This document shows positions 1-60,622 of a stretch of DNA of 60,622 bases, piece after piece. Under the pieces are notes generated by a model. It was not told where the DNA came from, did not search any database, and saw only the letters and a list, made by a program, of their open reading frames with translations. Location: positions 1 through 60,622 of the IMG/VR virus record IMGVR_UViG_3300037343_000158; one strand, given 5' to 3'. Within the stretch, counting starts at the first letter, position 1. The number at the start of each line of letters is the position of its first letter. Origin of the DNA: a virus. A program made the position numbers and the translations under genes.

Positions 1-75
1 CCAGACGACCTCACTGAAAAGCTGTGGGCAGACAACGCTGCCAATTACCCTAAGGCGCAATCCACTGGGATTTAG
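1..75 (+). CDS. C-terminal end of a truncated gene, unknown product
   Basis: An open frame runs from base 1 to a TAG at 73-75 and encodes 24 residues ending KAQSTGI. The start lies outside the window. The composition (acidic and amide residues, no stops) is compatible with a coding end, but no family can be recognised from so short a piece. Its stop overlaps by three bases the stop of the leftward gene at 72-299, so the two are convergent with no room for a terminator. Confidence 0.4.
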   Translation, partial: PDDLTEKLWADNAANYPKAQSTGI

Positions 76-299
76 CTGTACTGGTGAATCCAAGTGGTAA
101 TAACTTTCTCCCACTCGCGAAAGTTGTCTGTATCTCCGCCAACTTCCAATCCACGCTTCACACTTACTTCGCGTTGATACCGAAGCTCTCCTTCGGAATT
201 ATAAATCTTTAGATTACCTCGCCACATGTTCTCGCCTATTGACTCAATAACTACTGAGTAATTCTCTATCTGGCTTTGCCAAATCATATCTGGTTCCAT
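72..299 (-). CDS. Small hypothetical protein, 75 aa
   Basis: Not recognised. The 75-residue product begins MEPDMIWQ and is a soluble, mixed-charge protein with no membrane segment or cysteine pair. An AGAGGA ribosome-binding site lies five bases before the ATG at 299, which supports the start. It is the second gene of a leftward pair behind the pyruvyl transferase-like gene at 335-1054. The 35-base gap between them holds copy A of the recurrent GAGCGCGAAAAA element. Confidence 0.6.
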   Translation of the reverse strand: MEPDMIWQSQIENYSVVIESIGENMWRGNLKIYNSEGELRYQREVSVKRGLEVGGDTDNFREWEKVITTWIHQYS

Positions 300-310
300 G
301 GTTTCCTCTT

Positions 311-335
311 TTTACGGGGTGGGAGCGCGAAAAAT
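311..335 (+). repeat. Recurrent junction element, copy A
   Basis: Reads TTTACGGGGTGGGAGCGCG followed by five A. It matches the core of four other copies between 1.6 and 3.0 kb, and it fills the gap between two leftward genes, touching the stop codon of the upstream one. All copies have the same orientation on the plus strand whichever way the neighbouring genes run. Function unknown. Confidence 0.6.
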
Positions 336-1054
336 CACATTCTGGTTCCGAGAGCAGACCTGTACCACTCTCTGCCGTCTTTAACATTATGCACGAACCT
401 GACGTCGGTGACTCCTACAGAGTTCAGCCAATCGGCCCACTTAGGCTCGCAGTCTATGTACTCTCCACCCAAAAGAGCGAACGGGACTTCATACGCGTGC
501 GCAACAATCGCCGCATGCATTGAGCCTGCCAAAACAAACCTTGCTCCAGAGACTTTATCTATGAAGGCCATAATGTCTGCGCGGTCCTCGACAACGGGGC
601 TAAAAAGTGCGTCTGCGCCTAGCTCGTGTATCGAATTGACGTTGTAATCCGACTTGTCCAGAATGTGCCGTACTGCAAACGCAAGACCATTAGGCGAAGA
701 CTTAGGGTAGATTCCTGGAAGCATGTATGCGGGGTCTAAGGTGATTTCAGTTTCAATCCCGTGCTTTCTAAGTTCCGCTTGAGTGTTTGGGCCTCGTACT
801 CCATCAAACTCTGCAGTCTCTAGCAACTCTGGGTCCAAGCTTTCGCCTCTCCAGCCACAGCGGTGAAAGACGGCAATTTTCCCAGCATCGGCAGCAAGCT
901 TAAGGTGCGTGTTGCTTATGACACTTCCAATAGGAAAGTGCACACTGCTAGGGTCCAAAGACCATTCGTGGTGCTTCAAGGGGTCAAGGAACACTTCTGG
1001 CAAAGCGTCACCAAAGTTTCGGGTTACCCCGTCTAGTTTCCATTCGTAAATCAT
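335..1054 (-). CDS. Polysaccharide pyruvyl transferase-like protein
   Basis: The 239-residue product fits the polysaccharide pyruvyl transferase family (CsaB/ExoV type), whose members move pyruvate from phosphoenolpyruvate onto a sugar of a surface polysaccharide. Supporting signs are the N-terminal NFGDALPEVF segment, the central RGPNTQAELRKHGI stretch followed by LDPAYMLPG, and the C-terminal GSMHAAIVAHAYEVPFALLG, which matches the family's 'H-x-x-I-x-A' region. It is short for the family (often 300-400 residues), so it may be a reduced form. It starts at ATG 1054, with only a weak ribosome-binding site. A phage copy could change host surface sugars or decorate a virion glycan; both are inference. 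Confidence 0.7.
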   Translation of the reverse strand: MIYEWKLDGVTRNFGDALPEVFLDPLKHHEWSLDPSSVHFPIGSVISNTHLKLAADAGKIAVFHRCGWRGESLDPELLETAEFDGVRGPNTQAELRKHGIETEITLDPAYMLPGIYPKSSPNGLAFAVRHILDKSDYNVNSIHELGADALFSPVVEDRADIMAFIDKVSGARFVLAGSMHAAIVAHAYEVPFALLGGEYIDCEPKWADWLNSVGVTDVRFVHNVKDGREWYRSALGTRM

Positions 1055-1074
1055 TAACCCAATCTTATCGGGTG

Positions 1075-1080
1075 TATGCT
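1075..1080 (+). promoter_or_regulatory. Possible -10 box (TATGCT) of a leaderless gene
   Basis: TG-TATGCT ends seven bases before ATG 1088 and no ribosome-binding site is present. The TANNNT form with a seven-base gap matches the arrangement before ATG 1946. Leaderless transcripts are common in Actinobacteria. No clear -35 is visible. Confidence 0.35.
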
Positions 1081-1087
1081 GAGTTGT

Positions 1088-1303
1088 ATGGATGACTACG
1101 AGTACGACGGAAAAGAACGAGACGCCAGACAGTTCGAAGAGAGGATGTCATTAGCATCTTTTAAGGGCAAATCCGTTGAGTACCTTATCCGAGCTGAAAC
1201 TGCTGCGGGCTACGATGTCGGGTTGCACTACGCTCAAATTGCTCAAGCTTACGCAACGCTGGAGCTTGCTCGCGTTACTGGAATTCAAAGGCGCTCTAGT
1301 TAA
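1088..1303 (+). CDS. Small actinophage-type protein, 71 aa
   Basis: The product begins MDDYEYDGKERDARQF and ends with a helix rich in small residues (VEYLIRAETAAGYDV, then HYAQIAQAYATLELA). This arrangement recurs in short proteins of unknown function in many actinobacteriophages. An upstream in-frame ATG at 1076 exists, but ATG 1088 is preferred because a TATGCT box sits seven bases before it. No Shine-Dalgarno sequence is seen for either start. The 3' end overlaps the leftward gene at 1296-1454 by eight bases. Function unknown. Confidence 0.6.
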   Translation: MDDYEYDGKERDARQFEERMSLASFKGKSVEYLIRAETAAGYDVGLHYAQIAQAYATLELARVTGIQRRSS

Positions 1304-1454
1304 ATCTGTCTTCTTGCTCAATCATCTGAACGGCTCTTTTTACAAACTGCTCAGGACTGTTCATCTTCAGCAGAAGCAGGTCCAGCATCAGTAGGGCCAG
1401 GATTCTTCTTTTTTCGTCCTGCACCCCCTGCTGGTAAATCTGCTCCTCTATCAT
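1296..1454 (-). CDS. Small hypothetical protein, 52 aa
   Basis: The product begins MIEEQIYQQGVQDEKRRIL, a charged helix followed by a leucine-rich stretch (ALLMLDLLLLK). The ATG at 1454 is chosen over one at 1490 because CGAGGA lies directly upstream. It overlaps the cysteine-rich gene at 1351-1587 by 104 bases in another frame on the same strand, so one of the two may be shorter than drawn. Short 'EEQ...DERxRIxxLL' proteins are frequent in actinophages. Function unknown. Confidence 0.5.
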   Translation of the reverse strand: MIEEQIYQQGVQDEKRRILALLMLDLLLLKMNSPEQFVKRAVQMIEQEDRFN

Positions 1455-1587
1455 GTTCCTCGGCTGCTTCTCGGTTCCCATGGCACTCACATTCGCACTT
1501 AGTCATTTCGCCTTTTACGGCCCAGTTTTCAAACTCAACTCTACAGCCAGCGTGATGTCCCGTTGCGCACCACCCAAAAAAAGCCAT
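1351..1587 (-). CDS. Small Cys/His-rich protein, 78 aa
   Basis: The first 37 residues hold a likely zinc-binding pattern: C7, H11-H12, C15, then CECECHG at 31-37. Small proteins with a C-x-x-x-HH-x-x-C and CxCxCH layout are typical of actinophages. The remainder (AAEEHDRGADLPAGGAG...) is low-complexity and overlaps the gene at 1296-1454 out of frame, so it may be only a tail forced by lack of a stop. ATG 1587 is a cautious start. A strong AAGGAAGG lies about 25 bases further upstream and is followed by a four-codon frame (MSYG-stop) that could couple to this start. Confidence 0.5.
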   Translation of the reverse strand: MAFFGWCATGHHAGCRVEFENWAVKGEMTKCECECHGNREAAEEHDRGADLPAGGAGRKKKNPGPTDAGPASAEDEQS

Positions 1588-1624
1588 ACCTAACCATAAC
1601 TCATTTCTATCCTTCCTTTTTCTC

Positions 1625-1657
1625 TGTCGGAGCGGAAGCGCGAAAAAACGATTTTTG
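1625..1657 (+). repeat. Recurrent junction element, copy B
   Basis: TGTCGGAGCGGAAGCGCG is followed by six A, CG and a T run. It lies directly upstream of the ribosome-binding region of the leftward Cys-rich gene (start 1587). The A and T runs around CG could form a tiny hairpin. Confidence 0.65.
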
Positions 1658-1893
1658 AACTTACGAGTACCGCTAAGATAGTCGGTGTGGAGGCATGCAC
1701 AACCACTGCGTAATTGGACGGTCGGTTGTGTTTCTTCTCTGCTAGGTAAACCGAAGACAACCGTGAGGAGGTCGGAAAACGTATCTAGGGGAGGTGCCAG
1801 GAAGCATGGATTGGGATTTCTCGATTGGTCTGGCACCTCCGCCTCCACACTCCCCCCCACACCTAAACTCCCCTATTTCTCTGGAAGATTCCC

Positions 1894-1927
1894 TTTACGG
1901 AGCGAGAGCGCGAAAAAACGAGTTTTG
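1894..1927 (+). repeat. Recurrent junction element, copy C
   Basis: The fullest copy: TTTACGGAGCGAGAGCGCG, six A, CGAG, TTTTG. It ends six bases before a TAGTAT box and 18 bases before the ATG of the rightward gene at 1946. This places its A-run near where a -35 region would be. Confidence 0.7.
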
Positions 1928-1932
1928 TGGTG

Positions 1933-1938
1933 TAGTAT
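1933..1938 (+). promoter_or_regulatory. Possible -10 box (TAGTAT) of a leaderless gene
   Basis: TG-TAGTAT ends seven bases before ATG 1946. That distance would put the transcription start on or next to the A of the start codon. No ribosome-binding site is present, which fits a leaderless message. Confidence 0.4.
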
Positions 1939-1945
1939 CTATTAT

Positions 1946-2512
1946 ATGACAAATGACAATTCTCAGTGGAGCTACTCCCTGACCCCTCAAGAAGAAGCAA
2001 CTTGCGCTCGCGTTGGCTTTGAACGCCAAGAGCCCTACCTCGCAAGGCCCGAAGCTAATCGAAGATACTCCCAAGGAGACGTTGCAGAGATTTGGCAACA
2101 CTCAGTTGCTGCTGGCTCTGAAATGGCCTTTGCTCGAATGGTTGGCCTTAGTGATTTTGTTCCCCACGTAAACAAGTGGAGGTCCGCTGCAGATGTTCCC
2201 CCCTACGAGATTAGGTATTGCTTTACCAATAAAAGGGTGGACGACTCGACTTGGTCCCTGAGGCATGAAGAAGGCGACGACATAGATGTTGCTTATGTAC
2301 TCCTTGTTGGCGGGCTCGAAGATATGAAGCCGAGGGACAGAGATAACGTATCTCCTCCCTACACAGCGGTTGGGTGGATGTGGGGCTCTGACTGCCGACA
2401 GTCCACTTTTGAGCTTACCCAGATATCTAGCAAGCGCCGTTGGAGAGTTCCCTTTGACCAACTGAGGTCTATGGCAGAAGTGACTTCTCCTCAATACGTT
2501 AACGGAGTGTGA
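1946..2512 (+). CDS. Phage protein with possible PD-(D/E)XK-like fold, 188 aa
   Basis: The start at ATG 1946 (MTNDNSQWSY) is chosen because the frame upstream runs through the repeat element and structured gap. The order of motifs, an E in GSEMAFARMVGL, a D-x-x-x-YEIRY strand, then a DVAYVLLVGG strand and YTAVGWMWG, recalls a widespread family of actinophage proteins with the pattern 'GE-LAFAK...DV...VRT...YVLV...VVGW'. Those resemble nuclease-like folds, although here the last acidic pair is E-x-R rather than E-x-K, so activity is uncertain. The stop codon lies inside copy D of the junction element. Function not established. Confidence 0.65.
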   Translation: MTNDNSQWSYSLTPQEEATCARVGFERQEPYLARPEANRRYSQGDVAEIWQHSVAAGSEMAFARMVGLSDFVPHVNKWRSAADVPPYEIRYCFTNKRVDDSTWSLRHEEGDDIDVAYVLLVGGLEDMKPRDRDNVSPPYTAVGWMWGSDCRQSTFELTQISSKRRWRVPFDQLRSMAEVTSPQYVNGV

Positions 2513-2524
2513 GCGCGAAAAATG
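2499..2524 (+). repeat. Recurrent junction element, copy D
   Basis: TTAACGGAGTGTGAGCGCG plus A run. The TGA stop of the upstream gene (2510-2512) is inside it and the A run leads directly into the ATG of the HNH gene at 2522. The embedded TGA position is the same as in copy E. Confidence 0.65.
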
Positions 2525-2953
2525 CCGAAAAAGGACAGAGAAGACTACAACGCATACATGCGTGAGTATTTAGCTAATCGCTATCGCGAGCGCAGAGAAT
2601 TGCTTATTTTAGAAATGGGCGGAAAGTGCGTTAAGTGCGCCAAGACAAGTGATTTGGAGTTTGACCATATCGACCCCGAAAACAAATCCTTCCCCATATC
2701 CAAAAGGCTCACTAGTGCGAGCATGGATGTTATCCGAGCAGAGAGCTTAAAGTGCCAACTTTTATGCGTCCCATGTCACAAAGAGAAAACCACTAAGGCG
2801 TCTTCCGTTGGGCACGGAGGTGGCAAGACAGGTATGAGAAACTGTCGATGTACTCTCTGTGCACCCCTAAAGAACACTGACGCACGAGAACGTAAGCGTG
2901 CTAAAGCTAAGCAAAAAGCCCTATCTATTGCTTTGACTTCACAGGGAGAGTGA
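2522..2953 (+). CDS. HNH endonuclease-like protein
   Basis: The 143-residue protein has a CVKC zinc knuckle, then LEFDHIDPENK (the first His of an HNH site with DH), and a second knuckle with the last His in CQLLCVPCHKEKT. This is the HNH layout of many small phage endonucleases. A further Cys pair (NCRCTLC) and a basic C-terminal tail suit DNA binding. Free-standing HNH proteins in phages act as homing endonucleases or as packaging partners of the terminase; the sequence does not tell which. The start ATG sits at the end of repeat copy D, with only a distant GGAG. Confidence 0.85.
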   Translation: MPKKDREDYNAYMREYLANRYRERRELLILEMGGKCVKCAKTSDLEFDHIDPENKSFPISKRLTSASMDVIRAESLKCQLLCVPCHKEKTTKASSVGHGGGKTGMRNCRCTLCAPLKNTDARERKRAKAKQKALSIALTSQGE

Positions 2954-2973
2954 GCGCGAAAAAACGGGTTTTG
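2941..2973 (+). repeat. Recurrent junction element, copy E
   Basis: ACAGGGAGAGTGAGCGCG, six A, CGGG, TTTTG. It contains the TGA stop of the HNH gene (2951-2953) and opens the 179-base gap before the membrane-protein gene at 3133. Confidence 0.65.
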
Positions 2974-3053
2974 CACGAAGTTTTATAGGGGCATTTTCCT
3001 TGTATTTACTGGGCAAAGTGCCTAAATTGTACGAACTCCAAATGAACATTAGG

Positions 3054-3104
3054 TATAATACAAATAAGTAATACAGTTTTAGACATAACACTGTATGATA
3101 TAGT
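3054..3104 (+). promoter_or_regulatory. Possible promoter region with tandem -10-like boxes
   Basis: A perfect TATAAT at 3054-3059 and a TATGATATAGTCT stretch at 3094-3106 lie upstream of the gene at 3133. A near copy (TATGATAGTCT, 4986-4996) lies the same kind of distance before the gene at 5042, which hints at a shared phage promoter. No good -35 box is visible for either. Confidence 0.35.
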
Positions 3105-3132
3105 CTAGTTAAACGACAGAAAGAAGGTAATT

Positions 3133-3339
3133 ATGAGTATCAATTGGAAAGCACCATTCGAGTTTGCATTTGAGCTAGGTATGTTCCTGCTCGGCTCTAT
3201 TTTGGTCCTCGCTATCGGCATCATCGCCATTGTTTTGGTCTACGGTTTGGTCAAAAGCCTCTTCGTAACCTTAGGCAAAGCGAAGAATAAGAAGAGCGAA
3301 GACAAGAAAAGCTTTTTCAAGATGCACTCGGTAGACTAG
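3133..3339 (+). CDS. Small membrane protein, 68 aa
   Basis: Residues 17-45 form a long hydrophobic run (FLLGSILVLAIGIIAIVLVY), followed by a lysine-rich cytoplasmic-looking tail (KAKNKKSEDKKS). One long membrane helix with a basic tail fits many uncharacterised phage membrane proteins. A holin role is possible but not shown. A good AGAAGG site precedes ATG 3133. It is followed after six bases by thyX and probably shares its message. Confidence 0.75.
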   Translation: MSINWKAPFEFAFELGMFLLGSILVLAIGIIAIVLVYGLVKSLFVTLGKAKNKKSEDKKSFFKMHSVD

Positions 3340-3345
3340 GAACTA

Positions 3346-4068
3346 ATGACAGTCTTTAACTCAGACATGACCGTAGAGCTGGTCAAGCACAGTGCGTCAG
3401 ATACCGATGTAATCTTCGCTGCCAAGGTTTCAACCCAAGGCGAGCGCTCATTTCACGGCAACGAGGGGTTCTCCGAGGACGCGTCAGACAGGCAAGCTGG
3501 TCTAATCAACTGGCTGGTTCGCGACCGTCACGGTTCTCCTTTCGAGCACTCTGTCTTTACTTTTTATGTAAAAGCCCCTATTTTTGTTTGGAGAGAGCAC
3601 ATGCGTCACCGCATGGCTAGCTACAACGAAGAGTCGGGACGATACAAGAAGCTAGAGGCAGAGTTCTACGTTCCAGACGTATCTCGCAACCTTATCCAGA
3701 CTGGCAAGCCAGGAGCTTACGTATTTAGTGCAGGCACCCCTGAGCAGTACGAAGTTGTGTCTAACAGCTTTGTTACTTCCTGCGAAAGTGCTTACGCAGA
3801 ATACACAGGGATGCTGGACGCGGGAGTTGCCCGAGAGGTGGCCAGAGCAGTTCTGCCCACAACCATTTACTCATCGGCATACGTCACCATGAACGCCCGC
3901 GCTCTTATGAACTTTTTGTCACTGCGTCGCAACGTAGAAGGTCAAAGGTTTCCGTCATACCCACAGCGCGAGATTGAGATAGTCGCAGAGAAATACGAAG
4001 CCATCTTCGAGGAGCTCATGCCATTGACCCACAAGTCTTTTGTTGCGAACGGAAGAGTAGCTCCGTAA
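3346..4068 (+). CDS. thyX: Flavin-dependent thymidylate synthase ThyX
   Basis: ThyX makes dTMP from dUMP using FAD, NADPH and methylene-tetrahydrofolate, supplying thymidine for phage DNA synthesis. The 240-residue length is normal. The family signature RHRX7S is intact: R87-H88-R89, with S97 in SYNEESGRY. The AGGA before ATG 3346 is well placed. The TAA stop overlaps the next ATG by one base (TAATG), so translation of the recombinase downstream is probably coupled. ThyX is frequent in phages of bacteria with small or folate-limited thymidylate supply, including actinophages. Confidence 0.95.
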   Translation: MTVFNSDMTVELVKHSASDTDVIFAAKVSTQGERSFHGNEGFSEDASDRQAGLINWLVRDRHGSPFEHSVFTFYVKAPIFVWREHMRHRMASYNEESGRYKKLEAEFYVPDVSRNLIQTGKPGAYVFSAGTPEQYEVVSNSFVTSCESAYAEYTGMLDAGVAREVARAVLPTTIYSSAYVTMNARALMNFLSLRRNVEGQRFPSYPQREIEIVAEKYEAIFEELMPLTHKSFVANGRVAP

Positions 4069-4742
4069 TGACTGAAGGCATTGCTTATTGCTATGCACGA
4101 GTCTCAACTCAAATGCAAGCAACAGACGGTATGAGTCTTGGAGCTCAGGAGAAGCAGCTAATCGCTGCCGCTGAGTTGGCTGGCTATACGCCTGTAATTC
4201 TTAGAGAAGAGGGGCGCTCAGGGAAGAGTATTCAAGGTAGACCAGTGCTGAAGAAGGCACTGGAAGAACTTGACTCTGGGCTTGCTCAGGCTATGTATGT
4301 CACAAGGTTGGACCGACTAGCTCGCTCCACTCGAGACTTTCTCAGCATTGTTGACCGTTCTCATAAGTATGAATGGCGATTAGCCCTGCTTGACCTTGGG
4401 CTAGACACTGCCACATACCAAGGAAGATTCGTCGTCACAATAATGTCAGCCATGGCTGAGATGGAAAGAGGAATGATTTCTCTACGCCAGAAGGATGTCC
4501 ATCAAGACCGACGTGATAACGGCAAAGTCTGGGGAGTTGACATTGGCCCTAAGTCAGTACTGGACATAGACCTAAAGCAAAGAATTTGGAATGAAAGAAA
4601 CGCTGGTCTTTCTTTTAACGTTATAGCTCAGAAGCTGAACAAAGAGGGAGTCCCAACAACTAACAAAGGTAAAGAGTGGTACGCAAGTACTGTTCGATAC
4701 GTCTTTGTGGCATTCTCTAAAGAAGTCACTGATGTTGTCTAG
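4068..4742 (+). CDS. Small serine recombinase / resolvase
   Basis: The 224-residue product has the resolvase/invertase catalytic domain: YARVST with the nucleophile Ser13, the RLDRLARS segment with conserved arginines, and a MSAMAEMERGMISLRQK helix joining to a short C-terminal region. That region (NERNAGLSFNVIAQKLNKEG...TTNKGKEWYASTVRYVF) resembles the start of the 'recombinase' DNA-binding domain. Such enzymes cut and rejoin DNA at short paired sites. The size suits an invertase, resolvase or small integrase rather than a large phiC31-type integrase. No attachment site or invertible segment was found nearby. Translation is coupled to thyX. Confidence 0.9.
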   Translation: MTEGIAYCYARVSTQMQATDGMSLGAQEKQLIAAAELAGYTPVILREEGRSGKSIQGRPVLKKALEELDSGLAQAMYVTRLDRLARSTRDFLSIVDRSHKYEWRLALLDLGLDTATYQGRFVVTIMSAMAEMERGMISLRQKDVHQDRRDNGKVWGVDIGPKSVLDIDLKQRIWNERNAGLSFNVIAQKLNKEGVPTTNKGKEWYASTVRYVFVAFSKEVTDVV

Positions 4743-4743
4743 C

Positions 4744-4899
4744 TCAGGACTTTTTATCCAGGTCACGCACTGAGACTAGCCAGTCGTCTTTCAACTTAGC
4801 AACCGCCGAGAGCAAAACAAGTCCAGACATTACCAATAACAGAACCCACAGGATTGCCAGCACCCCAGCCACAATCAAAAGAATAATTAAAAAGTCCAT
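4744..4899 (-). CDS. Tiny membrane protein, 51 aa
   Basis: A leftward frame from ATG 4899 to TGA 4746-4744 encodes a protein starting MDFLIILLIVAGVLAILWVL, a nearly uninterrupted hydrophobic stretch over about residues 3-35. A short charged tail (KLKDDWLVSVRDLDKKS) follows. The strong hydrophobic-then-charged pattern in an otherwise empty gap argues for a real small gene. There is no clear ribosome-binding site, so the call is moderate. It converges on the recombinase gene with one base between stops. A holin-like or superinfection-related role is conceivable but unsupported. Confidence 0.45.
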   Translation of the reverse strand: MDFLIILLIVAGVLAILWVLLLVMSGLVLLSAVAKLKDDWLVSVRDLDKKS

Positions 4900-5041
4900 A
4901 AGTAAATGATACAACTTTTCGGAACTGACACGCGATAATACATGCGGTAAACCTTAAGGTTATAGATTAGGTTTAGGGACTTACGTATGATAGTCTTGAA
5001 AGTGGACAATCTGGGATACAAAGACATAGATGGAGAATGAC

Positions 5042-5506
5042 ATGAGCTATGAGCTCGTAGAAGAATACGCAACAATGATTGTGCCTATACTACCTCAGGC
5101 AAAGCAGGCGTATGGTGCTCGTAACCAGTCCTCGCCAGCCCACGAAGCAAGCAGGGAGTACACCCGATTGCTCACAGAGTTTTACAACAAAGGTGGAAGT
5201 CTTCCTTTGCTTGCAAAGAAACTAGAAGTAGCGTATGCGGGAGTTCGCCGTCGCGTTGTTATGAATGACATTACTGTGTCAGCTTTCAGGCCAAAGGTTC
5301 GCGTAAAAAATCAGGACATCAAATCAGCTGCGTCTCGAGTGACTTCTGCTCGTAAAAAAGACGGAGACCTGTATCACGACCAGTTGGCTGAGGAATACCA
5401 GAACGGTATCTCTCTTTCTAACTTGGCAAAGGAATTAGGACTCAGCTCAGCTGCACCCCTGTATTATGGAGTTCAGAGAAGTTTGCAACGTAACTCAAAG
5501 AAGTAG
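5042..5506 (+). CDS. Probable terminase small subunit / HTH DNA-binding protein
   Basis: The protein (154 aa from ATG 5042, preferred over ATG 5030 because GGAG lies eight bases upstream) has two similar segments. One is TRLLTEFYNKGGSLPLLAKK and the other is QLAEEYQNGISLSNLAKELG, each a helix followed by a helix-turn-helix-like stretch. Such duplicated HTH units bind repeated DNA sites. It ends seven bases before the large terminase, the classic place for the small subunit, which recognises phage DNA for packaging. The role rests on position and fold only; a general regulator remains possible. Confidence 0.6.
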   Translation: MSYELVEEYATMIVPILPQAKQAYGARNQSSPAHEASREYTRLLTEFYNKGGSLPLLAKKLEVAYAGVRRRVVMNDITVSAFRPKVRVKNQDIKSAASRVTSARKKDGDLYHDQLAEEYQNGISLSNLAKELGLSSAAPLYYGVQRSLQRNSKK

Positions 5507-5513
5507 GTGACCT

Positions 5514-8234
5514 ATGGGCAAAAGTTTGATGGAGCTTATTGCGCTTTTGCCCATAGAGGAGCAACAGGCTGTCCTTGCTGATATGGACATGGACCAGCTC
5601 ATGTGGGACTGGAACGTTTGGGCTCGCCCTGAGCAGTTAGCACCCGAAGGTGACGACTGGAACGTATGGCTAATTATGGCTGGGCGTGGATTTGGGAAAT
5701 TTTTGGAGATGTCCACTCCAATACTCTATACAGATGGTACGTCTACATACTTCAAAACTATCGGGGACATTCAAACGGGCGACACCATTTTTGATGAGAA
5801 TGGTAAGCCCACTAAAGTACTGCAAGCTCACGTCCCTGATATACCCAAGAGGATGTTTCGTTTGACTTTTTCAGACGGCACTACCTTGGACGCAGGTGAA
5901 GAGCACCAATGGGTAACATGGACCCACTCGGACAGGAAAGCCTATAACCGAAATGTCGGCGGGGCCAAAGGCCTTCCCGATAACTGGCCTCAATGGAAGT
6001 CCACGATTTCTCGCCTGAGATTAGGGTCTCGCATTCCCGTGTCTACTATTGACCGCGCTTTTGAACTTGTGGGCGCTGGGATGTCGGTTAGGAAAGCTGC
6101 AACCAAGCTTGGAGTTTGTAGACAGGCCCTCGCCCCTCACATGCAAGCTGGCAGAAATCTTCACTCGACCATAAATTACGTTAGGCAAGAAACAGGCGTA
6201 GGGCCAAAAATACGCAACACTCAGGAAATTGTAGATTCTTTTACCTACAACGACAGAGGCGACTTCAACCACTCAATTCCCGTAACAGGGGATGTTTCAA
6301 CGCCAATTGCTGATTTACTTATTGACCCGTATTTACTTGGGGTATTTCTTGGAGACGGGACTACTGCATCTAGTGGCTTTACTCAGCACCGTGATGATAT
6401 GGGTCACCTCGTAGATGCAATTTCGGCTGCAGGATACACCCCAACAGAGCCAAAGTATAGAAAACTAATGCACCCTAATACAGGTTCTGTAACTGCTAGG
6501 GGTCTTATCTCTGACTTACGAAAAATAGGAGTACCAGGAACCAAGCACATCCCTGCTGAATATTTATATGCCTCAGCCGACCAACGCTGGGAGCTCTTAG
6601 CTGGCCTACTAGACTCTGACGGATTTATTGACGCTAAATCGGGATATATAGAATTTTCAAATACTAATAAGAATCTTGCCGACGGCGTCATGTTCCTTGC
6701 TCGCTCGCTTGGGCAGAAGCCCACTATGGCGGAAAAAAAGACTCACGCGACTGCTAAAGACGGTACGCGTACTCCTGGTAAACTTGCTTATCGCATTATG
6801 TGGAGACCAACCCGTAACTTTTTCAAGCTTCCTAGAAAAACTGAGCGGTTTATCCCTCTTGGGAATCAGGCGTCTAGAAATTTTCATCGCATGATTGTTT
6901 CTTTCGAGGAAATAGCTCCCGTACTAAGCCGATGCCTCACCGTTGACTCACCTAACTCCATGTACCTTGCTGGCGAAGCTCTCATCCCAACGCACAACAC
7001 GCGCCTTGGTGCCGAATGGGTCCGCGAGCAGGCAAAATACACAACCACAGGGCAAAGAAGATTCGGGCTAGTAGCTCGTACCGCGGCTGACGTTCGAGAC
7101 GTTTTGGTCGAAGGAGAAAGTGGTATAATAAACATTTCTCCTCCTTCAGAGAAGCCACACTACGAACCTTCTAAGCGAAGACTCACTTGGCCAAACGGTA
7201 ACGTTGCCAGTCTCTTCACTGCAGACGAACCTGATGGTTTGCGTGGACCACAATTTACGCATAGTTGGAGCGACGAAGTGGCGGCCTGGAGACAGACCCC
7301 AGACGCTGCTGGCATGACTGCTTTTGACAATATACGAGTTGGTACTCGTCTTGGAGCCAACCCTCAGATGGTTGTGACCACAACACCAAAAAGAGTGCCG
7401 CTACTTTATAAACTTATTGAAGAATCCAAACTTATAAAGACCTCAGGTTCAAAAGTTATTATCACCAAGGGTTCTACTCTGGATAACGCTGGAAACTTGT
7501 CGGGCGCATACCTAGACACAATTACTGGGGTATACGAAGGAACATCTCTCGCGCAGCAAGAACTTTACGGCGAAATGCTTGATGACGTGGACGGCGCTCT
7601 TTGGACAATCGAAATGATTGATAAGGCAAGAGAGCTTATCTACCCGCCTAGCACCCCCCTGAGAGTTATAGGTGTTGACCCGTCGGTAGCAGAAAACCCA
7701 AGGGACGCTTGCGGTATCGTCGTCTGCGCATCCACTGGAGACAGAGACTTGTACAAGCGCCACGCTTGGGTTCTGGAAGACGCTACCATTCACGGCTCCC
7801 CAGAAGTCTGGGCTAATAAAGTCGTTGAGATGGCTCGTCGCTGGGGCGCACCAGTTGTCGCAGAAGTAAACCAAGGTGGTGCTTTGGTTCGTAACGCAAT
7901 CAACGCTATTGACCCTAGCGTAAAGGTTTTAGAGGTCCACTCAAAATACGGTAAAGCTTTGAGAGCCGAGCCAATTGTTTTGGCCTACGAGCAATCTAGA
8001 ATTCACCACGTAAATTATCTACCCGAGCTAGAGTCTCAGATGACTTCTTGGATTCCAGAGCAGACTCGAAGCTCACCAGACCGAGTAGATGCTTTGGTTC
8101 ACGCCATGACAGCTTTGCTAATTAAGCCACCTGCAGGATTCCATGGAGGAAAGCTAACTGCTAAATCTCCTGCTGCAAGAAAGCTTCCGCCGTTCCGTTC
8201 TGGCGGAGGTAAGGTTTTTAACCCTAACCGTTAG
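5514..8234 (+). CDS. Terminase large subunit, intein-containing precursor
   Basis: The terminase ATPase/nuclease that packs DNA into the head, interrupted by an intein. Removing residues 63-495 leaves a 473-residue extein with a restored Walker A (GRGFGK joined to TRLG), Walker B (SWSDE, D587-E588) and a TTTPKR coupling motif. The RNase H-like nuclease has acidic residues D722 (GVDPSV), E784 (VVAEVNQGG) and D859 (RVDALVHAM). AGGTGA precedes ATG 5514. The 3' end overlaps the convergent primase gene by four bases. Unusually for a siphovirus it is separated from the tail genes, which sit on the opposite strand about 40 kb away. Confidence 0.95.
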   Translation: MGKSLMELIALLPIEEQQAVLADMDMDQLMWDWNVWARPEQLAPEGDDWNVWLIMAGRGFGKFLEMSTPILYTDGTSTYFKTIGDIQTGDTIFDENGKPTKVLQAHVPDIPKRMFRLTFSDGTTLDAGEEHQWVTWTHSDRKAYNRNVGGAKGLPDNWPQWKSTISRLRLGSRIPVSTIDRAFELVGAGMSVRKAATKLGVCRQALAPHMQAGRNLHSTINYVRQETGVGPKIRNTQEIVDSFTYNDRGDFNHSIPVTGDVSTPIADLLIDPYLLGVFLGDGTTASSGFTQHRDDMGHLVDAISAAGYTPTEPKYRKLMHPNTGSVTARGLISDLRKIGVPGTKHIPAEYLYASADQRWELLAGLLDSDGFIDAKSGYIEFSNTNKNLADGVMFLARSLGQKPTMAEKKTHATAKDGTRTPGKLAYRIMWRPTRNFFKLPRKTERFIPLGNQASRNFHRMIVSFEEIAPVLSRCLTVDSPNSMYLAGEALIPTHNTRLGAEWVREQAKYTTTGQRRFGLVARTAADVRDVLVEGESGIINISPPSEKPHYEPSKRRLTWPNGNVASLFTADEPDGLRGPQFTHSWSDEVAAWRQTPDAAGMTAFDNIRVGTRLGANPQMVVTTTPKRVPLLYKLIEESKLIKTSGSKVIITKGSTLDNAGNLSGAYLDTITGVYEGTSLAQQELYGEMLDDVDGALWTIEMIDKARELIYPPSTPLRVIGVDPSVAENPRDACGIVVCASTGDRDLYKRHAWVLEDATIHGSPEVWANKVVEMARRWGAPVVAEVNQGGALVRNAINAIDPSVKVLEVHSKYGKALRAEPIVLAYEQSRIHHVNYLPELESQMTSWIPEQTRSSPDRVDALVHAMTALLIKPPAGFHGGKLTAKSPAARKLPPFRSGGGKVFNPNR
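5700..6998 (+). other. Class 3-like intein with LAGLIDADG homing endonuclease
   Basis: The 433-residue insert begins at F63 and ends at T493-H494-N495, with Thr as the first residue of the C-extein. There is no Cys, Ser or Ala at its first position, so normal class 1 chemistry is not available. Instead it has Trp two residues after the block B His (H131-Q-W133), Cys in block F (SRCLTV, C474) and Thr before the terminal His-Asn. This W-C-T trio defines class 3 inteins, which start splicing at the block F Cys. Two LAGLIDADG motifs (LLGVFLGDG, about 274-282; LLAGLLDSDG, 361-370) make the endonuclease look intact. Confidence 0.9.
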
Positions 8235-10855
8235 AACCTAGCTATCGAAGTCATTGTCTGCCAGTTCATATCTGTAGGCGTCATCCTTGAAATAACCTTG
8301 AGACCCTTGACAGTTGCGCGAGAACCAGTACCGTCAATCTCCATGCCACGCTCAAGAAGCTTTCTAGTGAATGCAATCTGAGTCATCGAGCGCTCGCCAC
8401 GGTCCTCGGACCAAACACGGTAGACGCTAAACATAGTCTTGATTGTTGTCTGAATCCCTACGGCTTCTTCAGTCTCTTCGGCAAGGAAGATTCCAATACG
8501 GTCTTCGTTCTTGCGATAGACATCAGCTGCTTCTCGAACTCGTACGCACCAACCAAGAGCGTCAGGGTCATTGGAGTTTAGAATCTGCATTGCACCTTCG
8601 ACAGCCCAAGCAAGAACAGCGGGTAGTCCGCCTTCTGGGTCAAAGATGTAGTCCTTAAGGTTTGGGTCTGGGTGAAGAGGCACCTTGTCAAACGGGATAG
8701 GTCTGATACGACGCCACATGGCATCATCCGTAATGATAGGACGGTGGTTTGTAGAAATCCATAGCTTCGCCTGAGACTGGAACGTGAAAGGCTGCTCTCC
8801 AGGAGAACGGGCTGAGATTTCAGAAGAGCCCGTCAACTTCTTTACAGAGTTCTCTTTAATACGCTCGGAGTCGGGAAGCTCATCTACCCAGACCATTCGG
8901 CGTCCACGCAACTGAGCCCAGTGGTAGAGGTCAGTGCTGTTTGACTTTCCGTCGCCCTGAGCCAGAATTGTGGAGTCCAGAGGCCAAGCGTATTGCTGAG
9001 TACCTAGGCACTTAACCAAAGCCTCAACGAAAGTATTTTTACCCGAACCACCAGGTCCATAAACTAGAAAAAGAATGTCGTACTTACTGGAGCCAGTGAG
9101 TGTGTACCCAGCGGCTCTTTGTAGCCAGTCTTGGTATTCTTTGTCTCCACCAGTTGTCTCGTCTAGGAACTTTTCCCAGCGGGCGTTTCGGTGACCACGA
9201 GTGTAAGTAACTGGAGCACGGCGAGTGATGTGCAGGTCTGGACGACCCTTCAAAAGCTCACCTGATTTTAGGTCAATCACACCGTTGAGAACACCCAACA
9301 AGTTTGAGTCATTGTCCCACGTGTCAACTGCTACTTCAACCCTAGGGTCAGACTTAGCACTATCCACTGCTCCACGCAACCGAGAGTTGCTACGAGATTG
9401 ATGCGCCCACTTGAGAACTTCACCCTGCTTATCTGGGTCATGGTTCTCGGTCTCAGAGCCAATAAAGGCGCCGAGTCGCTTAGCAAGTTCTTGAATTTCT
9501 AGGTCTTCGGTATCAGGCTTCCAATAGCCCTCTTTCCAAACAAACCAACCAAGGCCAGTACTGTATCGAGCACCCTTACCAAAAATGTCTACAAGGCGAC
9601 GTCCGTTGCCAGTGTCTGACAAAGAACGTCTACCTGGAGTTCCTCCGTCTTGAACTGCTATGGCGTCTGGGTCTTTAGGCACGTCCATGTTTGTAATGCT
9701 GGTGGCTTCATTAATAGAAGCCCCCTGCTCAATTAGCTCATCTACACCGTGCTCGTACGGACGGTAGATGTTTTCGTTTAGGCCGTCCATTGAATAAGTC
9801 TCGGGAGCCACGACGCCAAGAAGAGGAACTAGCTTTGCTGGGGATTTAGCCGCTCCATTGGATGCGCTAATTTTTACGGCACGGTCTTTTTGCCATTCGC
9901 TGTGCTGAGGGTCATATCTTTGTTCTTTAGGATTATCCGCAACAAACTGTATCCCACGACGAACGTGCATAATCAAAGAGTTTGTGCCCTCTAGCTCCAT
10001 AGGAGGTCGGACGTTATCGTGATTGAACCTAATCATAAACGTTTCAATGAAGTTAGCGGTTACAGGCTCTGTCCCATACTTATTAGCTAAGTGGCAGGAA
10101 AGCTTATAAATCTGTACAGCTCGCTCTCCTTCGTCAATTCCCTCGTTAATAAGTTTGTCGTAGTCAAAATCTTCTACGTCATTTACCCAGTCCCAGTCGC
10201 CTCCACCAGCAAAGTTGTATGAGGTGCGACGACGCTGTTTACGGAGAATACTTAGGAGCTCCTCGGGAGCCTCTGCCATATCAATTTCCCAAGGCGCACA
10301 GCCCTCGGCCCATTCATAAGTAACACCAGAGTGGTGCCTCGAAGGAGAAATAAGGACATAGCCATTGTGCTTAATGTCAACACCTTTTAGCTCAAGAGAG
10401 TTGAGGTTTCCGATTAAGTCTTCTTCTGGGTCACACTTGTAGTAAATGTGGCGTCCACGGCCACTAGTTCTGTCATCGCCGTTGTAGATACCAGTGATGG
10501 CCTCAACGGTTGGGGGTAGCTCGCCTTCGAGCTTTTCTAAAAATTTTACATAGGATTCTGGACCGCCAGAGCGTGGGTCAATGTCGATGACTAAAAAGCC
10601 AGACTTAGAACAATGTACGCCGATGTTGTACTCAGGGTTGGCGCTCCACCACTTGTTAATCTTGTCAATGTCTGAAGTTGATTCAACATTCCACTGACCT
10701 ATTACAGGGTGCTTTCCAACTTCCTTGGGCTCACCGTGGGTCTTATTGCAAGTGCATCGACCGTTATCAATTCCATGGCATGGAAGAATTTTCCAATTCA
10801 AATTTGGGTAATATGTCGACGCCTTTGCGAGACGACTCTTGTCTTTGTTATCCAC
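8231..10855 (-). CDS. Primase-polymerase / SF3 helicase fusion
   Basis: An 874-residue replication protein. The N-terminal half is a bifunctional primase-polymerase: GKHP near 48-50, catalytic DID at 91-93 (FLVIDIDPRSGG) and the GRGRHIYYK histidine near 136. The C-terminal half is a P4/D5-type SF3 helicase with Walker A GPGGSGKNT near 600, WVDELPD and WISTNHRP, plus an arginine-finger region WRRIRPIPF near 720. It would unwind DNA and lay down primers. It starts at GTG 10855 behind a strong GAGGAGG site and a well-formed promoter at 10943-10971. It is on the strand opposite its neighbours. Confidence 0.95.
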   Translation of the reverse strand: MDNKDKSRLAKASTYYPNLNWKILPCHGIDNGRCTCNKTHGEPKEVGKHPVIGQWNVESTSDIDKINKWWSANPEYNIGVHCSKSGFLVIDIDPRSGGPESYVKFLEKLEGELPPTVEAITGIYNGDDRTSGRGRHIYYKCDPEEDLIGNLNSLELKGVDIKHNGYVLISPSRHHSGVTYEWAEGCAPWEIDMAEAPEELLSILRKQRRRTSYNFAGGGDWDWVNDVEDFDYDKLINEGIDEGERAVQIYKLSCHLANKYGTEPVTANFIETFMIRFNHDNVRPPMELEGTNSLIMHVRRGIQFVADNPKEQRYDPQHSEWQKDRAVKISASNGAAKSPAKLVPLLGVVAPETYSMDGLNENIYRPYEHGVDELIEQGASINEATSITNMDVPKDPDAIAVQDGGTPGRRSLSDTGNGRRLVDIFGKGARYSTGLGWFVWKEGYWKPDTEDLEIQELAKRLGAFIGSETENHDPDKQGEVLKWAHQSRSNSRLRGAVDSAKSDPRVEVAVDTWDNDSNLLGVLNGVIDLKSGELLKGRPDLHITRRAPVTYTRGHRNARWEKFLDETTGGDKEYQDWLQRAAGYTLTGSSKYDILFLVYGPGGSGKNTFVEALVKCLGTQQYAWPLDSTILAQGDGKSNSTDLYHWAQLRGRRMVWVDELPDSERIKENSVKKLTGSSEISARSPGEQPFTFQSQAKLWISTNHRPIITDDAMWRRIRPIPFDKVPLHPDPNLKDYIFDPEGGLPAVLAWAVEGAMQILNSNDPDALGWCVRVREAADVYRKNEDRIGIFLAEETEEAVGIQTTIKTMFSVYRVWSEDRGERSMTQIAFTRKLLERGMEIDGTGSRATVKGLKVISRMTPTDMNWQTMTSIARF

Positions 10856-10942
10856 CGCAACCTCCTCAAATCGCTGGGAAGATTACTCAACGTTCGCGGA
10901 AGATAGTTAAGTAACTTAAAAAATTTTTAGCTTAGTAGGGAA

Positions 10943-10971
10943 ACTATACACCTAGCGCAGTCCGCTGTCTA
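10943..10971 (-). promoter_or_regulatory. Promoter for the primase-helicase gene
   Basis: Read leftward: TAGACA, a 17-base spacer, TATAGT. Each box differs by one base from the bacterial consensus and the spacing is ideal. Transcription would start about 80 bases before the GTG start at 10855. Confidence 0.65.
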
Positions 10972-10978
10972 CTAATCG

Positions 10979-11006
10979 TTCAACGAGTTTCAATATACAC
11001 TATAAG
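10979..11006 (+). promoter_or_regulatory. Possible divergent promoter
   Basis: TTCAAC, a 16-base spacer, TATAAG, about 30 bases before the TTG start of the membrane-protein gene at 11038. It sits back to back with the leftward primase promoter in a 182-base divergent gap. The -35 is weak. Confidence 0.45.
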
Positions 11007-11037
11007 TAACACAAGCTTACTCAGACGGGGCATTCTC

Positions 11038-11475
11038 TTGCAATTTCTTTCATACACTTTTCCAGCTGTGATTATTGACACGGCCAATTGGTGGGAGCCA
11101 GGCACGGCTGATGTTTTGGACATCGGAGACATTGCTATCTACTTAAGTGCTTTAATTGCTTTTGCAGCGGTTGTTGCTGGCACATCTAAGGTTTGGTCTA
11201 GGTCTTTACGCAAAATTGTCAAAGAAGAGATTGAAATTGCCACCGCTCCCATCCATCCGAAGTCCAATGGAGGCCTTAGCCTCGCAGATGTGGCCCGTAA
11301 GACTGGAGATTTAGAAACTTCTCTAAATAAAATCAGCACTCAAAACGAAGAAACCCGAACCATTCTTCTTCAAGTTTTAGCCAACTCGGTCTATATCCCA
11401 ATCGTTGTGCCTGAAAAACAAGTCAAAAAGCCGACTAGAAAAAAAGGACCCACTCCTCCCAAAAAGGATAATTAG
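11038..11475 (+). CDS. Actinophage-type membrane protein, 145 aa
   Basis: One membrane helix at about 31-49 (DIAIYLSALIAFAAVVAGTS) is followed by a basic/amphipathic linker. A segment with NGGLSLADVARKTGDLETSL and a very basic C-terminus (KKPTRKKGPTPPKKDN) follow. A 'membrane helix, then NGG-S-L-x-D, then coiled coil' order is common in actinophage membrane proteins often placed near lysis or tail genes and sometimes called holins. Here neither the neighbourhood nor the sequence proves that. The start is uncertain: TTG 11038 has no clear ribosome-binding site, and GTG at 11070 is an alternative. Confidence 0.65.
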   Translation: MQFLSYTFPAVIIDTANWWEPGTADVLDIGDIAIYLSALIAFAAVVAGTSKVWSRSLRKIVKEEIEIATAPIHPKSNGGLSLADVARKTGDLETSLNKISTQNEETRTILLQVLANSVYIPIVVPEKQVKKPTRKKGPTPPKKDN

Positions 11476-11585
11476 GTCTTATAGTCGCCATAAGTAGGGA
11501 CTTTTGAAACAGTTTTATTAGATACTTGACACGCCGTAAGTATTATAAGTCGAAAAGTTTGCACTTAGTGTTACAGTTATCGCGA

Positions 11586-11600
11586 GACTTACAATAAGTC
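11586..11600. promoter_or_regulatory. Perfect inverted repeat, possible operator
   Basis: GACTTACAATAAGTC is a perfect 6-base inverted repeat around CAA, 24 bases before ATG 11624. It also contains a -10-like TACAAT. The gap 11476-11623 has other AT-rich boxes (TTGACA at 11526, TATAAG at 11544), but their spacing of 12 is too short for a normal promoter. Confidence 0.35.
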
Positions 11601-11623
11601 TTTCCGCCTTACTGGAGGTACTT

Positions 11624-11917
11624 ATGAGTTTAGCCGAAAAGTTGAGCGCTACCCCCCGCACCGATTCTGGTTTGCCCTGCGGCGTAGCCAAGCTTCTTTC
11701 TCTAATTGAGGGAGAAGACCTAGAAGCTTTAGAGATGCTTATGTCTGAGCCCTCTAGCGCCACGACCGTCTCTAATCGACAAATCCACGACATTCTTTTG
11801 AGTGAAGGATATGACGTTGCTTTTTCCTCTATATCAACGCACCGCCGTAAGCAGTGCCGTTGCTTTACAGGGATGAATAGCGTAGCTCGTAGAGACCTAA
11901 AAAAGAAGGCGTCTTAA
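11624..11917 (+). CDS. Small HTH-like DNA-binding protein, 97 aa
   Basis: The sequence has the layout of a short actinophage protein with GLPCGVAKLLSLIEGEDLEAL, then a helix-turn-helix-like part (SNRQIHDILLSEGYDVAFSS), then HRRKQCRCF. These proteins resemble a small DNA-binding domain and are often found beside terminase, nuclease or replication genes. A strong GGAGGT lies eight bases before ATG 11624. The stop overlaps the metallophosphoesterase start (TAATG), so the two are translationally coupled. It may be a second candidate for a terminase small subunit or a local regulator. Confidence 0.65.
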   Translation: MSLAEKLSATPRTDSGLPCGVAKLLSLIEGEDLEALEMLMSEPSSATTVSNRQIHDILLSEGYDVAFSSISTHRRKQCRCFTGMNSVARRDLKKKAS

Positions 11918-13122
11918 TGTCTGAGTTGACTGACAAGTTTCTAGCTCTAGTTAGTCCAGGACCAAGCGGGTCTGACACAAGATTAGTGAACGCCCCAGAG
12001 TCTTGGCGTCCCCGAATGGAGATTGACGAGAACGGTGGGTTCATCGTCTCAACACCCAGAAGTGCTGGTGAGATTCCAGACCAAAAAGATTTACTAGAAG
12101 AGTTTGACCTCACCCCAGAGCAGTGGGAAGTTGTCTCAGTAAGAAAATCTAAATGGCAGAACCACGCTGGAGAATGGCTAGAAGCTCACAGAATTTCACT
12201 CAAGCCAGCTGCAGGATTTGGTCAAAGAGATTTTGATTTAGAAAAATTAGTAGCTGAAGTCTCTAAATGGAAGCCAGGCAAGCCAGAAAAAGTTACTTCT
12301 GGCAATCTGGCTTATATTTTTGCCCCTAGCGACCAGCAGCTTGGTAAAAAGCAAGGAGATGACGGCACAGCTCAAACTGTAGACCGTCTTCTTCAAATGA
12401 CAGCTCTGGGAGTTCAAAGACTTAAGGACCTTAGAAAAATTGGTCGCAGTATTGGCACAGTGGTTATCCCACTTCCTGGAGACCACGTTGAGGGCAACAC
12501 CTCACAGAATGGAAAGCTACAAGGCCTTGCGTCTTCAGACTTGGGGCTAACAGAGCAGACAAGAGTTGCTCGTAGGATTCTTATGGCTCAAATTAAGGCC
12601 TTTGCACCATTGGCAGACAGAATTATTGTTCCTGTAGTCAATGGAAACCACGATGAAGTTACCAGACAAGTAATCTCAGACCCATCCGACGGGTGGAATG
12701 TTGAAGTTGCCTCCGCAGTTCAGGACGCATGCGCCGAAAATGAAGCACTAAGTCACGTTGAGTTTAGATTCCCTGAAAAGTCTCACCAGACACTGTCCAT
12801 AGATATTTGTGGCACGCTGCTGGGATTATTCCACGGACACCAAACTGGTAACAACGTTTTGAAGTACTTGCAGGGCCAATCAGCAGGCCAAACCGCCCTA
12901 GGCATGTGTGATGTCTGGATTTCTGGGCACTTTCACAATTTCAAAGCTATGGACATTGGTGGCAGATTGTGGGTCCAAGCCCCTACGGTTGACCCAGGGA
13001 GCGCGTGGTTTCGCGACCGTCACGGCCTAGAGTCTTCTCCAGGAATTCTTACGATGGTGATTGGCGAGGGGCACAACCCTAGACAAGACATTAGCGTAAT
13101 TACTGGGGTTAGAGACAACTAA
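11917..13122 (+). CDS. Metallophosphoesterase (SbcD/Mre11-like fold)
   Basis: The 401-residue protein shows the calcineurin-like metal sites in order: FAPSDQQLG (Asp), PLPGDHVEG (GD-H), VVNGNHDE (GNHD), LFHGHQTG and ISGHFHNF (GHxH). The first 100 residues are a separate N-terminal region without recognised motifs. Phage members of this family are usually treated as DNA exonucleases or phosphatases; the substrate here is unknown. It is translationally coupled to the small HTH gene, which might guide it to DNA. The gene ends in a perfect GGGGTTAG/CTAACCCC hairpin. Confidence 0.9.
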
Positions 13123-13126
13123 CCCC
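13105..13126 (+). terminator. Perfect 8-bp hairpin at the end of the metallophosphoesterase gene
   Basis: GGGGTTAG, six-base loop, CTAACCCC spans the stop codon. There is no T run after it, so it may stabilise the transcript end or only weaken transcription before the fibre island. The following 13123-13214 gap has a second weak hairpin (GTCCG/CGGAC) and no clear promoter. Confidence 0.35.
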
Positions 13127-13214
13127 TGCAGAACTCCCGTACAATAAAAAGCGTAAGAAGAGTCCGCTGCCTGTCGGACCTTCGGCAAGCTTTAATGGAC
13201 CTGGAGCGCGGCCT

Positions 13215-16200
13215 ATGAATTTTTCACCTGACGTTAACACTAGAAATGTCGTTGGTAAGTACCTCAAAGGTACTGGCCTGCCCGCTTCTGGTACCGTAGT
13301 ATTCACGGCTTCTAGCCGAATCGAGGATGTCGACGACGCGACAATCGTTGCCAACCCAATTGTTTTAACTATTGACTCTAACGGAGAGTTCACCGTTGAG
13401 CTCCCATGTACTGACGACCTTGACCTGAGCCCACGTGGCTGGTACTGGACTGCAAAGATTCGCATCAAGGGTTCACGTCCAAAAGAATTCCGCTTCTACC
13501 TCCCTATTGGAGATGAGAGCGATGTAGATATCACCAAGCTTGACACAGTAGATACAGTAACAACTTCCCCCGCAGGTTCAGACGTTGCTAGAGGCTCTGT
13601 AGGCCCACAGGGAGCAACAGGACCTACTGGCGCTGGCGAGCAAGGCCCGCAAGGCCCTACAGGACCTTCAGGCGGTCCTACAGGTGCAACGGGTGCACAA
13701 GGTAACATCGGTAACATTGGGCCAACTGGTGCAGCTGGAACCTCAGTCACCATTGTTGGTTCTCTGGCATCCACAGGTGACCTACCTACAACAGGCGACA
13801 TCGGAGATGGCTACCTTATAAATGGTGACCTTTTTGTGTGGGACAACGTCAACTCCGAGTGGGACAACGTTGGAACAATCCAAGGTCCAGTTGGCGGAAC
13901 TGGTGCAACAGGCGCGGCAGGAACAACTGGAGATGCAGGACCTGCAGGCGCTACAGGACCCACAGGTATTCAGGGTGCAACTGGTGCTATCGGTGCCACG
14001 GGCGCAACTGGTCCAACCTCCACAGTTCAAGGCCCCATCGGTGTCACAGGCCCAACTGGGCCGATAGGTCTTCAGGGTAATTTAGGTAATACTGGTCCCG
14101 CTGGCGTAGCAGGCCCAACAGGCACTGCAGGCCCAACTGGGTCAATCGGCTCAACTGGAGCTACTGGAGTCGCGGGTCCAACAGGTATCCAAGGTGTAAC
14201 AGGAGCAGTTGGCGCAACGGGTGCAACAGGTGCAAGTGGTGTCCAAGGTAATACAGGAACGACTGGCGCTTCAGTTACAGGTGCAACAGGAGCAGTCGGT
14301 GCTACAGGCGCAACAGGTTCAAACGGCCTAGTCGGCTCTACTGGTGCTCAAGGTCCTCAAGGTGTACTTGGCGCGACAGGCGCTGTAGGCGCGACTGGCG
14401 CAACAGGTTCTCAAGGTTTAGTTGGTGCAACAGGTGCTTCAGTTACAGGTGCAACTGGTGCCGCTGGCGCAGTGGGCGCAACTGGAGCTACTGGTTCTCA
14501 AGGCGCTACTGGTGCTCAGGGAGTAGCAGGTCCAACTGGTGCGACAGGTTCGGTGGGTTCAGACTCAACCGTGGCTGGTCCACAGGGTGCAACTGGTGTT
14601 CAAGGTCCGACTGGTGTTGCAGGTGCAACAGGCCCAATTGGTAACTTTGGTGGAGCAAGCTTTGACTACACCTTTAGCACTTCGGTAGCAGACACCGACC
14701 CTGGCACTGGAAAAATTAAATTTAACAACGCTGACCTTCAGAGCGCAACCAATCTTTTTATTGACGATGAGGCTGACGGTGCAATCGATGTTCAGCAATT
14801 CCTCCGCACGATTGACGACTCTACAAGTCCAATCAAGGGACACGTTCGAATCACCAACAAAGTTGACTCCAACGACTTTGCAATCTTTGCTATCACAGGT
14901 GCAATCACTGAGGCCACAGGATACTTTAGAGTTCCTGTTTCTTACCTGAGTGGTCTGGCAACAAGCTTCTCCAATCTAGAAGATATTATTGCCACGTTCG
15001 CAAGAACTGGTGACATTGGTCCTCAGGGTATTCGCGGTGAAACAGGACCTACGGGTGCAACAGGTGCAATCGGTGAAACAGGCCCAGCAGTCACTGGTCC
15101 TACAGGCGCGGCCTCTACCCAAGTTGGCCCCACAGGTTCTACAGGTGCAACAGGTGCAGGAATACAAGGACCAACAGGTGTTGCTGGACCGCTAGGACCT
15201 ACGGGTGCTATTGGTGCTACAGGTGCTACAGGCTCGACTGGACCTCAGAGTAATGTTCTCGGGCCTACAGGCCCAACTGGGCCGATAGGTCTTCAGGGTA
15301 ATTTAGGTAACACAGGCCCAACTGGTGCTACTGGTGCAGTCTCAACAACTCCTGGACCTACAGGTGCAACGGGTAACGACTCCACAGTTCAAGGCCCGCA
15401 GGGCGAGCAGGGTGTCACAGGGCCTACTGGTGCAGACAGCACAGTTGCAGGACCGCAGGGTGTAACTGGACCGACAGGTTCGACAGGTTCTCAAGGTGAG
15501 ATTGGCGTAACAGGTCCCACTGGGCAGACAGGCCCAAGCGGTCCAACAGGTGCGGACAGCACAGTTGAAGGACCGCTAGGACCTACAGGTGCAACTGGTT
15601 CAACGGGTGCTCAGGGTACTGGCGTAACAATCCTTGGGTCATATGCAACCTTAGGAGAGCTCCAAGCATCTGAGCCAACAGGTAATCCTGGAGACGGCTA
15701 CTTAGTAACTGGTGACCTCTACGTTTGGGATGACGTAGACGGCTCTTGGAATAACGTTGGAAGCATTCAAGGACCTATAGGCCCACTTGGTCCTACAGGA
15801 CAAACTGGCCCAACAGGACAGACTGGTTCTCAAGGTGAGCTAGGTGCATTTGCTGTTACAAATGTCACTCCTCCCTCCAGCCCTGATGCTGGCGACGCTT
15901 GGTATAACAGCGAGACTGGTCGCATTTATGTTTACTATGACAACTTCTGGGTTGAGACTTCTGCTGCCCCAATCGGACCGACAGGTGCTACAGGAGACGT
16001 AGGCCCAACAGGAGCTGACTCAACAGTTACTGGTCCTCAAGGTGTCACTGGCCCAACTGGGTATAGAGGAATTACAGGGCCTCAGGGAGAGGTCGGACCG
16101 ACTGGCGCAACTGGAGCTGACTCTGTAGTTGCAGGTCCCCAAGGTATCACTGGTCCAATCGGTGAGACTGGACCTACTGGTGCCGCCTCAACTGTGGTTG

Positions 16201-17867
16201 GGCCGACAGGTTCTCAAGGTGAAGTTGGCCCTACTGGTGCTGACTCAACAGTTGCAGGACCAACGGGTGCCGCAGGAGAATTTGTACCTAAGTCTGATAG
16301 CCCTCCATTATCTCCAGAGCCAGGCGAGCTATGGTTCGACACAAATAACGGAGCAGTCTTTGTTTACTATGACAACTTCTGGGTTGAAGTTGGTACTTCA
16401 GAGTTTGGTGGAGCAACAGGCCCCCAAGGTATTCAAGGCGAGATTGGGCCGCTAGGACCTACAGGCGCAACTGGAGATGAAGGCCCGCTCGGGCCGACTG
16501 GTGTTGCGGGTGCAACTGGTCCTATTGTTACTGGACCCGCTGGACCGCAGGGCGTGGGCTCACAAGCGCAAGGATTTTATAACACCTTCGCTGAGTTCAG
16601 CGCGGCAGCTGGAGCAACCGCTGGTGCAATTGGAGATTTCTACGTTATCTACGAAGAAAACACAATTTATATCTACACAGCTGACAACGGCTGGATTGAA
16701 GCAGGAGCCTTAATTGGTCCCGTAGGTCCTATTGGTCTCACTGGAAACGTTGGAGCAACTGGCGCAACGGGCGCAACGGGGCCTTCGGTTACAGGACCTA
16801 TTGGCCCTCAGGGGACTTCCATAAACGTTGAAGGAAGCGTATCTACAGCTGCTAATCTTCCTCTCACTGGGAACGCCGTTAACGATGCATACATTGTTGA
16901 TGACAACGGTGACCTATATGTTTGGGACGGGCTTAACTGGAACAGCGTTGGCCAGATTGTTGGTCCAACAGGAGCAATCGGAGTAACTGGGCCAACTGGA
17001 CCATCCGTCACAGGTGCTACAGGACCTGCCTCTACCATTCCTGGACCTCAAGGTTCTCAGGGGCCTGCAGGTCCTAAGGGCGGTGTTGTCTATACAATAT
17101 CTTCAAGCGGTGAGGGCGGATTTTACTCTTCTCAGGGGGTCGTAGGAAACAACCCCAACCTTGTCGCGGTGCGCGGTGAAAGACTTTACATAGATACTTC
17201 CGCTGTGTTGTTAACAAACTCCCTAGCGCTGAGGCTGTCTTCTGGAAGCACCTCAACCGTACCTGGAACCCTCAACAACTCCACTGTTTCTGGTAGAAAC
17301 GGAACCAGCACAGACCCAGTTATTATCTACGATGTGCCTTTGGACGCTCCAGTACAAATTATTTATCAAGACGTTACTGACCCAAGCGTTGCTGGTGTTA
17401 TCGATGTTGTTGATAAGATTGGGCCTACTGGCGCAACAGGCGCAGCGGGACCTGCTGGAACTCCTCAAGAAATTCCATACGCTCCCGTTTTCGGTGGAGA
17501 TGACCTAGGAGTTTCTGGTACTCCCGCAACTGGAAACTACGTAAAAAATGGTAAGGCTATTGTCTTTAATGTAGACATCGACTGCACCACAGTGAGCAGC
17601 TTCGGAACTGCTCAATACTCGATTACCCTTCCTGTTCTACCAGAGCCTGCAATGTCCAACTCGTTTGTTGGAGCATTAGACTTAGACGGCACAGGAGCTA
17701 CGTTGTACAACGTAATTGGCTTTGGAGGTCAGGGCTCTGCAATTCTAGACTTGTGGTATCTCGGAGCTAGCGGAGCGCTAACCGCCTTTACAGGCGTAGC
17801 ACCAGACACTTTAACAACGTCAAGTAAGCTATACCTCAGTGGTTCTTACATAGCGGATAGCGAGTAG
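13215..17867 (+). CDS. Giant collagen-like tail fibre protein, 1550 aa
   Basis: The first gene and largest collagen-like protein of the adhesion island. Residues 1-115 form a beta-rich N-terminal domain (GTVVFTASS...[10 protein letters not shown]...[10 protein letters not shown]) like those that anchor actinophage minor tail proteins. Then come long Gly-x-y tracts, mostly [10 protein letters not shown], in several blocks. At least six Trp/Tyr-rich hairpin modules (YVWD...W..VG..GPTG) and a globular insert at about 475-590 interrupt them. A degenerate cupredoxin-like domain lies near 1288-1403 and a beta-rich C-terminal domain follows. Trimeric collagen-like fibres typically bind host surfaces. 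A 44-base exact repeat (14046 and 15267) shows internal duplication. Confidence 0.9.
14046..14089 (+). repeat. 44-bp direct repeat, copy 1
   Basis: An exact 44-base match to 15267-15310 inside the same gene, in the same reading frame (1,221 bases apart). It encodes [16 protein letters not shown]-type collagen sequence. Identity down to codon choice points to recent duplication or gene conversion rather than only protein-level similarity. Confidence 0.9.
15267..15310 (+). repeat. 44-bp direct repeat, copy 2
   Basis: Second copy of the exact repeat at 14046-14089. Recombination between the two would delete or duplicate 407 codons without changing frame. Confidence 0.9.
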
Positions 17868-17874
17868 GGCAATA

Positions 17875-18579
17875 ATGGCAGCGATTGATTTTCCATCCAA
17901 CCCATCAGTAAACGATGAATATACAAACGGTATAAACACTTATGAATGGGACGGTCAAGCATGGCGTCTTGTCCGCACAAGTGCGGTTGGGCCAACTGGC
18001 CCGACTGGACCAATAGGCGCTGACTCAGACGTTGTAGGACCTACAGGGCCTGACGGTGCTATCGGACCTACAGGTCCCGCGGGAGCTGACTCAGACGCCA
18101 TCGGCGAGCAAGGACCTCAGGGTGCAACGGGTGCAACGGGTTCTTTTGCAATCGAGCCTTGGCAGACTTACAGTCCTGTTTTGACTGCCAGCGTTACAAA
18201 TCCAACAATTGGGAATGGCAGCGTTACTGGTAGGTACACATTTATTGGCGCATCTATTTACGGCGAAATAAGAGTTATTGCTGGCACAACGGGCTTTAAT
18301 CGAGGCGAGGGAGTCTACAAAATAAGTCTCCCTGCAGCAGGAGTAATTGAAAACTATCAACCCGTGGGACAAGTAGTTGTACGAGATGAGGGTCCAGGGG
18401 TTACTTACTTTGGAACTGCAATTTTTAACAACGATAATGCCAGCGTGCTAGAGCTCTTTATTCACGGACAGGTAGCTCAGTACGCCGAGGGGTTTGCTAT
18501 TACCCACACAACGCCTTTTTTGTTCAGCGCTAACGACAAAATTTTAATTCAGTTCACCTATGAAGCAGACTTGGGCTAG
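17875..18579 (+). CDS. Short collagen-like fibre protein, 234 aa
   Basis: It begins [19 protein letters not shown], an N-terminal segment shared with the proteins at 18590 and 21630. This segment probably attaches these fibres to a common partner. It ends with a YEWDGQAWRLV hairpin. A short Gly-x-y stalk (about residues 42-88) carries a beta-rich C-terminal head (about 90-234) that resembles small fibre tip domains. A GAGTAGGG site lies before ATG 17875, and only seven bases separate it from the giant fibre gene. The receptor is unknown. Confidence 0.85.
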   Translation: MAAIDFPSNPSVNDEYTNGINTYEWDGQAWRLVRTSAVGPTGPTGPIGADSDVVGPTGPDGAIGPTGPAGADSDAIGEQGPQGATGATGSFAIEPWQTYSPVLTASVTNPTIGNGSVTGRYTFIGASIYGEIRVIAGTTGFNRGEGVYKISLPAAGVIENYQPVGQVVVRDEGPGVTYFGTAIFNNDNASVLELFIHGQVAQYAEGFAITHTTPFLFSANDKILIQFTYEADLG

Positions 18580-18589
18580 GGGATAAATA

Positions 18590-20473
18590 ATGGCAGCGAT
18601 TGACTTTCCAGATGCACCTCAAGTAAACGACACATTTACTGACGGTACGTCTACATGGGCGTGGACAGGCGTTGCTTGGAACTTAGTTATCTCTCCGATT
18701 GTTGGCCCAACTGGTCCTGCAGGCGCTACAGGTTCTGATAGCTCTGTAGCTGGTCCGATTGGCCCAACGGGTGCGTTCACAATAACTTCTGCAACTCCTC
18801 CCGAGAGTGCTGACGAAGGCGATGCTTGGTTTAATTCTGAGACTGGCCAAATTTATATTTATTACGATTCTTACTGGGTCGAGTCCGCCTCAAGTAATGT
18901 TGGGCAAGCTGGACCACAGGGTGCTACTGGACCGACTGGCGTTGAGGGACCTGCCTCAACTATTCCTGGCGCTACTGGACCTTCTGGTCCAACAGGCCCC
19001 CAAGGAAACACGGGTCCTACTGGCTCAAACGGCTTAGACGTTACTGGACCGACAGGCCAAGCTGGCCCCACGGGTGCAGTTGGTCAGACAGGTATTGAAG
19101 GTCCCGAGGGTCCAACTGGCGCAACGGGTGCTCTAGGTTTTACGGGCCCAACGGGTCCAGAGGGTGTAGAAGGACCTATTGGTCCGCAGGGTATTACTGG
19201 ACCAACTGGAATAACAGGGCCACGAGGATTCGTAGGTGCAACTGGTGCACAGGGTCCAACAGGAAACACTGGGCCTTCGGTAACTGGGCCTACTGGTTCG
19301 GTTGGACCTACTGGGCCATCTCAAGGACCCACTGGACCAACGGGCTCTACAGGTGCAACTGGCCCTTTTGGTCCTACAGGTGATGCTGGTCTTCGTGGTG
19401 CTACTGGTGCAACTGGTGCGACAGGCTCAGCTTCGACAATTCCAGGACCAACAGGACCGCAAGGATTTACAGGACCTACTGGTGCCGCTTCTACTGTGCA
19501 AGGACCAATTGGGCCTACAGGGCCAGAAGTTACAGGACCAGCTGGAGTTGCTGGGCCTACTGGCGTAAGTTTCGCTGGGGTAACTTCTTCTAGCAACTTG
19601 ACAATAACAACAGGCGAAGACATTAACTTTATTGTCAACACTGTTGGAGCTTTTGCAGTCGGTACTCGTGCCAGACTTGCCAGCTCGACCTTCCCAACTA
19701 ACTTTATGGAAGGTATCATAATTAACATCTCTGGTACTTCTGTATCTCTAGATGTCGATAAAGCAGCAGGAGTTGGGAACACTTACGCTGGTTGGAAATT
19801 TGTTGTAGGTGCTGGAGAAGCAGGACCCGTCGGGCCAGAAGGCCCTCAGGGGACTGGAATCACTTTCGTAGGCTCTGTGTTTCAAGCCAACCAACTGCCT
19901 GCAAATGGCAATGCCGTAAACGATGGCTACATTGTTGAGTCAACTGGAGATTTGTTTGTTTGGGATGGCTCACAGTGGGTCAACGCTGGGCAGATTGTCG
20001 GACCAACGGGCGCAACTGGCGCAACGGGTGCTGTGTCAACAACTGCTGGACCAATAGGACCCACTGGGGCTACAGGACTACAAGGAGTTACTGGACCAAC
20101 TGGACCACAAGTCACTGGACCTCAGGGTCCGCTAGGGCCAACAGGACCTGCCAACTTCGAGTTAGTCGGGCCTCAGTACTTAAACTCCATAACTTTGCAA
20201 GACTCTGACGCTGCTTCAATTGTGAAGATAAACAGTTCAGTAGTGACCACAGTCACCGTTCCTTTAGACGGCGCTGCGGGCTACACCTTCCCATTAGGAA
20301 CTCAAATAGTTTTGACTCAGCTCGGCCTAGGTCAGGTGGGCATAGTAGGAGCAAGCGGCGTTCAGGTTCTTTCAGAGGGAAACCGAAAGACAACAAAGTC
20401 TAGGTACTCAATAGCTTCGTTGATTAAGCTCAGTTCTAACACTTGGCTACTAAGCGGAAACTTGATATCTTAA
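18590..20473 (+). CDS. Collagen-like fibre protein, 627 aa
   Basis: It has the [16 protein letters not shown] anchor, a first hairpin module ([20 protein letters not shown]), and a long Gly-x-y stalk. A globular insert near residues 325-405 and a second Trp module ([14 protein letters not shown]) follow, then more stalk and a beta-rich C-terminal head of about 100 residues. The C-terminal head ([20 protein letters not shown]...) is typical of phage fibre tips. It lies 10 bases behind the previous fibre gene with a GGGGA site. Same anchor as its neighbours but a different head, which suggests alternative or additional receptor specificity. Confidence 0.85.
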
Positions 20474-20474
20474 G

Positions 20475-21401
20475 ATGCTAATTTCTACTCACGCAATACA
20501 TGCAACTCTAGACGCACCCTTTTTGCCTGCTGGCTGGGTAGCTGTTGACGATTCATCTTTTGGTACGACTACCATAAACTCGATTGCGTACGATGGAACC
20601 GACAGACTAGTTGCTGTCGGGAACTCTGGGAAAATAGCAGTATCAGACGATTATGGAGTCAATTGGTTTCAGACTAGCTCACCTTTTTCTGGCAGCAACC
20701 TTTACTCTGTTGCATACGGAAATGGCATCTTTGTAGCAGGCGGTAGCATAGGAAAGCTTGCTACCTCAGTTGACGGAGAGACTTGGGTTCTTCAGAATTC
20801 AGGTTTCGGGGCTAGCACAATATTAGGAATAACTTACGCTTCTGTAAGTGGTACTTGGGTAATTGTAGGCGCATCTGGGAAGCTGGCCACATCATCGGAC
20901 TCGCTTAGCTGGATACTTAGAGCATCTTCCTTTGGTGCAAGTTTTATAAACGAAGTTTTTGCAGCTCCTAATTTAGTTTTAGCAGTGGGGTATGACGGAA
21001 AACTTGCAACGTCAACAAATGGAACCGCTTGGACACAGAGAGCTTCGTCGTTTATAAATAGCACCATCTACGGCGTGACAGTCAGTGCGGACAACAGTCA
21101 ATATGTAGCTGTCGGAGACTCTGGAAAAGTTGCGTACTCTGCTAACGGAACATCTTGGACTCAGATTTTTCCACAGAGTTCTTTTGGGGCGTCAAGTATT
21201 AAAGCAATTATCTCTACTGAAGAAACTTACTTAGCGGCAGGCTCAGCTGGAAAACTAGCTAACGCTCTTTCTCCTATTCCCGAGTCTTGGACTCAGAGAA
21301 ACTCCACTTTTGAGCTTGACACTATTAATTATCTATTACAAATAGACAACACATATGCAATCGCTGTGGGGGATGAAGGGAGAATAGCGTACTCGCTATA
21401 A
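20475..21401 (+). CDS. Seven-repeat beta-propeller protein, 308 aa
   Basis: Seven repeats of about 40 residues each carry a G-(K/R)-(I/L/V)-A strand: GKIAVS, GKLATS three times, GKVAYS, GKLANA, GRIAYS. Many are followed by a 'G-x-x-W' turn (YGVNW, GETWV, GTAWT, GTSWT). This is the pattern of sialidase/BNR- or Ycf48-like propellers, here most likely a closed seven-bladed disc. It starts one base after the stop of the preceding fibre gene, so it could be the separately encoded receptor-binding head or an assembly partner of that fibre. No catalytic site is evident. Confidence 0.8.
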   Translation: MLISTHAIHATLDAPFLPAGWVAVDDSSFGTTTINSIAYDGTDRLVAVGNSGKIAVSDDYGVNWFQTSSPFSGSNLYSVAYGNGIFVAGGSIGKLATSVDGETWVLQNSGFGASTILGITYASVSGTWVIVGASGKLATSSDSLSWILRASSFGASFINEVFAAPNLVLAVGYDGKLATSTNGTAWTQRASSFINSTIYGVTVSADNSQYVAVGDSGKVAYSANGTSWTQIFPQSSFGASSIKAIISTEETYLAAGSAGKLANALSPIPESWTQRNSTFELDTINYLLQIDNTYAIAVGDEGRIAYSL

Positions 21402-21406
21402 AAATT

Positions 21407-21643
21407 ATGCACACATACCTGTTAATCGAGCCAGAACTTCATATCCAGATTCTTTTTGGGACGAATGTAATTGACGAAAGTGGCCCTTGGGAGTCAATAG
21501 CTTCGGCAACGGAGTGGGCTCAGGCTTACGTAGATTTTAAAAATTCTGACAAAATTGAACCAGTATTGCCTCAGTCAGAACAAAGTACAATAGAACTATT
21601 ACCTGCAAGTATAGTGGAAGGACTAGCTAATGGCAGCGATTGA
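21407..21643 (+). CDS. Small hypothetical protein in the fibre island, 78 aa
   Basis: Not recognised. The product ([18 protein letters not shown]...) has a beta-strand-like start, a helix [13 protein letters not shown] and an acidic/amide-rich end. Its 3' end overlaps the next fibre gene by 14 bases and contains that gene's GGAAGGA ribosome-binding site. Small proteins between fibre genes are often fibre-assembly chaperones; that role is only an inference from position. Confidence 0.6.
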
Positions 21644-22280
21644 TTTTCCGTCTCCTGCAGTTGTAGATGAGCAATTCACTTCTGGTGGGCAAACTTGGGT
21701 ATGGACTGGGACAGTTTGGGAAGCGCTTCGCGTAACACCTACTGGCCCCACTGGGCCGCAGGGTATCCAAGGAATTACTGGACCTACAGGCGTTATTGGC
21801 GCTACAGGTGCTCAAGGAATTCAAGGACCGACTGGTCCAGTATCTGATGTTGCAGGTCCTCAAGGGCAGCTTGGTGTAACAGGTCCTCAGGGTGTAACAG
21901 GTCCTCAGGGTCCTCAAGGTGAGCTCGGTGAGCGAGGCGTAACAGGCCCAACAGGTGCGGACTCTTCTGTCACAGGTCCTATAGGAGTAACAGGCCCCCG
22001 CGGCCCAGTGGGTCTTCAAGGTATTACAGGACCGCAATCTGAGATTCCTGGCCCAACTGGTCCTGAAGGACCAATCGGTAAATTTACCGCTGCCCCTACT
22101 CAGCCAAACATTGAAGACGCAATAAACGGAGATGCTTGGTTTGATACAAGCACTGGAACTACTTACGTTTACTTCAACGGAGTTTTTGTGCAGACTCAGG
22201 GTGGCCAACTTGGACCGACTGGTGCACAAGGGGTGCAAGGGTCTATTGCCCTGAGCACGACTTGGTGGCTTGGCGTTTAA
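21630..22280 (+). CDS. Short collagen-like fibre protein, 216 aa
   Basis: Third member with the [16 protein letters not shown] anchor and WVWTGTVW hairpin, followed by a Gly-x-y stalk (about residues 40-150). It ends in a hairpin module ([20 protein letters not shown]). There is only a tiny C-terminal end ([12 protein letters not shown]) and no globular head. It therefore looks like a headless or truncated fibre, perhaps a spacer or a gene that lost its tip by recombination. Confidence 0.8.
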
Positions 22281-22352
22281 TTTAGAATCAATGTTTTATG
22301 TAAGTGCTATTCTATTGAATGAACTATTGAGCTGTGAAAGAGGTAATGACTG

Positions 22353-25016
22353 ATGCCTGGATTCCTTGGAGGAAGTACTGGTGGCGGTGGCGGCACTGGT
22401 GGAGAAATTCGTTTTCCTAAAGAGTTTGTCGACCCAGTAACTAAACTGCGCGTTTCGACGCCTGAAAACCTTATTGACACCGACTTTGAGTACGGACTAC
22501 AGCCAACTAAGTGGGAGACTGTTGAGCTAATCAACAATACCCCGTCATTCTTCTCTAAGTCTGGTGACACCACAATTCCAGGTATAACTGCGATTACCAC
22601 AAACGCGGGGACCCGAGAAATTATTGTAAAGACCTCTTTAGGTCACGGATTAGCCGCTGGTATCCCAATTAACGTTACAGGCAGTAAGTCTGTAACCGCT
22701 GATGGTGCATACATTATTAACTCAATTCCTGATGAAACTACATTTACTTACTTGTGTAGAGACACCCAGCCTGAAACTTCTTCTATTGAAGACCTTTACA
22801 CTTCAATCATCACTGGAGAGTTTTTTCAAGGTTCTCAACTGCGTCTTTCAGACTCTGCTGGTATAACAACCGATGGAGATACCTTCTCTGAGCTAACTGT
22901 CACTACCAACTCCCCGCACGGTTTTGGTGCCCAGACACCTTTCTATTTTCTAAACCTGAACTCCACAATCTCACAGGAGTTTGCTGCAACAAACACTGAG
23001 ACAAAATCCTTTGACTCCTCAAACTCTGCAACTGCTCAAACCTTTGACGGCTCGAACACTCTTTCTTCGCTAAACATTGACTGGAGCAACAGCGCAACTA
23101 TTGCTGGCATTGAGAGCGACATTGACTCTGTCAGCATAGCTGATGACACAATTGTGGTTGTCCACGGCGGAACTGAAAACTTTGTAGGCCTTCCAACGGG
23201 AGCACCTCTTTACTACAGCATCGTTGCCGCGGGAGGCTACTTCCTAACAAACCCAAGAGGCGTTCTTTTCTTGGGAGAAACCAGCACCCTAGGAACGTCA
23301 CAGTCCACTATTCAGTTGACAGACACTCCTGGCGGAAACGTAATTGACATTCAAACAAACCTCGCAGGTAAATTTAAAATTGCAAACCAAGCTCGAGTTT
23401 TTGCTGGTAACAACAGAGACCCAGAGACCGAAGTAGGAATAAACTTAATTAACGAAGAACCAAAAACCTTTGACGGAGGCAACTCTGTGGGGCTCTCTGG
23501 GACGGTAACTTCTTACAACAGCTCTAACGTCACAATCCAGTCAGCAGAAGCTCTTGATTGGTACCAAGGCACTATGCTTTTCTACAATACCGATGGAGCA
23601 GCTGCTTCTGGGCTAACTAACAACACTACGTACTTTATCGATTTTCTTATTGCTCAGCCGAATAATGTCTACACCTTCACTCTTAAGCCCTTGCCGACCT
23701 CCTCGGCTATTTCTACCATTTCTGGCGGCTCAGGAACACAAACATTCAAGCAAATTGGCGTATCTATAGATAAAGATATTTTTCACCTTAAAGATAACGG
23801 CTATCAACTAAACGACATGCTTCGCTATGAGTACCCCGTAGGTGGTCGAATAGACGCTGATGAAGACTTTAATTTTTACTTTATAAAAACTCGCTATGAC
23901 CAGCACAATTTTAATCTGAGCCACACTCTTGGCTCAATTATCCCAACTACCATTGAGCGGATAGGTAATGACTGGGGAATTCCAATAACTCCAACCACAG
24001 TTACTATAGTCGGCTTTCAAACTCCGCTTTCCTTTGCAGTTACAAGCGGAGTTCTCCCTGCGGGGTTGACTCTAGACACTTCTACAGGTGTCGTGTCTGG
24101 GACTCCAACGGAGACTATTGACATCCCAGGACGCGAAGTAATTATTACATTGACAGACGCCGAAGGCTCACAGGGTATCCAGACTCACACTTATCAGTTC
24201 AACCAGCCCCCATTCTTGTACAGCTTTAGCTCTGCAACGTTTACTACTGGCGGGGTTTCAGGCAGAGACGGCCCGAGCGTCAGCCAAGCTCGTAACGGTG
24301 TTGGTAACCCCTCATGGGCAAGTCAGTACTTAAACATGAACCAAAACGGCGTTCAGCTTTGGACAGTACCTCAAAACGGCACTTATAGGATAGGCGCTTA
24401 TGGCGCTGCGGGAGGCCGTTCAAATAACTGGGGCCAGAGAGGTGGCTACGGAGCCTACTCCAGAGGCGATATCGCTCTTACGCAAGGGCAAGTTTTGAAG
24501 ATTGTCGTTGGTCAGATGGGCGGGAGTAATACCTATGACGGTGGCGGTGGCGGTGCTTCTTATGTCTCTACCAGTGACAACAGCCCACTTATTGTTGGAG
24601 GCGCAGGTGGCGGTGGAGGCCCAAGCAACCAGAGTTATAAAGAAGCCAGAACTTCCCAAGGCACTAATAACGAATATGGAAGCCCACAAATTGGGTACGG
24701 TGGCACCAACTACAACAGCACTCCAGGTGGCGGTGGAGGATTCTATGGTGATGGAGCAGGAAGTTGGAGAGGCATCGGCTTTACTAACGGGTCTAGGGGT
24801 GGCTCAGGGACATCTGGAGCCTACGGAGGCTTCGGAGGCGGCGGCGGCGGTGGACAGACCAACGGAGCTGGAGGTGGCGGAGGCTACACAGGTGGAAACG
24901 CTTCGCGATGGTCAAACTCAGCTTCGGGTGGCGGCTCTTACGTTTCAGGGTCGAATCAGTACCAACAAGCCCAGTACAGCGGCGGCGATGGCCAAGTTAG
25001 CATCCAACGGGTATGA
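22353..25016 (+). CDS. Modular structural protein with glycine-rich tip, 887 aa
   Basis: The N-terminal region (MPGFLGGSTGGGGGTGGEIR, then DFEYGLQPTKWETVELINN) strongly recalls large virion structural proteins of marine cyanomyoviruses; this is from memory of that family, not a search. It has a 'HGL' beta-module near 85-130, repeated 'FDGSN' segments near 220-250, and an Ig-like putative (PLSFAVTSGVLPAGLTLDTS) near 560-600. A glycine-rich domain from about residue 622 to the end (GGRSNNWGQRGGYG, GGGGGASYVS and others) resembles polyglycine adhesin tips. Likely a host-contact protein of the tail. Confidence 0.8.
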   Translation: MPGFLGGSTGGGGGTGGEIRFPKEFVDPVTKLRVSTPENLIDTDFEYGLQPTKWETVELINNTPSFFSKSGDTTIPGITAITTNAGTREIIVKTSLGHGLAAGIPINVTGSKSVTADGAYIINSIPDETTFTYLCRDTQPETSSIEDLYTSIITGEFFQGSQLRLSDSAGITTDGDTFSELTVTTNSPHGFGAQTPFYFLNLNSTISQEFAATNTETKSFDSSNSATAQTFDGSNTLSSLNIDWSNSATIAGIESDIDSVSIADDTIVVVHGGTENFVGLPTGAPLYYSIVAAGGYFLTNPRGVLFLGETSTLGTSQSTIQLTDTPGGNVIDIQTNLAGKFKIANQARVFAGNNRDPETEVGINLINEEPKTFDGGNSVGLSGTVTSYNSSNVTIQSAEALDWYQGTMLFYNTDGAAASGLTNNTTYFIDFLIAQPNNVYTFTLKPLPTSSAISTISGGSGTQTFKQIGVSIDKDIFHLKDNGYQLNDMLRYEYPVGGRIDADEDFNFYFIKTRYDQHNFNLSHTLGSIIPTTIERIGNDWGIPITPTTVTIVGFQTPLSFAVTSGVLPAGLTLDTSTGVVSGTPTETIDIPGREVIITLTDAEGSQGIQTHTYQFNQPPFLYSFSSATFTTGGVSGRDGPSVSQARNGVGNPSWASQYLNMNQNGVQLWTVPQNGTYRIGAYGAAGGRSNNWGQRGGYGAYSRGDIALTQGQVLKIVVGQMGGSNTYDGGGGGASYVSTSDNSPLIVGGAGGGGGPSNQSYKEARTSQGTNNEYGSPQIGYGGTNYNSTPGGGGGFYGDGAGSWRGIGFTNGSRGGSGTSGAYGGFGGGGGGGQTNGAGGGGGYTGGNASRWSNSASGGGSYVSGSNQYQQAQYSGGDGQVSIQRV

Positions 25017-25076
25017 CAATCACTTTAGCACTAACAGAAGTTTTATTATTTATTAGTAAAGTCAAGGAGAAAACAA

Positions 25077-28000
25077 ATGGCTATTGATGTACTCACAGCG
25101 GGTGCGGCTGGAACGCACTCCTTTGCTAAAACTACCGTAAATACTGACGAAGACTTTATTTACTACACAAACACTGGAGAAGACGTTATACCAGCTGCTT
25201 TGGTTCCTGGCACCACATTTACCTACGCAGCGGGTGTGGGCATTTTGACTGGTCTAGTTGACAATGATTTGCTCTACGTAGTCACCCAAAGCGCTAAAAA
25301 ACTACAGTTTAGCTTTACTTCAGGAGGAACGCCTGTAGACATAACTGACGTATCTGCTGGTGGAGTATCTTTCAATCCCCCTGTTTTGGTGGATGGCAAG
25401 CTCAACATTGACGGCTCTACCCCAGAAAATCAAGCCGTAAAGTATTACACCAATCGAGAGCCACTCACTGGACTTACGTCAGGCGAGACTTACTTCCTAA
25501 AAAACGTATCCATCTCTGAGTTTGCTGGTACTCAGGCGCTATACGACTTTACTAGCCATAACTTTACAACTGCAGGTCTTACTGGTAGAGAAGGCCCAAC
25601 AATTACTCAACTTCGTGCTAGCTACAACACGACTTGGGAAACAACTTACCTAACTCAGGGAGCTTTTAGGGGCTACCAAGACTGGACCGTTCCTGTCTCT
25701 GGACTCTACAACTTTGACGTTAGAGGCGCTTCGGGCTTTGACGATTCGGGCGCTGCAAATCCTGGACGAGGAGCTCGAGTCTCGGGGCGCATATCCTTAA
25801 CTAAGGGTGAGATTATCACCATAGTTGTAGGCCAAGTAGGTGACGGGCCTTCTACAGGGAGCAGAAGCGGTGGTGCTGGTGGAGGTACTTTTGTTGTTAG
25901 AAAGCAGACCTCAGACCCTCTTTTCGTTGCTGGTGGAGGTACTCCTTCTTCTGCCACTGTAGCTGGTAGAGACGCAACTCTCACTAACATTGCAGGGACA
26001 TCCACGAATGGACGAACTTCAGGCGGCGAGTCTGGGTTCGGTGGAGCTTCCAGGTTTGGGTACTCTGCTGCTGGTGGTGGATTCTTCTCTAGAGGTGAAG
26101 ACCGAAGCTTCAACCCAGCAAGCGGTGGAGGTTCGTACTTAGACGGGCTAACCATGAGTATCAACTCTGGTCAAGGTGGTTACGGTGGATTTGGTGGCGG
26201 TGGCCAATCAGACGCTAGGTATAGATTTCAAGGTGGTGGTGGTGGTGGCTACTCTGGTGGAGGCGGTTCGAACAGTACTACTACTGGAGATTCTGGAGGT
26301 GGTGGAGGTTCCTTCATCGCAGCTACAGTTACCAACCCCTCAACGTCAACAGGAACTTTTAACGGTTCAACTACCATAAATAACGGTCAGGCAGTGACCA
26401 ACCTAAACTCTTTCAACACTGGAGAAGGTAGCGTTGAGGTCAGCCTAGTTTCGGACTTTACTACTGGCAATGAGCTATACCCAACAGCAGTAGATGCTAA
26501 CGCAGGCACAAACAAGATTGCTCTTGAGCCTGCAGGCTCAGCTTTCCACGCTCTTGTGCCAATCAACATGGACTTAGAGGCTGATGTAATCCACAGTCCA
26601 AGCCCGCACACCCTCACTACAGGCGAAGCAATTACCCTCAACTTCACGGGTACTCCTGCTGCTGGCCTAGCCAACGACGGCATTTACTATGTAGAGGTAG
26701 TAAACGCGTACACCTACAGACTGAGCAGTACTCCGTCTCCGTCATTTACAACAATTAACCTAACCCAGCCCTCAGGGCAGTCCGTTGGGGGCTCGTCTCA
26801 ACTGAGCCGAGTTGTGGTAAACACAGCAACCAACACTCTAACTATAAGCAACCACGGATTCCTAGTGGACCAGCCGCTCCAATACAGCAAGGGTGACGAG
26901 ACTGACACGGCTATTGGCGGTCTTCAGGATGGACTTACTTATTACATCGCTGAGGTAATAAACGCCAACCAAGTTAAGCTAAAGAACGCTTTTAATAGCC
27001 CTACAACAATCAACTTTACGGGGCCTGGAACTGGCACAGGGCACAGTTTTATATTTTTGACTGTGAACATTTTAGAAGACACTCTTTACATCCCTAACCA
27101 CGGGCTAGTAGATAACCAGCGCGTTATATATACCAGCAACTCAAACGATGCTGTCACGGGGCTTGTAGAGGGCCAAACTTACTTTATTAGAGTTGTAGAT
27201 GCTAGCATTATCAAATTAGCGATAACTGCTAACTTAAACAGTGCTTTTGCGAACATAACAGCTGCAGGTGTTGGTACGCATTCTCTAATTCTGACATCTA
27301 TTGATTTTGCTAATGACACAATTTCTATCCCCTCTCACGGATTCCTTGGCGGAGAGCTAGTCAACTATGACTCTAAGAGTCAAACAGTCATCACTGGACT
27401 TACCACCAACACGCCTTACTACGTAATCGAAGTTGATGGTGACAACCTAAAGCTTGCCACAACCCCCGAGAACGCAATAACAGGTAATGCCGTAGACCTT
27501 TTGGCTTCTCCTGCCGCGGTTGGGCGTCACACGTTGCAATCTTTGACAAACACTCCCGACGGAATTTATGACGTCAACTCAGTGCCGTCTCCAACCACCT
27601 TTACTGCAATAGCAAAGGGAAGTGTTCCAGTAATTGAGAAGCTGTTCAACCCTAGAGCTGCAATAAACTTAACTCTAGATACTATCCTTCTGCCTTCTCA
27701 TGGATTCTCTACTGGAACAAAGGTAAATTATTCCCAAGGAGCTTCAGCAACAGACATCGAGGGACTGGTTGATACCACAGACTACTTTATTGTAACTGTT
27801 AACAGGGACAACGTACGCCTAGCTTCCTCTGCTGAGTTTGCTGCTTCTGGAGTGACAGTGCCAATCACAGGCTACGGAACTGGCATTGCTCACACACTTA
27901 CTACCAGCCAGATAAACGGTAACCTAACTGGGGCAGGGTCTGTAACCGTTGCTCAAGGCTCAGTTCTTGTAAACGGACAGGGAACCTCTTTTGCTAAGAT

Positions 28001-30884
28001 TCTAAAAGTTGGAGACACTTTCAGGATTTATCCTGCAGACACTGAAGTACCTTTGACATTCGCAGCTGCTGATGTTGACGAGGCTAACTCTAGAATTAAC
28101 AAGACTCACTTGTTTACCACGGGGGACGTTGTAAAGTTTGCCCCTAACGGAGGAGTATCTCCTAGCCCGCTAGTTGACGGATACTACTACTTTGCACGGG
28201 CTATCTCTGGTACGCAGTTGTCCTTGCACCAGTCTTTGGTAGAAGCCAACAATGATACAAACCCCGTTGACTTTAATACTCAGGGTACTGGAACTACCTT
28301 CTCGCTAATTAAGAGCACCCCTATAGGCCCTATTATCCGTAGGATTACGGCTGTCGGGTCGGACACGCAGATTACTGTGGACCGCCCATACGCAAACCCC
28401 TACACCACAATCGGGTACTCTTTCCCAACCTTTGTATATGTTCGACCTCAGGGCTACTCGCTTCACCGTCCATTTGATGGTGGCGTTGAGATGTCCGTTG
28501 GTATTGGCACATCGTTTGGTCAGATTATTCGCCAAACTCGTAAGTACTTCCGTTACCAGTCAGGTAAGGGTATTCAGACTTCCGCTGGTATCAACTTCAA
28601 GCCCTCAATTGATATTCAAAGCATGAGGCAGTTCTCCTCGCTTTTGGTGGAAGCCAAGACTCGCCGTCCACACGGGCTAAGGTCTGGGCTATTTATAACA
28701 GTAAGCCAGTCAGAAGACTCTTTCGGCGTTCCAAGCTTGCCTTACAACGGAGACGTTGAAGTTACTGTAGTTGACCAAACTACTTTCCGATTCCCTGCGC
28801 CTGCCCCAATGATAGAGCCTCGTGCATACGGATTCCCACAGTTCTTTGTTCGCGAATGGTCTAACGGTGCTGTACGCTCTGGAATGTTCGACTTCCAAAA
28901 CGGAATGTTCTACGAATACGACGGAGAAGAAATCTACTGTGTTAGACGCTCTTCGACTCAGCAGCTAGCTGGAACAGTTGCTGCTTTGCAGGGGTCGGAG
29001 CTTATCTTTGGTGAAGGAACTCAGTTCACTACTCAGGTAAAATTAGGTGATTTTATTGTTCTTCGTGGTCAGTCATACCGAATTGTTCAGGTTGAGTCTG
29101 ACACTAGGCTGGCTGTAAGGCCAGAATACAAGGGCGCTTCTGGGGCAGAGAAAGAGTTTGACCCAGCCGTTGAAGTAGATACAGCCATCAATACGTTTAA
29201 CATTATTGGTCACGGGTTTAGCGACAGGCTTCCTGTTGTATACAACTCTATTGATGGCGAGACTATCGGTGGTTTAGTAAACGGTAGAACTTACTATGTT
29301 GACTTGAATAACAACAATAGCTTTAAGCTACTTGCCCTCCCAGACTCAGCTACCAACGTGAATCTATCTACTGTGGGCACAACAAATGTGCACACTTTCG
29401 TGCCTGCTAAGTCGGGTATCGTGGTTACCAAAACTGTGGACACTAAAATTCCTCAGGCGGACTGGTCAATTGACCCTTGCGACGGTTCTGGTATTACGGG
29501 GTACAACCTAGACCTATCTCGTATCCAGATGGTCTACATTGATTACTCTTGGTACGGTGCTGGAAAAATTCGTTTTGGATTTAAAACTTCTGACGGTCAA
29601 GTGCAATACACTCACGAGTTTGTTCACAATAACAATTTGTACGAGTCCTACTTCCGCTCTGGAAACCTTCCAGCTCGTTATGAAGTAGCCACTTTTGAGA
29701 ACCCAACCTACATTCCATACCTGTTCCATTGGGGTACTTCGGTAATGATGGATGGGCGTTTCGACGATGACAACGCTTACTTGTTCACAGCCAGCAGTCA
29801 AACCTTGAATGTTCCTGGAACTACAGCAAAGTCCTTCTCGTCTTCTGGGATTAACTTGGTAACGGACCTATTTACCGTACAAAGCCACGGTTTCCGCTCT
29901 GGTGACGTTCTACAGTTCCAGTCCATTGCCGCCGACGGCTTCCCTGGCCCTAATACTCAGAACCCTGCTACTCAGGTAATTGGGTCTAACACGTTTGCAA
30001 ACCTAACAAACTCAGCTAAGTACCAAGCGTTTGTGAACTCACCTAACCTAATCCACTTAACCCCAGAAGATGCCACAATAACTGTTGGCGGGACAATTGC
30101 CCGTACAGGCAGTACCGTAACGGTTACAACCGCGCAAGCTCACAACATCCCAGCAAGCAATAACGTTGGAGTTTACTTTATTACAAACGCGGCTGGCGAG
30201 GCAATTACAAACTTGCCAGACTACTACGTGGGCGCAGTATCCGTCACGGGCGCGACGACCTTCACCTTCACAGTTGCTGGTTCGTTTACAGTTGCTTCTA
30301 CTCCTATCCCTAACGCTGCTATTGGTGAGATTTTGAATTTCACCAGTCAGGGAAACACTCAGTACACCTACTTCCTATACCCAGAGGGTTCGCTAAACAA
30401 CACTTCTGGACCAAACTACCAACCACTATTGTCGCTCCGCTTGAGCCCATCGGTGTCTGAAGGTTTGACTGGTAAGCTTGGTGACCGAGACATTATCAAC
30501 CGAATGCAATTAAGGCTTCAGGAAATTGGTGTCTCAACTGACCAGTTAGTAGACGTAAAAGTTCTACTTAACCCTCGTCTAAACAACCTTAACTTTGTTG
30601 GCGTGGACCCTCCTTCGCTAACTCAGGTCGTGGCGCACACTGCTCAGGACACTGTTTCTGGTGGAGTTCAGATTTACAACTTCCGTGCATCAGGTGCCGC
30701 AGGGGGCGAAGAGTCAACCACTACAGTAGACATCACCACACTGTTTGAGCTATCAAACTCAATCCTAGGTGGAGACTCCATCTTCCCCGACGGCCCAGAC
30801 ATCTTGACGCTTGCAGTGTCTCGGTTGACTGGCGCGTCTACCTTGACTGCTGCTAAAATATCATGGGCTGAAGCTCAAGCGTAA
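25077..30884 (+). CDS. Giant modular structural protein, 1935 aa
   Basis: The largest protein in the window. A glycine-rich domain at about 155-455 is homologous to the tip of the preceding protein (both have FTT-G-TGREGP-like starts and WTVP-x-x-G strands). At least five 'N-H-G-F' beta-modules of about 80 residues follow (roughly 580-940 and 1365-1442). The C-terminal third has IDYSWYGAGKIRFGF, RSGNLPARYE and HWGTSVMMDGRFDDD, motifs I associate with cyanomyovirus virion proteins. An AAGGAG precedes ATG 25077. The protein most likely forms a long tail appendage or baseplate spoke. Rightward, and 10 bases before the next fibre gene. Confidence 0.85.
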   Translation: MAIDVLTAGAAGTHSFAKTTVNTDEDFIYYTNTGEDVIPAALVPGTTFTYAAGVGILTGLVDNDLLYVVTQSAKKLQFSFTSGGTPVDITDVSAGGVSFNPPVLVDGKLNIDGSTPENQAVKYYTNREPLTGLTSGETYFLKNVSISEFAGTQALYDFTSHNFTTAGLTGREGPTITQLRASYNTTWETTYLTQGAFRGYQDWTVPVSGLYNFDVRGASGFDDSGAANPGRGARVSGRISLTKGEIITIVVGQVGDGPSTGSRSGGAGGGTFVVRKQTSDPLFVAGGGTPSSATVAGRDATLTNIAGTSTNGRTSGGESGFGGASRFGYSAAGGGFFSRGEDRSFNPASGGGSYLDGLTMSINSGQGGYGGFGGGGQSDARYRFQGGGGGGYSGGGGSNSTTTGDSGGGGGSFIAATVTNPSTSTGTFNGSTTINNGQAVTNLNSFNTGEGSVEVSLVSDFTTGNELYPTAVDANAGTNKIALEPAGSAFHALVPINMDLEADVIHSPSPHTLTTGEAITLNFTGTPAAGLANDGIYYVEVVNAYTYRLSSTPSPSFTTINLTQPSGQSVGGSSQLSRVVVNTATNTLTISNHGFLVDQPLQYSKGDETDTAIGGLQDGLTYYIAEVINANQVKLKNAFNSPTTINFTGPGTGTGHSFIFLTVNILEDTLYIPNHGLVDNQRVIYTSNSNDAVTGLVEGQTYFIRVVDASIIKLAITANLNSAFANITAAGVGTHSLILTSIDFANDTISIPSHGFLGGELVNYDSKSQTVITGLTTNTPYYVIEVDGDNLKLATTPENAITGNAVDLLASPAAVGRHTLQSLTNTPDGIYDVNSVPSPTTFTAIAKGSVPVIEKLFNPRAAINLTLDTILLPSHGFSTGTKVNYSQGASATDIEGLVDTTDYFIVTVNRDNVRLASSAEFAASGVTVPITGYGTGIAHTLTTSQINGNLTGAGSVTVAQGSVLVNGQGTSFAKILKVGDTFRIYPADTEVPLTFAAADVDEANSRINKTHLFTTGDVVKFAPNGGVSPSPLVDGYYYFARAISGTQLSLHQSLVEANNDTNPVDFNTQGTGTTFSLIKSTPIGPIIRRITAVGSDTQITVDRPYANPYTTIGYSFPTFVYVRPQGYSLHRPFDGGVEMSVGIGTSFGQIIRQTRKYFRYQSGKGIQTSAGINFKPSIDIQSMRQFSSLLVEAKTRRPHGLRSGLFITVSQSEDSFGVPSLPYNGDVEVTVVDQTTFRFPAPAPMIEPRAYGFPQFFVREWSNGAVRSGMFDFQNGMFYEYDGEEIYCVRRSSTQQLAGTVAALQGSELIFGEGTQFTTQVKLGDFIVLRGQSYRIVQVESDTRLAVRPEYKGASGAEKEFDPAVEVDTAINTFNIIGHGFSDRLPVVYNSIDGETIGGLVNGRTYYVDLNNNNSFKLLALPDSATNVNLSTVGTTNVHTFVPAKSGIVVTKTVDTKIPQADWSIDPCDGSGITGYNLDLSRIQMVYIDYSWYGAGKIRFGFKTSDGQVQYTHEFVHNNNLYESYFRSGNLPARYEVATFENPTYIPYLFHWGTSVMMDGRFDDDNAYLFTASSQTLNVPGTTAKSFSSSGINLVTDLFTVQSHGFRSGDVLQFQSIAADGFPGPNTQNPATQVIGSNTFANLTNSAKYQAFVNSPNLIHLTPEDATITVGGTIARTGSTVTVTTAQAHNIPASNNVGVYFITNAAGEAITNLPDYYVGAVSVTGATTFTFTVAGSFTVASTPIPNAAIGEILNFTSQGNTQYTYFLYPEGSLNNTSGPNYQPLLSLRLSPSVSEGLTGKLGDRDIINRMQLRLQEIGVSTDQLVDVKVLLNPRLNNLNFVGVDPPSLTQVVAHTAQDTVSGGVQIYNFRASGAAGGEESTTTVDITTLFELSNSILGGDSIFPDGPDILTLAVSRLTGASTLTAAKISWAEAQA

Positions 30885-30894
30885 GGGACTGAAA

Positions 30895-32655
30895 ATGTCG
30901 ATACAAAGACTTGGAATTTTAAATCCTCCAGCAAACGATGTCACTCCCTTGGCAACGTTCAGTTCGGCTCACCTTGTGTCAGTGATTGTTGCGAATAAAG
31001 CAGTCACAGCCACGCCTCTTACAAAAGTAAACATTTATGTCGTACCTTCGGGAGCCACCATTGAGGCGCAGTACTCTTACGTCGCTTTTGGATTAGAGCT
31101 CTCGCTAGGAAGTTCCTTTGAGACATTCAGGTTTGCTGTTAATCCAGGCGATGTAATTTTTGTCAGGTCTACGGTAAGCACTACGTCATTTACCTGTGTA
31201 GGAATTACTCAGGATGACGCGGCGCAGCCCGCAGCGCTTTCGCAGGTGTTTACAAACAAAGTAATTAGAGGAATCTCTAACACTCTTTACCTAGATAAAG
31301 GCCAGACTGCTGACCGTCGCCTTGATGCTGAAGAAGGCTACGTTAGGTATAACGGAGACCTAAACGCGGGCGCAGGCGCTCTAGAGCTCCTAACCAGCGC
31401 TGGCTGGGAGCCAGTCGGACTGGGAGAAGCCTTAGAAGGCCCTGAAGGACCTACAGGTCCCACAGGACCCTCAGGCGGTCCTACAGGTGCAACGGGTCCT
31501 TTAGGTTTTACAGGCCCAGCAGGCCCTCAAGCAATTGCAATAAATCTTTTAGGAACAGTTGCTGATTTTGCTTCCCTTCCTTCAACTGGTCAAACTTTTT
31601 CAGATACATACCTAGTTTCAGATGACGATAATTTGTATTTTTGGGACAATGAAGCTTGGGTCAGCTTAGGACCAATTGTCGGACCGACTGGTGCACAAGG
31701 GGTACAAGGCGCAACTGGGCCTTCAGGTGAAGATGGCACTACAGGCGCTCAAGGAGCGCTTGGCCCCGTGGGGCCAGTAATACGTTTGTTAGAAGCTGTG
31801 GCAACTTTAGCCGACATCCCGCTAGAAGAGGCATTAGAGGACAATGACGCTCTATACATAGAAGACGAGTCTGCACTGTACGTTTACAGCACTAACTCTG
31901 GTCTTGTAAATGTTGGCGCAGTTTTTGGTCCTACTGGTCCAATTGGGCCTACAGGGCCTGAAGGGCCTACAGGGCCTACTGGTCCACAGGGGATAATTGG
32001 GCCAACAGGGGCTGGCTCGACAGTTGAGGGTCCACTAGGCCCCACGGGTGGCGCGGGTATTGCAGGTCCAACAGGAGCAGAGGGCCCTCAAGGGACATCT
32101 CTTGTTGTTGTGGGGTCAGTAGCAACTGTTGGAGATTTGCCAGCTAGTGCCTTGACAAGCGAGGCTTACGTTGTAAATGCAACAGGAGAGCTTTACGTTT
32201 GGGATGGCTCCGCTTGGAACGCTCTTGGGCTAGTGCAAGGACCAACGGGACCAACAGGCTCTGTGGGCTTGACTGGCGCGGCTGGCGACGTAACTGTTAG
32301 CACAACCACAGACGTATCTACGTTTGTGTCGCTGTATGAGAATGCCAATGGAGACCAAGAAGGCAAGACTAATGTTGGCATTGTCTATAACGCTTCAGAA
32401 GAGAAGTTGACAGTCACCAACATACAGTCCGAGTCTCTCGTGAGTGCAACCGACCTTTTGCTCAGTGCTCCTCAAGGAATTAAAGCGTTATCTCCGTTCA
32501 AGCTCGCGAACTACACCAAAGCTCAATTGCTTGCGCTCTCTTCGGTACAAGCTGGGTCAATGGCCTTTTGCACCGATGAAGTTGGCGGAGCAGTTCCTGT
32601 ATTCTACGATGGAGCTGACTGGAGACGAGTAACTGACCGAGAGGTAGTACTGTAA
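30895..32655 (+). CDS. Collagen-like fibre protein with RLG-type anchor, 586 aa
   Basis: Residues 1-110 form a globular anchor ([15 protein letters not shown]...[18 protein letters not shown]) shared with the protein at 32699 but not with the MAAIDFP fibres. An ALYLDKGQ-like segment follows, then Gly-x-y tracts with three Trp/Tyr hairpin modules ([43 protein letters not shown]). The C-terminal 130 residues ([16 protein letters not shown]...[20 protein letters not shown]) look like the common short head of phage fibres. It probably attaches to the giant protein just upstream. Confidence 0.85.
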
Positions 32656-32698
32656 TGTTGAACTTGACGTCGATTGCAACAGACTTGGAGATGGTGAA

Positions 32699-34390
32699 TT
32701 GCCTGTAAAAAGATTAGGGTCCTTGACTCCTGCCGCTTTCAACGGAACAGACTACGCTCTTTTAGCCACTTCTGACGTTACTTGCGTGGCCTCAGTGATT
32801 GCCGTAAACAAAGGCGCAATCCCTGCGCTAGTAACCATAGCAGTAGAGCCTTTTGATACTCCTGGAAGTTTTTTCTCTTGGAGCCACATTGTTAAAGACC
32901 TAGAGATTGGCGTGGGCCAGTCTTTTGAGACTTTTAGGGTTGCTCTCACTGTTGGCGACAAGATTTACATCTCGGCTGACACAGCTGACATAAACTTCAA
33001 CGTTACCGCCGCTTACGAGCAAGCTGGAAGAACTAACGTTCTGTATCAGCCCAACCAACCTGGATTCCCCTCCGTGGGAGACATCTGGATTGACAGCGAT
33101 GACGATGACTCAATCAAACTTTTTAACGGCGCTGCGTTTAACACTATAGCTACCGCTGCACCTATAGGCCCTACTGGCCCAGCGGGAGCTGCGGGAGTCG
33201 CTGGCATAGCGGGAGCAACTGGCCCAGCGGGCTCAGGAGTTAGCGTTTTAGGAGCTTATGAAACAGAAGAAGCTCTTGTTACTGACAACCTTGTTGGAAA
33301 TACTGGAGACGCGTACATAGTAGGTCAGGATATATATTTTTGGTCAACACTGAACGAAGCGTGGACCAACGGCGGACCTTTTTTGGGTTCAACTGGGCCT
33401 GAAGGACCGATTGGCCTTATTGGTGCTTTTGGTCCAACAGGTGCTACTGGACCGACTGGGCCAGTATCAGATGTCCTTGGCCCAATGGGTGCTACAGGAC
33501 CGATTGGTATTGAAGGGCCCACTGGGCCAACTGGAGTAACTGGACCTTCAGGTGGCCCAACTGGCGCTACAGGAGCCGACTCAACTGTGGTTGGACCAAC
33601 TGGACCTGCGGGCACTGACGGCGATGATGGCCTAGACGGTGCCGACGGTGCAACTGGTGCTGCGGGAGTCACGGGCCCGACAGGTGCAACTGGTGCCGCT
33701 GGCGCAGCTTCCACGGTCACTGGACCGACGGGTGCCAGCGGCGGAATTACTTACACAATCACAAACTCTGGGGCTAGCGCATACAACATAAATGGCGCTG
33801 CCAACCCAACTCTTTCCGTAATCCGTGGCCACAGGTACATTTTAAACGTGAACGCTTCTGGCCATCCCTTTTGGATTCAGACAGTTTCTGGAGCCTACAG
33901 CTCTGGCAACGTCTACTCAGGGGGCGTTACAAACGGTGGCGCTGCGGTAGGAACAATTATCTGGGAAGTCCCCTTTGATGCTCCTGATAATCTTTACTAC
34001 GTTTGCCAGAATCACAGCTCAATGGCTGGTTCTATAACAGTATCCAATTTGGGGCCTGCTGGCGCTGACGGCGATGATGGAGCCGATGGCACCTTTAGCT
34101 CAACTCAGACCATTGAAACAGTTGCATCAAGCAGGGCTTTGGCCTCGGGGGATGCTGGGAAGTTAATTTTAAACTCGGCTGCAGTTACAGTCACAGTTCA
34201 AGGACTCTCTGTAGGGCAGCAGGTTGATTTTCTCCAGAACGTTGCAGGCCAAATTACTTTTGTAGCTGCTGGAGGGAGCACACTAAACTCAAAAGATGGA
34301 AACTTAAAAACCGCTGCTCAATACTCGCCAGCTGGCATAAAGTGTGTCGCCACTAACACTTACGTGCTAATCGGTGATTTGGGGACCTAA
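32699..34390 (+). CDS. Collagen-like fibre protein with cupredoxin-like domain, 563 aa
   Basis: It starts at TTG 32699 (GGAG nine bases upstream). A 17-codon frame from ATG 32655 bridges it to the previous gene and may couple translation. The first 110 residues match the RLG anchor (KRLGSLTP...[18 protein letters not shown]). Collagen-like tracts with one hairpin module surround a domain at about 350-456 that resembles blue copper proteins. It has [16 protein letters not shown], then SGHPFWI (His), then [12 protein letters not shown] (Cys, His, Met), the full ligand set of a type 1 copper site. The C-terminal end is a short beta-rich head. Confidence 0.85.
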
Positions 34391-34392
34391 GC

Positions 34393-35301
34393 ATGGCACT
34401 GAGCCTAGGGTTTTACGGAGCTGCTGGTAGCCTGCCCCCCGTAGTAGAGGGTGGAACTGTTACTGATTCTGGTCAGTATAGGTATCACACCTTTTTAAGT
34501 TCAGGAACTTTTATGAACCCATTTGATGACTTGGTTGTCCAGCTATCGACAATCTCTGGAGGTGGAAGTGCCTCAACTAGCTATCATGGCGGGGGAGGTG
34601 GCGGAGCTGGCGGGTTCAGTGAGACAAATCCCACTCTCGCAAAGGGCGACTACATTGTTGCTATTGGAGCTGGCGGAGCTACTACTACATCTACCAACGC
34701 AACTGCAACCAAAGGCAACGCAACCACAGTTTCCATTCTAAATACCAACATTCCTGGCGGAGGCGGAGGTGTTACAAATTTCACTAATACCTCGGTGTCT
34801 GACGGAAGCTCGGGTGGAGGAACTTGCAACGTTGGCAGTAATCCAGGTTACAAAGGGCTAGGCATAGCTGGCCTTGGGAGAGATGGCGGAAGCTCCTTCC
34901 AATCAAATACCCAAACTCCCCACGCTGGGGGCGGCGGTGGCGGATTTTCTGCAGTCGGACAAGATGCACAAAGCCCAAACTATGGTGGAGTTGGAGGCGC
35001 TGGGGTGTCTAAAAGCACCCTAGCAAGCGCGACAGCGACTGGCGATGGCGGGTTCTACTGCGGCGGTGGTGCTGGAGGCATAGATGGGCAGGCAGTGGGG
35101 GCTGGCACTTCTGATGCAATACAGGGCGGTACTGGTGGCGGCGGTAATAGCGGGGTTTACTTTGGTTCAAATGACGGTCAAGCAGGACTTGTAAATACTG
35201 GTGGTGGCGGGGGGGCTCCAAACTCAAAAGGCTCTGGATACGGTGGCGCTGGTGGCTCGGGTCTAGTGATATTTAGATACTTAATAAGTGCGGTGGAGTG
35301 A
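34393..35301 (+). CDS. Glycine-rich tail adhesin, 302 aa
   Basis: Residues 25-50 (YRYHTFLSSGTFMNPFDDLV) and the following GGGGGGAGG, GGGGG, GAGGSG stretches match the layout of glycine-rich phage tip proteins. In adhesins such as gp38 of phage S16, such repeats form polyglycine-II sandwich layers that present receptor loops. Only three bases separate it from the cupredoxin-bearing fibre. The stop overlaps the next start (TGATG). It is a stand-alone version of the domain fused in the proteins at 22353 and 25077. Confidence 0.8.
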   Translation: MALSLGFYGAAGSLPPVVEGGTVTDSGQYRYHTFLSSGTFMNPFDDLVVQLSTISGGGSASTSYHGGGGGGAGGFSETNPTLAKGDYIVAIGAGGATTTSTNATATKGNATTVSILNTNIPGGGGGVTNFTNTSVSDGSSGGGTCNVGSNPGYKGLGIAGLGRDGGSSFQSNTQTPHAGGGGGGFSAVGQDAQSPNYGGVGGAGVSKSTLASATATGDGGFYCGGGAGGIDGQAVGAGTSDAIQGGTGGGGNSGVYFGSNDGQAGLVNTGGGGGAPNSKGSGYGGAGGSGLVIFRYLISAVE

Positions 35302-35630
35302 TGGCGCACTTTGCAGAATTAGATGAAAACAGTATTGTTATTAGAGTTTTAGTTACAGATAACGACGCCCAAAATGAGGGGCTTGACTGGCTTATCAAAA
35401 GCTTTGGTGGCACATGGATGCAGACCAGCTACAACGCAACAATACGGAAAAACTTTGCTGGCATAGGATTTAGCTACAATTCAGAACTAGACGCATTCAT
35501 ACCCCCCAAGCCTCACGAGTCATGGGTAGATAATGGGCACTTTGGGTGGGAGGCACCAGCCCCATACCCACAAGACGGTAACGGCTACTACTGGGATGAG
35601 CCAAGTGCGTCTTGGACAGAAGCACCATAG
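35301..35630 (+). CDS. Tail-fibre-associated protein, 109 aa
   Basis: ATG 35301 is chosen over GTG 35298 because it overlaps the upstream stop as TGATG. The sequence MAHFAELDENSIVIRVLV, GTWMQTSYN, KNFAGIGFSYN, AFIPPKPHESW matches a small protein family I recall near fibre genes of marine phages, usually of unknown function. The end (YYWDEPSASWTEAP) is the same Trp-rich hairpin that decorates the collagen-like fibres. This suggests it caps or joins those fibres. Confidence 0.8.
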   Translation: MAHFAELDENSIVIRVLVTDNDAQNEGLDWLIKSFGGTWMQTSYNATIRKNFAGIGFSYNSELDAFIPPKPHESWVDNGHFGWEAPAPYPQDGNGYYWDEPSASWTEAP

Positions 35631-35673
35631 ACTTTTAGTAACTTTCCTAAGAGACGCCCTCTAAATACTTATG

Positions 35674-35679
35674 TAGTAT
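35674..35679 (+). promoter_or_regulatory. Possible -10 box (TAGTAT)
   Basis: TG-TAGTAT ends nine bases before ATG 35689, which has no ribosome-binding site. It is the same box as before ATG 1946, so the methyltransferase may be started from its own leaderless or near-leaderless message. Confidence 0.35.
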
Positions 35680-35688
35680 GCTGAGCGC

Positions 35689-36267
35689 ATGAGCAATCTA
35701 CCCAACTGGTTTGCAAACGACGGGCAACCAAACTTTGTGGATTACGTCTACCCCGAGTTTAGAGGGCGCTCAGCGCGATTCCTCCAGATAGGTTCTTACA
35801 CGGGAGACGCCAGTACTTGGCTCTACGAGAATCTCCTAAAAGATACAGACTCTGTTCTTGTTGACGTTGACACTTGGGAAGGGTCAGACGAAAAAGTACA
35901 TCACCAAATGAACTGGGCAACAGTCGAGACTGTTTATGACGCAAAGACCCTAGCTGGACGCAATCAAAGAAAAATTTTAAAGTACAAAGGCACAAGCGAC
36001 TCTTTCTTTAAAAACAATCGCGAACTGTATGACTTTATCTATGTTGACGGCGACCACACAGCCTACGGAGTTATGAAAGACGCTACCGCTGCGTACGAGT
36101 GCCTGAAGGTGGGAGGCGTCCTCGCCTTTGACGACTACAGCTGGTCTGGGGCCGATGATTTGGCTGACCGCCCTCAAATGGCGATTGATGCTTTCATGCA
36201 GATTTATAGAAAAAGAGTTACGCTAATTCATAGGGGTTATCAACTCTGGGTTAAGAAGCTAGGATAG
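35689..36267 (+). CDS. Class I SAM-dependent methyltransferase
   Basis: The 192-residue protein has a Rossmann-type motif I (FLQIGSYTGDAS), an acidic strand (VLVDVDTWEGSDE) and YDFIYVDGDHTAYGVMKDA. The last is the hallmark of the Methyltransf_24 / macrocin O-methyltransferase-like group that acts on small molecules or sugars. Next to a glycosyltransferase and downstream of surface fibres, it could methylate a glycan on the virion or host. The substrate is not deducible. Confidence 0.85.
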   Translation: MSNLPNWFANDGQPNFVDYVYPEFRGRSARFLQIGSYTGDASTWLYENLLKDTDSVLVDVDTWEGSDEKVHHQMNWATVETVYDAKTLAGRNQRKILKYKGTSDSFFKNNRELYDFIYVDGDHTAYGVMKDATAAYECLKVGGVLAFDDYSWSGADDLADRPQMAIDAFMQIYRKRVTLIHRGYQLWVKKLG

Positions 36268-36299
36268 GCAGTAAGAACTAAAGTGAAAGAGAGACGTAT

Positions 36300-37364
36300 A
36301 TGAAATCAGCAATTTACACAATCGCCCTCAACGAACGTCAGTTCGTGGACAAGTGGTACGAGTCGGTAAAAGACGCTGACTATCTTTTAATTGCAGACAC
36401 TGGCTCTACTGATGGCACGATACAACGCGCCCGTGAGCTTGGCATAAACGTCATTGAGATTAAAGTTACGCCTTGGAGATTTGATGATGCACGCAACGCC
36501 GCGTTAGCCGCACTTCCAGAAGATATTGACATGTGTGTTTCTCTAGACATGGACGAAGTAATCACTCCAGGCTGGAAAGAAGTTTTGACCGAAGCTTGGG
36601 AGCGCGGTGTAACTCGACCTCGCTACAAGCACATTTGGTCTTGGAACGAAGACGGCACTCCTGGACTTGAGTTTAGCTATGACCACATCCACGGTCGCAA
36701 GGGATTCCGCTGGCGTCACCCCGTCCACGAGTGCCTGTATTCTTACGGAATCGAAGAGAAGCAGGAATGGCTCGGCGGAATTGAGACACATCACCACCCA
36801 GACCCAACTAAGAGTCGCGCTCAGTACTTGCCGCTTCTTTCAATGTCTGTAACAGAAGACCCGCACAATGACCGAAATGCTTTCTATTATGGCCGTGAGC
36901 TCTACTTCTATGGTCGGTACCTAGAAGCTGCGGAAGAGCTAAAGCGACACTTAGCGTTGCCTACAGCAGGCTGGGCACCAGAACGAGCCGCGTCGATGCG
37001 GTTTATCGGTAAGTCTCTACCTGCAGAAGCCGAAATCTGGTTCCGCAAGGCCATAGAGCAGGCTCCAGGACGCCGTGAGCCCTACGTAGACCTAGCAAAG
37101 TTGTATTACGAGCGTCAGGACTGGGAGAAGTGCTTAGAGGCTTCAGAGGCTGCCCTAGCTATCAAAGAGAAGCCTTTAGAGTATCTCTGTGAGGCCGAGG
37201 CTTGGGGGTTTGCTCCGCATGATTACGCATCTATTTCGCTGTATTGGTTGGCAGAGTTTGAAAAGGCCGTGGAGCACGCTAAGAGCGCTGTAGAGCTTGA
37301 GCCTCTTGATGCGAGGCTGCAGAAAAATTTAGTAGTGTGTGAAGCAGCCTTAGCTACAAACTAG
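36300..37364 (+). CDS. Glycosyltransferase family 2 with TPR tail, 354 aa
   Basis: The N-terminal GT-A domain has IYTIALNERQFVDKWYES, ADTGSTDGT and the DxD metal site in SLDMDEV (D83, D85), followed by RHPVHECLYSYG. The C-terminal 150 residues are helical repeats of TPR type (YFYGRYLEAAEELKRHL, WFRKAIEQAPGRREPYVDLA, and others). This combination is known from bacterial and viral GT2 enzymes that work on peptides or surface glycans. GAGAGA precedes ATG 36300. Its last 11 bases overlap the convergent WhiB-zinc ribbon gene. Confidence 0.9.
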   Translation: MKSAIYTIALNERQFVDKWYESVKDADYLLIADTGSTDGTIQRARELGINVIEIKVTPWRFDDARNAALAALPEDIDMCVSLDMDEVITPGWKEVLTEAWERGVTRPRYKHIWSWNEDGTPGLEFSYDHIHGRKGFRWRHPVHECLYSYGIEEKQEWLGGIETHHHPDPTKSRAQYLPLLSMSVTEDPHNDRNAFYYGRELYFYGRYLEAAEELKRHLALPTAGWAPERAASMRFIGKSLPAEAEIWFRKAIEQAPGRREPYVDLAKLYYERQDWEKCLEASEAALAIKEKPLEYLCEAEAWGFAPHDYASISLYWLAEFEKAVEHAKSAVELEPLDARLQKNLVVCEAALATN

Positions 37365-37881
37365 GAGGAAGAGCTTTTGCTCTTTTAGCGGCTTTCTTAT
37401 CTTTTTCTCTTTGGCGCTTCAATGCTTTCTCTGCTTTTTCCTGTTGGTAAGCCAAAACCGCGTTAACGCTAGTTCTACTCTTCCACGAAAACTCGCATAC
37501 GGTGCAGATTACTAATCTGGCAGTGGTCCATCTTCCGCCACCTGGAATTTCTACAGACTCTGTGACAAGCTTTGAGGGCCTCGCTGAGCAGTATGGGCAG
37601 TTGGGGTAGCGTCTTCTACGAGCTTCTTCTCCCTTGTACGAGACTGAAAGCGTCCTACGCATTTCTACTTCGTCTTTGCCACCCCAGATGCCCCAAATCT
37701 GCCTGTGCTCAAGCGCCCATTGGAGGCACTGTTTTCTTACAGGGCAGCTAAAACATAAATTTTTTGCATCGTATTTTTCTTTTGGCTCTTTAGAAAAGAA
37801 CCAGTCAATCGAGTTGATGTTCTCGGGTTGGGCGCAGAGGGCTTGGGCCTGCCACTTTAGATTATCTGCTGGTTTCCACAC
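37354..37881 (-). CDS. WhiB-like regulator with added zinc ribbon, 175 aa
   Basis: WhiB-like proteins bind a [4Fe-4S] cluster through four Cys and control transcription with the main sigma factor. Here C16, C43, C46 and C52 are present, followed by the GIWGG turn (64-68) and a basic segment. Unusually there is a second Cys-rich unit near 95-130 (NCPYCSA...ICTVCEFSW), like a zinc ribbon, and a highly basic C-terminus. It starts at GTG 37881. A TATAGT box lies in the short AT-rich gap upstream. It is the last gene of the leftward arm and overlaps the GT2 gene end. Confidence 0.9.
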   Translation of the reverse strand: MWKPADNLKWQAQALCAQPENINSIDWFFSKEPKEKYDAKNLCFSCPVRKQCLQWALEHRQIWGIWGGKDEVEMRRTLSVSYKGEEARRRRYPNCPYCSARPSKLVTESVEIPGGGRWTTARLVICTVCEFSWKSRTSVNAVLAYQQEKAEKALKRQREKDKKAAKRAKALPPSL

Positions 37882-37934
37882 GACTTCTATACTACCTTAG
37901 AAAACTATAAAAACCTTACACTAAATACTATAAA

Positions 37935-38270
37935 CTAAAACTCTATCCAAGTAAATTCTTCGGGCTTTTCTATAGAATCTCCATACTGTGTCTCGCCATC
38001 CTCGTCACAGTACGTGTATTCGTTCTCATCTGGGAGAATTCCAGCCCAACCAGCATGGATGTCGCGGTCTTCTAGAAACTTAAATCCGTCGCCCAAGGAG
38101 TCAACAACTCCGTCACGTTGAAGCACAGAAGCCAAAGCTCTGCGAACAATCTCGTTGTCCATGTCTATGTGCCCGATTGTGCAAAATATTAGCTCCGAGT
38201 CATTCTCAGAGAAATAGTCACTCCCGCTCCACTGAAACCAGAGGTGCTCACCGTGCCTGATATCTTTCAC
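37935..38270 (-). CDS. Hypothetical protein, 111 aa
   Basis: Not recognised. Starts at GTG 38270, overlapping the stop of the upstream zinc-binding protein as GTGA. The product (GTG-started KDIRHGEHLWFQWSGSDY...) is acidic, with many Asp/Glu in the last third (DEDGETQYGDSIEKPEEF). This is a common feature of small phage proteins that may mimic DNA or bind host factors. No membrane segment or motif was found. Confidence 0.65.
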   Translation of the reverse strand: MKDIRHGEHLWFQWSGSDYFSENDSELIFCTIGHIDMDNEIVRRALASVLQRDGVVDSLGDGFKFLEDRDIHAGWAGILPDENEYTYCDEDGETQYGDSIEKPEEFTWIEF

Positions 38271-38566
38271 AGATAGTCTTCTTCTCTGCCAGGCTCTTCG
38301 ATTAGTTCAAAACCTTTTTTAACACTCTTTTTAAAAAGCTTTTTGTCCTCGGTGTCTAGGGAGTAAATCCCAGAAACAGTTATTTCCCCGCACAGGTGGC
38401 AAGTTTCTACAGAGCCAGTGTTGTGTTTTATCGGGACGTCAACGCCCTTGAGGCGCATAAGGATATTTCCAGAGTCGTCAATGCTTTCAGGCTCCCAGTG
38501 GGCATGAGTTTTTAGCCAACACTTTTCACAGGTCGGCAGAGGAACTTCTGGGCGGTTTGAACTCAT
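38267..38566 (-). CDS. Small zinc-binding protein, 99 aa
   Basis: Two Cys pairs (CEKC near residue 13, CHLC near 56) suggest one zinc site. The CEKCWLKTHAHWEP...CHLCGEITVSGIYSL layout recurs in actinophage small proteins located near WhiB regulators. Between them is a short beta-rich part (GVDVPIKHNTG). Function unknown; likely a nucleic-acid or protein adaptor. Confidence 0.7.
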   Translation of the reverse strand: MSSNRPEVPLPTCEKCWLKTHAHWEPESIDDSGNILMRLKGVDVPIKHNTGSVETCHLCGEITVSGIYSLDTEDKKLFKKSVKKGFELIEEPGREEDYL

Positions 38567-38575
38567 ACATATATT

Positions 38576-38878
38576 CTACCGTCTTACCCAAAGAGGCAAT
38601 TGGATTTTAGGTATCTTTACGGGGTTCCTAGCGCGAATTTTGGCTCGTTCTCTAGGAGTTAATCCTCCCCACATTCCGTGCTCTTCATACACAATGCCCC
38701 ACTCAGCGCACTCTAACTTGTGAACGCAAGTGCCGCAAACTTCCCTCGCACTTATGTACGGGTCTTCCCACCTAGCGCCTTTAAACGAGACATCTGGGTC
38801 AACAGAGTAGAACAAAGCTGTCCCTACTTCGGCACAGGCAGGTTCTTCGTAATTCCAGGGTTCTCTAGGGTTCGGCAC
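38576..38878 (-). CDS. WhiB-like regulator, 100 aa
   Basis: A compact WhiB protein of normal size. C15, C48, C51 and C57 would hold the [4Fe-4S] cluster, and GMWGG (68-72) with TPRERAKIRAR forms the usual turn and basic tail. It starts at GTG 38878 with only a weak purine-rich site. Phage WhiB proteins such as that of mycobacteriophage TM4 can repress host whiB genes. Together with the second WhiB nearby, it suggests the phage manipulates host transcription. Confidence 0.9.
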   Translation of the reverse strand: MPNPREPWNYEEPACAEVGTALFYSVDPDVSFKGARWEDPYISAREVCGTCVHKLECAEWGIVYEEHGMWGGLTPRERAKIRARNPVKIPKIQLPLWVRR

Positions 38879-38908
38879 TTTTGTCTTTCTGTCTTTAAGT
38901 TTTAGCTA

Positions 38909-39229
38909 TTAATTGTCTGATTGTTCGTGAAGCAATTTTCCTACTTCGTAACCGCACCCTGCGTACCCTGCAATGTCAATCCAGGTATCGGGTTGAAAGC
39001 CAGAATTAGCAGCATAGCGAGCTACCTTAAGGCCAACCATAGCCATAGCAACATCTTCGGTTGTAAATTCTCTTTTAAAGAGGACTGACCACACCTTGGC
39101 AATGTTCGTAAAGTTATCCTCTGGGCCGCCATACTGCTTATTACGGTCTCCCGAGATAATTTTAGCCGCTTCACGAAGTGCTTCCACTCTTGGTGGCTGC
39201 TCCGCTGAGTCTTTGTTAGTCTCTTCCAT
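38909..39229 (-). CDS. DUF6378-like protein, 106 aa
   Basis: The segment REAAKIISGDRNKQYGGPED, followed by NFTNIAKVWSVLF and VAMAMVGLKVARYA, fits a family I know as DUF6378, common in phages. In some phages it occurs near nucleotide metabolism genes. Its helical fold may relate to MazG-like proteins but that is not certain. It overlaps the preceding gene by 14 bases in a tightly packed leftward group. Confidence 0.75.
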   Translation of the reverse strand: MEETNKDSAEQPPRVEALREAAKIISGDRNKQYGGPEDNFTNIAKVWSVLFKREFTTEDVAMAMVGLKVARYAANSGFQPDTWIDIAGYAGCGYEVGKLLHEQSDN

Positions 39230-39458
39230 GTTTTATCCTTGCCGTAACTTCCGCTGTGTAGTTGCTATCGTTTGACATATCTTGATTTTCGCTTACAACC
39301 ATTTCATAGTTTACGCTGTAGCTAGTCAGATATTCTTCATCTTCGAAATCAGGCTCATCTTCATCTCTAAGAAAGTTAGCTATTAGAGAATCTGCTTTGA
39401 TTTTAAGCCCGTCATACGAATCTCCCGATACTTCAAACTTGAAGGTAGTGCTAGTCAA
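39216..39458 (-). CDS. Hypothetical protein, 80 aa
   Basis: Not recognised. The acidic product (MTSTTFKFEVSGDSYDGLKI...) starts with beta-strand-like sequence and contains the acidic patch DEDEPDFEDEEY. It overlaps the genes on both sides (8 and 14 bases), consistent with a real gene in a compact operon. Confidence 0.65.
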   Translation of the reverse strand: MTSTTFKFEVSGDSYDGLKIKADSLIANFLRDEDEPDFEDEEYLTSYSVNYEMVVSENQDMSNDSNYTAEVTARIKHGRD

Positions 39459-39876
39459 TTCTAACTACCAACTTTTCAAGCATCTGAGGAGGATAGTGAG
39501 CGCCCTCTAGGAGGGGAGCTTTATCATCGGTACTGTTAACAATGATGTCTCCATAGCGAACCCCAACAACTACGCCTCTGCGCCCGTTGTGTATTGTGCC
39601 AGTATCACCTGAGAAAGCGTCTGAACGTACACGAACTTGGTCTGTGACTTTGATGTCTCCAGAACGCGCTTGAGCCCACAGTTCATTCTTTTTGTCTTTA
39701 GTGAAAACGTGGCCCAAGGCTAACTTAGAGAACATTTCAACAGTTTTTTCTCTGTGCTCATCGGGCAGCTCGATTGAGTCTAAAACCTCAATTAGCTTCA
39801 TTGTGGCATCTCCAACTGGTTTACGAACTTTAGCTGCTTGCAGTTGAGTTTTAATCCAATTTATGTCTAGTCCCAT
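39451..39876 (-). CDS. Hypothetical protein with SH3/KOW-like segment, 141 aa
   Basis: An N-terminal helical part (MGLDINWIKTQLQAAKVRKP) is followed by a beta-rich stretch (DQVRVRSDAFSGDT...NGRRGVVVGVRYGDIIVN). That stretch looks like a small SH3/KOW fold found in proteins that touch RNA or ribosomes. Similar proteins occur in other actinophages without known function. The start codon lies in a perfect 7-bp hairpin (39869-39885) next to an AGGAG site, so translation may be regulated. Confidence 0.65.
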   Translation of the reverse strand: MGLDINWIKTQLQAAKVRKPVGDATMKLIEVLDSIELPDEHREKTVEMFSKLALGHVFTKDKKNELWAQARSGDIKVTDQVRVRSDAFSGDTGTIHNGRRGVVVGVRYGDIIVNSTDDKAPLLEGAHYPPQMLEKLVVRID

Positions 39877-39885
39877 TTTGGGACT
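39869..39885 (-). promoter_or_regulatory. Hairpin covering a start codon
   Basis: On the leftward message AGTCCCAAAATGGGACT folds as seven perfect pairs around a three-base AAA loop. The ATG of the gene starting at 39876 and the end of its AGGAG site fall within the stem. Such an arrangement can hold translation low until a protein, RNA or ribosome opens it. Confidence 0.5.
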
Positions 39886-39911
39886 CCTTTCGTCTATAGG
39901 TTGATAGGTAA

Positions 39912-40949
39912 TTACTTACTAGTCAAACTTATCTCGGATGCCATCGCTTGAATGGCTTCAGAGAGTTTTGTTTGGCCACTAGATGATGTTGCATCGAGGT
40001 ACACACTCCTCTGGAAATTAGCAAGCTCTGCCCTCTCTAGGACAGACATCTCTTCAACAGTGCTCGCTAGATGGCTCCAGTGAGCGCCTAACTCAGAGCT
40101 AAAACGCCAATCAGTTACTACAGGCTTACTGAGTGCCAGCGACTCTGCTAGGAAGGGGGTCCACCAAGGCTCCGAGGAGCGGTAGGTGGAGATTAAAGTG
40201 CCAACAGACCCAGACATGCGGTCCGCAATTTCATCCCTGTTCTCCCACTTGCTGTGCCTCACAGGGGTCATTGGGTGGCGAAGAGTCTTCTCTATAGACG
40301 TTGCCCATTTGGTTTTAGGGGCGTCGCAAGTCCAGAAAGTCTGCTCAGGGTGTGTGACTATAGATAGAGGAGCCTCTTGCAGGATTTGATAGTCCAAATT
40401 TACCCCGAAGAGTTTAGAGGAGTTAATGTTGGGAAGAGCCGACGTTAGAGAGGCTTTGTCTGACCAAGGCAGAGCTGAAAAAATTGTTGTAGGCCACTCT
40501 TGCGTGTACAAGTACTCAATAAAGCTGTAGACATCAGCTGAAAACTTTGAATCGGTCAACAACTCGTCATAGTTATTGCGACGGCTGTAGAAATCTTTTT
40601 TTAAGTCCGAAACATTTAAGTAGCAAGACTTGATTGAGGCCTGTAGTTTATAAGGCTCAGGTGCGTCAATAAAAAGTATTAAGTTGCCAAGCTCTCTGGC
40701 TTTATTTGCAATGGCAAACGCTGGGTAGATTTTGTTCGCAGAGAGGCTTGTCGGAGGAGCAATGCCTACCAAGACAGCGTCGTAAGAAGATAGCTGTTCT
40801 TTACCCATTCGCGATGAGGGCTCGATAAAGTCCACAGAAGCGCCAGAGTCCGTAAGAGACTTATACATTAGCGCCGCAAAGGTGGTGAACCTTGCCGCAG
40901 TTTTAAAAGAACTCTGCTGAGCAGTAGAGCCTGTAATTAGAACTTTCAT
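39912..40949 (-). CDS. Probable GT-B glycosyltransferase, 345 aa
   Basis: An N-terminal Rossmann-like half (MKVLITGSTAQQSSFKTAAR) is followed by a strand with SYDAVLVGIAPP and one with NLILFIDAPEPYKLQ. The C-terminal half has SSEPWWTPFLAESLALSKPVVTDW, which looks like the donor-binding segment of GT-B enzymes. The layout reminds me of T4 beta-glucosyltransferase, which glucosylates modified cytosines in DNA. The place beside the replication genes would suit that, but no base-hydroxymethylating enzyme is seen here. Other sugar-transfer roles are equally possible. AGGGAAG precedes ATG 40949. Confidence 0.6.
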   Translation of the reverse strand: MKVLITGSTAQQSSFKTAARFTTFAALMYKSLTDSGASVDFIEPSSRMGKEQLSSYDAVLVGIAPPTSLSANKIYPAFAIANKARELGNLILFIDAPEPYKLQASIKSCYLNVSDLKKDFYSRRNNYDELLTDSKFSADVYSFIEYLYTQEWPTTIFSALPWSDKASLTSALPNINSSKLFGVNLDYQILQEAPLSIVTHPEQTFWTCDAPKTKWATSIEKTLRHPMTPVRHSKWENRDEIADRMSGSVGTLISTYRSSEPWWTPFLAESLALSKPVVTDWRFSSELGAHWSHLASTVEEMSVLERAELANFQRSVYLDATSSSGQTKLSEAIQAMASEISLTSK

Positions 40950-41033
40950 TGTGTTACTTCCCTAAAGGTTTTTGATTGGCCCAGAAAGCCGCCCAAGGTA
41001 CTGAGCGGCAATCTGGATTATCCAAGTTAGTTC

Positions 41034-41573
41034 TTAGAACGGTGCTGATGGTGCAGAAACAGCGGTAGCAGGCGCTGGAGCAGCAGCTGGCGCTGGAGCT
41101 GGAGCTGGAGCAGCAGCAGCTGGCGCTGGAGCTGCTTGTGCAGGAGCAGCCGAAGCGCCTGAGGAGACGTAATAGTTCTTTATTTCATTGCGCTTCTGGC
41201 CATTGTAGACACGTGAACCAATCTGACCACGGAAGCCGCGGCCAACCATTGCCTGCTCAATTTGAGAGGCGCTTGGCTCACGGTCAAAGAAGCCTTCCTT
41301 GTCTAGACCAAGTGCAGACATCTTGCGGAAAAAGATTCCTAGAGCTGTCGCGTTCTCAGGCGAGATTACCAAGTTGTCCCATACGAGACGGTTGGCGTTT
41401 GCTCCACCCTGAACCTGGCACTTGATTGCGAACATAGTTTTTCCAGACTGGGATGTCTTTGCCTCAGACTCGATTACCTTTAGCTCGTAGTCGCCATCTG
41501 GCAGTGCTTCTATGTTTGATGCTCCTGAGTCAGCAGCATCCTTGATTAGTTCTCCCCAATTAAGTGAACTCAT
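41034..41573 (-). CDS. ssDNA-binding protein (DUF669-like), 179 aa
   Basis: The core (ALPDGDYELKVIESEAKTSQ, SGKTMFAIKCQVQGGANANR, LVWDNLVISPE) is typical of DUF669-type phage proteins that act as single-strand DNA-binding/recombination accessory factors. The last 40 residues are an Ala/Pro-rich flexible tail ending SAPSAPF, similar in style to the tails by which SSBs recruit partners. It lies two bases behind the Sak4-like ATPase, its usual companion. Confidence 0.8.
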   Translation of the reverse strand: MSSLNWGELIKDAADSGASNIEALPDGDYELKVIESEAKTSQSGKTMFAIKCQVQGGANANRLVWDNLVISPENATALGIFFRKMSALGLDKEGFFDREPSASQIEQAMVGRGFRGQIGSRVYNGQKRNEIKNYYVSSGASAAPAQAAPAPAAAAPAPAPAPAAAPAPATAVSAPSAPF

Positions 41574-41575
41574 GT

Positions 41576-42358
41576 TTATACCTCTTCCTTATTTTTCTTA
41601 TTGTTATTTGTCTTTTCGGCCTGTTTAGGTCCGAAGATTGTATCAAGCATCATTTCGATGCTTAGGTTTTGCTGCTCAACGATTGTGCCCAATCGACCCT
41701 GAACACGCTCACCTGCTTCGTAGTCCTTTGTTCGTTCGACGTAAAGCCTACGAACTTTATGCGGAGCACCCATCGGGTCTTGATTAGGTAGCTCCTCAAT
41801 AGCCAAGGCACCGAGGATGTCGTAAAAGTACGGTGCCATGATTTTTAGCTGTCCCTGCAGATAAGGACGGTGCCGTCCATCCTGCGTAACCTGAGACATA
41901 GCCGTTAGCACGACTGCCTCAAGAGGGTTTGTAGCGTGCATTGTCAAGTCACGAAGGTCACGAAGAAGCCCGCCCATGTGGCGAAGTAGTTCGCCCCACT
42001 GTTGCATCTTCATTTGCTCGCTACCTGCAATGTTGTCAATGCACTTGACCTGGAGCTCCGAGATGGAGTCAATAATCAAGGACTTGAACTGGTGCTTGCC
42101 GCTCTGAAGCCATTGGAATGCCTTCATCACAACATCGTAGTCACGGACTGTGACAACAACTGTGTCCCAAGTTCCATCAGCTACTGGCGGTTCCTCCCTC
42201 ATCGGGTCCCAGTACTTGGTGACAATAGGCAAGAATCTGTGCCCACCCTCAACGTCAAGCATGAGACGTGGATAAGGAGCAGTTACGGCGAAGGAGGATT
42301 TACCCACCTTTGATTCACCGTAGACCATTACGGTCAAAGACCGTTGTACTTCACTCAT
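41576..42358 (-). CDS. Sak4-like RecA-family ATPase, 260 aa
   Basis: Sak4 proteins are small RecA-like single-strand annealing ATPases in phages. Here Walker A is GESKVGKSS near residues 15-23, Walker B is the hydrophobic SLIIDSIS near 95-102, and the LDVEGGHRFLP loop follows the P-loop. The length is normal for the group. It is encoded between the ssDNA-binding protein and a Cas4-like nuclease, which together form a phage recombination set. Confidence 0.9.
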   Translation of the reverse strand: MSEVQRSLTVMVYGESKVGKSSFAVTAPYPRLMLDVEGGHRFLPIVTKYWDPMREEPPVADGTWDTVVVTVRDYDVVMKAFQWLQSGKHQFKSLIIDSISELQVKCIDNIAGSEQMKMQQWGELLRHMGGLLRDLRDLTMHATNPLEAVVLTAMSQVTQDGRHRPYLQGQLKIMAPYFYDILGALAIEELPNQDPMGAPHKVRRLYVERTKDYEAGERVQGRLGTIVEQQNLSIEMMLDTIFGPKQAEKTNNNKKNKEEV

Positions 42359-42361
42359 ACG

Positions 42362-43288
42362 TCACTCACTTCCTTTTTTGTCTGTTTCTCCATAGTATGC
42401 ATATGGGTCTGCTACTTCGTACATTGCTTCAATCGCCTGTTCGGCGGCAGAACCGTCGTCCATAAGCGTGCATACAGTGAAGAATTGGCACTTCCACTTG
42501 CAATCCCGAGAAGGGCTTGGGTAAGCGTGGAAGGCGTGGCTTTGTCCGTCGTCTAGAGCAGTGCGAACACGCATCATGTCTGCAACAGTTCCGTGGATAC
42601 GGTCCCAAAAAGACCTGAGGGTAAACACGTTGTGACGTACTTCTATTTGGTCATAGAACGGAGGGCGGGCAGCAGCAGTGCGACGAACCTTCTTTAGAAG
42701 TGTAAAGATTCCTCCCTCTGAGCGGTCGTCTCCCTTGTTCTGGTGTTGCTCAAGCAACATGTACGTCATAATCTGTTCATTCATTGGGGCCAAGTTTGCG
42801 AAGTCGCTAAGAGAGCCACCTACAGTTTTGAAATCTCTGAACATCCGAACACCGTCTATTTTGCGACGAACACGCATGTCCAGCTTGCCTTGCAGCTCAA
42901 CTTCTCCGTTGAACATTGGCATCGTAATCTTTTCTTCTGTAGAAATCATTTCAAGCTCGGAGTCAATTCCGTTCTCCTCAACCCACTGGAGGTAGCCCTC
43001 AAGCATAATGTGCCCTAGCTCAGCTTCCTTCTCAAGCTCAGTGACATCACGGAAGTCCGTTAAGAGAGTCTCTTTCTCCATCTCAACCAACTTAGTGTGT
43101 GCCTGAATAAGAGGAGCCCCCGTTGAGTAGTGCTGGTCTAGTGCCTCGTGGATACGAGAGCCTAATGCTAATGCACCTGTCATCTTCTTTTCAGTTGGCT
43201 GTAGACGGCGGTAGTACGTAAACCACCAGCGTCTTTTGCAGTCTTTGAACGTCTGAATTTCGGAGTTGCTTATTCGCATAATCGTCAT
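42362..43288 (-). CDS. Cas4/RecB-like exonuclease, 308 aa
   Basis: A PD-(D/E)XK nuclease of the Cas4 type, which degrades DNA ends to make single strands. Cysteines for an Fe-S cluster flank the protein: C17 in QTFKDCKRRWW and three in DCKWKCQFFTVC near residue 275. Catalytic residues lie in the VRRKIDGVRMFRDFKT stretch (D and D-F-K). Start ATG 43288 overlaps the SNF2 stop as ATGA. Phage Cas4-like proteins without other cas genes are common in actinophages; there is no CRISPR here. Confidence 0.9.
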   Translation of the reverse strand: MTIMRISNSEIQTFKDCKRRWWFTYYRRLQPTEKKMTGALALGSRIHEALDQHYSTGAPLIQAHTKLVEMEKETLLTDFRDVTELEKEAELGHIMLEGYLQWVEENGIDSELEMISTEEKITMPMFNGEVELQGKLDMRVRRKIDGVRMFRDFKTVGGSLSDFANLAPMNEQIMTYMLLEQHQNKGDDRSEGGIFTLLKKVRRTAAARPPFYDQIEVRHNVFTLRSFWDRIHGTVADMMRVRTALDDGQSHAFHAYPSPSRDCKWKCQFFTVCTLMDDGSAAEQAIEAMYEVADPYAYYGETDKKGSE

Positions 43289-45093
43289 TTTTTAGCCTTG
43301 TCTTCCTTGAGCATCGAGAGCAGTTGGTCTTTATCTTTCACTATCTGCTCGAAGTTGTCTGCTTTTTTCTCTAGTACTTGGATAACTCGCTCTTCAATAC
43401 TGTCTTCTGTAACGTAGTCAGTGATGATAATTGAGTCGTGAATCTCAGAACCAATTCTGTGTACGCGGTCCATAGCCTGCTTGTGGTCAACCAAAGACCA
43501 CGGACGTTGAAGCATGATAAGCCTGCGAGCTGCTGTCAAGGTGATTCCAACTCCACCAGCCTGCGCAGTGAAAAGAATCCACTTAATACGCCCGCTCTGG
43601 AAGTCGTCTACCGCTTGCTGGCGCTCGTCTTCGTTCTGCAGTCCAGTAATAAGTCCGTGCTTAATCCCAGCCTTTGTCATGGCAGCACTTAGCAAGTAGA
43701 TAAGCTGACGAGACACCGCGCAGACTGCTACGGAGTCCTCACCAAAGTCTTTAGCCTTTATGTCTGACATCACAGCATCGACTTTACAAGAGGGCTCTGA
43801 CAAAGTAGCTTTTATCTCTCCTGTTGACTCGTCCACTGTTAGCTCAGCGTAAGCGTTAGCAAACTGGTTGAGCCTAGTGGTCTGGGTCAAGATACTTGGG
43901 GCGGTTAGAGCCTGTCCATCGTCCAGTTCAGCAATCATAGTGTCGCGCATCTGAGCATAAGCCTTTTTCTGCTTAGTAGACATTTCTACATCTCGGCGCT
44001 CGTTCATAACTTCTGGAAGCCAAGGAAGAACCTTCTGCTTCAACATGCGACGCATGTGCGGGTTGAGAGTTTTGTAGAACTCTTCTTGCATGTGAGGCTT
44101 TACGCCCAAAACCAACATACCGCCAAAGGCGTTGAGCATTGTGTCAATCATTCGCTCAATCCATTTGGTCTTGCTTGGCCACTCACGAGCATCTAGCCAG
44201 TGCAGGATAGGCCAAAGGTCCACAACGTCATTAGCAATAGGGGTACCAGTCATTGCAAAGCGTATATCCGCTTCTCCCGTAGCTGACCACAGTGCTCTAG
44301 TCTGTTTTGACTTGGGGTCTTTAGAGCGGTGAATTTCGTCGGCAACTACTGCCTTAAACTCGATGTTGTTTAGTTCACGAATGTGGACTTCGCAACGGGT
44401 TTCACTAATACTTTCGTCGTGGCCCCCGCACGCTGAGCAACGAGTCAACGCAACGGAGCCATAAGGTGCAAGTCTGCTGTGAGACCGTAGGGACTCCCAG
44501 TTAATAATGAAGACATCGATGTTGCTCTCAACAGAAACGTCAAATTGCTTCTTACGCTGGGCAGCTGAGCCCTTGATAACCTGAGTAGTGACTTCAGGCC
44601 ACCATCTCTGAAATTCGCGTTGCCAGTTCTTCTTCAAAGTGTTGGGGCAGACAATCATGGCGGGAAAAACATCCTCGCCTTGCTCTCTAAGAAGCTTTAA
44701 GGCACGAATAGCCTGAGCGGTCTTACCTAAGCCTGGTTCGTCGGCCAAGAGAGCCCTTCTAGCGGTCGCTAGATACGCTACACCAGCTCTTTGGTGCGGG
44801 AACAGGTCTTCATCCCCGTCGTGCTCTTCAAGCTCTCTAAGAGCCATAGAGGGTTCTATACGGGTAGTTATTGTGTGCTGGGCCCAAGACGAAAGGCCTT
44901 CGCCAATCTCTAAGTTGTCCTTAAATGTTGAACGTAGGGCTAAACAGCTTGACCAGCTAAGCGGTATGCGCCAAACTTGCTCTTTTGTGTTCCAAGAGGA
45001 GCCTGGAATGCTTTTACACAGCTCTTTGTACCGCCAATCAGCGTTTATAAGAATGTGAGTCCCGTTTGGGTCCAATTCTGCCGATACAGCCAC
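43285..45093 (-). CDS. SNF2-family DNA helicase/translocase, 602 aa
   Basis: The helicase core has Walker A DEPGLGKTAQ (118-127), a DEIH box (VVADEIHRSKDP), the SAT-like MTGTPIAND and a C-terminal motif VI (KQAMDRVHRIGSE). An N-terminal region (residues 1-70) resembles the small HARP-like domain of SMARCAL1-type annealing helicases. It would move on double-stranded DNA and assist replication-fork or recombination steps. It starts at GTG 45093 with AGAGG six bases upstream. The 69-base gap before it contains a CCCC/GGGG mini-hairpin flanked by AACAC/GTGTT. Confidence 0.95.
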   Translation of the reverse strand: MAVSAELDPNGTHILINADWRYKELCKSIPGSSWNTKEQVWRIPLSWSSCLALRSTFKDNLEIGEGLSSWAQHTITTRIEPSMALRELEEHDGDEDLFPHQRAGVAYLATARRALLADEPGLGKTAQAIRALKLLREQGEDVFPAMIVCPNTLKKNWQREFQRWWPEVTTQVIKGSAAQRKKQFDVSVESNIDVFIINWESLRSHSRLAPYGSVALTRCSACGGHDESISETRCEVHIRELNNIEFKAVVADEIHRSKDPKSKQTRALWSATGEADIRFAMTGTPIANDVVDLWPILHWLDAREWPSKTKWIERMIDTMLNAFGGMLVLGVKPHMQEEFYKTLNPHMRRMLKQKVLPWLPEVMNERRDVEMSTKQKKAYAQMRDTMIAELDDGQALTAPSILTQTTRLNQFANAYAELTVDESTGEIKATLSEPSCKVDAVMSDIKAKDFGEDSVAVCAVSRQLIYLLSAAMTKAGIKHGLITGLQNEDERQQAVDDFQSGRIKWILFTAQAGGVGITLTAARRLIMLQRPWSLVDHKQAMDRVHRIGSEIHDSIIITDYVTEDSIEERVIQVLEKKADNFEQIVKDKDQLLSMLKEDKAKK

Positions 45094-45162
45094 TGCTACC
45101 TCTTTCGTCGTTATGTATAGATACTAACACAGAATAAGACCCCGTGGGGCAAATCGTGTTAG

Positions 45163-45645
45163 TTACTTTTCATTATTTAATAATGCCCTAGGAATCCAAC
45201 TTTGTCTAGCTAAAGCCAGTAGAGCGTGTCGGATTGCGTCAAGCGCGTGACCTTCGCCACCTCTGTGCCATGTCTCAAGCTTTTTTAGTGCAGGGTTGGG
45301 GAACATGTTTTTAGCATCAACTGGGGCTTGAACTTTCACTTTTTCTAGGTCATACCCAGCTTCTCGACATAACTGCTTAAGAACTCCGATTTGTTCCAAA
45401 GAGTAGGGAGCCTGAGAATTACGCACAGTCTGTTGATTTATAGTGAATCTTTCGTAGACAACTAAAAAGACGTCAAAACCCTCAGCACCCTGCTTTAAGC
45501 CGTCTCTAACTCGTTCGGCATAATCATCCGCGTCAACCTCATCGGACCACTCAAGAACAGGGTTGACATCGTGGTCGCCATTCCAAGTGATAAAAGCTAT
45601 TCCACTGGCTTTTCCAGGGTCTACTGACAAAATCCCAATCTTCAT
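45163..45645 (-). CDS. RuvC-like Holliday junction resolvase, 160 aa
   Basis: An RNase H-fold endonuclease that cuts branched DNA. The acidic residues are the Asp in ILSVDPGKASGIA (D9), the Glu in VVYERFT and the Asp in GHALDAIRHALL. Start ATG 45645 is chosen, not the longer in-frame start, because it overlaps the polA stop as TAATG and yields a protein beginning directly at the first catalytic strand. It is probably needed to clear recombination intermediates before packaging. Confidence 0.9.
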   Translation of the reverse strand: MKIGILSVDPGKASGIAFITWNGDHDVNPVLEWSDEVDADDYAERVRDGLKQGAEGFDVFLVVYERFTINQQTVRNSQAPYSLEQIGVLKQLCREAGYDLEKVKVQAPVDAKNMFPNPALKKLETWHRGGEGHALDAIRHALLALARQSWIPRALLNNEK

Positions 45646-47471
45646 TAGTACTTCGACCCCCAGTTTTCTAAGGGGCCATCCACGTCTGCTGTCAGTGGCA
45701 CTGCCCAGCCCTCTGTTGTAGTCATACATTCCTTAACGATTCTTTTAATCTCCTCTGCGTTCTCGCGGGGAGCCTGAAGCACTATCTCATCGTGTACAGG
45801 GACAATAAGGTAATCAGTCAAGTCTGCGGCATCCAACTTTACGAGGTTGGATTTGAATACCTCAGCTGCCCCGCCTTGCACAAGGTAATTAACCAGCGTA
45901 TAAGTGCGGTCATCATCGCAAGGTAGGCGTCTGCCAGTCCAAGTGTGAACGTAGCCCTCTCCTTCATTGCGGTATCTCTTCTGCCCTACGTCGTTTACCT
46001 GCTTTTGGAACATAGCCATACCTGGATAGTTGATATCAAACGAGTCAGAGACAGCTTGCATATTTTCTTTTGGCACGCCAGCAGTCAAAGCTTGCTTAGC
46101 CACTCCTGCCCCGTAGAGACGTCCGTAGACAACTCCCTTAATCAAGTTACGCCGTTTATCGGACTTAATCATCGTTGGGTCTTGATAAACCTGACGACCA
46201 ATTTCAGTAAAGGGGTCAGAGCCTTCCGCGTCTGCGCGGTTGAACAGCTCAATAAGGTTTGGGTCACCAGACATAGAGGCGAACATACGGAACTCGACTT
46301 GGTCAAGGTCCGAGGTAATGATTACGTGATTCTCGTCTTTGGGTATAAATGCACGTCGCACAACGTCGTCGCCTTTAGGAAGAGTTTGCAGTGCAGGCTC
46401 AGTAATAGACATGCGCGAAGTCCTAGCAGCCAAAGTGTTGATAGATGGATGCAGGAACCCGTTGGAGTTTTTCTCCATAAAGTTGCTGAAGTAAGTGCTG
46501 GCAAGCTTGTCTGCTTTACGTTGCTTAAGCACAACCTCTGCAAGGTTTTTTACTTCTGCGTTGCCCTCGATTGCGAGGCGTTTAATTTCATCTTTGCTCG
46601 CGGACTTCTGGCCCGACGGGGTGAATGCAGTGAGCTCAGCGCCTAGACCCTCAAAAGTTCGGACCAACTGTTGATTGCTGGTCATTGAAGAGTTGTAGGT
46701 GTTGTAGAACCACAGCTTTGTACGTTCTGTGTAGTCAATTAGTTCTTCGTACTTATCTTTAGAGTACTCAAGGTCAATACGTGCACCATTGACTTCCATG
46801 CGAGTGGCAATTTTTCTAACAGCCATCTCAAGTTCATAAGCTTTGTAGTAGGGGCCTTCTGGTCCACACTGCTGGTAGAACATTTCCCAAAGTCTGGTTG
46901 TTAGGACGGTGTCCAGAGCGCCGTAGGCCCAGTAGGGCTCGTATGTGACTGGAACAGTCCCCCAAGTCCAGCCATTTTTAATCATTCCTATGTCTAAGCC
47001 TTCTTGCAACTGAGCAGAGTGACGGTCAATGAACTGCGCAGACAGTGGCTTAAGCCCAGCAGCGCCGAGAGGGTTGATAATGCGAGCCATAATCATGGTG
47101 TCGTGGGCACGGTCCCAAGGCATCTCCCACTCAGACTTGACGGCAAACCACTTGGCTTCAAAAGCTATGTTGTGACAAATTACAGGGCCAGAGAACTCCT
47201 TTATAGCCTGATAAAATACTCCAGCCCAGCTCTCCCAAGGAATCGCCCAGCCCTGCATTCCATCGCCAACCTGAACAAGACGGATTCGACCGTGCCAAGG
47301 AGAGAAAGCGTCCTTCTTTGGGTTACCTGGAAGTTCGCCTGTCTCAATGTCAACAGAAATAGCGTTGTGGGGTCGGCGCTCGCTCATCCAACGGAGAAAT
47401 TCTTCAGCTTTCTCGACGCTGTCTACTAAATGAAGCTGCACCTGAGATAGGTCAGTTATCTTGTCTGTCAT
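45645..47471 (-). CDS. polA: DNA polymerase I-type (family A) replicative polymerase
   Basis: A 608-residue family A polymerase with a 3'-5' proofreading domain and no 5'-3' nuclease. Exo motifs are D41/E43 (VDIETG), the Asn in CHNIAFEAKW and the GALDT near 184. Polymerase motif A is SDLDQVEFR (D388), motif B is KRRNLIKGVVYG with Tyr449 at the site equal to E. coli Phe762, and motif C is VPVHDE (560-562). Viral surveys link a Phe or Tyr here with virulent lifestyles and Leu with temperate ones. It replicates the phage genome together with the primase-helicase. Confidence 0.95.
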   Translation of the reverse strand: MTDKITDLSQVQLHLVDSVEKAEEFLRWMSERRPHNAISVDIETGELPGNPKKDAFSPWHGRIRLVQVGDGMQGWAIPWESWAGVFYQAIKEFSGPVICHNIAFEAKWFAVKSEWEMPWDRAHDTMIMARIINPLGAAGLKPLSAQFIDRHSAQLQEGLDIGMIKNGWTWGTVPVTYEPYWAYGALDTVLTTRLWEMFYQQCGPEGPYYKAYELEMAVRKIATRMEVNGARIDLEYSKDKYEELIDYTERTKLWFYNTYNSSMTSNQQLVRTFEGLGAELTAFTPSGQKSASKDEIKRLAIEGNAEVKNLAEVVLKQRKADKLASTYFSNFMEKNSNGFLHPSINTLAARTSRMSITEPALQTLPKGDDVVRRAFIPKDENHVIITSDLDQVEFRMFASMSGDPNLIELFNRADAEGSDPFTEIGRQVYQDPTMIKSDKRRNLIKGVVYGRLYGAGVAKQALTAGVPKENMQAVSDSFDINYPGMAMFQKQVNDVGQKRYRNEGEGYVHTWTGRRLPCDDDRTYTLVNYLVQGGAAEVFKSNLVKLDAADLTDYLIVPVHDEIVLQAPRENAEEIKRIVKECMTTTEGWAVPLTADVDGPLENWGSKY

Positions 47472-47508
47472 TTTGTCCCTGTCATTTTGTGTTGCTATTG
47501 TATCTTAT

Positions 47509-47982
47509 TTATGGAATCATTTCTACCCTATAGATGCGCTCAATTTCTGAGTCCGCATTTGAGGCCTGTTCTAGGAGCCTCTGAGCAACCTTTGTCAGGT
47601 AACGAGCGCCACCATCAGGGTCAAATTTATACAAAGCATCCAGTACTGGACCTGGCTCGTCGCTAACCTGAGCCCAAGTTCGGTCTTGTTCTGGGAACAA
47701 TAAAGGCATGTTTCTGTCAGGTCTGCACTCTACGCACGGGATTGCGTCATCTGAAAGCTGTTCTGACTTTGACTCGCTAAGGCCGTACCTTTTAACTAGA
47801 GAACAAGTTGCCGCGTGGAAGACAATCGAGATGCCTATTCTAGAAAGTATGTAAGAGCCGTTCTCGGTACGGTAGAGCTTAAACTCAATCCACCTAAAGG
47901 AGTCGTATCTTTTGGAAGAGGACTCTCCTAAAAGTTGGCCGCTAAATTGTAAGGTTCTAGACCCGTCTTTTACTTCAAACAT
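47509..47982 (-). CDS. Hypothetical protein, 157 aa
   Basis: Not recognised. The product (MFEVKDGSRTLQFSGQLLGE...) begins with beta-rich sequence and has a central SKSEQLSDDAIPCVECRPD with a Cys pair. It ends in an acidic helix. Its start overlaps the next upstream gene's stop by one base, so it is part of a leftward string between the tail fibre and polA. The central segment may bind zinc, but only two Cys are close together. Confidence 0.6.
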   Translation of the reverse strand: MFEVKDGSRTLQFSGQLLGESSSKRYDSFRWIEFKLYRTENGSYILSRIGISIVFHAATCSLVKRYGLSESKSEQLSDDAIPCVECRPDRNMPLLFPEQDRTWAQVSDEPGPVLDALYKFDPDGGARYLTKVAQRLLEQASNADSEIERIYRVEMIP

Positions 47983-48344
47983 TACTCTGGCCCCTCTTCG
48001 TCTTTATAGTAAACCGATTCCCACCAGCGTAAAACTTCTTCTTTTGCCCACTCTATTTCTGCCCAGCCGCCCTTAAGATGCCAACCATCTAAAGGGTTAT
48101 CTTCATCAAGTGCGATGGGGGACAACCCTCGAGAAGCATCTTTTATGTAAGACACGAGATTTTCTAGATGCACATAGACCTCTTCGTCTGTCAAAGACTT
48201 CAGTTCTGCTGTGTTACTAAAGTTTAGAATTACTCTCTGCTCTACTCCGTCAGAGTCTGTGATTGTCTTTACCCAGCGTGGTCTATCAGCCAACGAGGCA
48301 CCGCCCGCAGGTATTGCCCCGTCATATTCAAAAAGGTAGGTCAT
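47982..48344 (-). CDS. Hypothetical protein, 120 aa
   Basis: Not recognised. The acidic product (MTYLFEYDGAIPAGGASLAD...) ends with KEEVLRWWESVYYKDEEGPE. It sits directly behind the S74-type fibre gene with a 4-base overlap (ATGA-type), so it could be a fibre accessory, but nothing in the sequence shows this. Confidence 0.6.
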   Translation of the reverse strand: MTYLFEYDGAIPAGGASLADRPRWVKTITDSDGVEQRVILNFSNTAELKSLTDEEVYVHLENLVSYIKDASRGLSPIALDEDNPLDGWHLKGGWAEIEWAKEEVLRWWESVYYKDEEGPE

Positions 48345-49768
48345 TTTTTGTCCTTAAGTCTTGTAACTTCTTCTTTAAGAGAGTCTATCTCAGTCTGTTG
48401 GACCTTAACTAGCTCCAGCACAAGCATTGCCATAAGTCCGTAGTCAAGTTTGTCTGCATCGCCATCTTTGCTATACCCCACTGGCTCGGAGAATCCAAGG
48501 TCCACAAGGTCTTCTACCATGTATCCGTGCATCCACTCTTTGTTGAGCTCCTTGTGGTACCCCCTCTTAGACCTTTTGTACTTAAACTTTTTTGGTTCTA
48601 AGTTAAGTAATTTTTTAATGTCAGAAGGTTCATAGGATTCTATGTCTTTTTTAATTTTTTGCGTTGAAGGGGTGCTGGTTGTTCTAGTTATGTTCTGAAA
48701 GCCACTAAGACCTCTTCCCTCAGCGTCTCTGGTTGGGTACAAGTCAGACACGGTATGTGTGTGGTTACCACGAGCAGCCAACTGAGAGGCAGTACCGAAT
48801 CTTACTCCAATAGTAACTGTGGAGCCGCTTCTTCCAACGGTGGCAGGAGAAATTGCGCTTATCGTACGAACAAATGACCCGTCTGTCTGGCTAACGCCTA
48901 CAGCTCCATTTGCTATTTGACTACTACCTACAGCTCCGTTTGCAATTTTTGCACTTGACACAGAGCCGTTTTCAATTTTGGCGCTGGTCACAGCTTGGTT
49001 GGTAATTTTGCTGGTTGTAACAGCGCCATCTCTAATGTTTGCGTTAAAAACTGCTCCGCCAGCAAGTTCACTGTTTCCAACCGAGCCGTTAACAATGTTG
49101 GATGCGTTTACGGAGTTTGGGGCCATGGCATTATTAGTTACAGCGTTTGAATCAATCTTTGCTGAGGTAACTGCACCGCTGGCAAGTTCGCTGGTTCCAA
49201 CTTCCCCGTCGGCTATTTTATCGCGAGTAACTGAGTTGCTGGCAAGTTTAGAATTTCCAACGGCTCCGTCTTCAATTTTCTGGGAAGTAACTGACCCATC
49301 CTCTAGCTGGCCAGTGTCCACTGAACCGTCAATTATCTGTTCTTTACCTACCGAGTCGGTTTGAAGTTCCTCCTGACCTACAGAATCGCTTTGTAGATTA
49401 TTTTGCGCAATAGCATCGTCAGCAACTGCTCTATTTTCTACAGCTGCGTCTGCGAGCTTTAACGGGATAATAGCAAAGTCGTTGATTTTTCCAGTGACTA
49501 CTGAACTGTCAATAAGTTCAGAAGTTCCAACCGAATCGTTTTGCATATTTTCTTGCCTAATTGCGTCGGCTTGAACTTGGTCGTTGACAATAGAGTTCAG
49601 CGCAATTTGGTCTGTAGACACAGCTCTAGGCTGGATAGTAGTTCTGGTGACAACTTGATTGGCAAGCCTGGTTGGGTTGCCTCGGGCCTGTAGATACTTA
49701 ACTCTTCTCTGCAGGTCAGTAATGTTTCCCGTAAGTGAGTTTCTACTTGCTCTTCTTCTAGTTGCCAC
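48341..49768 (-). CDS. Tail fibre with intramolecular S74 chaperone, 475 aa
   Basis: The N-terminal three-quarters is a long run of short repeats of the type N-G-A-V-x-x-x-K-I (IEDGAVGNSKLASNSVTRDK, NAVTNNAMAPNSVNASNIVN, and others) that fit a trimeric beta-helical fibre. The last about 110 residues carry the peptidase S74 endosialidase-type chaperone: STQKIKKDI, with the self-cleavage Ser368 and Lys373, then LEPKKFKYKR and GLMAMLVLELVKVQQTEIDS coiled coil. The chaperone folds the trimer and cuts itself off. It belongs to the tail module, unlike the collagen fibres on the other strand. Confidence 0.9.
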   Translation of the reverse strand: MATRRRASRNSLTGNITDLQRRVKYLQARGNPTRLANQVVTRTTIQPRAVSTDQIALNSIVNDQVQADAIRQENMQNDSVGTSELIDSSVVTGKINDFAIIPLKLADAAVENRAVADDAIAQNNLQSDSVGQEELQTDSVGKEQIIDGSVDTGQLEDGSVTSQKIEDGAVGNSKLASNSVTRDKIADGEVGTSELASGAVTSAKIDSNAVTNNAMAPNSVNASNIVNGSVGNSELAGGAVFNANIRDGAVTTSKITNQAVTSAKIENGSVSSAKIANGAVGSSQIANGAVGVSQTDGSFVRTISAISPATVGRSGSTVTIGVRFGTASQLAARGNHTHTVSDLYPTRDAEGRGLSGFQNITRTTSTPSTQKIKKDIESYEPSDIKKLLNLEPKKFKYKRSKRGYHKELNKEWMHGYMVEDLVDLGFSEPVGYSKDGDADKLDYGLMAMLVLELVKVQQTEIDSLKEEVTRLKDKK

Positions 49769-51755
49769 GTTGGTCTACCTTCCAATCTGTTACTAATCTA
49801 AGTTGAACTTCTTCAGGAATCGGGACGCCATCGGGTATAACTACCGAGTACGAATCAATCTTGCGGATAAGAATGTCACTTCGAGGCTCTTGGTCACTCG
49901 CCAGACGCTGTTTTACAAACTCGTCGTCGACAATAATTGAGCACCACTGGCCTGGAAAAAATGTCCCGACCTGTGGGTAAAGCGAGCCATTAACAACTAC
50001 GTTGTATACCCCAACAGGAGGACGAGATTCAAACAAATAGTCCCGAGCATACGCGTGGAGGGATAGCTCATCTTCAATTTCGTCTAACTGTTCTGCCAAG
50101 TCAATCAAAGGCCAGCTTCTCCCGTTGGGATTGGCTAGCATTACACGGTCCGCGGCTCCTGCATAGGGTTGGCTAGCGTCATCGCTTAGGTCCTCAATGC
50201 TGCCAACTACAAAGAACCTAGTAGCGGCGTCCTCTGCGGATTCCGCAACACTAAAACTAAGTATGTTTCCAGGATACTCAAACACCAGTCTTTCAGCACC
50301 AAAAGCAGTGACTGGGTAAATTTCCCCCTCTGGCGGGGCCTCAGCAAGGCTGATAGGAAAGAGCCTGAATGTTCTACTAAAAGTTGCGGTATCGAAATTG
50401 TAGTCGCAGTCAATGCGATACTCGAACCCACCCTCAACTGTGTTGGAGTACTGCTCGAGTATCTCTCCAACAGTCTTCTGCTCAAAGCCTCTCAAGATTT
50501 GAGTATCTTGGTAATAACCGCTCTTATCTAAATTTTCAAAGTCAATCCCGATATCGGCATTAGCTGTGTAGCTTCCATAGTCCCCGTAAATTACTTTGGA
50601 GCCAAATAGAGCAATGCCACCTGCAACACCCTCTGGGCCAACATTTAAGATGCCTCCCGAGCTAAAGCTAAAACTGTTTGGGCTAGGGACATCTATAATT
50701 GTGAAACGTCCGTTAAATGTTGTATCTAGTCTCCCAGTGAAGAAGGCGTCCACGCCTGTAACAATTACTGTCTGCCCAACTGTTGCATTGTGCGCATCGT
50801 CAAGGGTGAGGGTTGCTACGTTATCTAAAAGCTGCTTGCTTTCCACGTTTTGCGTGCGGATACCAGGCACAGACGAAAGAGGAATCGCTGGCCCGTCAAG
50901 TAAAAATCTAATAGTTCGATTATTTGGAACTTCTGAGATTATGTGAAACCCGTCTAACTCTGAGTCAATTTGAACTAGTTCTATCTCTTGACCCGCAATT
51001 ATGCTGTGGTCCTCACCTGTTTGTAGGGTAACTACACCAGCTGACCGTACCTTAGATATAACTTCTGCTTGAAGCTCTTTAGCTGGTTTAATTACTTCGT
51101 TAGCAAAATTAAAGCCGCTCAGGTCTTTGGAGGTTTGGAAGATAAGGTCTCTAGCAAAATCGTAGGTGTCAACTAGGCTACGTACCGCTCCGCTTGTGCT
51201 GGACCCGTTGCCATCTCCAGAAGTTGTTTCAAAGCTAAAGCTAGTTGTTGAATTAATCTCCGTAATTGTTTGGACACCATCAACAATAGGATTTGTGAAA
51301 GATACAGCTATTTTCTGTCCAACGGCAAATCCCTGAGGAAACTCGGTAACTATAGTTCCTACGCCTGATGCCACGGCAAACGTGGAGACCCCAATAAAGT
51401 CAGAACCATACTGAATTGTCTGCCAGATGTTCCTGTGGTAGAAGTAGCTCATAAACTCAGCGCCGTTGACACTTAAAGTCTCGCTGACCGCGTCGTACGA
51501 CCGAGACCAAATTATCCCGCCCCAAACACAGACGTCGTTTCGCATAATGTATATCCCTGTTCGACCAGGCATAGTTGATTCGTAAAGGTTCAGTCCTTTA
51601 GTGGACTCAATAAATGGGATGCTTCCGCTAAAAGCTCCAGCTCTGCGGTTTGCTCTTTCGTAGGAAACGCCTTTAAACGGGACCTCAGAAATTACATCAT
51701 TGCTGAGTAGGTCAGTTAGGAAGTAACGGTATTCAACCTGTGTCTCGATAGTCAT
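49758..51755 (-). CDS. Tail-tip protein (Gp37-like), 665 aa
   Basis: The start (TQVEYRYFLTDLLSNDVISE, then GVSYERANRRAGAFSGSIPF, CVWGGIIWSRSYD) and the end (SIIVDDEFVKQ...RIDSYSVVIPDG) match the siphophage tail-tip protein group that includes ReqiPepy6 Gp37. They form the central hub or baseplate. Three beta-modules of the 'NGxxxI...SFSF' type are inserted near residues 120-200, 230-290 and 305-365, similar to those in the preceding Dit-like protein. It overlaps the S74 fibre gene by 11 bases. Confidence 0.75.
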   Translation of the reverse strand: MTIETQVEYRYFLTDLLSNDVISEVPFKGVSYERANRRAGAFSGSIPFIESTKGLNLYESTMPGRTGIYIMRNDVCVWGGIIWSRSYDAVSETLSVNGAEFMSYFYHRNIWQTIQYGSDFIGVSTFAVASGVGTIVTEFPQGFAVGQKIAVSFTNPIVDGVQTITEINSTTSFSFETTSGDGNGSSTSGAVRSLVDTYDFARDLIFQTSKDLSGFNFANEVIKPAKELQAEVISKVRSAGVVTLQTGEDHSIIAGQEIELVQIDSELDGFHIISEVPNNRTIRFLLDGPAIPLSSVPGIRTQNVESKQLLDNVATLTLDDAHNATVGQTVIVTGVDAFFTGRLDTTFNGRFTIIDVPSPNSFSFSSGGILNVGPEGVAGGIALFGSKVIYGDYGSYTANADIGIDFENLDKSGYYQDTQILRGFEQKTVGEILEQYSNTVEGGFEYRIDCDYNFDTATFSRTFRLFPISLAEAPPEGEIYPVTAFGAERLVFEYPGNILSFSVAESAEDAATRFFVVGSIEDLSDDASQPYAGAADRVMLANPNGRSWPLIDLAEQLDEIEDELSLHAYARDYLFESRPPVGVYNVVVNGSLYPQVGTFFPGQWCSIIVDDEFVKQRLASDQEPRSDILIRKIDSYSVVIPDGVPIPEEVQLRLVTDWKVDQRGN

Positions 51756-51777
51756 TTAATGTCCTTTAAGTATTGTG

Positions 51778-54153
51778 TTAGCCGAGCCATCCAGAGCGGT
51801 AATAGACTCGAAGAGATGTCTCACCCTCTGGGTTACCTGAGTCAATAAATTCTAACTCATTATCTCCAGGAGCTAGTTTTATGAAGTTAGCCAATACATC
51901 GACTCTGCCTCTTGCTCCTTCGACTTCTCCGTTGAAAGCTACCTCGCGGTTTTGGGTGTCAATCTCAAGAATGTCTGCTGAAACAATTGCGGTTGCTCCC
52001 GATAGTCCAGGAGTGAACTGAACGTTCTGAGTTTTAATAACGTTTCCACCAGTAAATGTCTCTGGGATTGTGCCCGAGACAGTCGCTGTGCCGCCCGTAG
52101 CAGTCAAGGGGAGACTTCCGCCTACCTCTGCTTGCCCGTTAGGTGTCACATTCACCAAAGAAATTTTCCCTGAGAGCTCAACGAAGACATCGGCGGTTGC
52201 GCCTGTTTCTTCGTCTACTGGGTACGAAATGAGAGCAACGTTAGCTGCCGTCTTTTGGCACTCCAAAACATTTAGAAAAGGGATAGCGGAGATAGTGTAG
52301 GTTCCATCAAAAGGAGCACCCACCCCCGTAATTGTAATTTGTTCTCCGAAAATCGCGCCGTGGCTATCTCTGGTAGTTATGGTTATAACGTTTCCAGCTA
52401 AAAGAATAGAAGCAATCTTTCGGCTTCCAGCTCTAGCTGTACCGCCAGTGGGTATGGTCGTTGATACTTGGTTAGACCCGCTGTTGGCATAAGTAAAGGT
52501 GGTCGAACTGGGGAGGCTGGTAATTGTGTGCGTTCCGTTGAAGTTTCCACCAGCACCACCGCCAACACTTGCTACAACAACCTTCTCTCCAACCACAAAA
52601 CCGTGTGATTGCGACGCAGTTAAGGTTGCAACGTCGTTAGACCTTGCTTTGGTCACAATTGTTTTTTGGGTAGTTCTGACTCTGCGGTAACCAAAATCCG
52701 TGGGGAGGTAGGTAGCGCCAATTGTGTAACCACCATTTAGAGATAAGTCGACTCCAGTGACATTTACGTTTTCGCCAACAACAAACCCGTGCGGAGCTGA
52801 AGTTGTCAAAATGACAATGTCTTCTTCTACCATTTGTTTTTTGATAATAGTTCGAGCGTTAGTTCTGGTAGAAGCGTAACTAAAAGAAGTAGGGGACGGA
52901 ATTGCAGTAACTTCAAATGTTCCGTTGTAGTTAGACCCAACGCCAGTTATTGTGACGGTTTCTCCAAGAATGAACTGATGAACGTCAGAAGTGTTAATTG
53001 TTGCAATGTTGGAAATTAACGACGCCGATACAACGCTTCTCGGAGGAATACGAGTTTTGGAGAACTGTAAAGAATTAGCAGCAGGAGTAGATGTGATTGT
53101 GTGCACGCCGTCAAACACTGAATCCACGCCGCTCACAACTATGGAACTACCTGTGGTTAGCCCGTGAGGTTCGGTCGTTTTTATGGTGGCAAAACCCGAT
53201 GCCAAGGACTTGAAAGCTACAGGGATGATAGAAGCAGCGTCTGCTTCGTAATTGAAAGTTGTGTCAGTAGGTACAGCTGTGATGAGGTTGTCCCCGTCAA
53301 AGGGTGCGTCGATTCCTGAGACATAAACGCTATCTCCTACAGAGAATCCATGAGCCTCAGTGGTGGTAAGTGTGGCAATGTCTTTTAGCGTAGCTAGGTT
53401 GAAAGTGAGCTGCTTGTTAACTACGGTGCGAGAGATTGGACCTTTCAACCCCTGAGTCAAAATGATGAGCTCTTCAGTTGCTCTGTTGAAAATAGTTCCT
53501 GGACCAGCAAACGGACCTGACACCTCTAAGAAGCAAGGCACCGAGTAGTTTCCAATATTGGTAATCGTTCCTAGCCCACTAACCCCCGTTGCGGAGTTTC
53601 TAACTGGAACCTCAGCAAAAGCGTAGCCATCTGGGCTTGCGTCGTTCCACGCATACTTAATAGGGTCGGCAGCACGAAGCCCGATTTCAAAGTTGGTTCT
53701 GCCTCTAAGGTTTTCAGTCTCAATCGAGATGTCGCCGTTTAGCGTTACATACGCTGCTCTAATTGGGTCGCTGCCTGTTTTAAACCAAACGCCAGTTCTT
53801 GCCAAGTTAGCGGTAGCTGCAATAAGCCTGTCACGAGCGGCCTCAACGAGTGCTGGTTTTGGGACTAAGAAAGAGCCTCGAATAGAAAAGCTCCGTGAGT
53901 TGTAGCGCCCTCGTACTTCATACGAACCATCACCAAAGCCTCTAGCTATGTCTGGAACATCGGCTCTGGGGGATTCCCACCATCCTGGAATATCTGTGAC
54001 TACCCAAACAACTCCTTCAGAGTCTAGGGTGTTGAGGATAAAGTCCCCAAGGACAATGTTTGCGTCAAGCTTTAGGCGGCCAATGTCTGGGCTAAAGAGC
54101 TCTTGTAGCCCTCTGTCTACTGAAAAGTTTTCTTGTCCTTGTGTGTAAACCAT
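51778..54153 (-). CDS. Distal tail (Dit-like) protein with repeated beta-modules, 791 aa
   Basis: The N-terminal 190 residues (GDFILNTLDSEGVVWVVTDI, IRGSFLVPKPALVEAARDRL, RGRTNFEIGLRAADPIKYAW) and the last 60 residues (GDNELEFIDSGNPEG, LRVYYRSGWLG) resemble distal tail proteins that form the ring below the tail tube. Between them six repeats of about 65 residues are inserted (HGFSVGDSVYVSGIDAPFDG, HGLTTGSSIVVSGVDSVFDG, HQFILGETVTITG, and others). Each has a glycine turn and ends in 'FxYA'-like strands. These would decorate the tail tip and may touch carbohydrate or protein. It follows the tape measure with a 1-base overlap. Confidence 0.8.
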   Translation of the reverse strand: MVYTQGQENFSVDRGLQELFSPDIGRLKLDANIVLGDFILNTLDSEGVVWVVTDIPGWWESPRADVPDIARGFGDGSYEVRGRYNSRSFSIRGSFLVPKPALVEAARDRLIAATANLARTGVWFKTGSDPIRAAYVTLNGDISIETENLRGRTNFEIGLRAADPIKYAWNDASPDGYAFAEVPVRNSATGVSGLGTITNIGNYSVPCFLEVSGPFAGPGTIFNRATEELIILTQGLKGPISRTVVNKQLTFNLATLKDIATLTTTEAHGFSVGDSVYVSGIDAPFDGDNLITAVPTDTTFNYEADAASIIPVAFKSLASGFATIKTTEPHGLTTGSSIVVSGVDSVFDGVHTITSTPAANSLQFSKTRIPPRSVVSASLISNIATINTSDVHQFILGETVTITGVGSNYNGTFEVTAIPSPTSFSYASTRTNARTIIKKQMVEEDIVILTTSAPHGFVVGENVNVTGVDLSLNGGYTIGATYLPTDFGYRRVRTTQKTIVTKARSNDVATLTASQSHGFVVGEKVVVASVGGGAGGNFNGTHTITSLPSSTTFTYANSGSNQVSTTIPTGGTARAGSRKIASILLAGNVITITTRDSHGAIFGEQITITGVGAPFDGTYTISAIPFLNVLECQKTAANVALISYPVDEETGATADVFVELSGKISLVNVTPNGQAEVGGSLPLTATGGTATVSGTIPETFTGGNVIKTQNVQFTPGLSGATAIVSADILEIDTQNREVAFNGEVEGARGRVDVLANFIKLAPGDNELEFIDSGNPEGETSLRVYYRSGWLG

Positions 54154-57100
54154 TAGACTGCGCCTCTCCTAAGCTCGAAAGCTAACCTGCGAGAGACAAG
54201 CTCGGCAAGCTCGCGCTCGTTCATCCCTGCGGATGGGTAAACGTTGATTGTAGCGGCACCGCCACTTTGACCAGACAAAAGCCTAATCATTGCTTTGTCA
54301 CGGGTAGACAGCCCGTCTTTATCAAGAGGCTCTACTCGCTCTGAACGGCCACCTTCTCCGATAACTGCCATCATCCCGCCTCGCGTAGCAGGAACTATGC
54401 CACCAGCAGCCAAACGGGGGATATTAGGAGTGTCAATCGTAAATCCTAAGCCAGCAACACCTAGAGCTTTGGATATAAAGTTCGTAGGAATTCGGATGTC
54501 TAGGCTAAAGTTATTCCATTTATCGATTATGAAGTTAAGGGCAGTCTTAAAACTATCCTTGAGCCAGTCCCAGAGTCCTGATGCGGCGTTCTTAATTTTA
54601 GTTGGTAGGTCTTTAAAGAACGGGATGAGAGTGTTATTAAAGTAGTTTTTTACCCCGTTAAAGGCGTCTTTAAACAAGTCACTAAAGAACGCAAAAATGT
54701 TCCCAGCCGCGTTTGAGATTAGCTTGCCCAAGCCTTTAAACCAGTTGGGGATAGTGGTAGTGAAAAAGCTTAAGAACCCGTTCCAAGCATCCTTAAAGAA
54801 GTTTAAAAACCAATCAAAAGCTGCTTTAGCAGCGTCGCCTATTGTTTTACCTAGATTAGTAAAGAACGGAATTACAGTTCCAGTCCACCAATCAACCGTG
54901 CGGCCCCAAGACTCTTGGAAGATAGTAATAATCGATTCCCAAAGTTTGGAGAACGTCTCCCCAATGTAAGTAAATATCCCCGCAAAAAACTCAACAATTT
55001 TGTCCCAGTTTTTAATAATCAACGGGACAGCCGTAATAAGAATGCTAATTATTAGCCCAATTGGCCCTAGGAATCGTATAACAAAGCTAATAACACGAGT
55101 TAAGCCAGCAGCAATTCTGCCTATAAACCCAAGGATTCCTTGTTGGCCAAAGTATTTAAATGCAAGCCCGCCAAAGAACTTCATTGCGCTGGCAAGCCCG
55201 TTTTTAATCAATAAAACGAAACCTGCTGCTGCTTTGAATAAAAACTTAAAAACAGCAACAATTCTACCTACTGCTAAAAGAACGCCAAGTAGCGGACCTA
55301 CAGCTTGTAGAATGGCCTGAGCAAACTCGCTTCCAACAATGGTATTAACAATCTTTAGAGTAATAATTAAAGTGTCAAAAAATGCTTTGATAGAGCCGAC
55401 ATCGGTTAAGTTAGCTGTCAAAATAGCGAATTGCTCAATTAGCTCGCCAAGCTGTGCAACTGGACCGTCCTTTCCACTGAGCTGTATACCGAGCTCATTG
55501 AAAACTGTTACAGCATTATCCAAACTCTCAATAAATTGACCCACGCCAGCTTCGGCTCCAAGAGCCAAAATACCGCCACCTAGGTTGGACAAAAGGCTCA
55601 ACAGTGCGGTGAAGTTTTTTGTAGAGTCTATAAAGAATTTGTTTAGGCTTCCGTCTTTTGCCCCGTCCGTGACAAACTTAAGGAAGCTTGTAGAGGCTTC
55701 TTCAAAGTAACTGAGCAGTACATCTCCAGCGCCACCTGGCTGATTGATAACATCAAAGATTCCACCAAAGGCTTTTTTATAATTGCCAAAGATGCCTGTA
55801 ATCTTTTCAATTTTAGTTTGTAGTGTCTCAAACTCTGTGGCTAGCTCACCGTTTTTTTCTTTGAAAATCTGAGTCTGTTTCCAAGCTTCGCTAGTGTTTA
55901 CCGCCCAATCTCCAAAGACCTTAACTAGAGGCTCTGCAGCATTTAGAAGGATTAAAAACCCTTCTAGCAAATTTATTGCTGTTTGACCAAGTTTCCCCAG
56001 CAGTTCATTGTTAGTAGACCAAACAGCTTTTAGCTTTTCAAAGTTTTCGCCTTGGAAGAATGTCTCAGCAAAAGTAACAGCCAAGTCTCCAAGGATGCTG
56101 CCTGTTTCTTCGAAAAGAGGCTCTAGTTCTTTGAACCTCCCAATGATTATTGTTAGAGACTCTTCAAGCTTCGGGAACAGCGCTCGTCCAGCAGCGTCAC
56201 GGAGAGAGTCAAACGCTTCTTGTTGCTCAATCAAAAACTTAACGAAGCTCTGAGCCTCTGGTGAAAGCTTTTCTAGTGCGTTTCGGTACTCATCAATTCC
56301 CCCTGAAGCGGCTTTCGCTGCGGCTTTTTGAGCAAGCTCAACTTGCTCTCTAGCAGTGGCAATTCTTCTGTTTAAGTCACGTTCTACGGTTCCACCAGCG
56401 CTAGCGTCAGCTGCTGCCTTAGCAGCTTCCTCTGTAGCTCTGCTTGCATCTCTGATTGCTCTAGCGGCAGCGATTCCAGAGTCAAGTTCTGCCTGCTGGG
56501 CTTGTGCGATGTTTTCTTTAGCCTCAACAACTTGTTTAGAGCCCTCAACACCAGCTCTGGTAGAGGCTTCTGATTCTTTTTTGAGGTCTGAGTTGTTGTC
56601 AATAGCCTTGCGGAGGTTTAGCTCGGCTTCTGCAAAAGCAAGCTCTGCTTCTTGACGTGCTCTGGAGTTCGGTGGAAGGTCCTGAACTCTCTGCAAGGAG
56701 TCGCGAGACTTTTCAAAGGCAAGGCGGGCCTTTTTCTCTGAGATAGCGCCACCCTCAACCTCAAAACGAAGTTGCTGTATCTTCTCTCTGGCGTCATCAC
56801 GAGCCTCGTTGAGGTCCTCGAGGGCATTGAGAGAGTTCTTTTGTGCTTGATTATAAGTTCTAGTGGCTCTTTCGGTCCCGAGCAATGCGTCAGCAGCCGC
56901 TTCTTCGGCTCTGACAGCCCTCTCACGTGCTGCTGCAAGGGCTTCAGGCTTTTCTTCTTCTAGTAGTCTCTTAAGAGATAATCTGGCGTCACGGAGGCGC
57001 CTAGCGGCTGCCGCTTGTGCATCACTGTTGTCTGCCGCTGCTTCTTGCGCCTTCAAGCCAGCTGAAAGGGCATCGCTTACGCCTCTAAAGGCCACTTTAG

Positions 57101-57491
57101 CTACAATTGCGCCCTGAACTAGACCGCCCAGAGCAGACGCAAACACAATTGAGCCTCTGGCAGCATTGCCCAAAACTCCAACAAGAACTACAAGACCGCT
57201 ACCTAGAGCTCCTATTGAGCCCAAGAGAGCAGGGATACCTGCTACAAGAAAATTCTGAGCTACGCTTAGGTTACGAAATTTGACCCGAGCACGCTCTGCC
57301 TCAGCTTCAAACTGAGGGGTTGAGATTTTTAGTCCGCCGCCCCTTCTAGAGCCGCGGTTAAGGCCCTCGCTCAGCTCTTTCCCAGCTTTGTCTCCAACAC
57401 TACCAATACCGTTTAGGTCACGTTCGACTTGCTTTTTGAATCCAGAAGTGAGAGCGCGGACTACTACATATGCATCACCTACTACTGCCAT
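54153..57491 (-). CDS. Tail tape measure protein, 1112 aa
   Basis: Sets the tail length and is ejected into the host. It begins MAVVGDAYVVVRALTSGFKK and has a long Ala/Glu/Arg-rich coiled coil (about 150-420). Hydrophobic membrane-like stretches lie near 760-860 (KFLFKAAAGFVLLIKNG, FVIRFLGPIGLIISILITAV), followed by aromatic amphipathic repeats (SWGRTVDWWTGTVIPFFTNL and similar) and a GMMAVIGEGGRSERVEP end common in actinophage tape measures. With about 0.15 nm per residue the tail would be about 165 nm. It follows the tail chaperones as usual. Confidence 0.95.
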   Translation of the reverse strand: MAVVGDAYVVVRALTSGFKKQVERDLNGIGSVGDKAGKELSEGLNRGSRRGGGLKISTPQFEAEAERARVKFRNLSVAQNFLVAGIPALLGSIGALGSGLVVLVGVLGNAARGSIVFASALGGLVQGAIVAKVAFRGVSDALSAGLKAQEAAADNSDAQAAAARRLRDARLSLKRLLEEEKPEALAAARERAVRAEEAAADALLGTERATRTYNQAQKNSLNALEDLNEARDDAREKIQQLRFEVEGGAISEKKARLAFEKSRDSLQRVQDLPPNSRARQEAELAFAEAELNLRKAIDNNSDLKKESEASTRAGVEGSKQVVEAKENIAQAQQAELDSGIAAARAIRDASRATEEAAKAAADASAGGTVERDLNRRIATAREQVELAQKAAAKAASGGIDEYRNALEKLSPEAQSFVKFLIEQQEAFDSLRDAAGRALFPKLEESLTIIIGRFKELEPLFEETGSILGDLAVTFAETFFQGENFEKLKAVWSTNNELLGKLGQTAINLLEGFLILLNAAEPLVKVFGDWAVNTSEAWKQTQIFKEKNGELATEFETLQTKIEKITGIFGNYKKAFGGIFDVINQPGGAGDVLLSYFEEASTSFLKFVTDGAKDGSLNKFFIDSTKNFTALLSLLSNLGGGILALGAEAGVGQFIESLDNAVTVFNELGIQLSGKDGPVAQLGELIEQFAILTANLTDVGSIKAFFDTLIITLKIVNTIVGSEFAQAILQAVGPLLGVLLAVGRIVAVFKFLFKAAAGFVLLIKNGLASAMKFFGGLAFKYFGQQGILGFIGRIAAGLTRVISFVIRFLGPIGLIISILITAVPLIIKNWDKIVEFFAGIFTYIGETFSKLWESIITIFQESWGRTVDWWTGTVIPFFTNLGKTIGDAAKAAFDWFLNFFKDAWNGFLSFFTTTIPNWFKGLGKLISNAAGNIFAFFSDLFKDAFNGVKNYFNNTLIPFFKDLPTKIKNAASGLWDWLKDSFKTALNFIIDKWNNFSLDIRIPTNFISKALGVAGLGFTIDTPNIPRLAAGGIVPATRGGMMAVIGEGGRSERVEPLDKDGLSTRDKAMIRLLSGQSGGAATINVYPSAGMNERELAELVSRRLAFELRRGAV

Positions 57492-57510
57492 ACGCTCTCA
57501 CCCCCTTCTT

Positions 57511-57975
57511 CTAACGACTTTCAGGCTGGTCTAGGACCCGCCCAAATGGAAGCGGACTATCCGCATCAAAGTCTGTTGTCGGTGTATATGCCCTTGTGGG
57601 GCGCTTCTGCTGCATTGGGTCTGGAATCACTTCATCGGTGCTGCCTACTAGCCCATCCGAGGGAAGGGTGTCATTAGCATAATTATAGCTTTCTCCTGAT
57701 TTACTGACTCCGTACTTATACGTAGTCCCATACATTTCTCTATATAAAACGGAACGTATTTGTGTCTTAGCTTCGGACTCTTCAGAAGAGCTGACCAGTA
57801 AATCTTCTTCGAAGAAGTAGTGGATGACATCTAACATGTCTGACAGTTCCATTTCTTTAAGCTTTATGCCTTGCACAAGGGCTTTTCCGTTTATATAAGG
57901 CCAAAGGTCAATTGCCCACTCTACGAGTCCTTTGGCCCCGCTGTAGGGCGGCTTGAATACTCCTCTACTAGCCAT
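57511..57975 (-). CDS. Tail assembly chaperone, frameshift (T-like) part
   Basis: The frame overlaps the end of the upstream chaperone by 55 bases and lies in the -1 frame relative to it, the usual relation of G and GT tail chaperones. The T part (SGAKGLVEWAIDLWPYINGK onward) has a helical domain, then a disordered, charged tail (IPDPMQQKRPTRAYTPTTD). A separate start at ATG 57975 is possible, though its ribosome-binding site is weak. Position just before the tape measure agrees with a chaperone that wraps it. Confidence 0.8.
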   Translation of the reverse strand: MASRGVFKPPYSGAKGLVEWAIDLWPYINGKALVQGIKLKEMELSDMLDVIHYFFEEDLLVSSSEESEAKTQIRSVLYREMYGTTYKYGVSKSGESYNYANDTLPSDGLVGSTDEVIPDPMQQKRPTRAYTPTTDFDADSPLPFGRVLDQPESR

Positions 57976-58259
57976 GCGGTGATTTCACCGAGTGTCTCGA
58001 CCGAGACGATGCGAATGGGGTCCCTCAATAGGGTGTCGAAACGGGTGTAGCTTTCCTCTACGAGGACAGCTTTAAAAAACGAGTCAATAGTTTTGGCTAT
58101 TGCGGCTCCGTCGTTTTCGTCTGAGTTAGCCACTAAGTCGAGGAGCATTTTACCCTGCAAAGCTGGGTAACACTCGAAATCTTCTCCGTGGAGCTTAAAC
58201 GAAACAGGCGTATCTGTGACAGCTGAGCCAGCACCGAAGTCCTTAAATCTATTCGTCAT
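57921..58259 (-). CDS. Tail assembly chaperone (G-like), 112 aa
   Basis: The 112-residue protein (MTNRFKDFGAGSAVTDTPVS, then LHGEDFECYPALQGKMLLDL, FFKAVLVEESYTRFDTLL, GEITAWLVEEY) matches actinophage tail chaperone G proteins in size, position and content. It acts in tail assembly with the tape measure. Part of it is probably made as a longer GT fusion by a -1 frameshift near its end. Confidence 0.85.
   Translation of the reverse strand: MTNRFKDFGAGSAVTDTPVSFKLHGEDFECYPALQGKMLLDLVANSDENDGAAIAKTIDSFFKAVLVEESYTRFDTLLRDPIRIVSVETLGEITAWLVEEYSSRPTAGPKDS
57929..57939 (-). promoter_or_regulatory. Candidate -1 frameshift site
   Basis: In the 55-base overlap the message reads GCG GGG CCA AAG GAC. 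GGGG and AAAGG are the only runs where tRNAs could slip back one base into the T frame, but there is no perfect X-XXY-YYZ heptamer. A shift here would join the two parts as ...AGPKGLVEW or a similar sequence. Confidence 0.35.
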
Positions 58260-58317
58260 ACTTCTTCCTTGTCTATGTCATTTACGCACAACTAATGCAG
58301 TGCGTCCTTACTGCTGT

Positions 58318-58710
58318 CTATCTTATCAACTTTAGATTGTCTGATAAATAGCGATTTGGCTTTGTTCCAGGATGCCTTACTAAAGGGGCAAAAACAATTA
58401 CCCCCTTACTAAAGAATCTAAGATGTGTGTTTGGGCCTTTAGGCAGGATTAAATGAGGCTTAGTGCCCTCGTGATGCATGTAGGCATACTTTACAGAGGA
58501 GCCAATCTTTAGATATTGACCTCGGGAATCTCGCATGTGACGCATGTGAATCGATGAGCGCAACTGCCCCGTTTTTACCCCAACTTGAGCTCTAGCAGCG
58601 GTCGTAACCTTAGTTCCTTGCTTTTTAAGGTATCGACCAACTTGTCCACCTGGAGAATTTAGATACTTATCAAGTACTAAATTTCTCCAAACTATGTTTA
58701 CATTTCCCAT
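58318..58710 (-). CDS. HK97 gp10-like neck protein, 130 aa
   Basis: The product (GGQVGRYLKKQGTKVTTAARAQ, VGVKTGQLRSSIHMRHM, YMHHEGTKPHLILP) matches the HK97 gp10 family of head-tail joining/tail completion proteins. The signature is a basic helix, then 'V-x-T-G-x-L-R-x-S-I' and a 'H-E-G-T-x-P-H-x-I' strand. It shares one base with the upstream gene at 58710, typical of a neck gene operon. Confidence 0.85.
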   Translation of the reverse strand: MGNVNIVWRNLVLDKYLNSPGGQVGRYLKKQGTKVTTAARAQVGVKTGQLRSSIHMRHMRDSRGQYLKIGSSVKYAYMHHEGTKPHLILPKGPNTHLRFFSKGVIVFAPLVRHPGTKPNRYLSDNLKLIR

Positions 58711-59222
58711 TATGGGATAGCCATTGTGATGGTCAAACGGGTCGTCTGGAATCCGCCTTCAGGGGAGTCAACGTCTACAGTTGCGATTACGCCGAGGCCT
58801 AGTCCACTGGGCAAGCCGCTCCAGCTTGAGTCAAAATCTCTAACGCTTTCCATAAGAATCCAAGCGTCTAAAGCTGAGACTTCAGTAGCGTCTTGGATGT
58901 TTACAGAGTTTGGCGGGTTCCCGTTAGCCTGAGCTACAGGCACTGCTCGAGATACAGAGACAAGAAGAGTCGCACTTCGTGGGTCGTTACAGCGCCTAGG
59001 CTCGTTGGCTTCGTCGCCAGGAGTTCCAATGTACATCTGGATAAGAGACACAACTAGCTGCTCACAGTCAACCGCGGGGGCTCCAAAAGTGTAATACTTG
59101 CGAGTCGGGACAGGCATGTTGTAAGAATCGTACACAGTCACAACTTTGGAGAGAACTTCTCCAAGAAAGGTTGCTAAGTTTCTAGCGTCGTCATTTACGC
59201 CACTGATGTCTGCTATTGCCAT
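58710..59222 (-). CDS. Probable tail terminator protein, 170 aa
   Basis: The sequence (YYTFGAPAVDCEQLVVSLIQMY, EPRRCNDPRSATLLVSVSRA) is like actinophage tail terminator proteins: a C-E-Q-L-V-V helix, a Cys in the loop before the central strand, and a long C-terminal beta part. These close the tail tube where it meets the head. Position between the adaptor-like gene and the gp10-like gene supports it. Confidence 0.7.
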   Translation of the reverse strand: MAIADISGVNDDARNLATFLGEVLSKVVTVYDSYNMPVPTRKYYTFGAPAVDCEQLVVSLIQMYIGTPGDEANEPRRCNDPRSATLLVSVSRAVPVAQANGNPPNSVNIQDATEVSALDAWILMESVRDFDSSWSGLPSGLGLGVIATVDVDSPEGGFQTTRLTITMAIP

Positions 59223-59241
59223 GTCATTTCTTTCTTATGTA

Positions 59242-60381
59242 TTATGCAATTGCTATTGGTGTTATGCGGCCACCTAGCTGATAGATAACGTTACCCGTTA
59301 CTAAGTTGATTATCTCGTTTACCTCGGGGTTTCCTAAACTTGGTCGACTTGCATATATGTCAATCAATCCAGGATTACGAGGACCTAAAATTCCAAGCAA
59401 CGCTGGGTAGCCCAGAGCGATTCTAATGGTACCGTCTACTCTGTCCAGCTGAGCCTCATTTGAGAAGTCAGTAGTTGTAGAGCTGTTGTAATTAGACACT
59501 GTTGCGTACACGTTCCATGCGCTGTCTTCGGTAAGGAACTCTCCACCAAATTCGTTGATGTAGTAGACCTGCGTGCCACCCTGAGAGTTGAAGTACAAAT
59601 CGTATGAGCTGAGCTCGAAGGCAGGGGACTTGCCGATAATTCGACGAGCACGAGGCTGGTCTGGTGAGAACACTCGAGAACGAGCACGGGCCTTGTCTGG
59701 GTTAACAGCACGCAAGAAGAGGTCAACTGCGTAGATACCAGTTTTGAGCTCGTCAATAAAGTCTTGATTGTCAAGTACTGTGTAAGAGACTCCCTGACGA
59801 GCAACAGAAGTCACACGTTGAGGAAGGGCGCAGGTGTCGTCTCCTGAATAAAGCTTTACTAATTCTGTGGCTAAAAGCCTCGCAGCGGCTCGCCCTGAGG
59901 GGGGAGGAGGAGTTCCGTATGTGTAAGTCACTTCAACGTTTGTCGCGGTCCACGAAGCATTTGGTGTTCCGTAAATTACTGAGTGGTCTGCTAAGTAGTA
60001 AGTGTCTGGGTCAATGAGTTCACCCTGCATATCTCGCATGTTGTGAATCTCAACAACTTTACGTCCTCGCAGTCTTACGCGGGTAAGAGCGTTGGTGCCG
60101 TCTCCAAGAAAGTCATGGTTTGAATAACGACCGTTTCCGCCATTGACAACGTTCTCTACTTTTCCATTAATTAGCTGAGGAGCATGGGACATGCTAGAAG
60201 TCCCAGTGCGAAGATATGGGTCATAGGCAGAAACGTACCGCTCAGTGACGGTGGTGCTACCAGAAAATTTACGCCCTGACATACTCCAGAGCAAGTGAGA
60301 AGCGGTCTTAATTGCATCATATGCGTAATCAGAGTCTGCGTATTCGCCAAGCTCTTCTACATCTACCCACAAGTTACTCAT
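59242..60381 (-). CDS. Head-to-tail adaptor-like protein with extra C-terminal domain, 379 aa
   Basis: The start is ATG 60381, not the TTG just before it, because AGGAG lies five bases upstream. Residues 1-240 resemble gp6-type head-tail adaptors: AYDAIKTASHLLWSMSGRKF, then RLLATELVKLYSGDDTCALP and VDLFLRAVNPDKARARSRVF. The C-terminal 140 residues (KSPAFELSSYDLYFNSQGG...) are unusual for an adaptor and may be a fused domain with tube- or fibre-like role. It directly follows the strong terminator behind the upstream gene. No separate major tail protein gene is seen in the window. Confidence 0.75.
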   Translation of the reverse strand: MSNLWVDVEELGEYADSDYAYDAIKTASHLLWSMSGRKFSGSTTVTERYVSAYDPYLRTGTSSMSHAPQLINGKVENVVNGGNGRYSNHDFLGDGTNALTRVRLRGRKVVEIHNMRDMQGELIDPDTYYLADHSVIYGTPNASWTATNVEVTYTYGTPPPPSGRAAARLLATELVKLYSGDDTCALPQRVTSVARQGVSYTVLDNQDFIDELKTGIYAVDLFLRAVNPDKARARSRVFSPDQPRARRIIGKSPAFELSSYDLYFNSQGGTQVYYINEFGGEFLTEDSAWNVYATVSNYNSSTTTDFSNEAQLDRVDGTIRIALGYPALLGILGPRNPGLIDIYASRPSLGNPEVNEIINLVTGNVIYQLGGRITPIAIA

Positions 60382-60404
60382 CAAGGCTCCTTAGATTAGA
60401 AAAA

Positions 60405-60442
60405 GCGGGCAGTTGACGACAGTGTCGTCGTTAACTACCCGC
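60405..60442 (-). terminator. Strong intrinsic terminator
   Basis: On the leftward strand a 16-bp stem with one mismatch and one G-T pair (GCGGGTAGTTAACGAC paired with GTCGTCAACTGCCCGC) surrounds a six-base loop and is followed by CTTTTTCT. It lies between the right-edge gene and the adaptor-like gene. It probably reduces expression of the neck and tail genes relative to the upstream gene. Confidence 0.85.
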
Positions 60443-60454
60443 CTCATAACTAAA

Positions 60455-60622
60455 TTATACTGTTGGGTCCTCAGTTGACGCAATGATGAAGTCAATTGGG
60501 AGGTCAGGGTTGTAGTACTCGCCGCCAGGTACGTTGTACGTGGTGGTTGAGCCTTGGCTGTCAAAGTCTTGGACTGTGATGTAGCCACGCTGACGGATAG
60601 CTGTTCCAGCAGGTGACACTGG
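60455..60622 (-). CDS. C-terminal part of an upstream gene, probably a head protein
   Basis: Open from the window edge to TAA 60457-60455, 55 residues (…RQRGYITVQDFDSQGSTTTY…LPIDFIIASTEDPTV). A strong terminator follows it and the adaptor-like gene comes next, the usual order after a major capsid or head-decoration gene. Too short to assign a family. Not the whole gene. Confidence 0.6.
   Translation of the reverse strand, partial: PVSPAGTAIRQRGYITVQDFDSQGSTTTYNVPGGEYYNPDLPIDFIIASTEDPTV

Follow-up and report, generated by a model that had tools for sequence, protein, structure and literature searches.

The window, i.e. the whole stretch of 60,622 bases analysed here, is a virus record in which an open reading frame (ORF) of 906 amino acids (aa) at positions 5514-8234 encodes a terminase large subunit. 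An in-frame insert of 433 aa (ORF residues 63-495) separates Lys62 from Thr496 in its Walker A motif (GRGFGK|T). In the sequences flanking the insert, Pfam identified Terminase_6N (5.8e-15; 56 bits, curated cut-off 22) and Terminase_6C (1.1e-9; 38.9 bits, cut-off 22.6). The N-extein shows about 48-77% identity to the intein-free terminases L002 and L019-L096, and the C-extein is 75% identical to the terminase of phage DSL-LC01. The same terminase occurs without the insert in another IMG/VR contig, L018, which has 96-98% DNA identity to the window; its N-extein protein is identical to that of the window, its C-extein is 98.3% identical, and its flanks join at GGAAAA|ACGCGC. This uninterrupted site fixes both splice junctions independently of any reading of motifs. 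An earlier note on this DNA had described a 433-residue insert between GRGFGK and TRLG that splits the Walker A motif of the large terminase. Its coordinates proved exact and agree with the empty site, and the split of Walker A holds. The features of the locus are compiled in the table.

Several genes surround the terminase gene. Upstream (3346-4742) lies a gene for a flavin-dependent thymidylate synthase (Thy1) that overlaps one for a serine recombinase, and a Prim-Pol/D5-type primase-helicase gene follows on the opposite strand (8231-10855), the stop codon of which overlaps the terminase stop by 4 bases. Two large collagen-repeat proteins of 1550 and 627 aa (13215-17867 and 18590-20473) may serve as tail fibres or in adhesion. 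No further intein came to light when twenty other ORFs of the window, including most of the large ones, were scanned with Pfam. A DNA-level search of phage genomes with positions 1-25000 gave no near relative, and a terminase scan of bacterial and archaeal genomes yielded no relative and indicated neither host nor prophage.

Table. Coordinates of the terminase exteins, the intein and its parts in the window.
Feature	Positions	Strand	Basis
N-extein, terminase large subunit, 62 aa	5514-5699	+	last residues are Walker A GRGFGK (5682-5699)
Class 3 intein over its full length of 433 aa	5700-6998	+	splice motifs and empty site in L018
N-terminal HINT part, block A (F1) to block B H69-Q-W71 (5904-5912)	5700-5912	+	phmmer to 6rix/6bs8
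Block of 317 bp identical to L016 (mosaic centre)	5904-6220	+	L016 intein otherwise divergent
Accessory insert, predicted helix-turn-helix	5985-6194	+	AlphaFold2 model; weak sub-threshold Pfam HTH matches
LAGLIDADG motif 1, LLGVFLGDG, intein 212-220	6333-6359	+	alignment of 50 inteins
LAGLIDADG motif 2, LLAGLLDSDG, intein 299-308	6594-6623	+	Pfam LAGLIDADG_3/Hom_end
Splicing blocks F and G: C412 (6933-6935), T431-H432-N433 (6990-6998)	6930-6998	+	aligned to 6rix
C-extein: +1 Thr of Walker A, remaining ATPase, nuclease domain	6999-8231	+	Terminase_6N/6C

Class 3 inteins are defined by a Trp at B:12, a Cys at F:4, a Thr at G:5, a Ser or Thr at +1 and the lack of an N-terminal nucleophile (PMC5222942); the defining features are also given in PMC7664689. 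In intein numbering, F63 of the ORF is residue 1, H131, W133 and C474 become H69, W71 and C412, T493-H494-N495 become T431-H432-N433, and T496 is the +1 residue. Position 1, the boundary being set by the empty site in L018, is a Phe and not a Ser, Cys or Thr nucleophile. W71 lies two residues past the block B His (H69-Q-W71), in register with 6rix, and C412 is found at F:4 in the stretch RCLTVDSP, which aligns with RCVEVDNP of 6rix. T431 occupies G:5 and is followed by His-Asn, and T496 supplies the Ser/Thr that class 3 requires at +1. All 50 inteins that were aligned have H69, W71, C412, T431 and N433 without variation, while position 1 of the related inteins is A, R, P, D, G, L, M, Q or F, i.e. 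a non-nucleophile. A phmmer search against solved structures retrieved Mycobacterium class 3 DnaB1 inteins (6rix, from Mycobacterium chimaera, 1.1e-12; 6bs8, 3.3e-10), which the N- and C-terminal splicing parts match as separate stretches with W133 and C474 in register. This match in both splicing halves, together with the uninterrupted gene in L018, confirms at the sequence level that the insert is real and not a chance resemblance. The earlier note had proposed W133, C474 and the Thr as a class 3 set, and all residues and numbers hold in the 50-intein alignment and against 6rix. We looked for a better-aligned block A nucleophile near F63 and for an alignment that places C474 outside block F: none aligns at position 1, and C474 sits in the invariant block F column. 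The assignment of the insert as a class 3 intein is thus supported by every sequence feature of the class.

Two other readings of the insert were considered and rejected. A class 2-like intein, in which the +1 Thr would attack the N-terminal junction directly and C412 would be non-catalytic, would likewise have no nucleophile at position 1, but the W-C-T residues are complete and do not vary among the 50 relatives, and the solved splicing domains nearest to this one belong to class 3 inteins, which makes this mechanism exceedingly improbable. Hardly more probable is that the insert is an intein in decay, or an intein-like domain, which still cleaves but no longer splices and so leaves a dead terminase. 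Cleavage-only relatives do exist among bacterial intein-like domains (PMC7664689), yet here no catalytic residue is lost, the +1 Thr is retained, the frame is open and the flanking terminase sequence is both intact and conserved. Moreover, the whole intein including the endonuclease is under purifying selection, with a dN/dS of about 0.2 in the comparison with L014 (dN 0.043 and dS 0.199 for the intein, 0.051 and 0.252 for the endonuclease part).

Within the class 3 intein, the LAGLIDADG endonuclease with two motifs announced by the earlier note was recovered, as both motifs were found and Pfam (LAGLIDADG_3, 7.7e-8; Hom_end, 1.8e-5), the structural model and Foldseek agree. The AlphaFold2 model, built from the 50-intein alignment (mean pLDDT 92.8), shows a HINT fold with a double-LAGLIDADG endonuclease. 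Foldseek matched it to PI-SceI (8e-19), TliVMA (2e-13) and MchDnaB1 (4e-5), and also to I-DmoI and the class 3 MsmDnaB intein; the closest viral models are those of intein-bearing phage DnaB and terminases. The insert thus has the two LAGLIDADG helices and the predicted fold of a LAGLIDADG homing endonuclease. Endonuclease activity may differ between copies, because L014 has LLGYWEGDG as its motif 1.

The intein also has an accessory domain at about residues 96-165, an insertion relative to most relatives, with helices predicted by AlphaFold2 at intein residues 114-125, 130-137 and 141-150 (6039-6149). L014, L016, L098 and L099 share it, whereas no other aligned relative does; L098 and L099 (44-45% identity) are the only aligned relatives outside the near-identical group that have it. 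For the helix-turn-helix segment all Pfam matches were sub-threshold, and other hits were limited to weak ones in Caulobacter phages (E 0.3 or worse). In TliVMA-type archaeal inteins, helix-turn-helix accessory domains alter DNA cleavage (PMC8966425). The predicted domain probably aids target cutting by the endonuclease.

The terminases of the close relatives contain zero to three inteins, distributed over three insertion sites: site a at Walker A; site b (F|TADEP), which follows residue 135 of the spliced protein and precedes the Walker B site by 13 residues; and site c (F|THSW), which lies at Walker B and follows residue 148 of the spliced protein. L018 has no intein in its terminase, the window and L016 have one each at site a, and L052 has one at site b. 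Two inteins are present in L012, at sites a and c (L012:5058-6104), and all three sites are occupied in L014 (L014:3501-8297), where about 440-470 aa of a 1662-aa open frame are terminase. L013 and L015 have the site-a intein, their contigs stopping inside the terminase gene, and other terminases with 79-84% identity are intein-free at site a. The same residues place the site-c insert in class 3, although its last three are Thr-Ser-Asn. On the other hand, the site-b insert starts with Cys, ends with Gly-Asn and is class 1-like; Pfam did not recognise the L014 copy, and tblastn revealed its resemblance to inserts in terminase and portal genes of Gordonia phages. In the Microbacterium phages Cece and A3Wally (L003, L004), homologous terminases have a shorter class 3-like intein at another site (EGE|ALALDTP...KTHN|SG) with an apparently reduced endonuclease region. 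Near-identical phages that range from an empty gene to three inteins, together with a mosaic intein in an extein of 99-100% identity, represent a natural series in which intein invasion, stacking and part exchange can be tested, and this series sits in an indispensable phage gene.

Part exchange becomes visible when the window is compared with L016. The N-exteins are identical (186/186 bases), the inteins share 58% identity at 5700-5912, where the last nine bases are identical, and after the identical central block identity is 57.5% at 6240-6925. From 6931 the sequences are again identical through the 3' junction, and the C-exteins are 99.0% identical. The central identical block opens with the codon for the catalytic His of block B and contains the accessory domain, and the 3' identical block begins within the codon that precedes the catalytic Cys. 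L015 shows the same mosaic. In L015 and L016 the accessory domain, the H-x-W of block B, the tail from the catalytic Cys to the Asn and the flanking extein are nearly the same at the DNA level as in the window; the remaining splicing domain and the endonuclease differ. The identity extends to synonymous sites, which argues against protein-level constraint as its cause, and recombination between two site-a inteins is the simplest reading of the mosaic. The multi-intein and mosaic alleles are known from metagenome contigs, in which closely similar strains of one sample could be misjoined. An origin as assembly chimeras is nevertheless unlikely for the mosaic in L015/L016 and for the multi-intein copies in L012 and L014: L015 and L016 come from different datasets and have 19 differences in about 2 kb, the site-c intein is common to L012 and L014 (97.5% DNA identity) and the site-b intein to L014 and L052 (98.8%), and every reading frame stays open. 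It is possible, although less likely than not, that the helix-turn-helix domain is an exchangeable cassette. The population would then be a natural record of modular intein rebuilding and of how one essential gene was loaded stepwise with 0, 1, 2 or 3 inteins.

We conclude, with a probability of roughly 93%, that a mobile class 3 intein is inserted between the Lys and Thr codons of Walker A in the large terminase gene of a phage. In the splicing reaction, Cys412 of block F, together with His69, Trp71 and Thr431, would attack the peptide bond before Phe1 to yield a branched thioester, and the +1 Thr, which is the Walker A Thr itself, would then accept the N-extein. Asn433, helped by His432, would cyclise, and the joined exteins would restore GRGFGKTRLG. 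We can soundly infer from the position of the insert that DNA packaging would depend on this splicing. For mobility, the nested double-LAGLIDADG endonuclease would cut intein-free copies of the site, and repair would copy the intein in. Published assays showed splicing for five other terminase inteins and cleavage of intein-free DNA for two (PMC5050341). In L012 the intein and the upstream flank match the window with 99-100% identity, whereas immediately downstream (7000-7300) the flank resembles the intein-free L018 more closely. This pattern marks a recombination join near the insertion site, which fits homing but is no proof of it, as ordinary phage recombination without homing would also be expected to give recombination at the site.

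In mycobacteriophages, the terminase is the most frequent intein host, with about 40% of the inteins (PMC5050341). The TerL inteins of these phages likewise lie within terminase ATPase domains and comprise class 1 and class 3 members (Kelley et al. 2016, PMC5050341); TerL1-a occupies the same K|T site as the window intein and TerL1-e is located at Walker B. In that survey the P-loop inteins were those of Terminase_1 proteins, and the inteins of Terminase_6 proteins were located at the C-motif, whereas the window has a Terminase_6 protein interrupted at Walker A. The window intein further differs from the mycobacteriophage TerL inteins by its helix-turn-helix insert. The terminase intein of Clavibacter phage CMP1 (GQ241246, L008) shares the class 3 residues, a GVGK|T site and a LAGLIDADG-type layout, but it has 355 aa, lacks the helix-turn-helix insert and is about 34% identical; unlike the window protein, the CMP1 terminase does not match the Terminase_6 models. 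In both phages a thymidylate synthase gene lies upstream of the intein-bearing terminase gene. The Mycobacterium DnaB1 mini-inteins (6rix, 6bs8) have the W-C-T residues, the HINT fold and a P-loop insertion (GK|S) in common with the window intein, but they have no endonuclease and reside in DnaB. PI-SceI and TliVMA (1lws, 7qsu) share the HINT fold, the double LAGLIDADG and an accessory DNA-binding region, which in TliVMA is a helix-turn-helix domain (PMC8966425), but they are not class 3, their hosts are V-ATPase subunits and identity is about 15%. The class 3 inteins of L098 and L099 (IMG/VR) are placed at terminase GK|S or GK|T and have the same helix-turn-helix insert, yet their terminases are more distant. 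Class 3 inteins also occur at terminase GK|T or GK|S in the deposited phages CMP1, RcDurkin and SOVA965, and those at GK|T/S P-loops are abundant in IMG/VR. While the class assignment in the earlier note stands, its emphasis on class 3 as a minority gave rarity too much weight, since such inteins are common at phage terminase P-loops. The finding is correct and of a kind already known: one more well-supported class 3 intein at an established hot spot.
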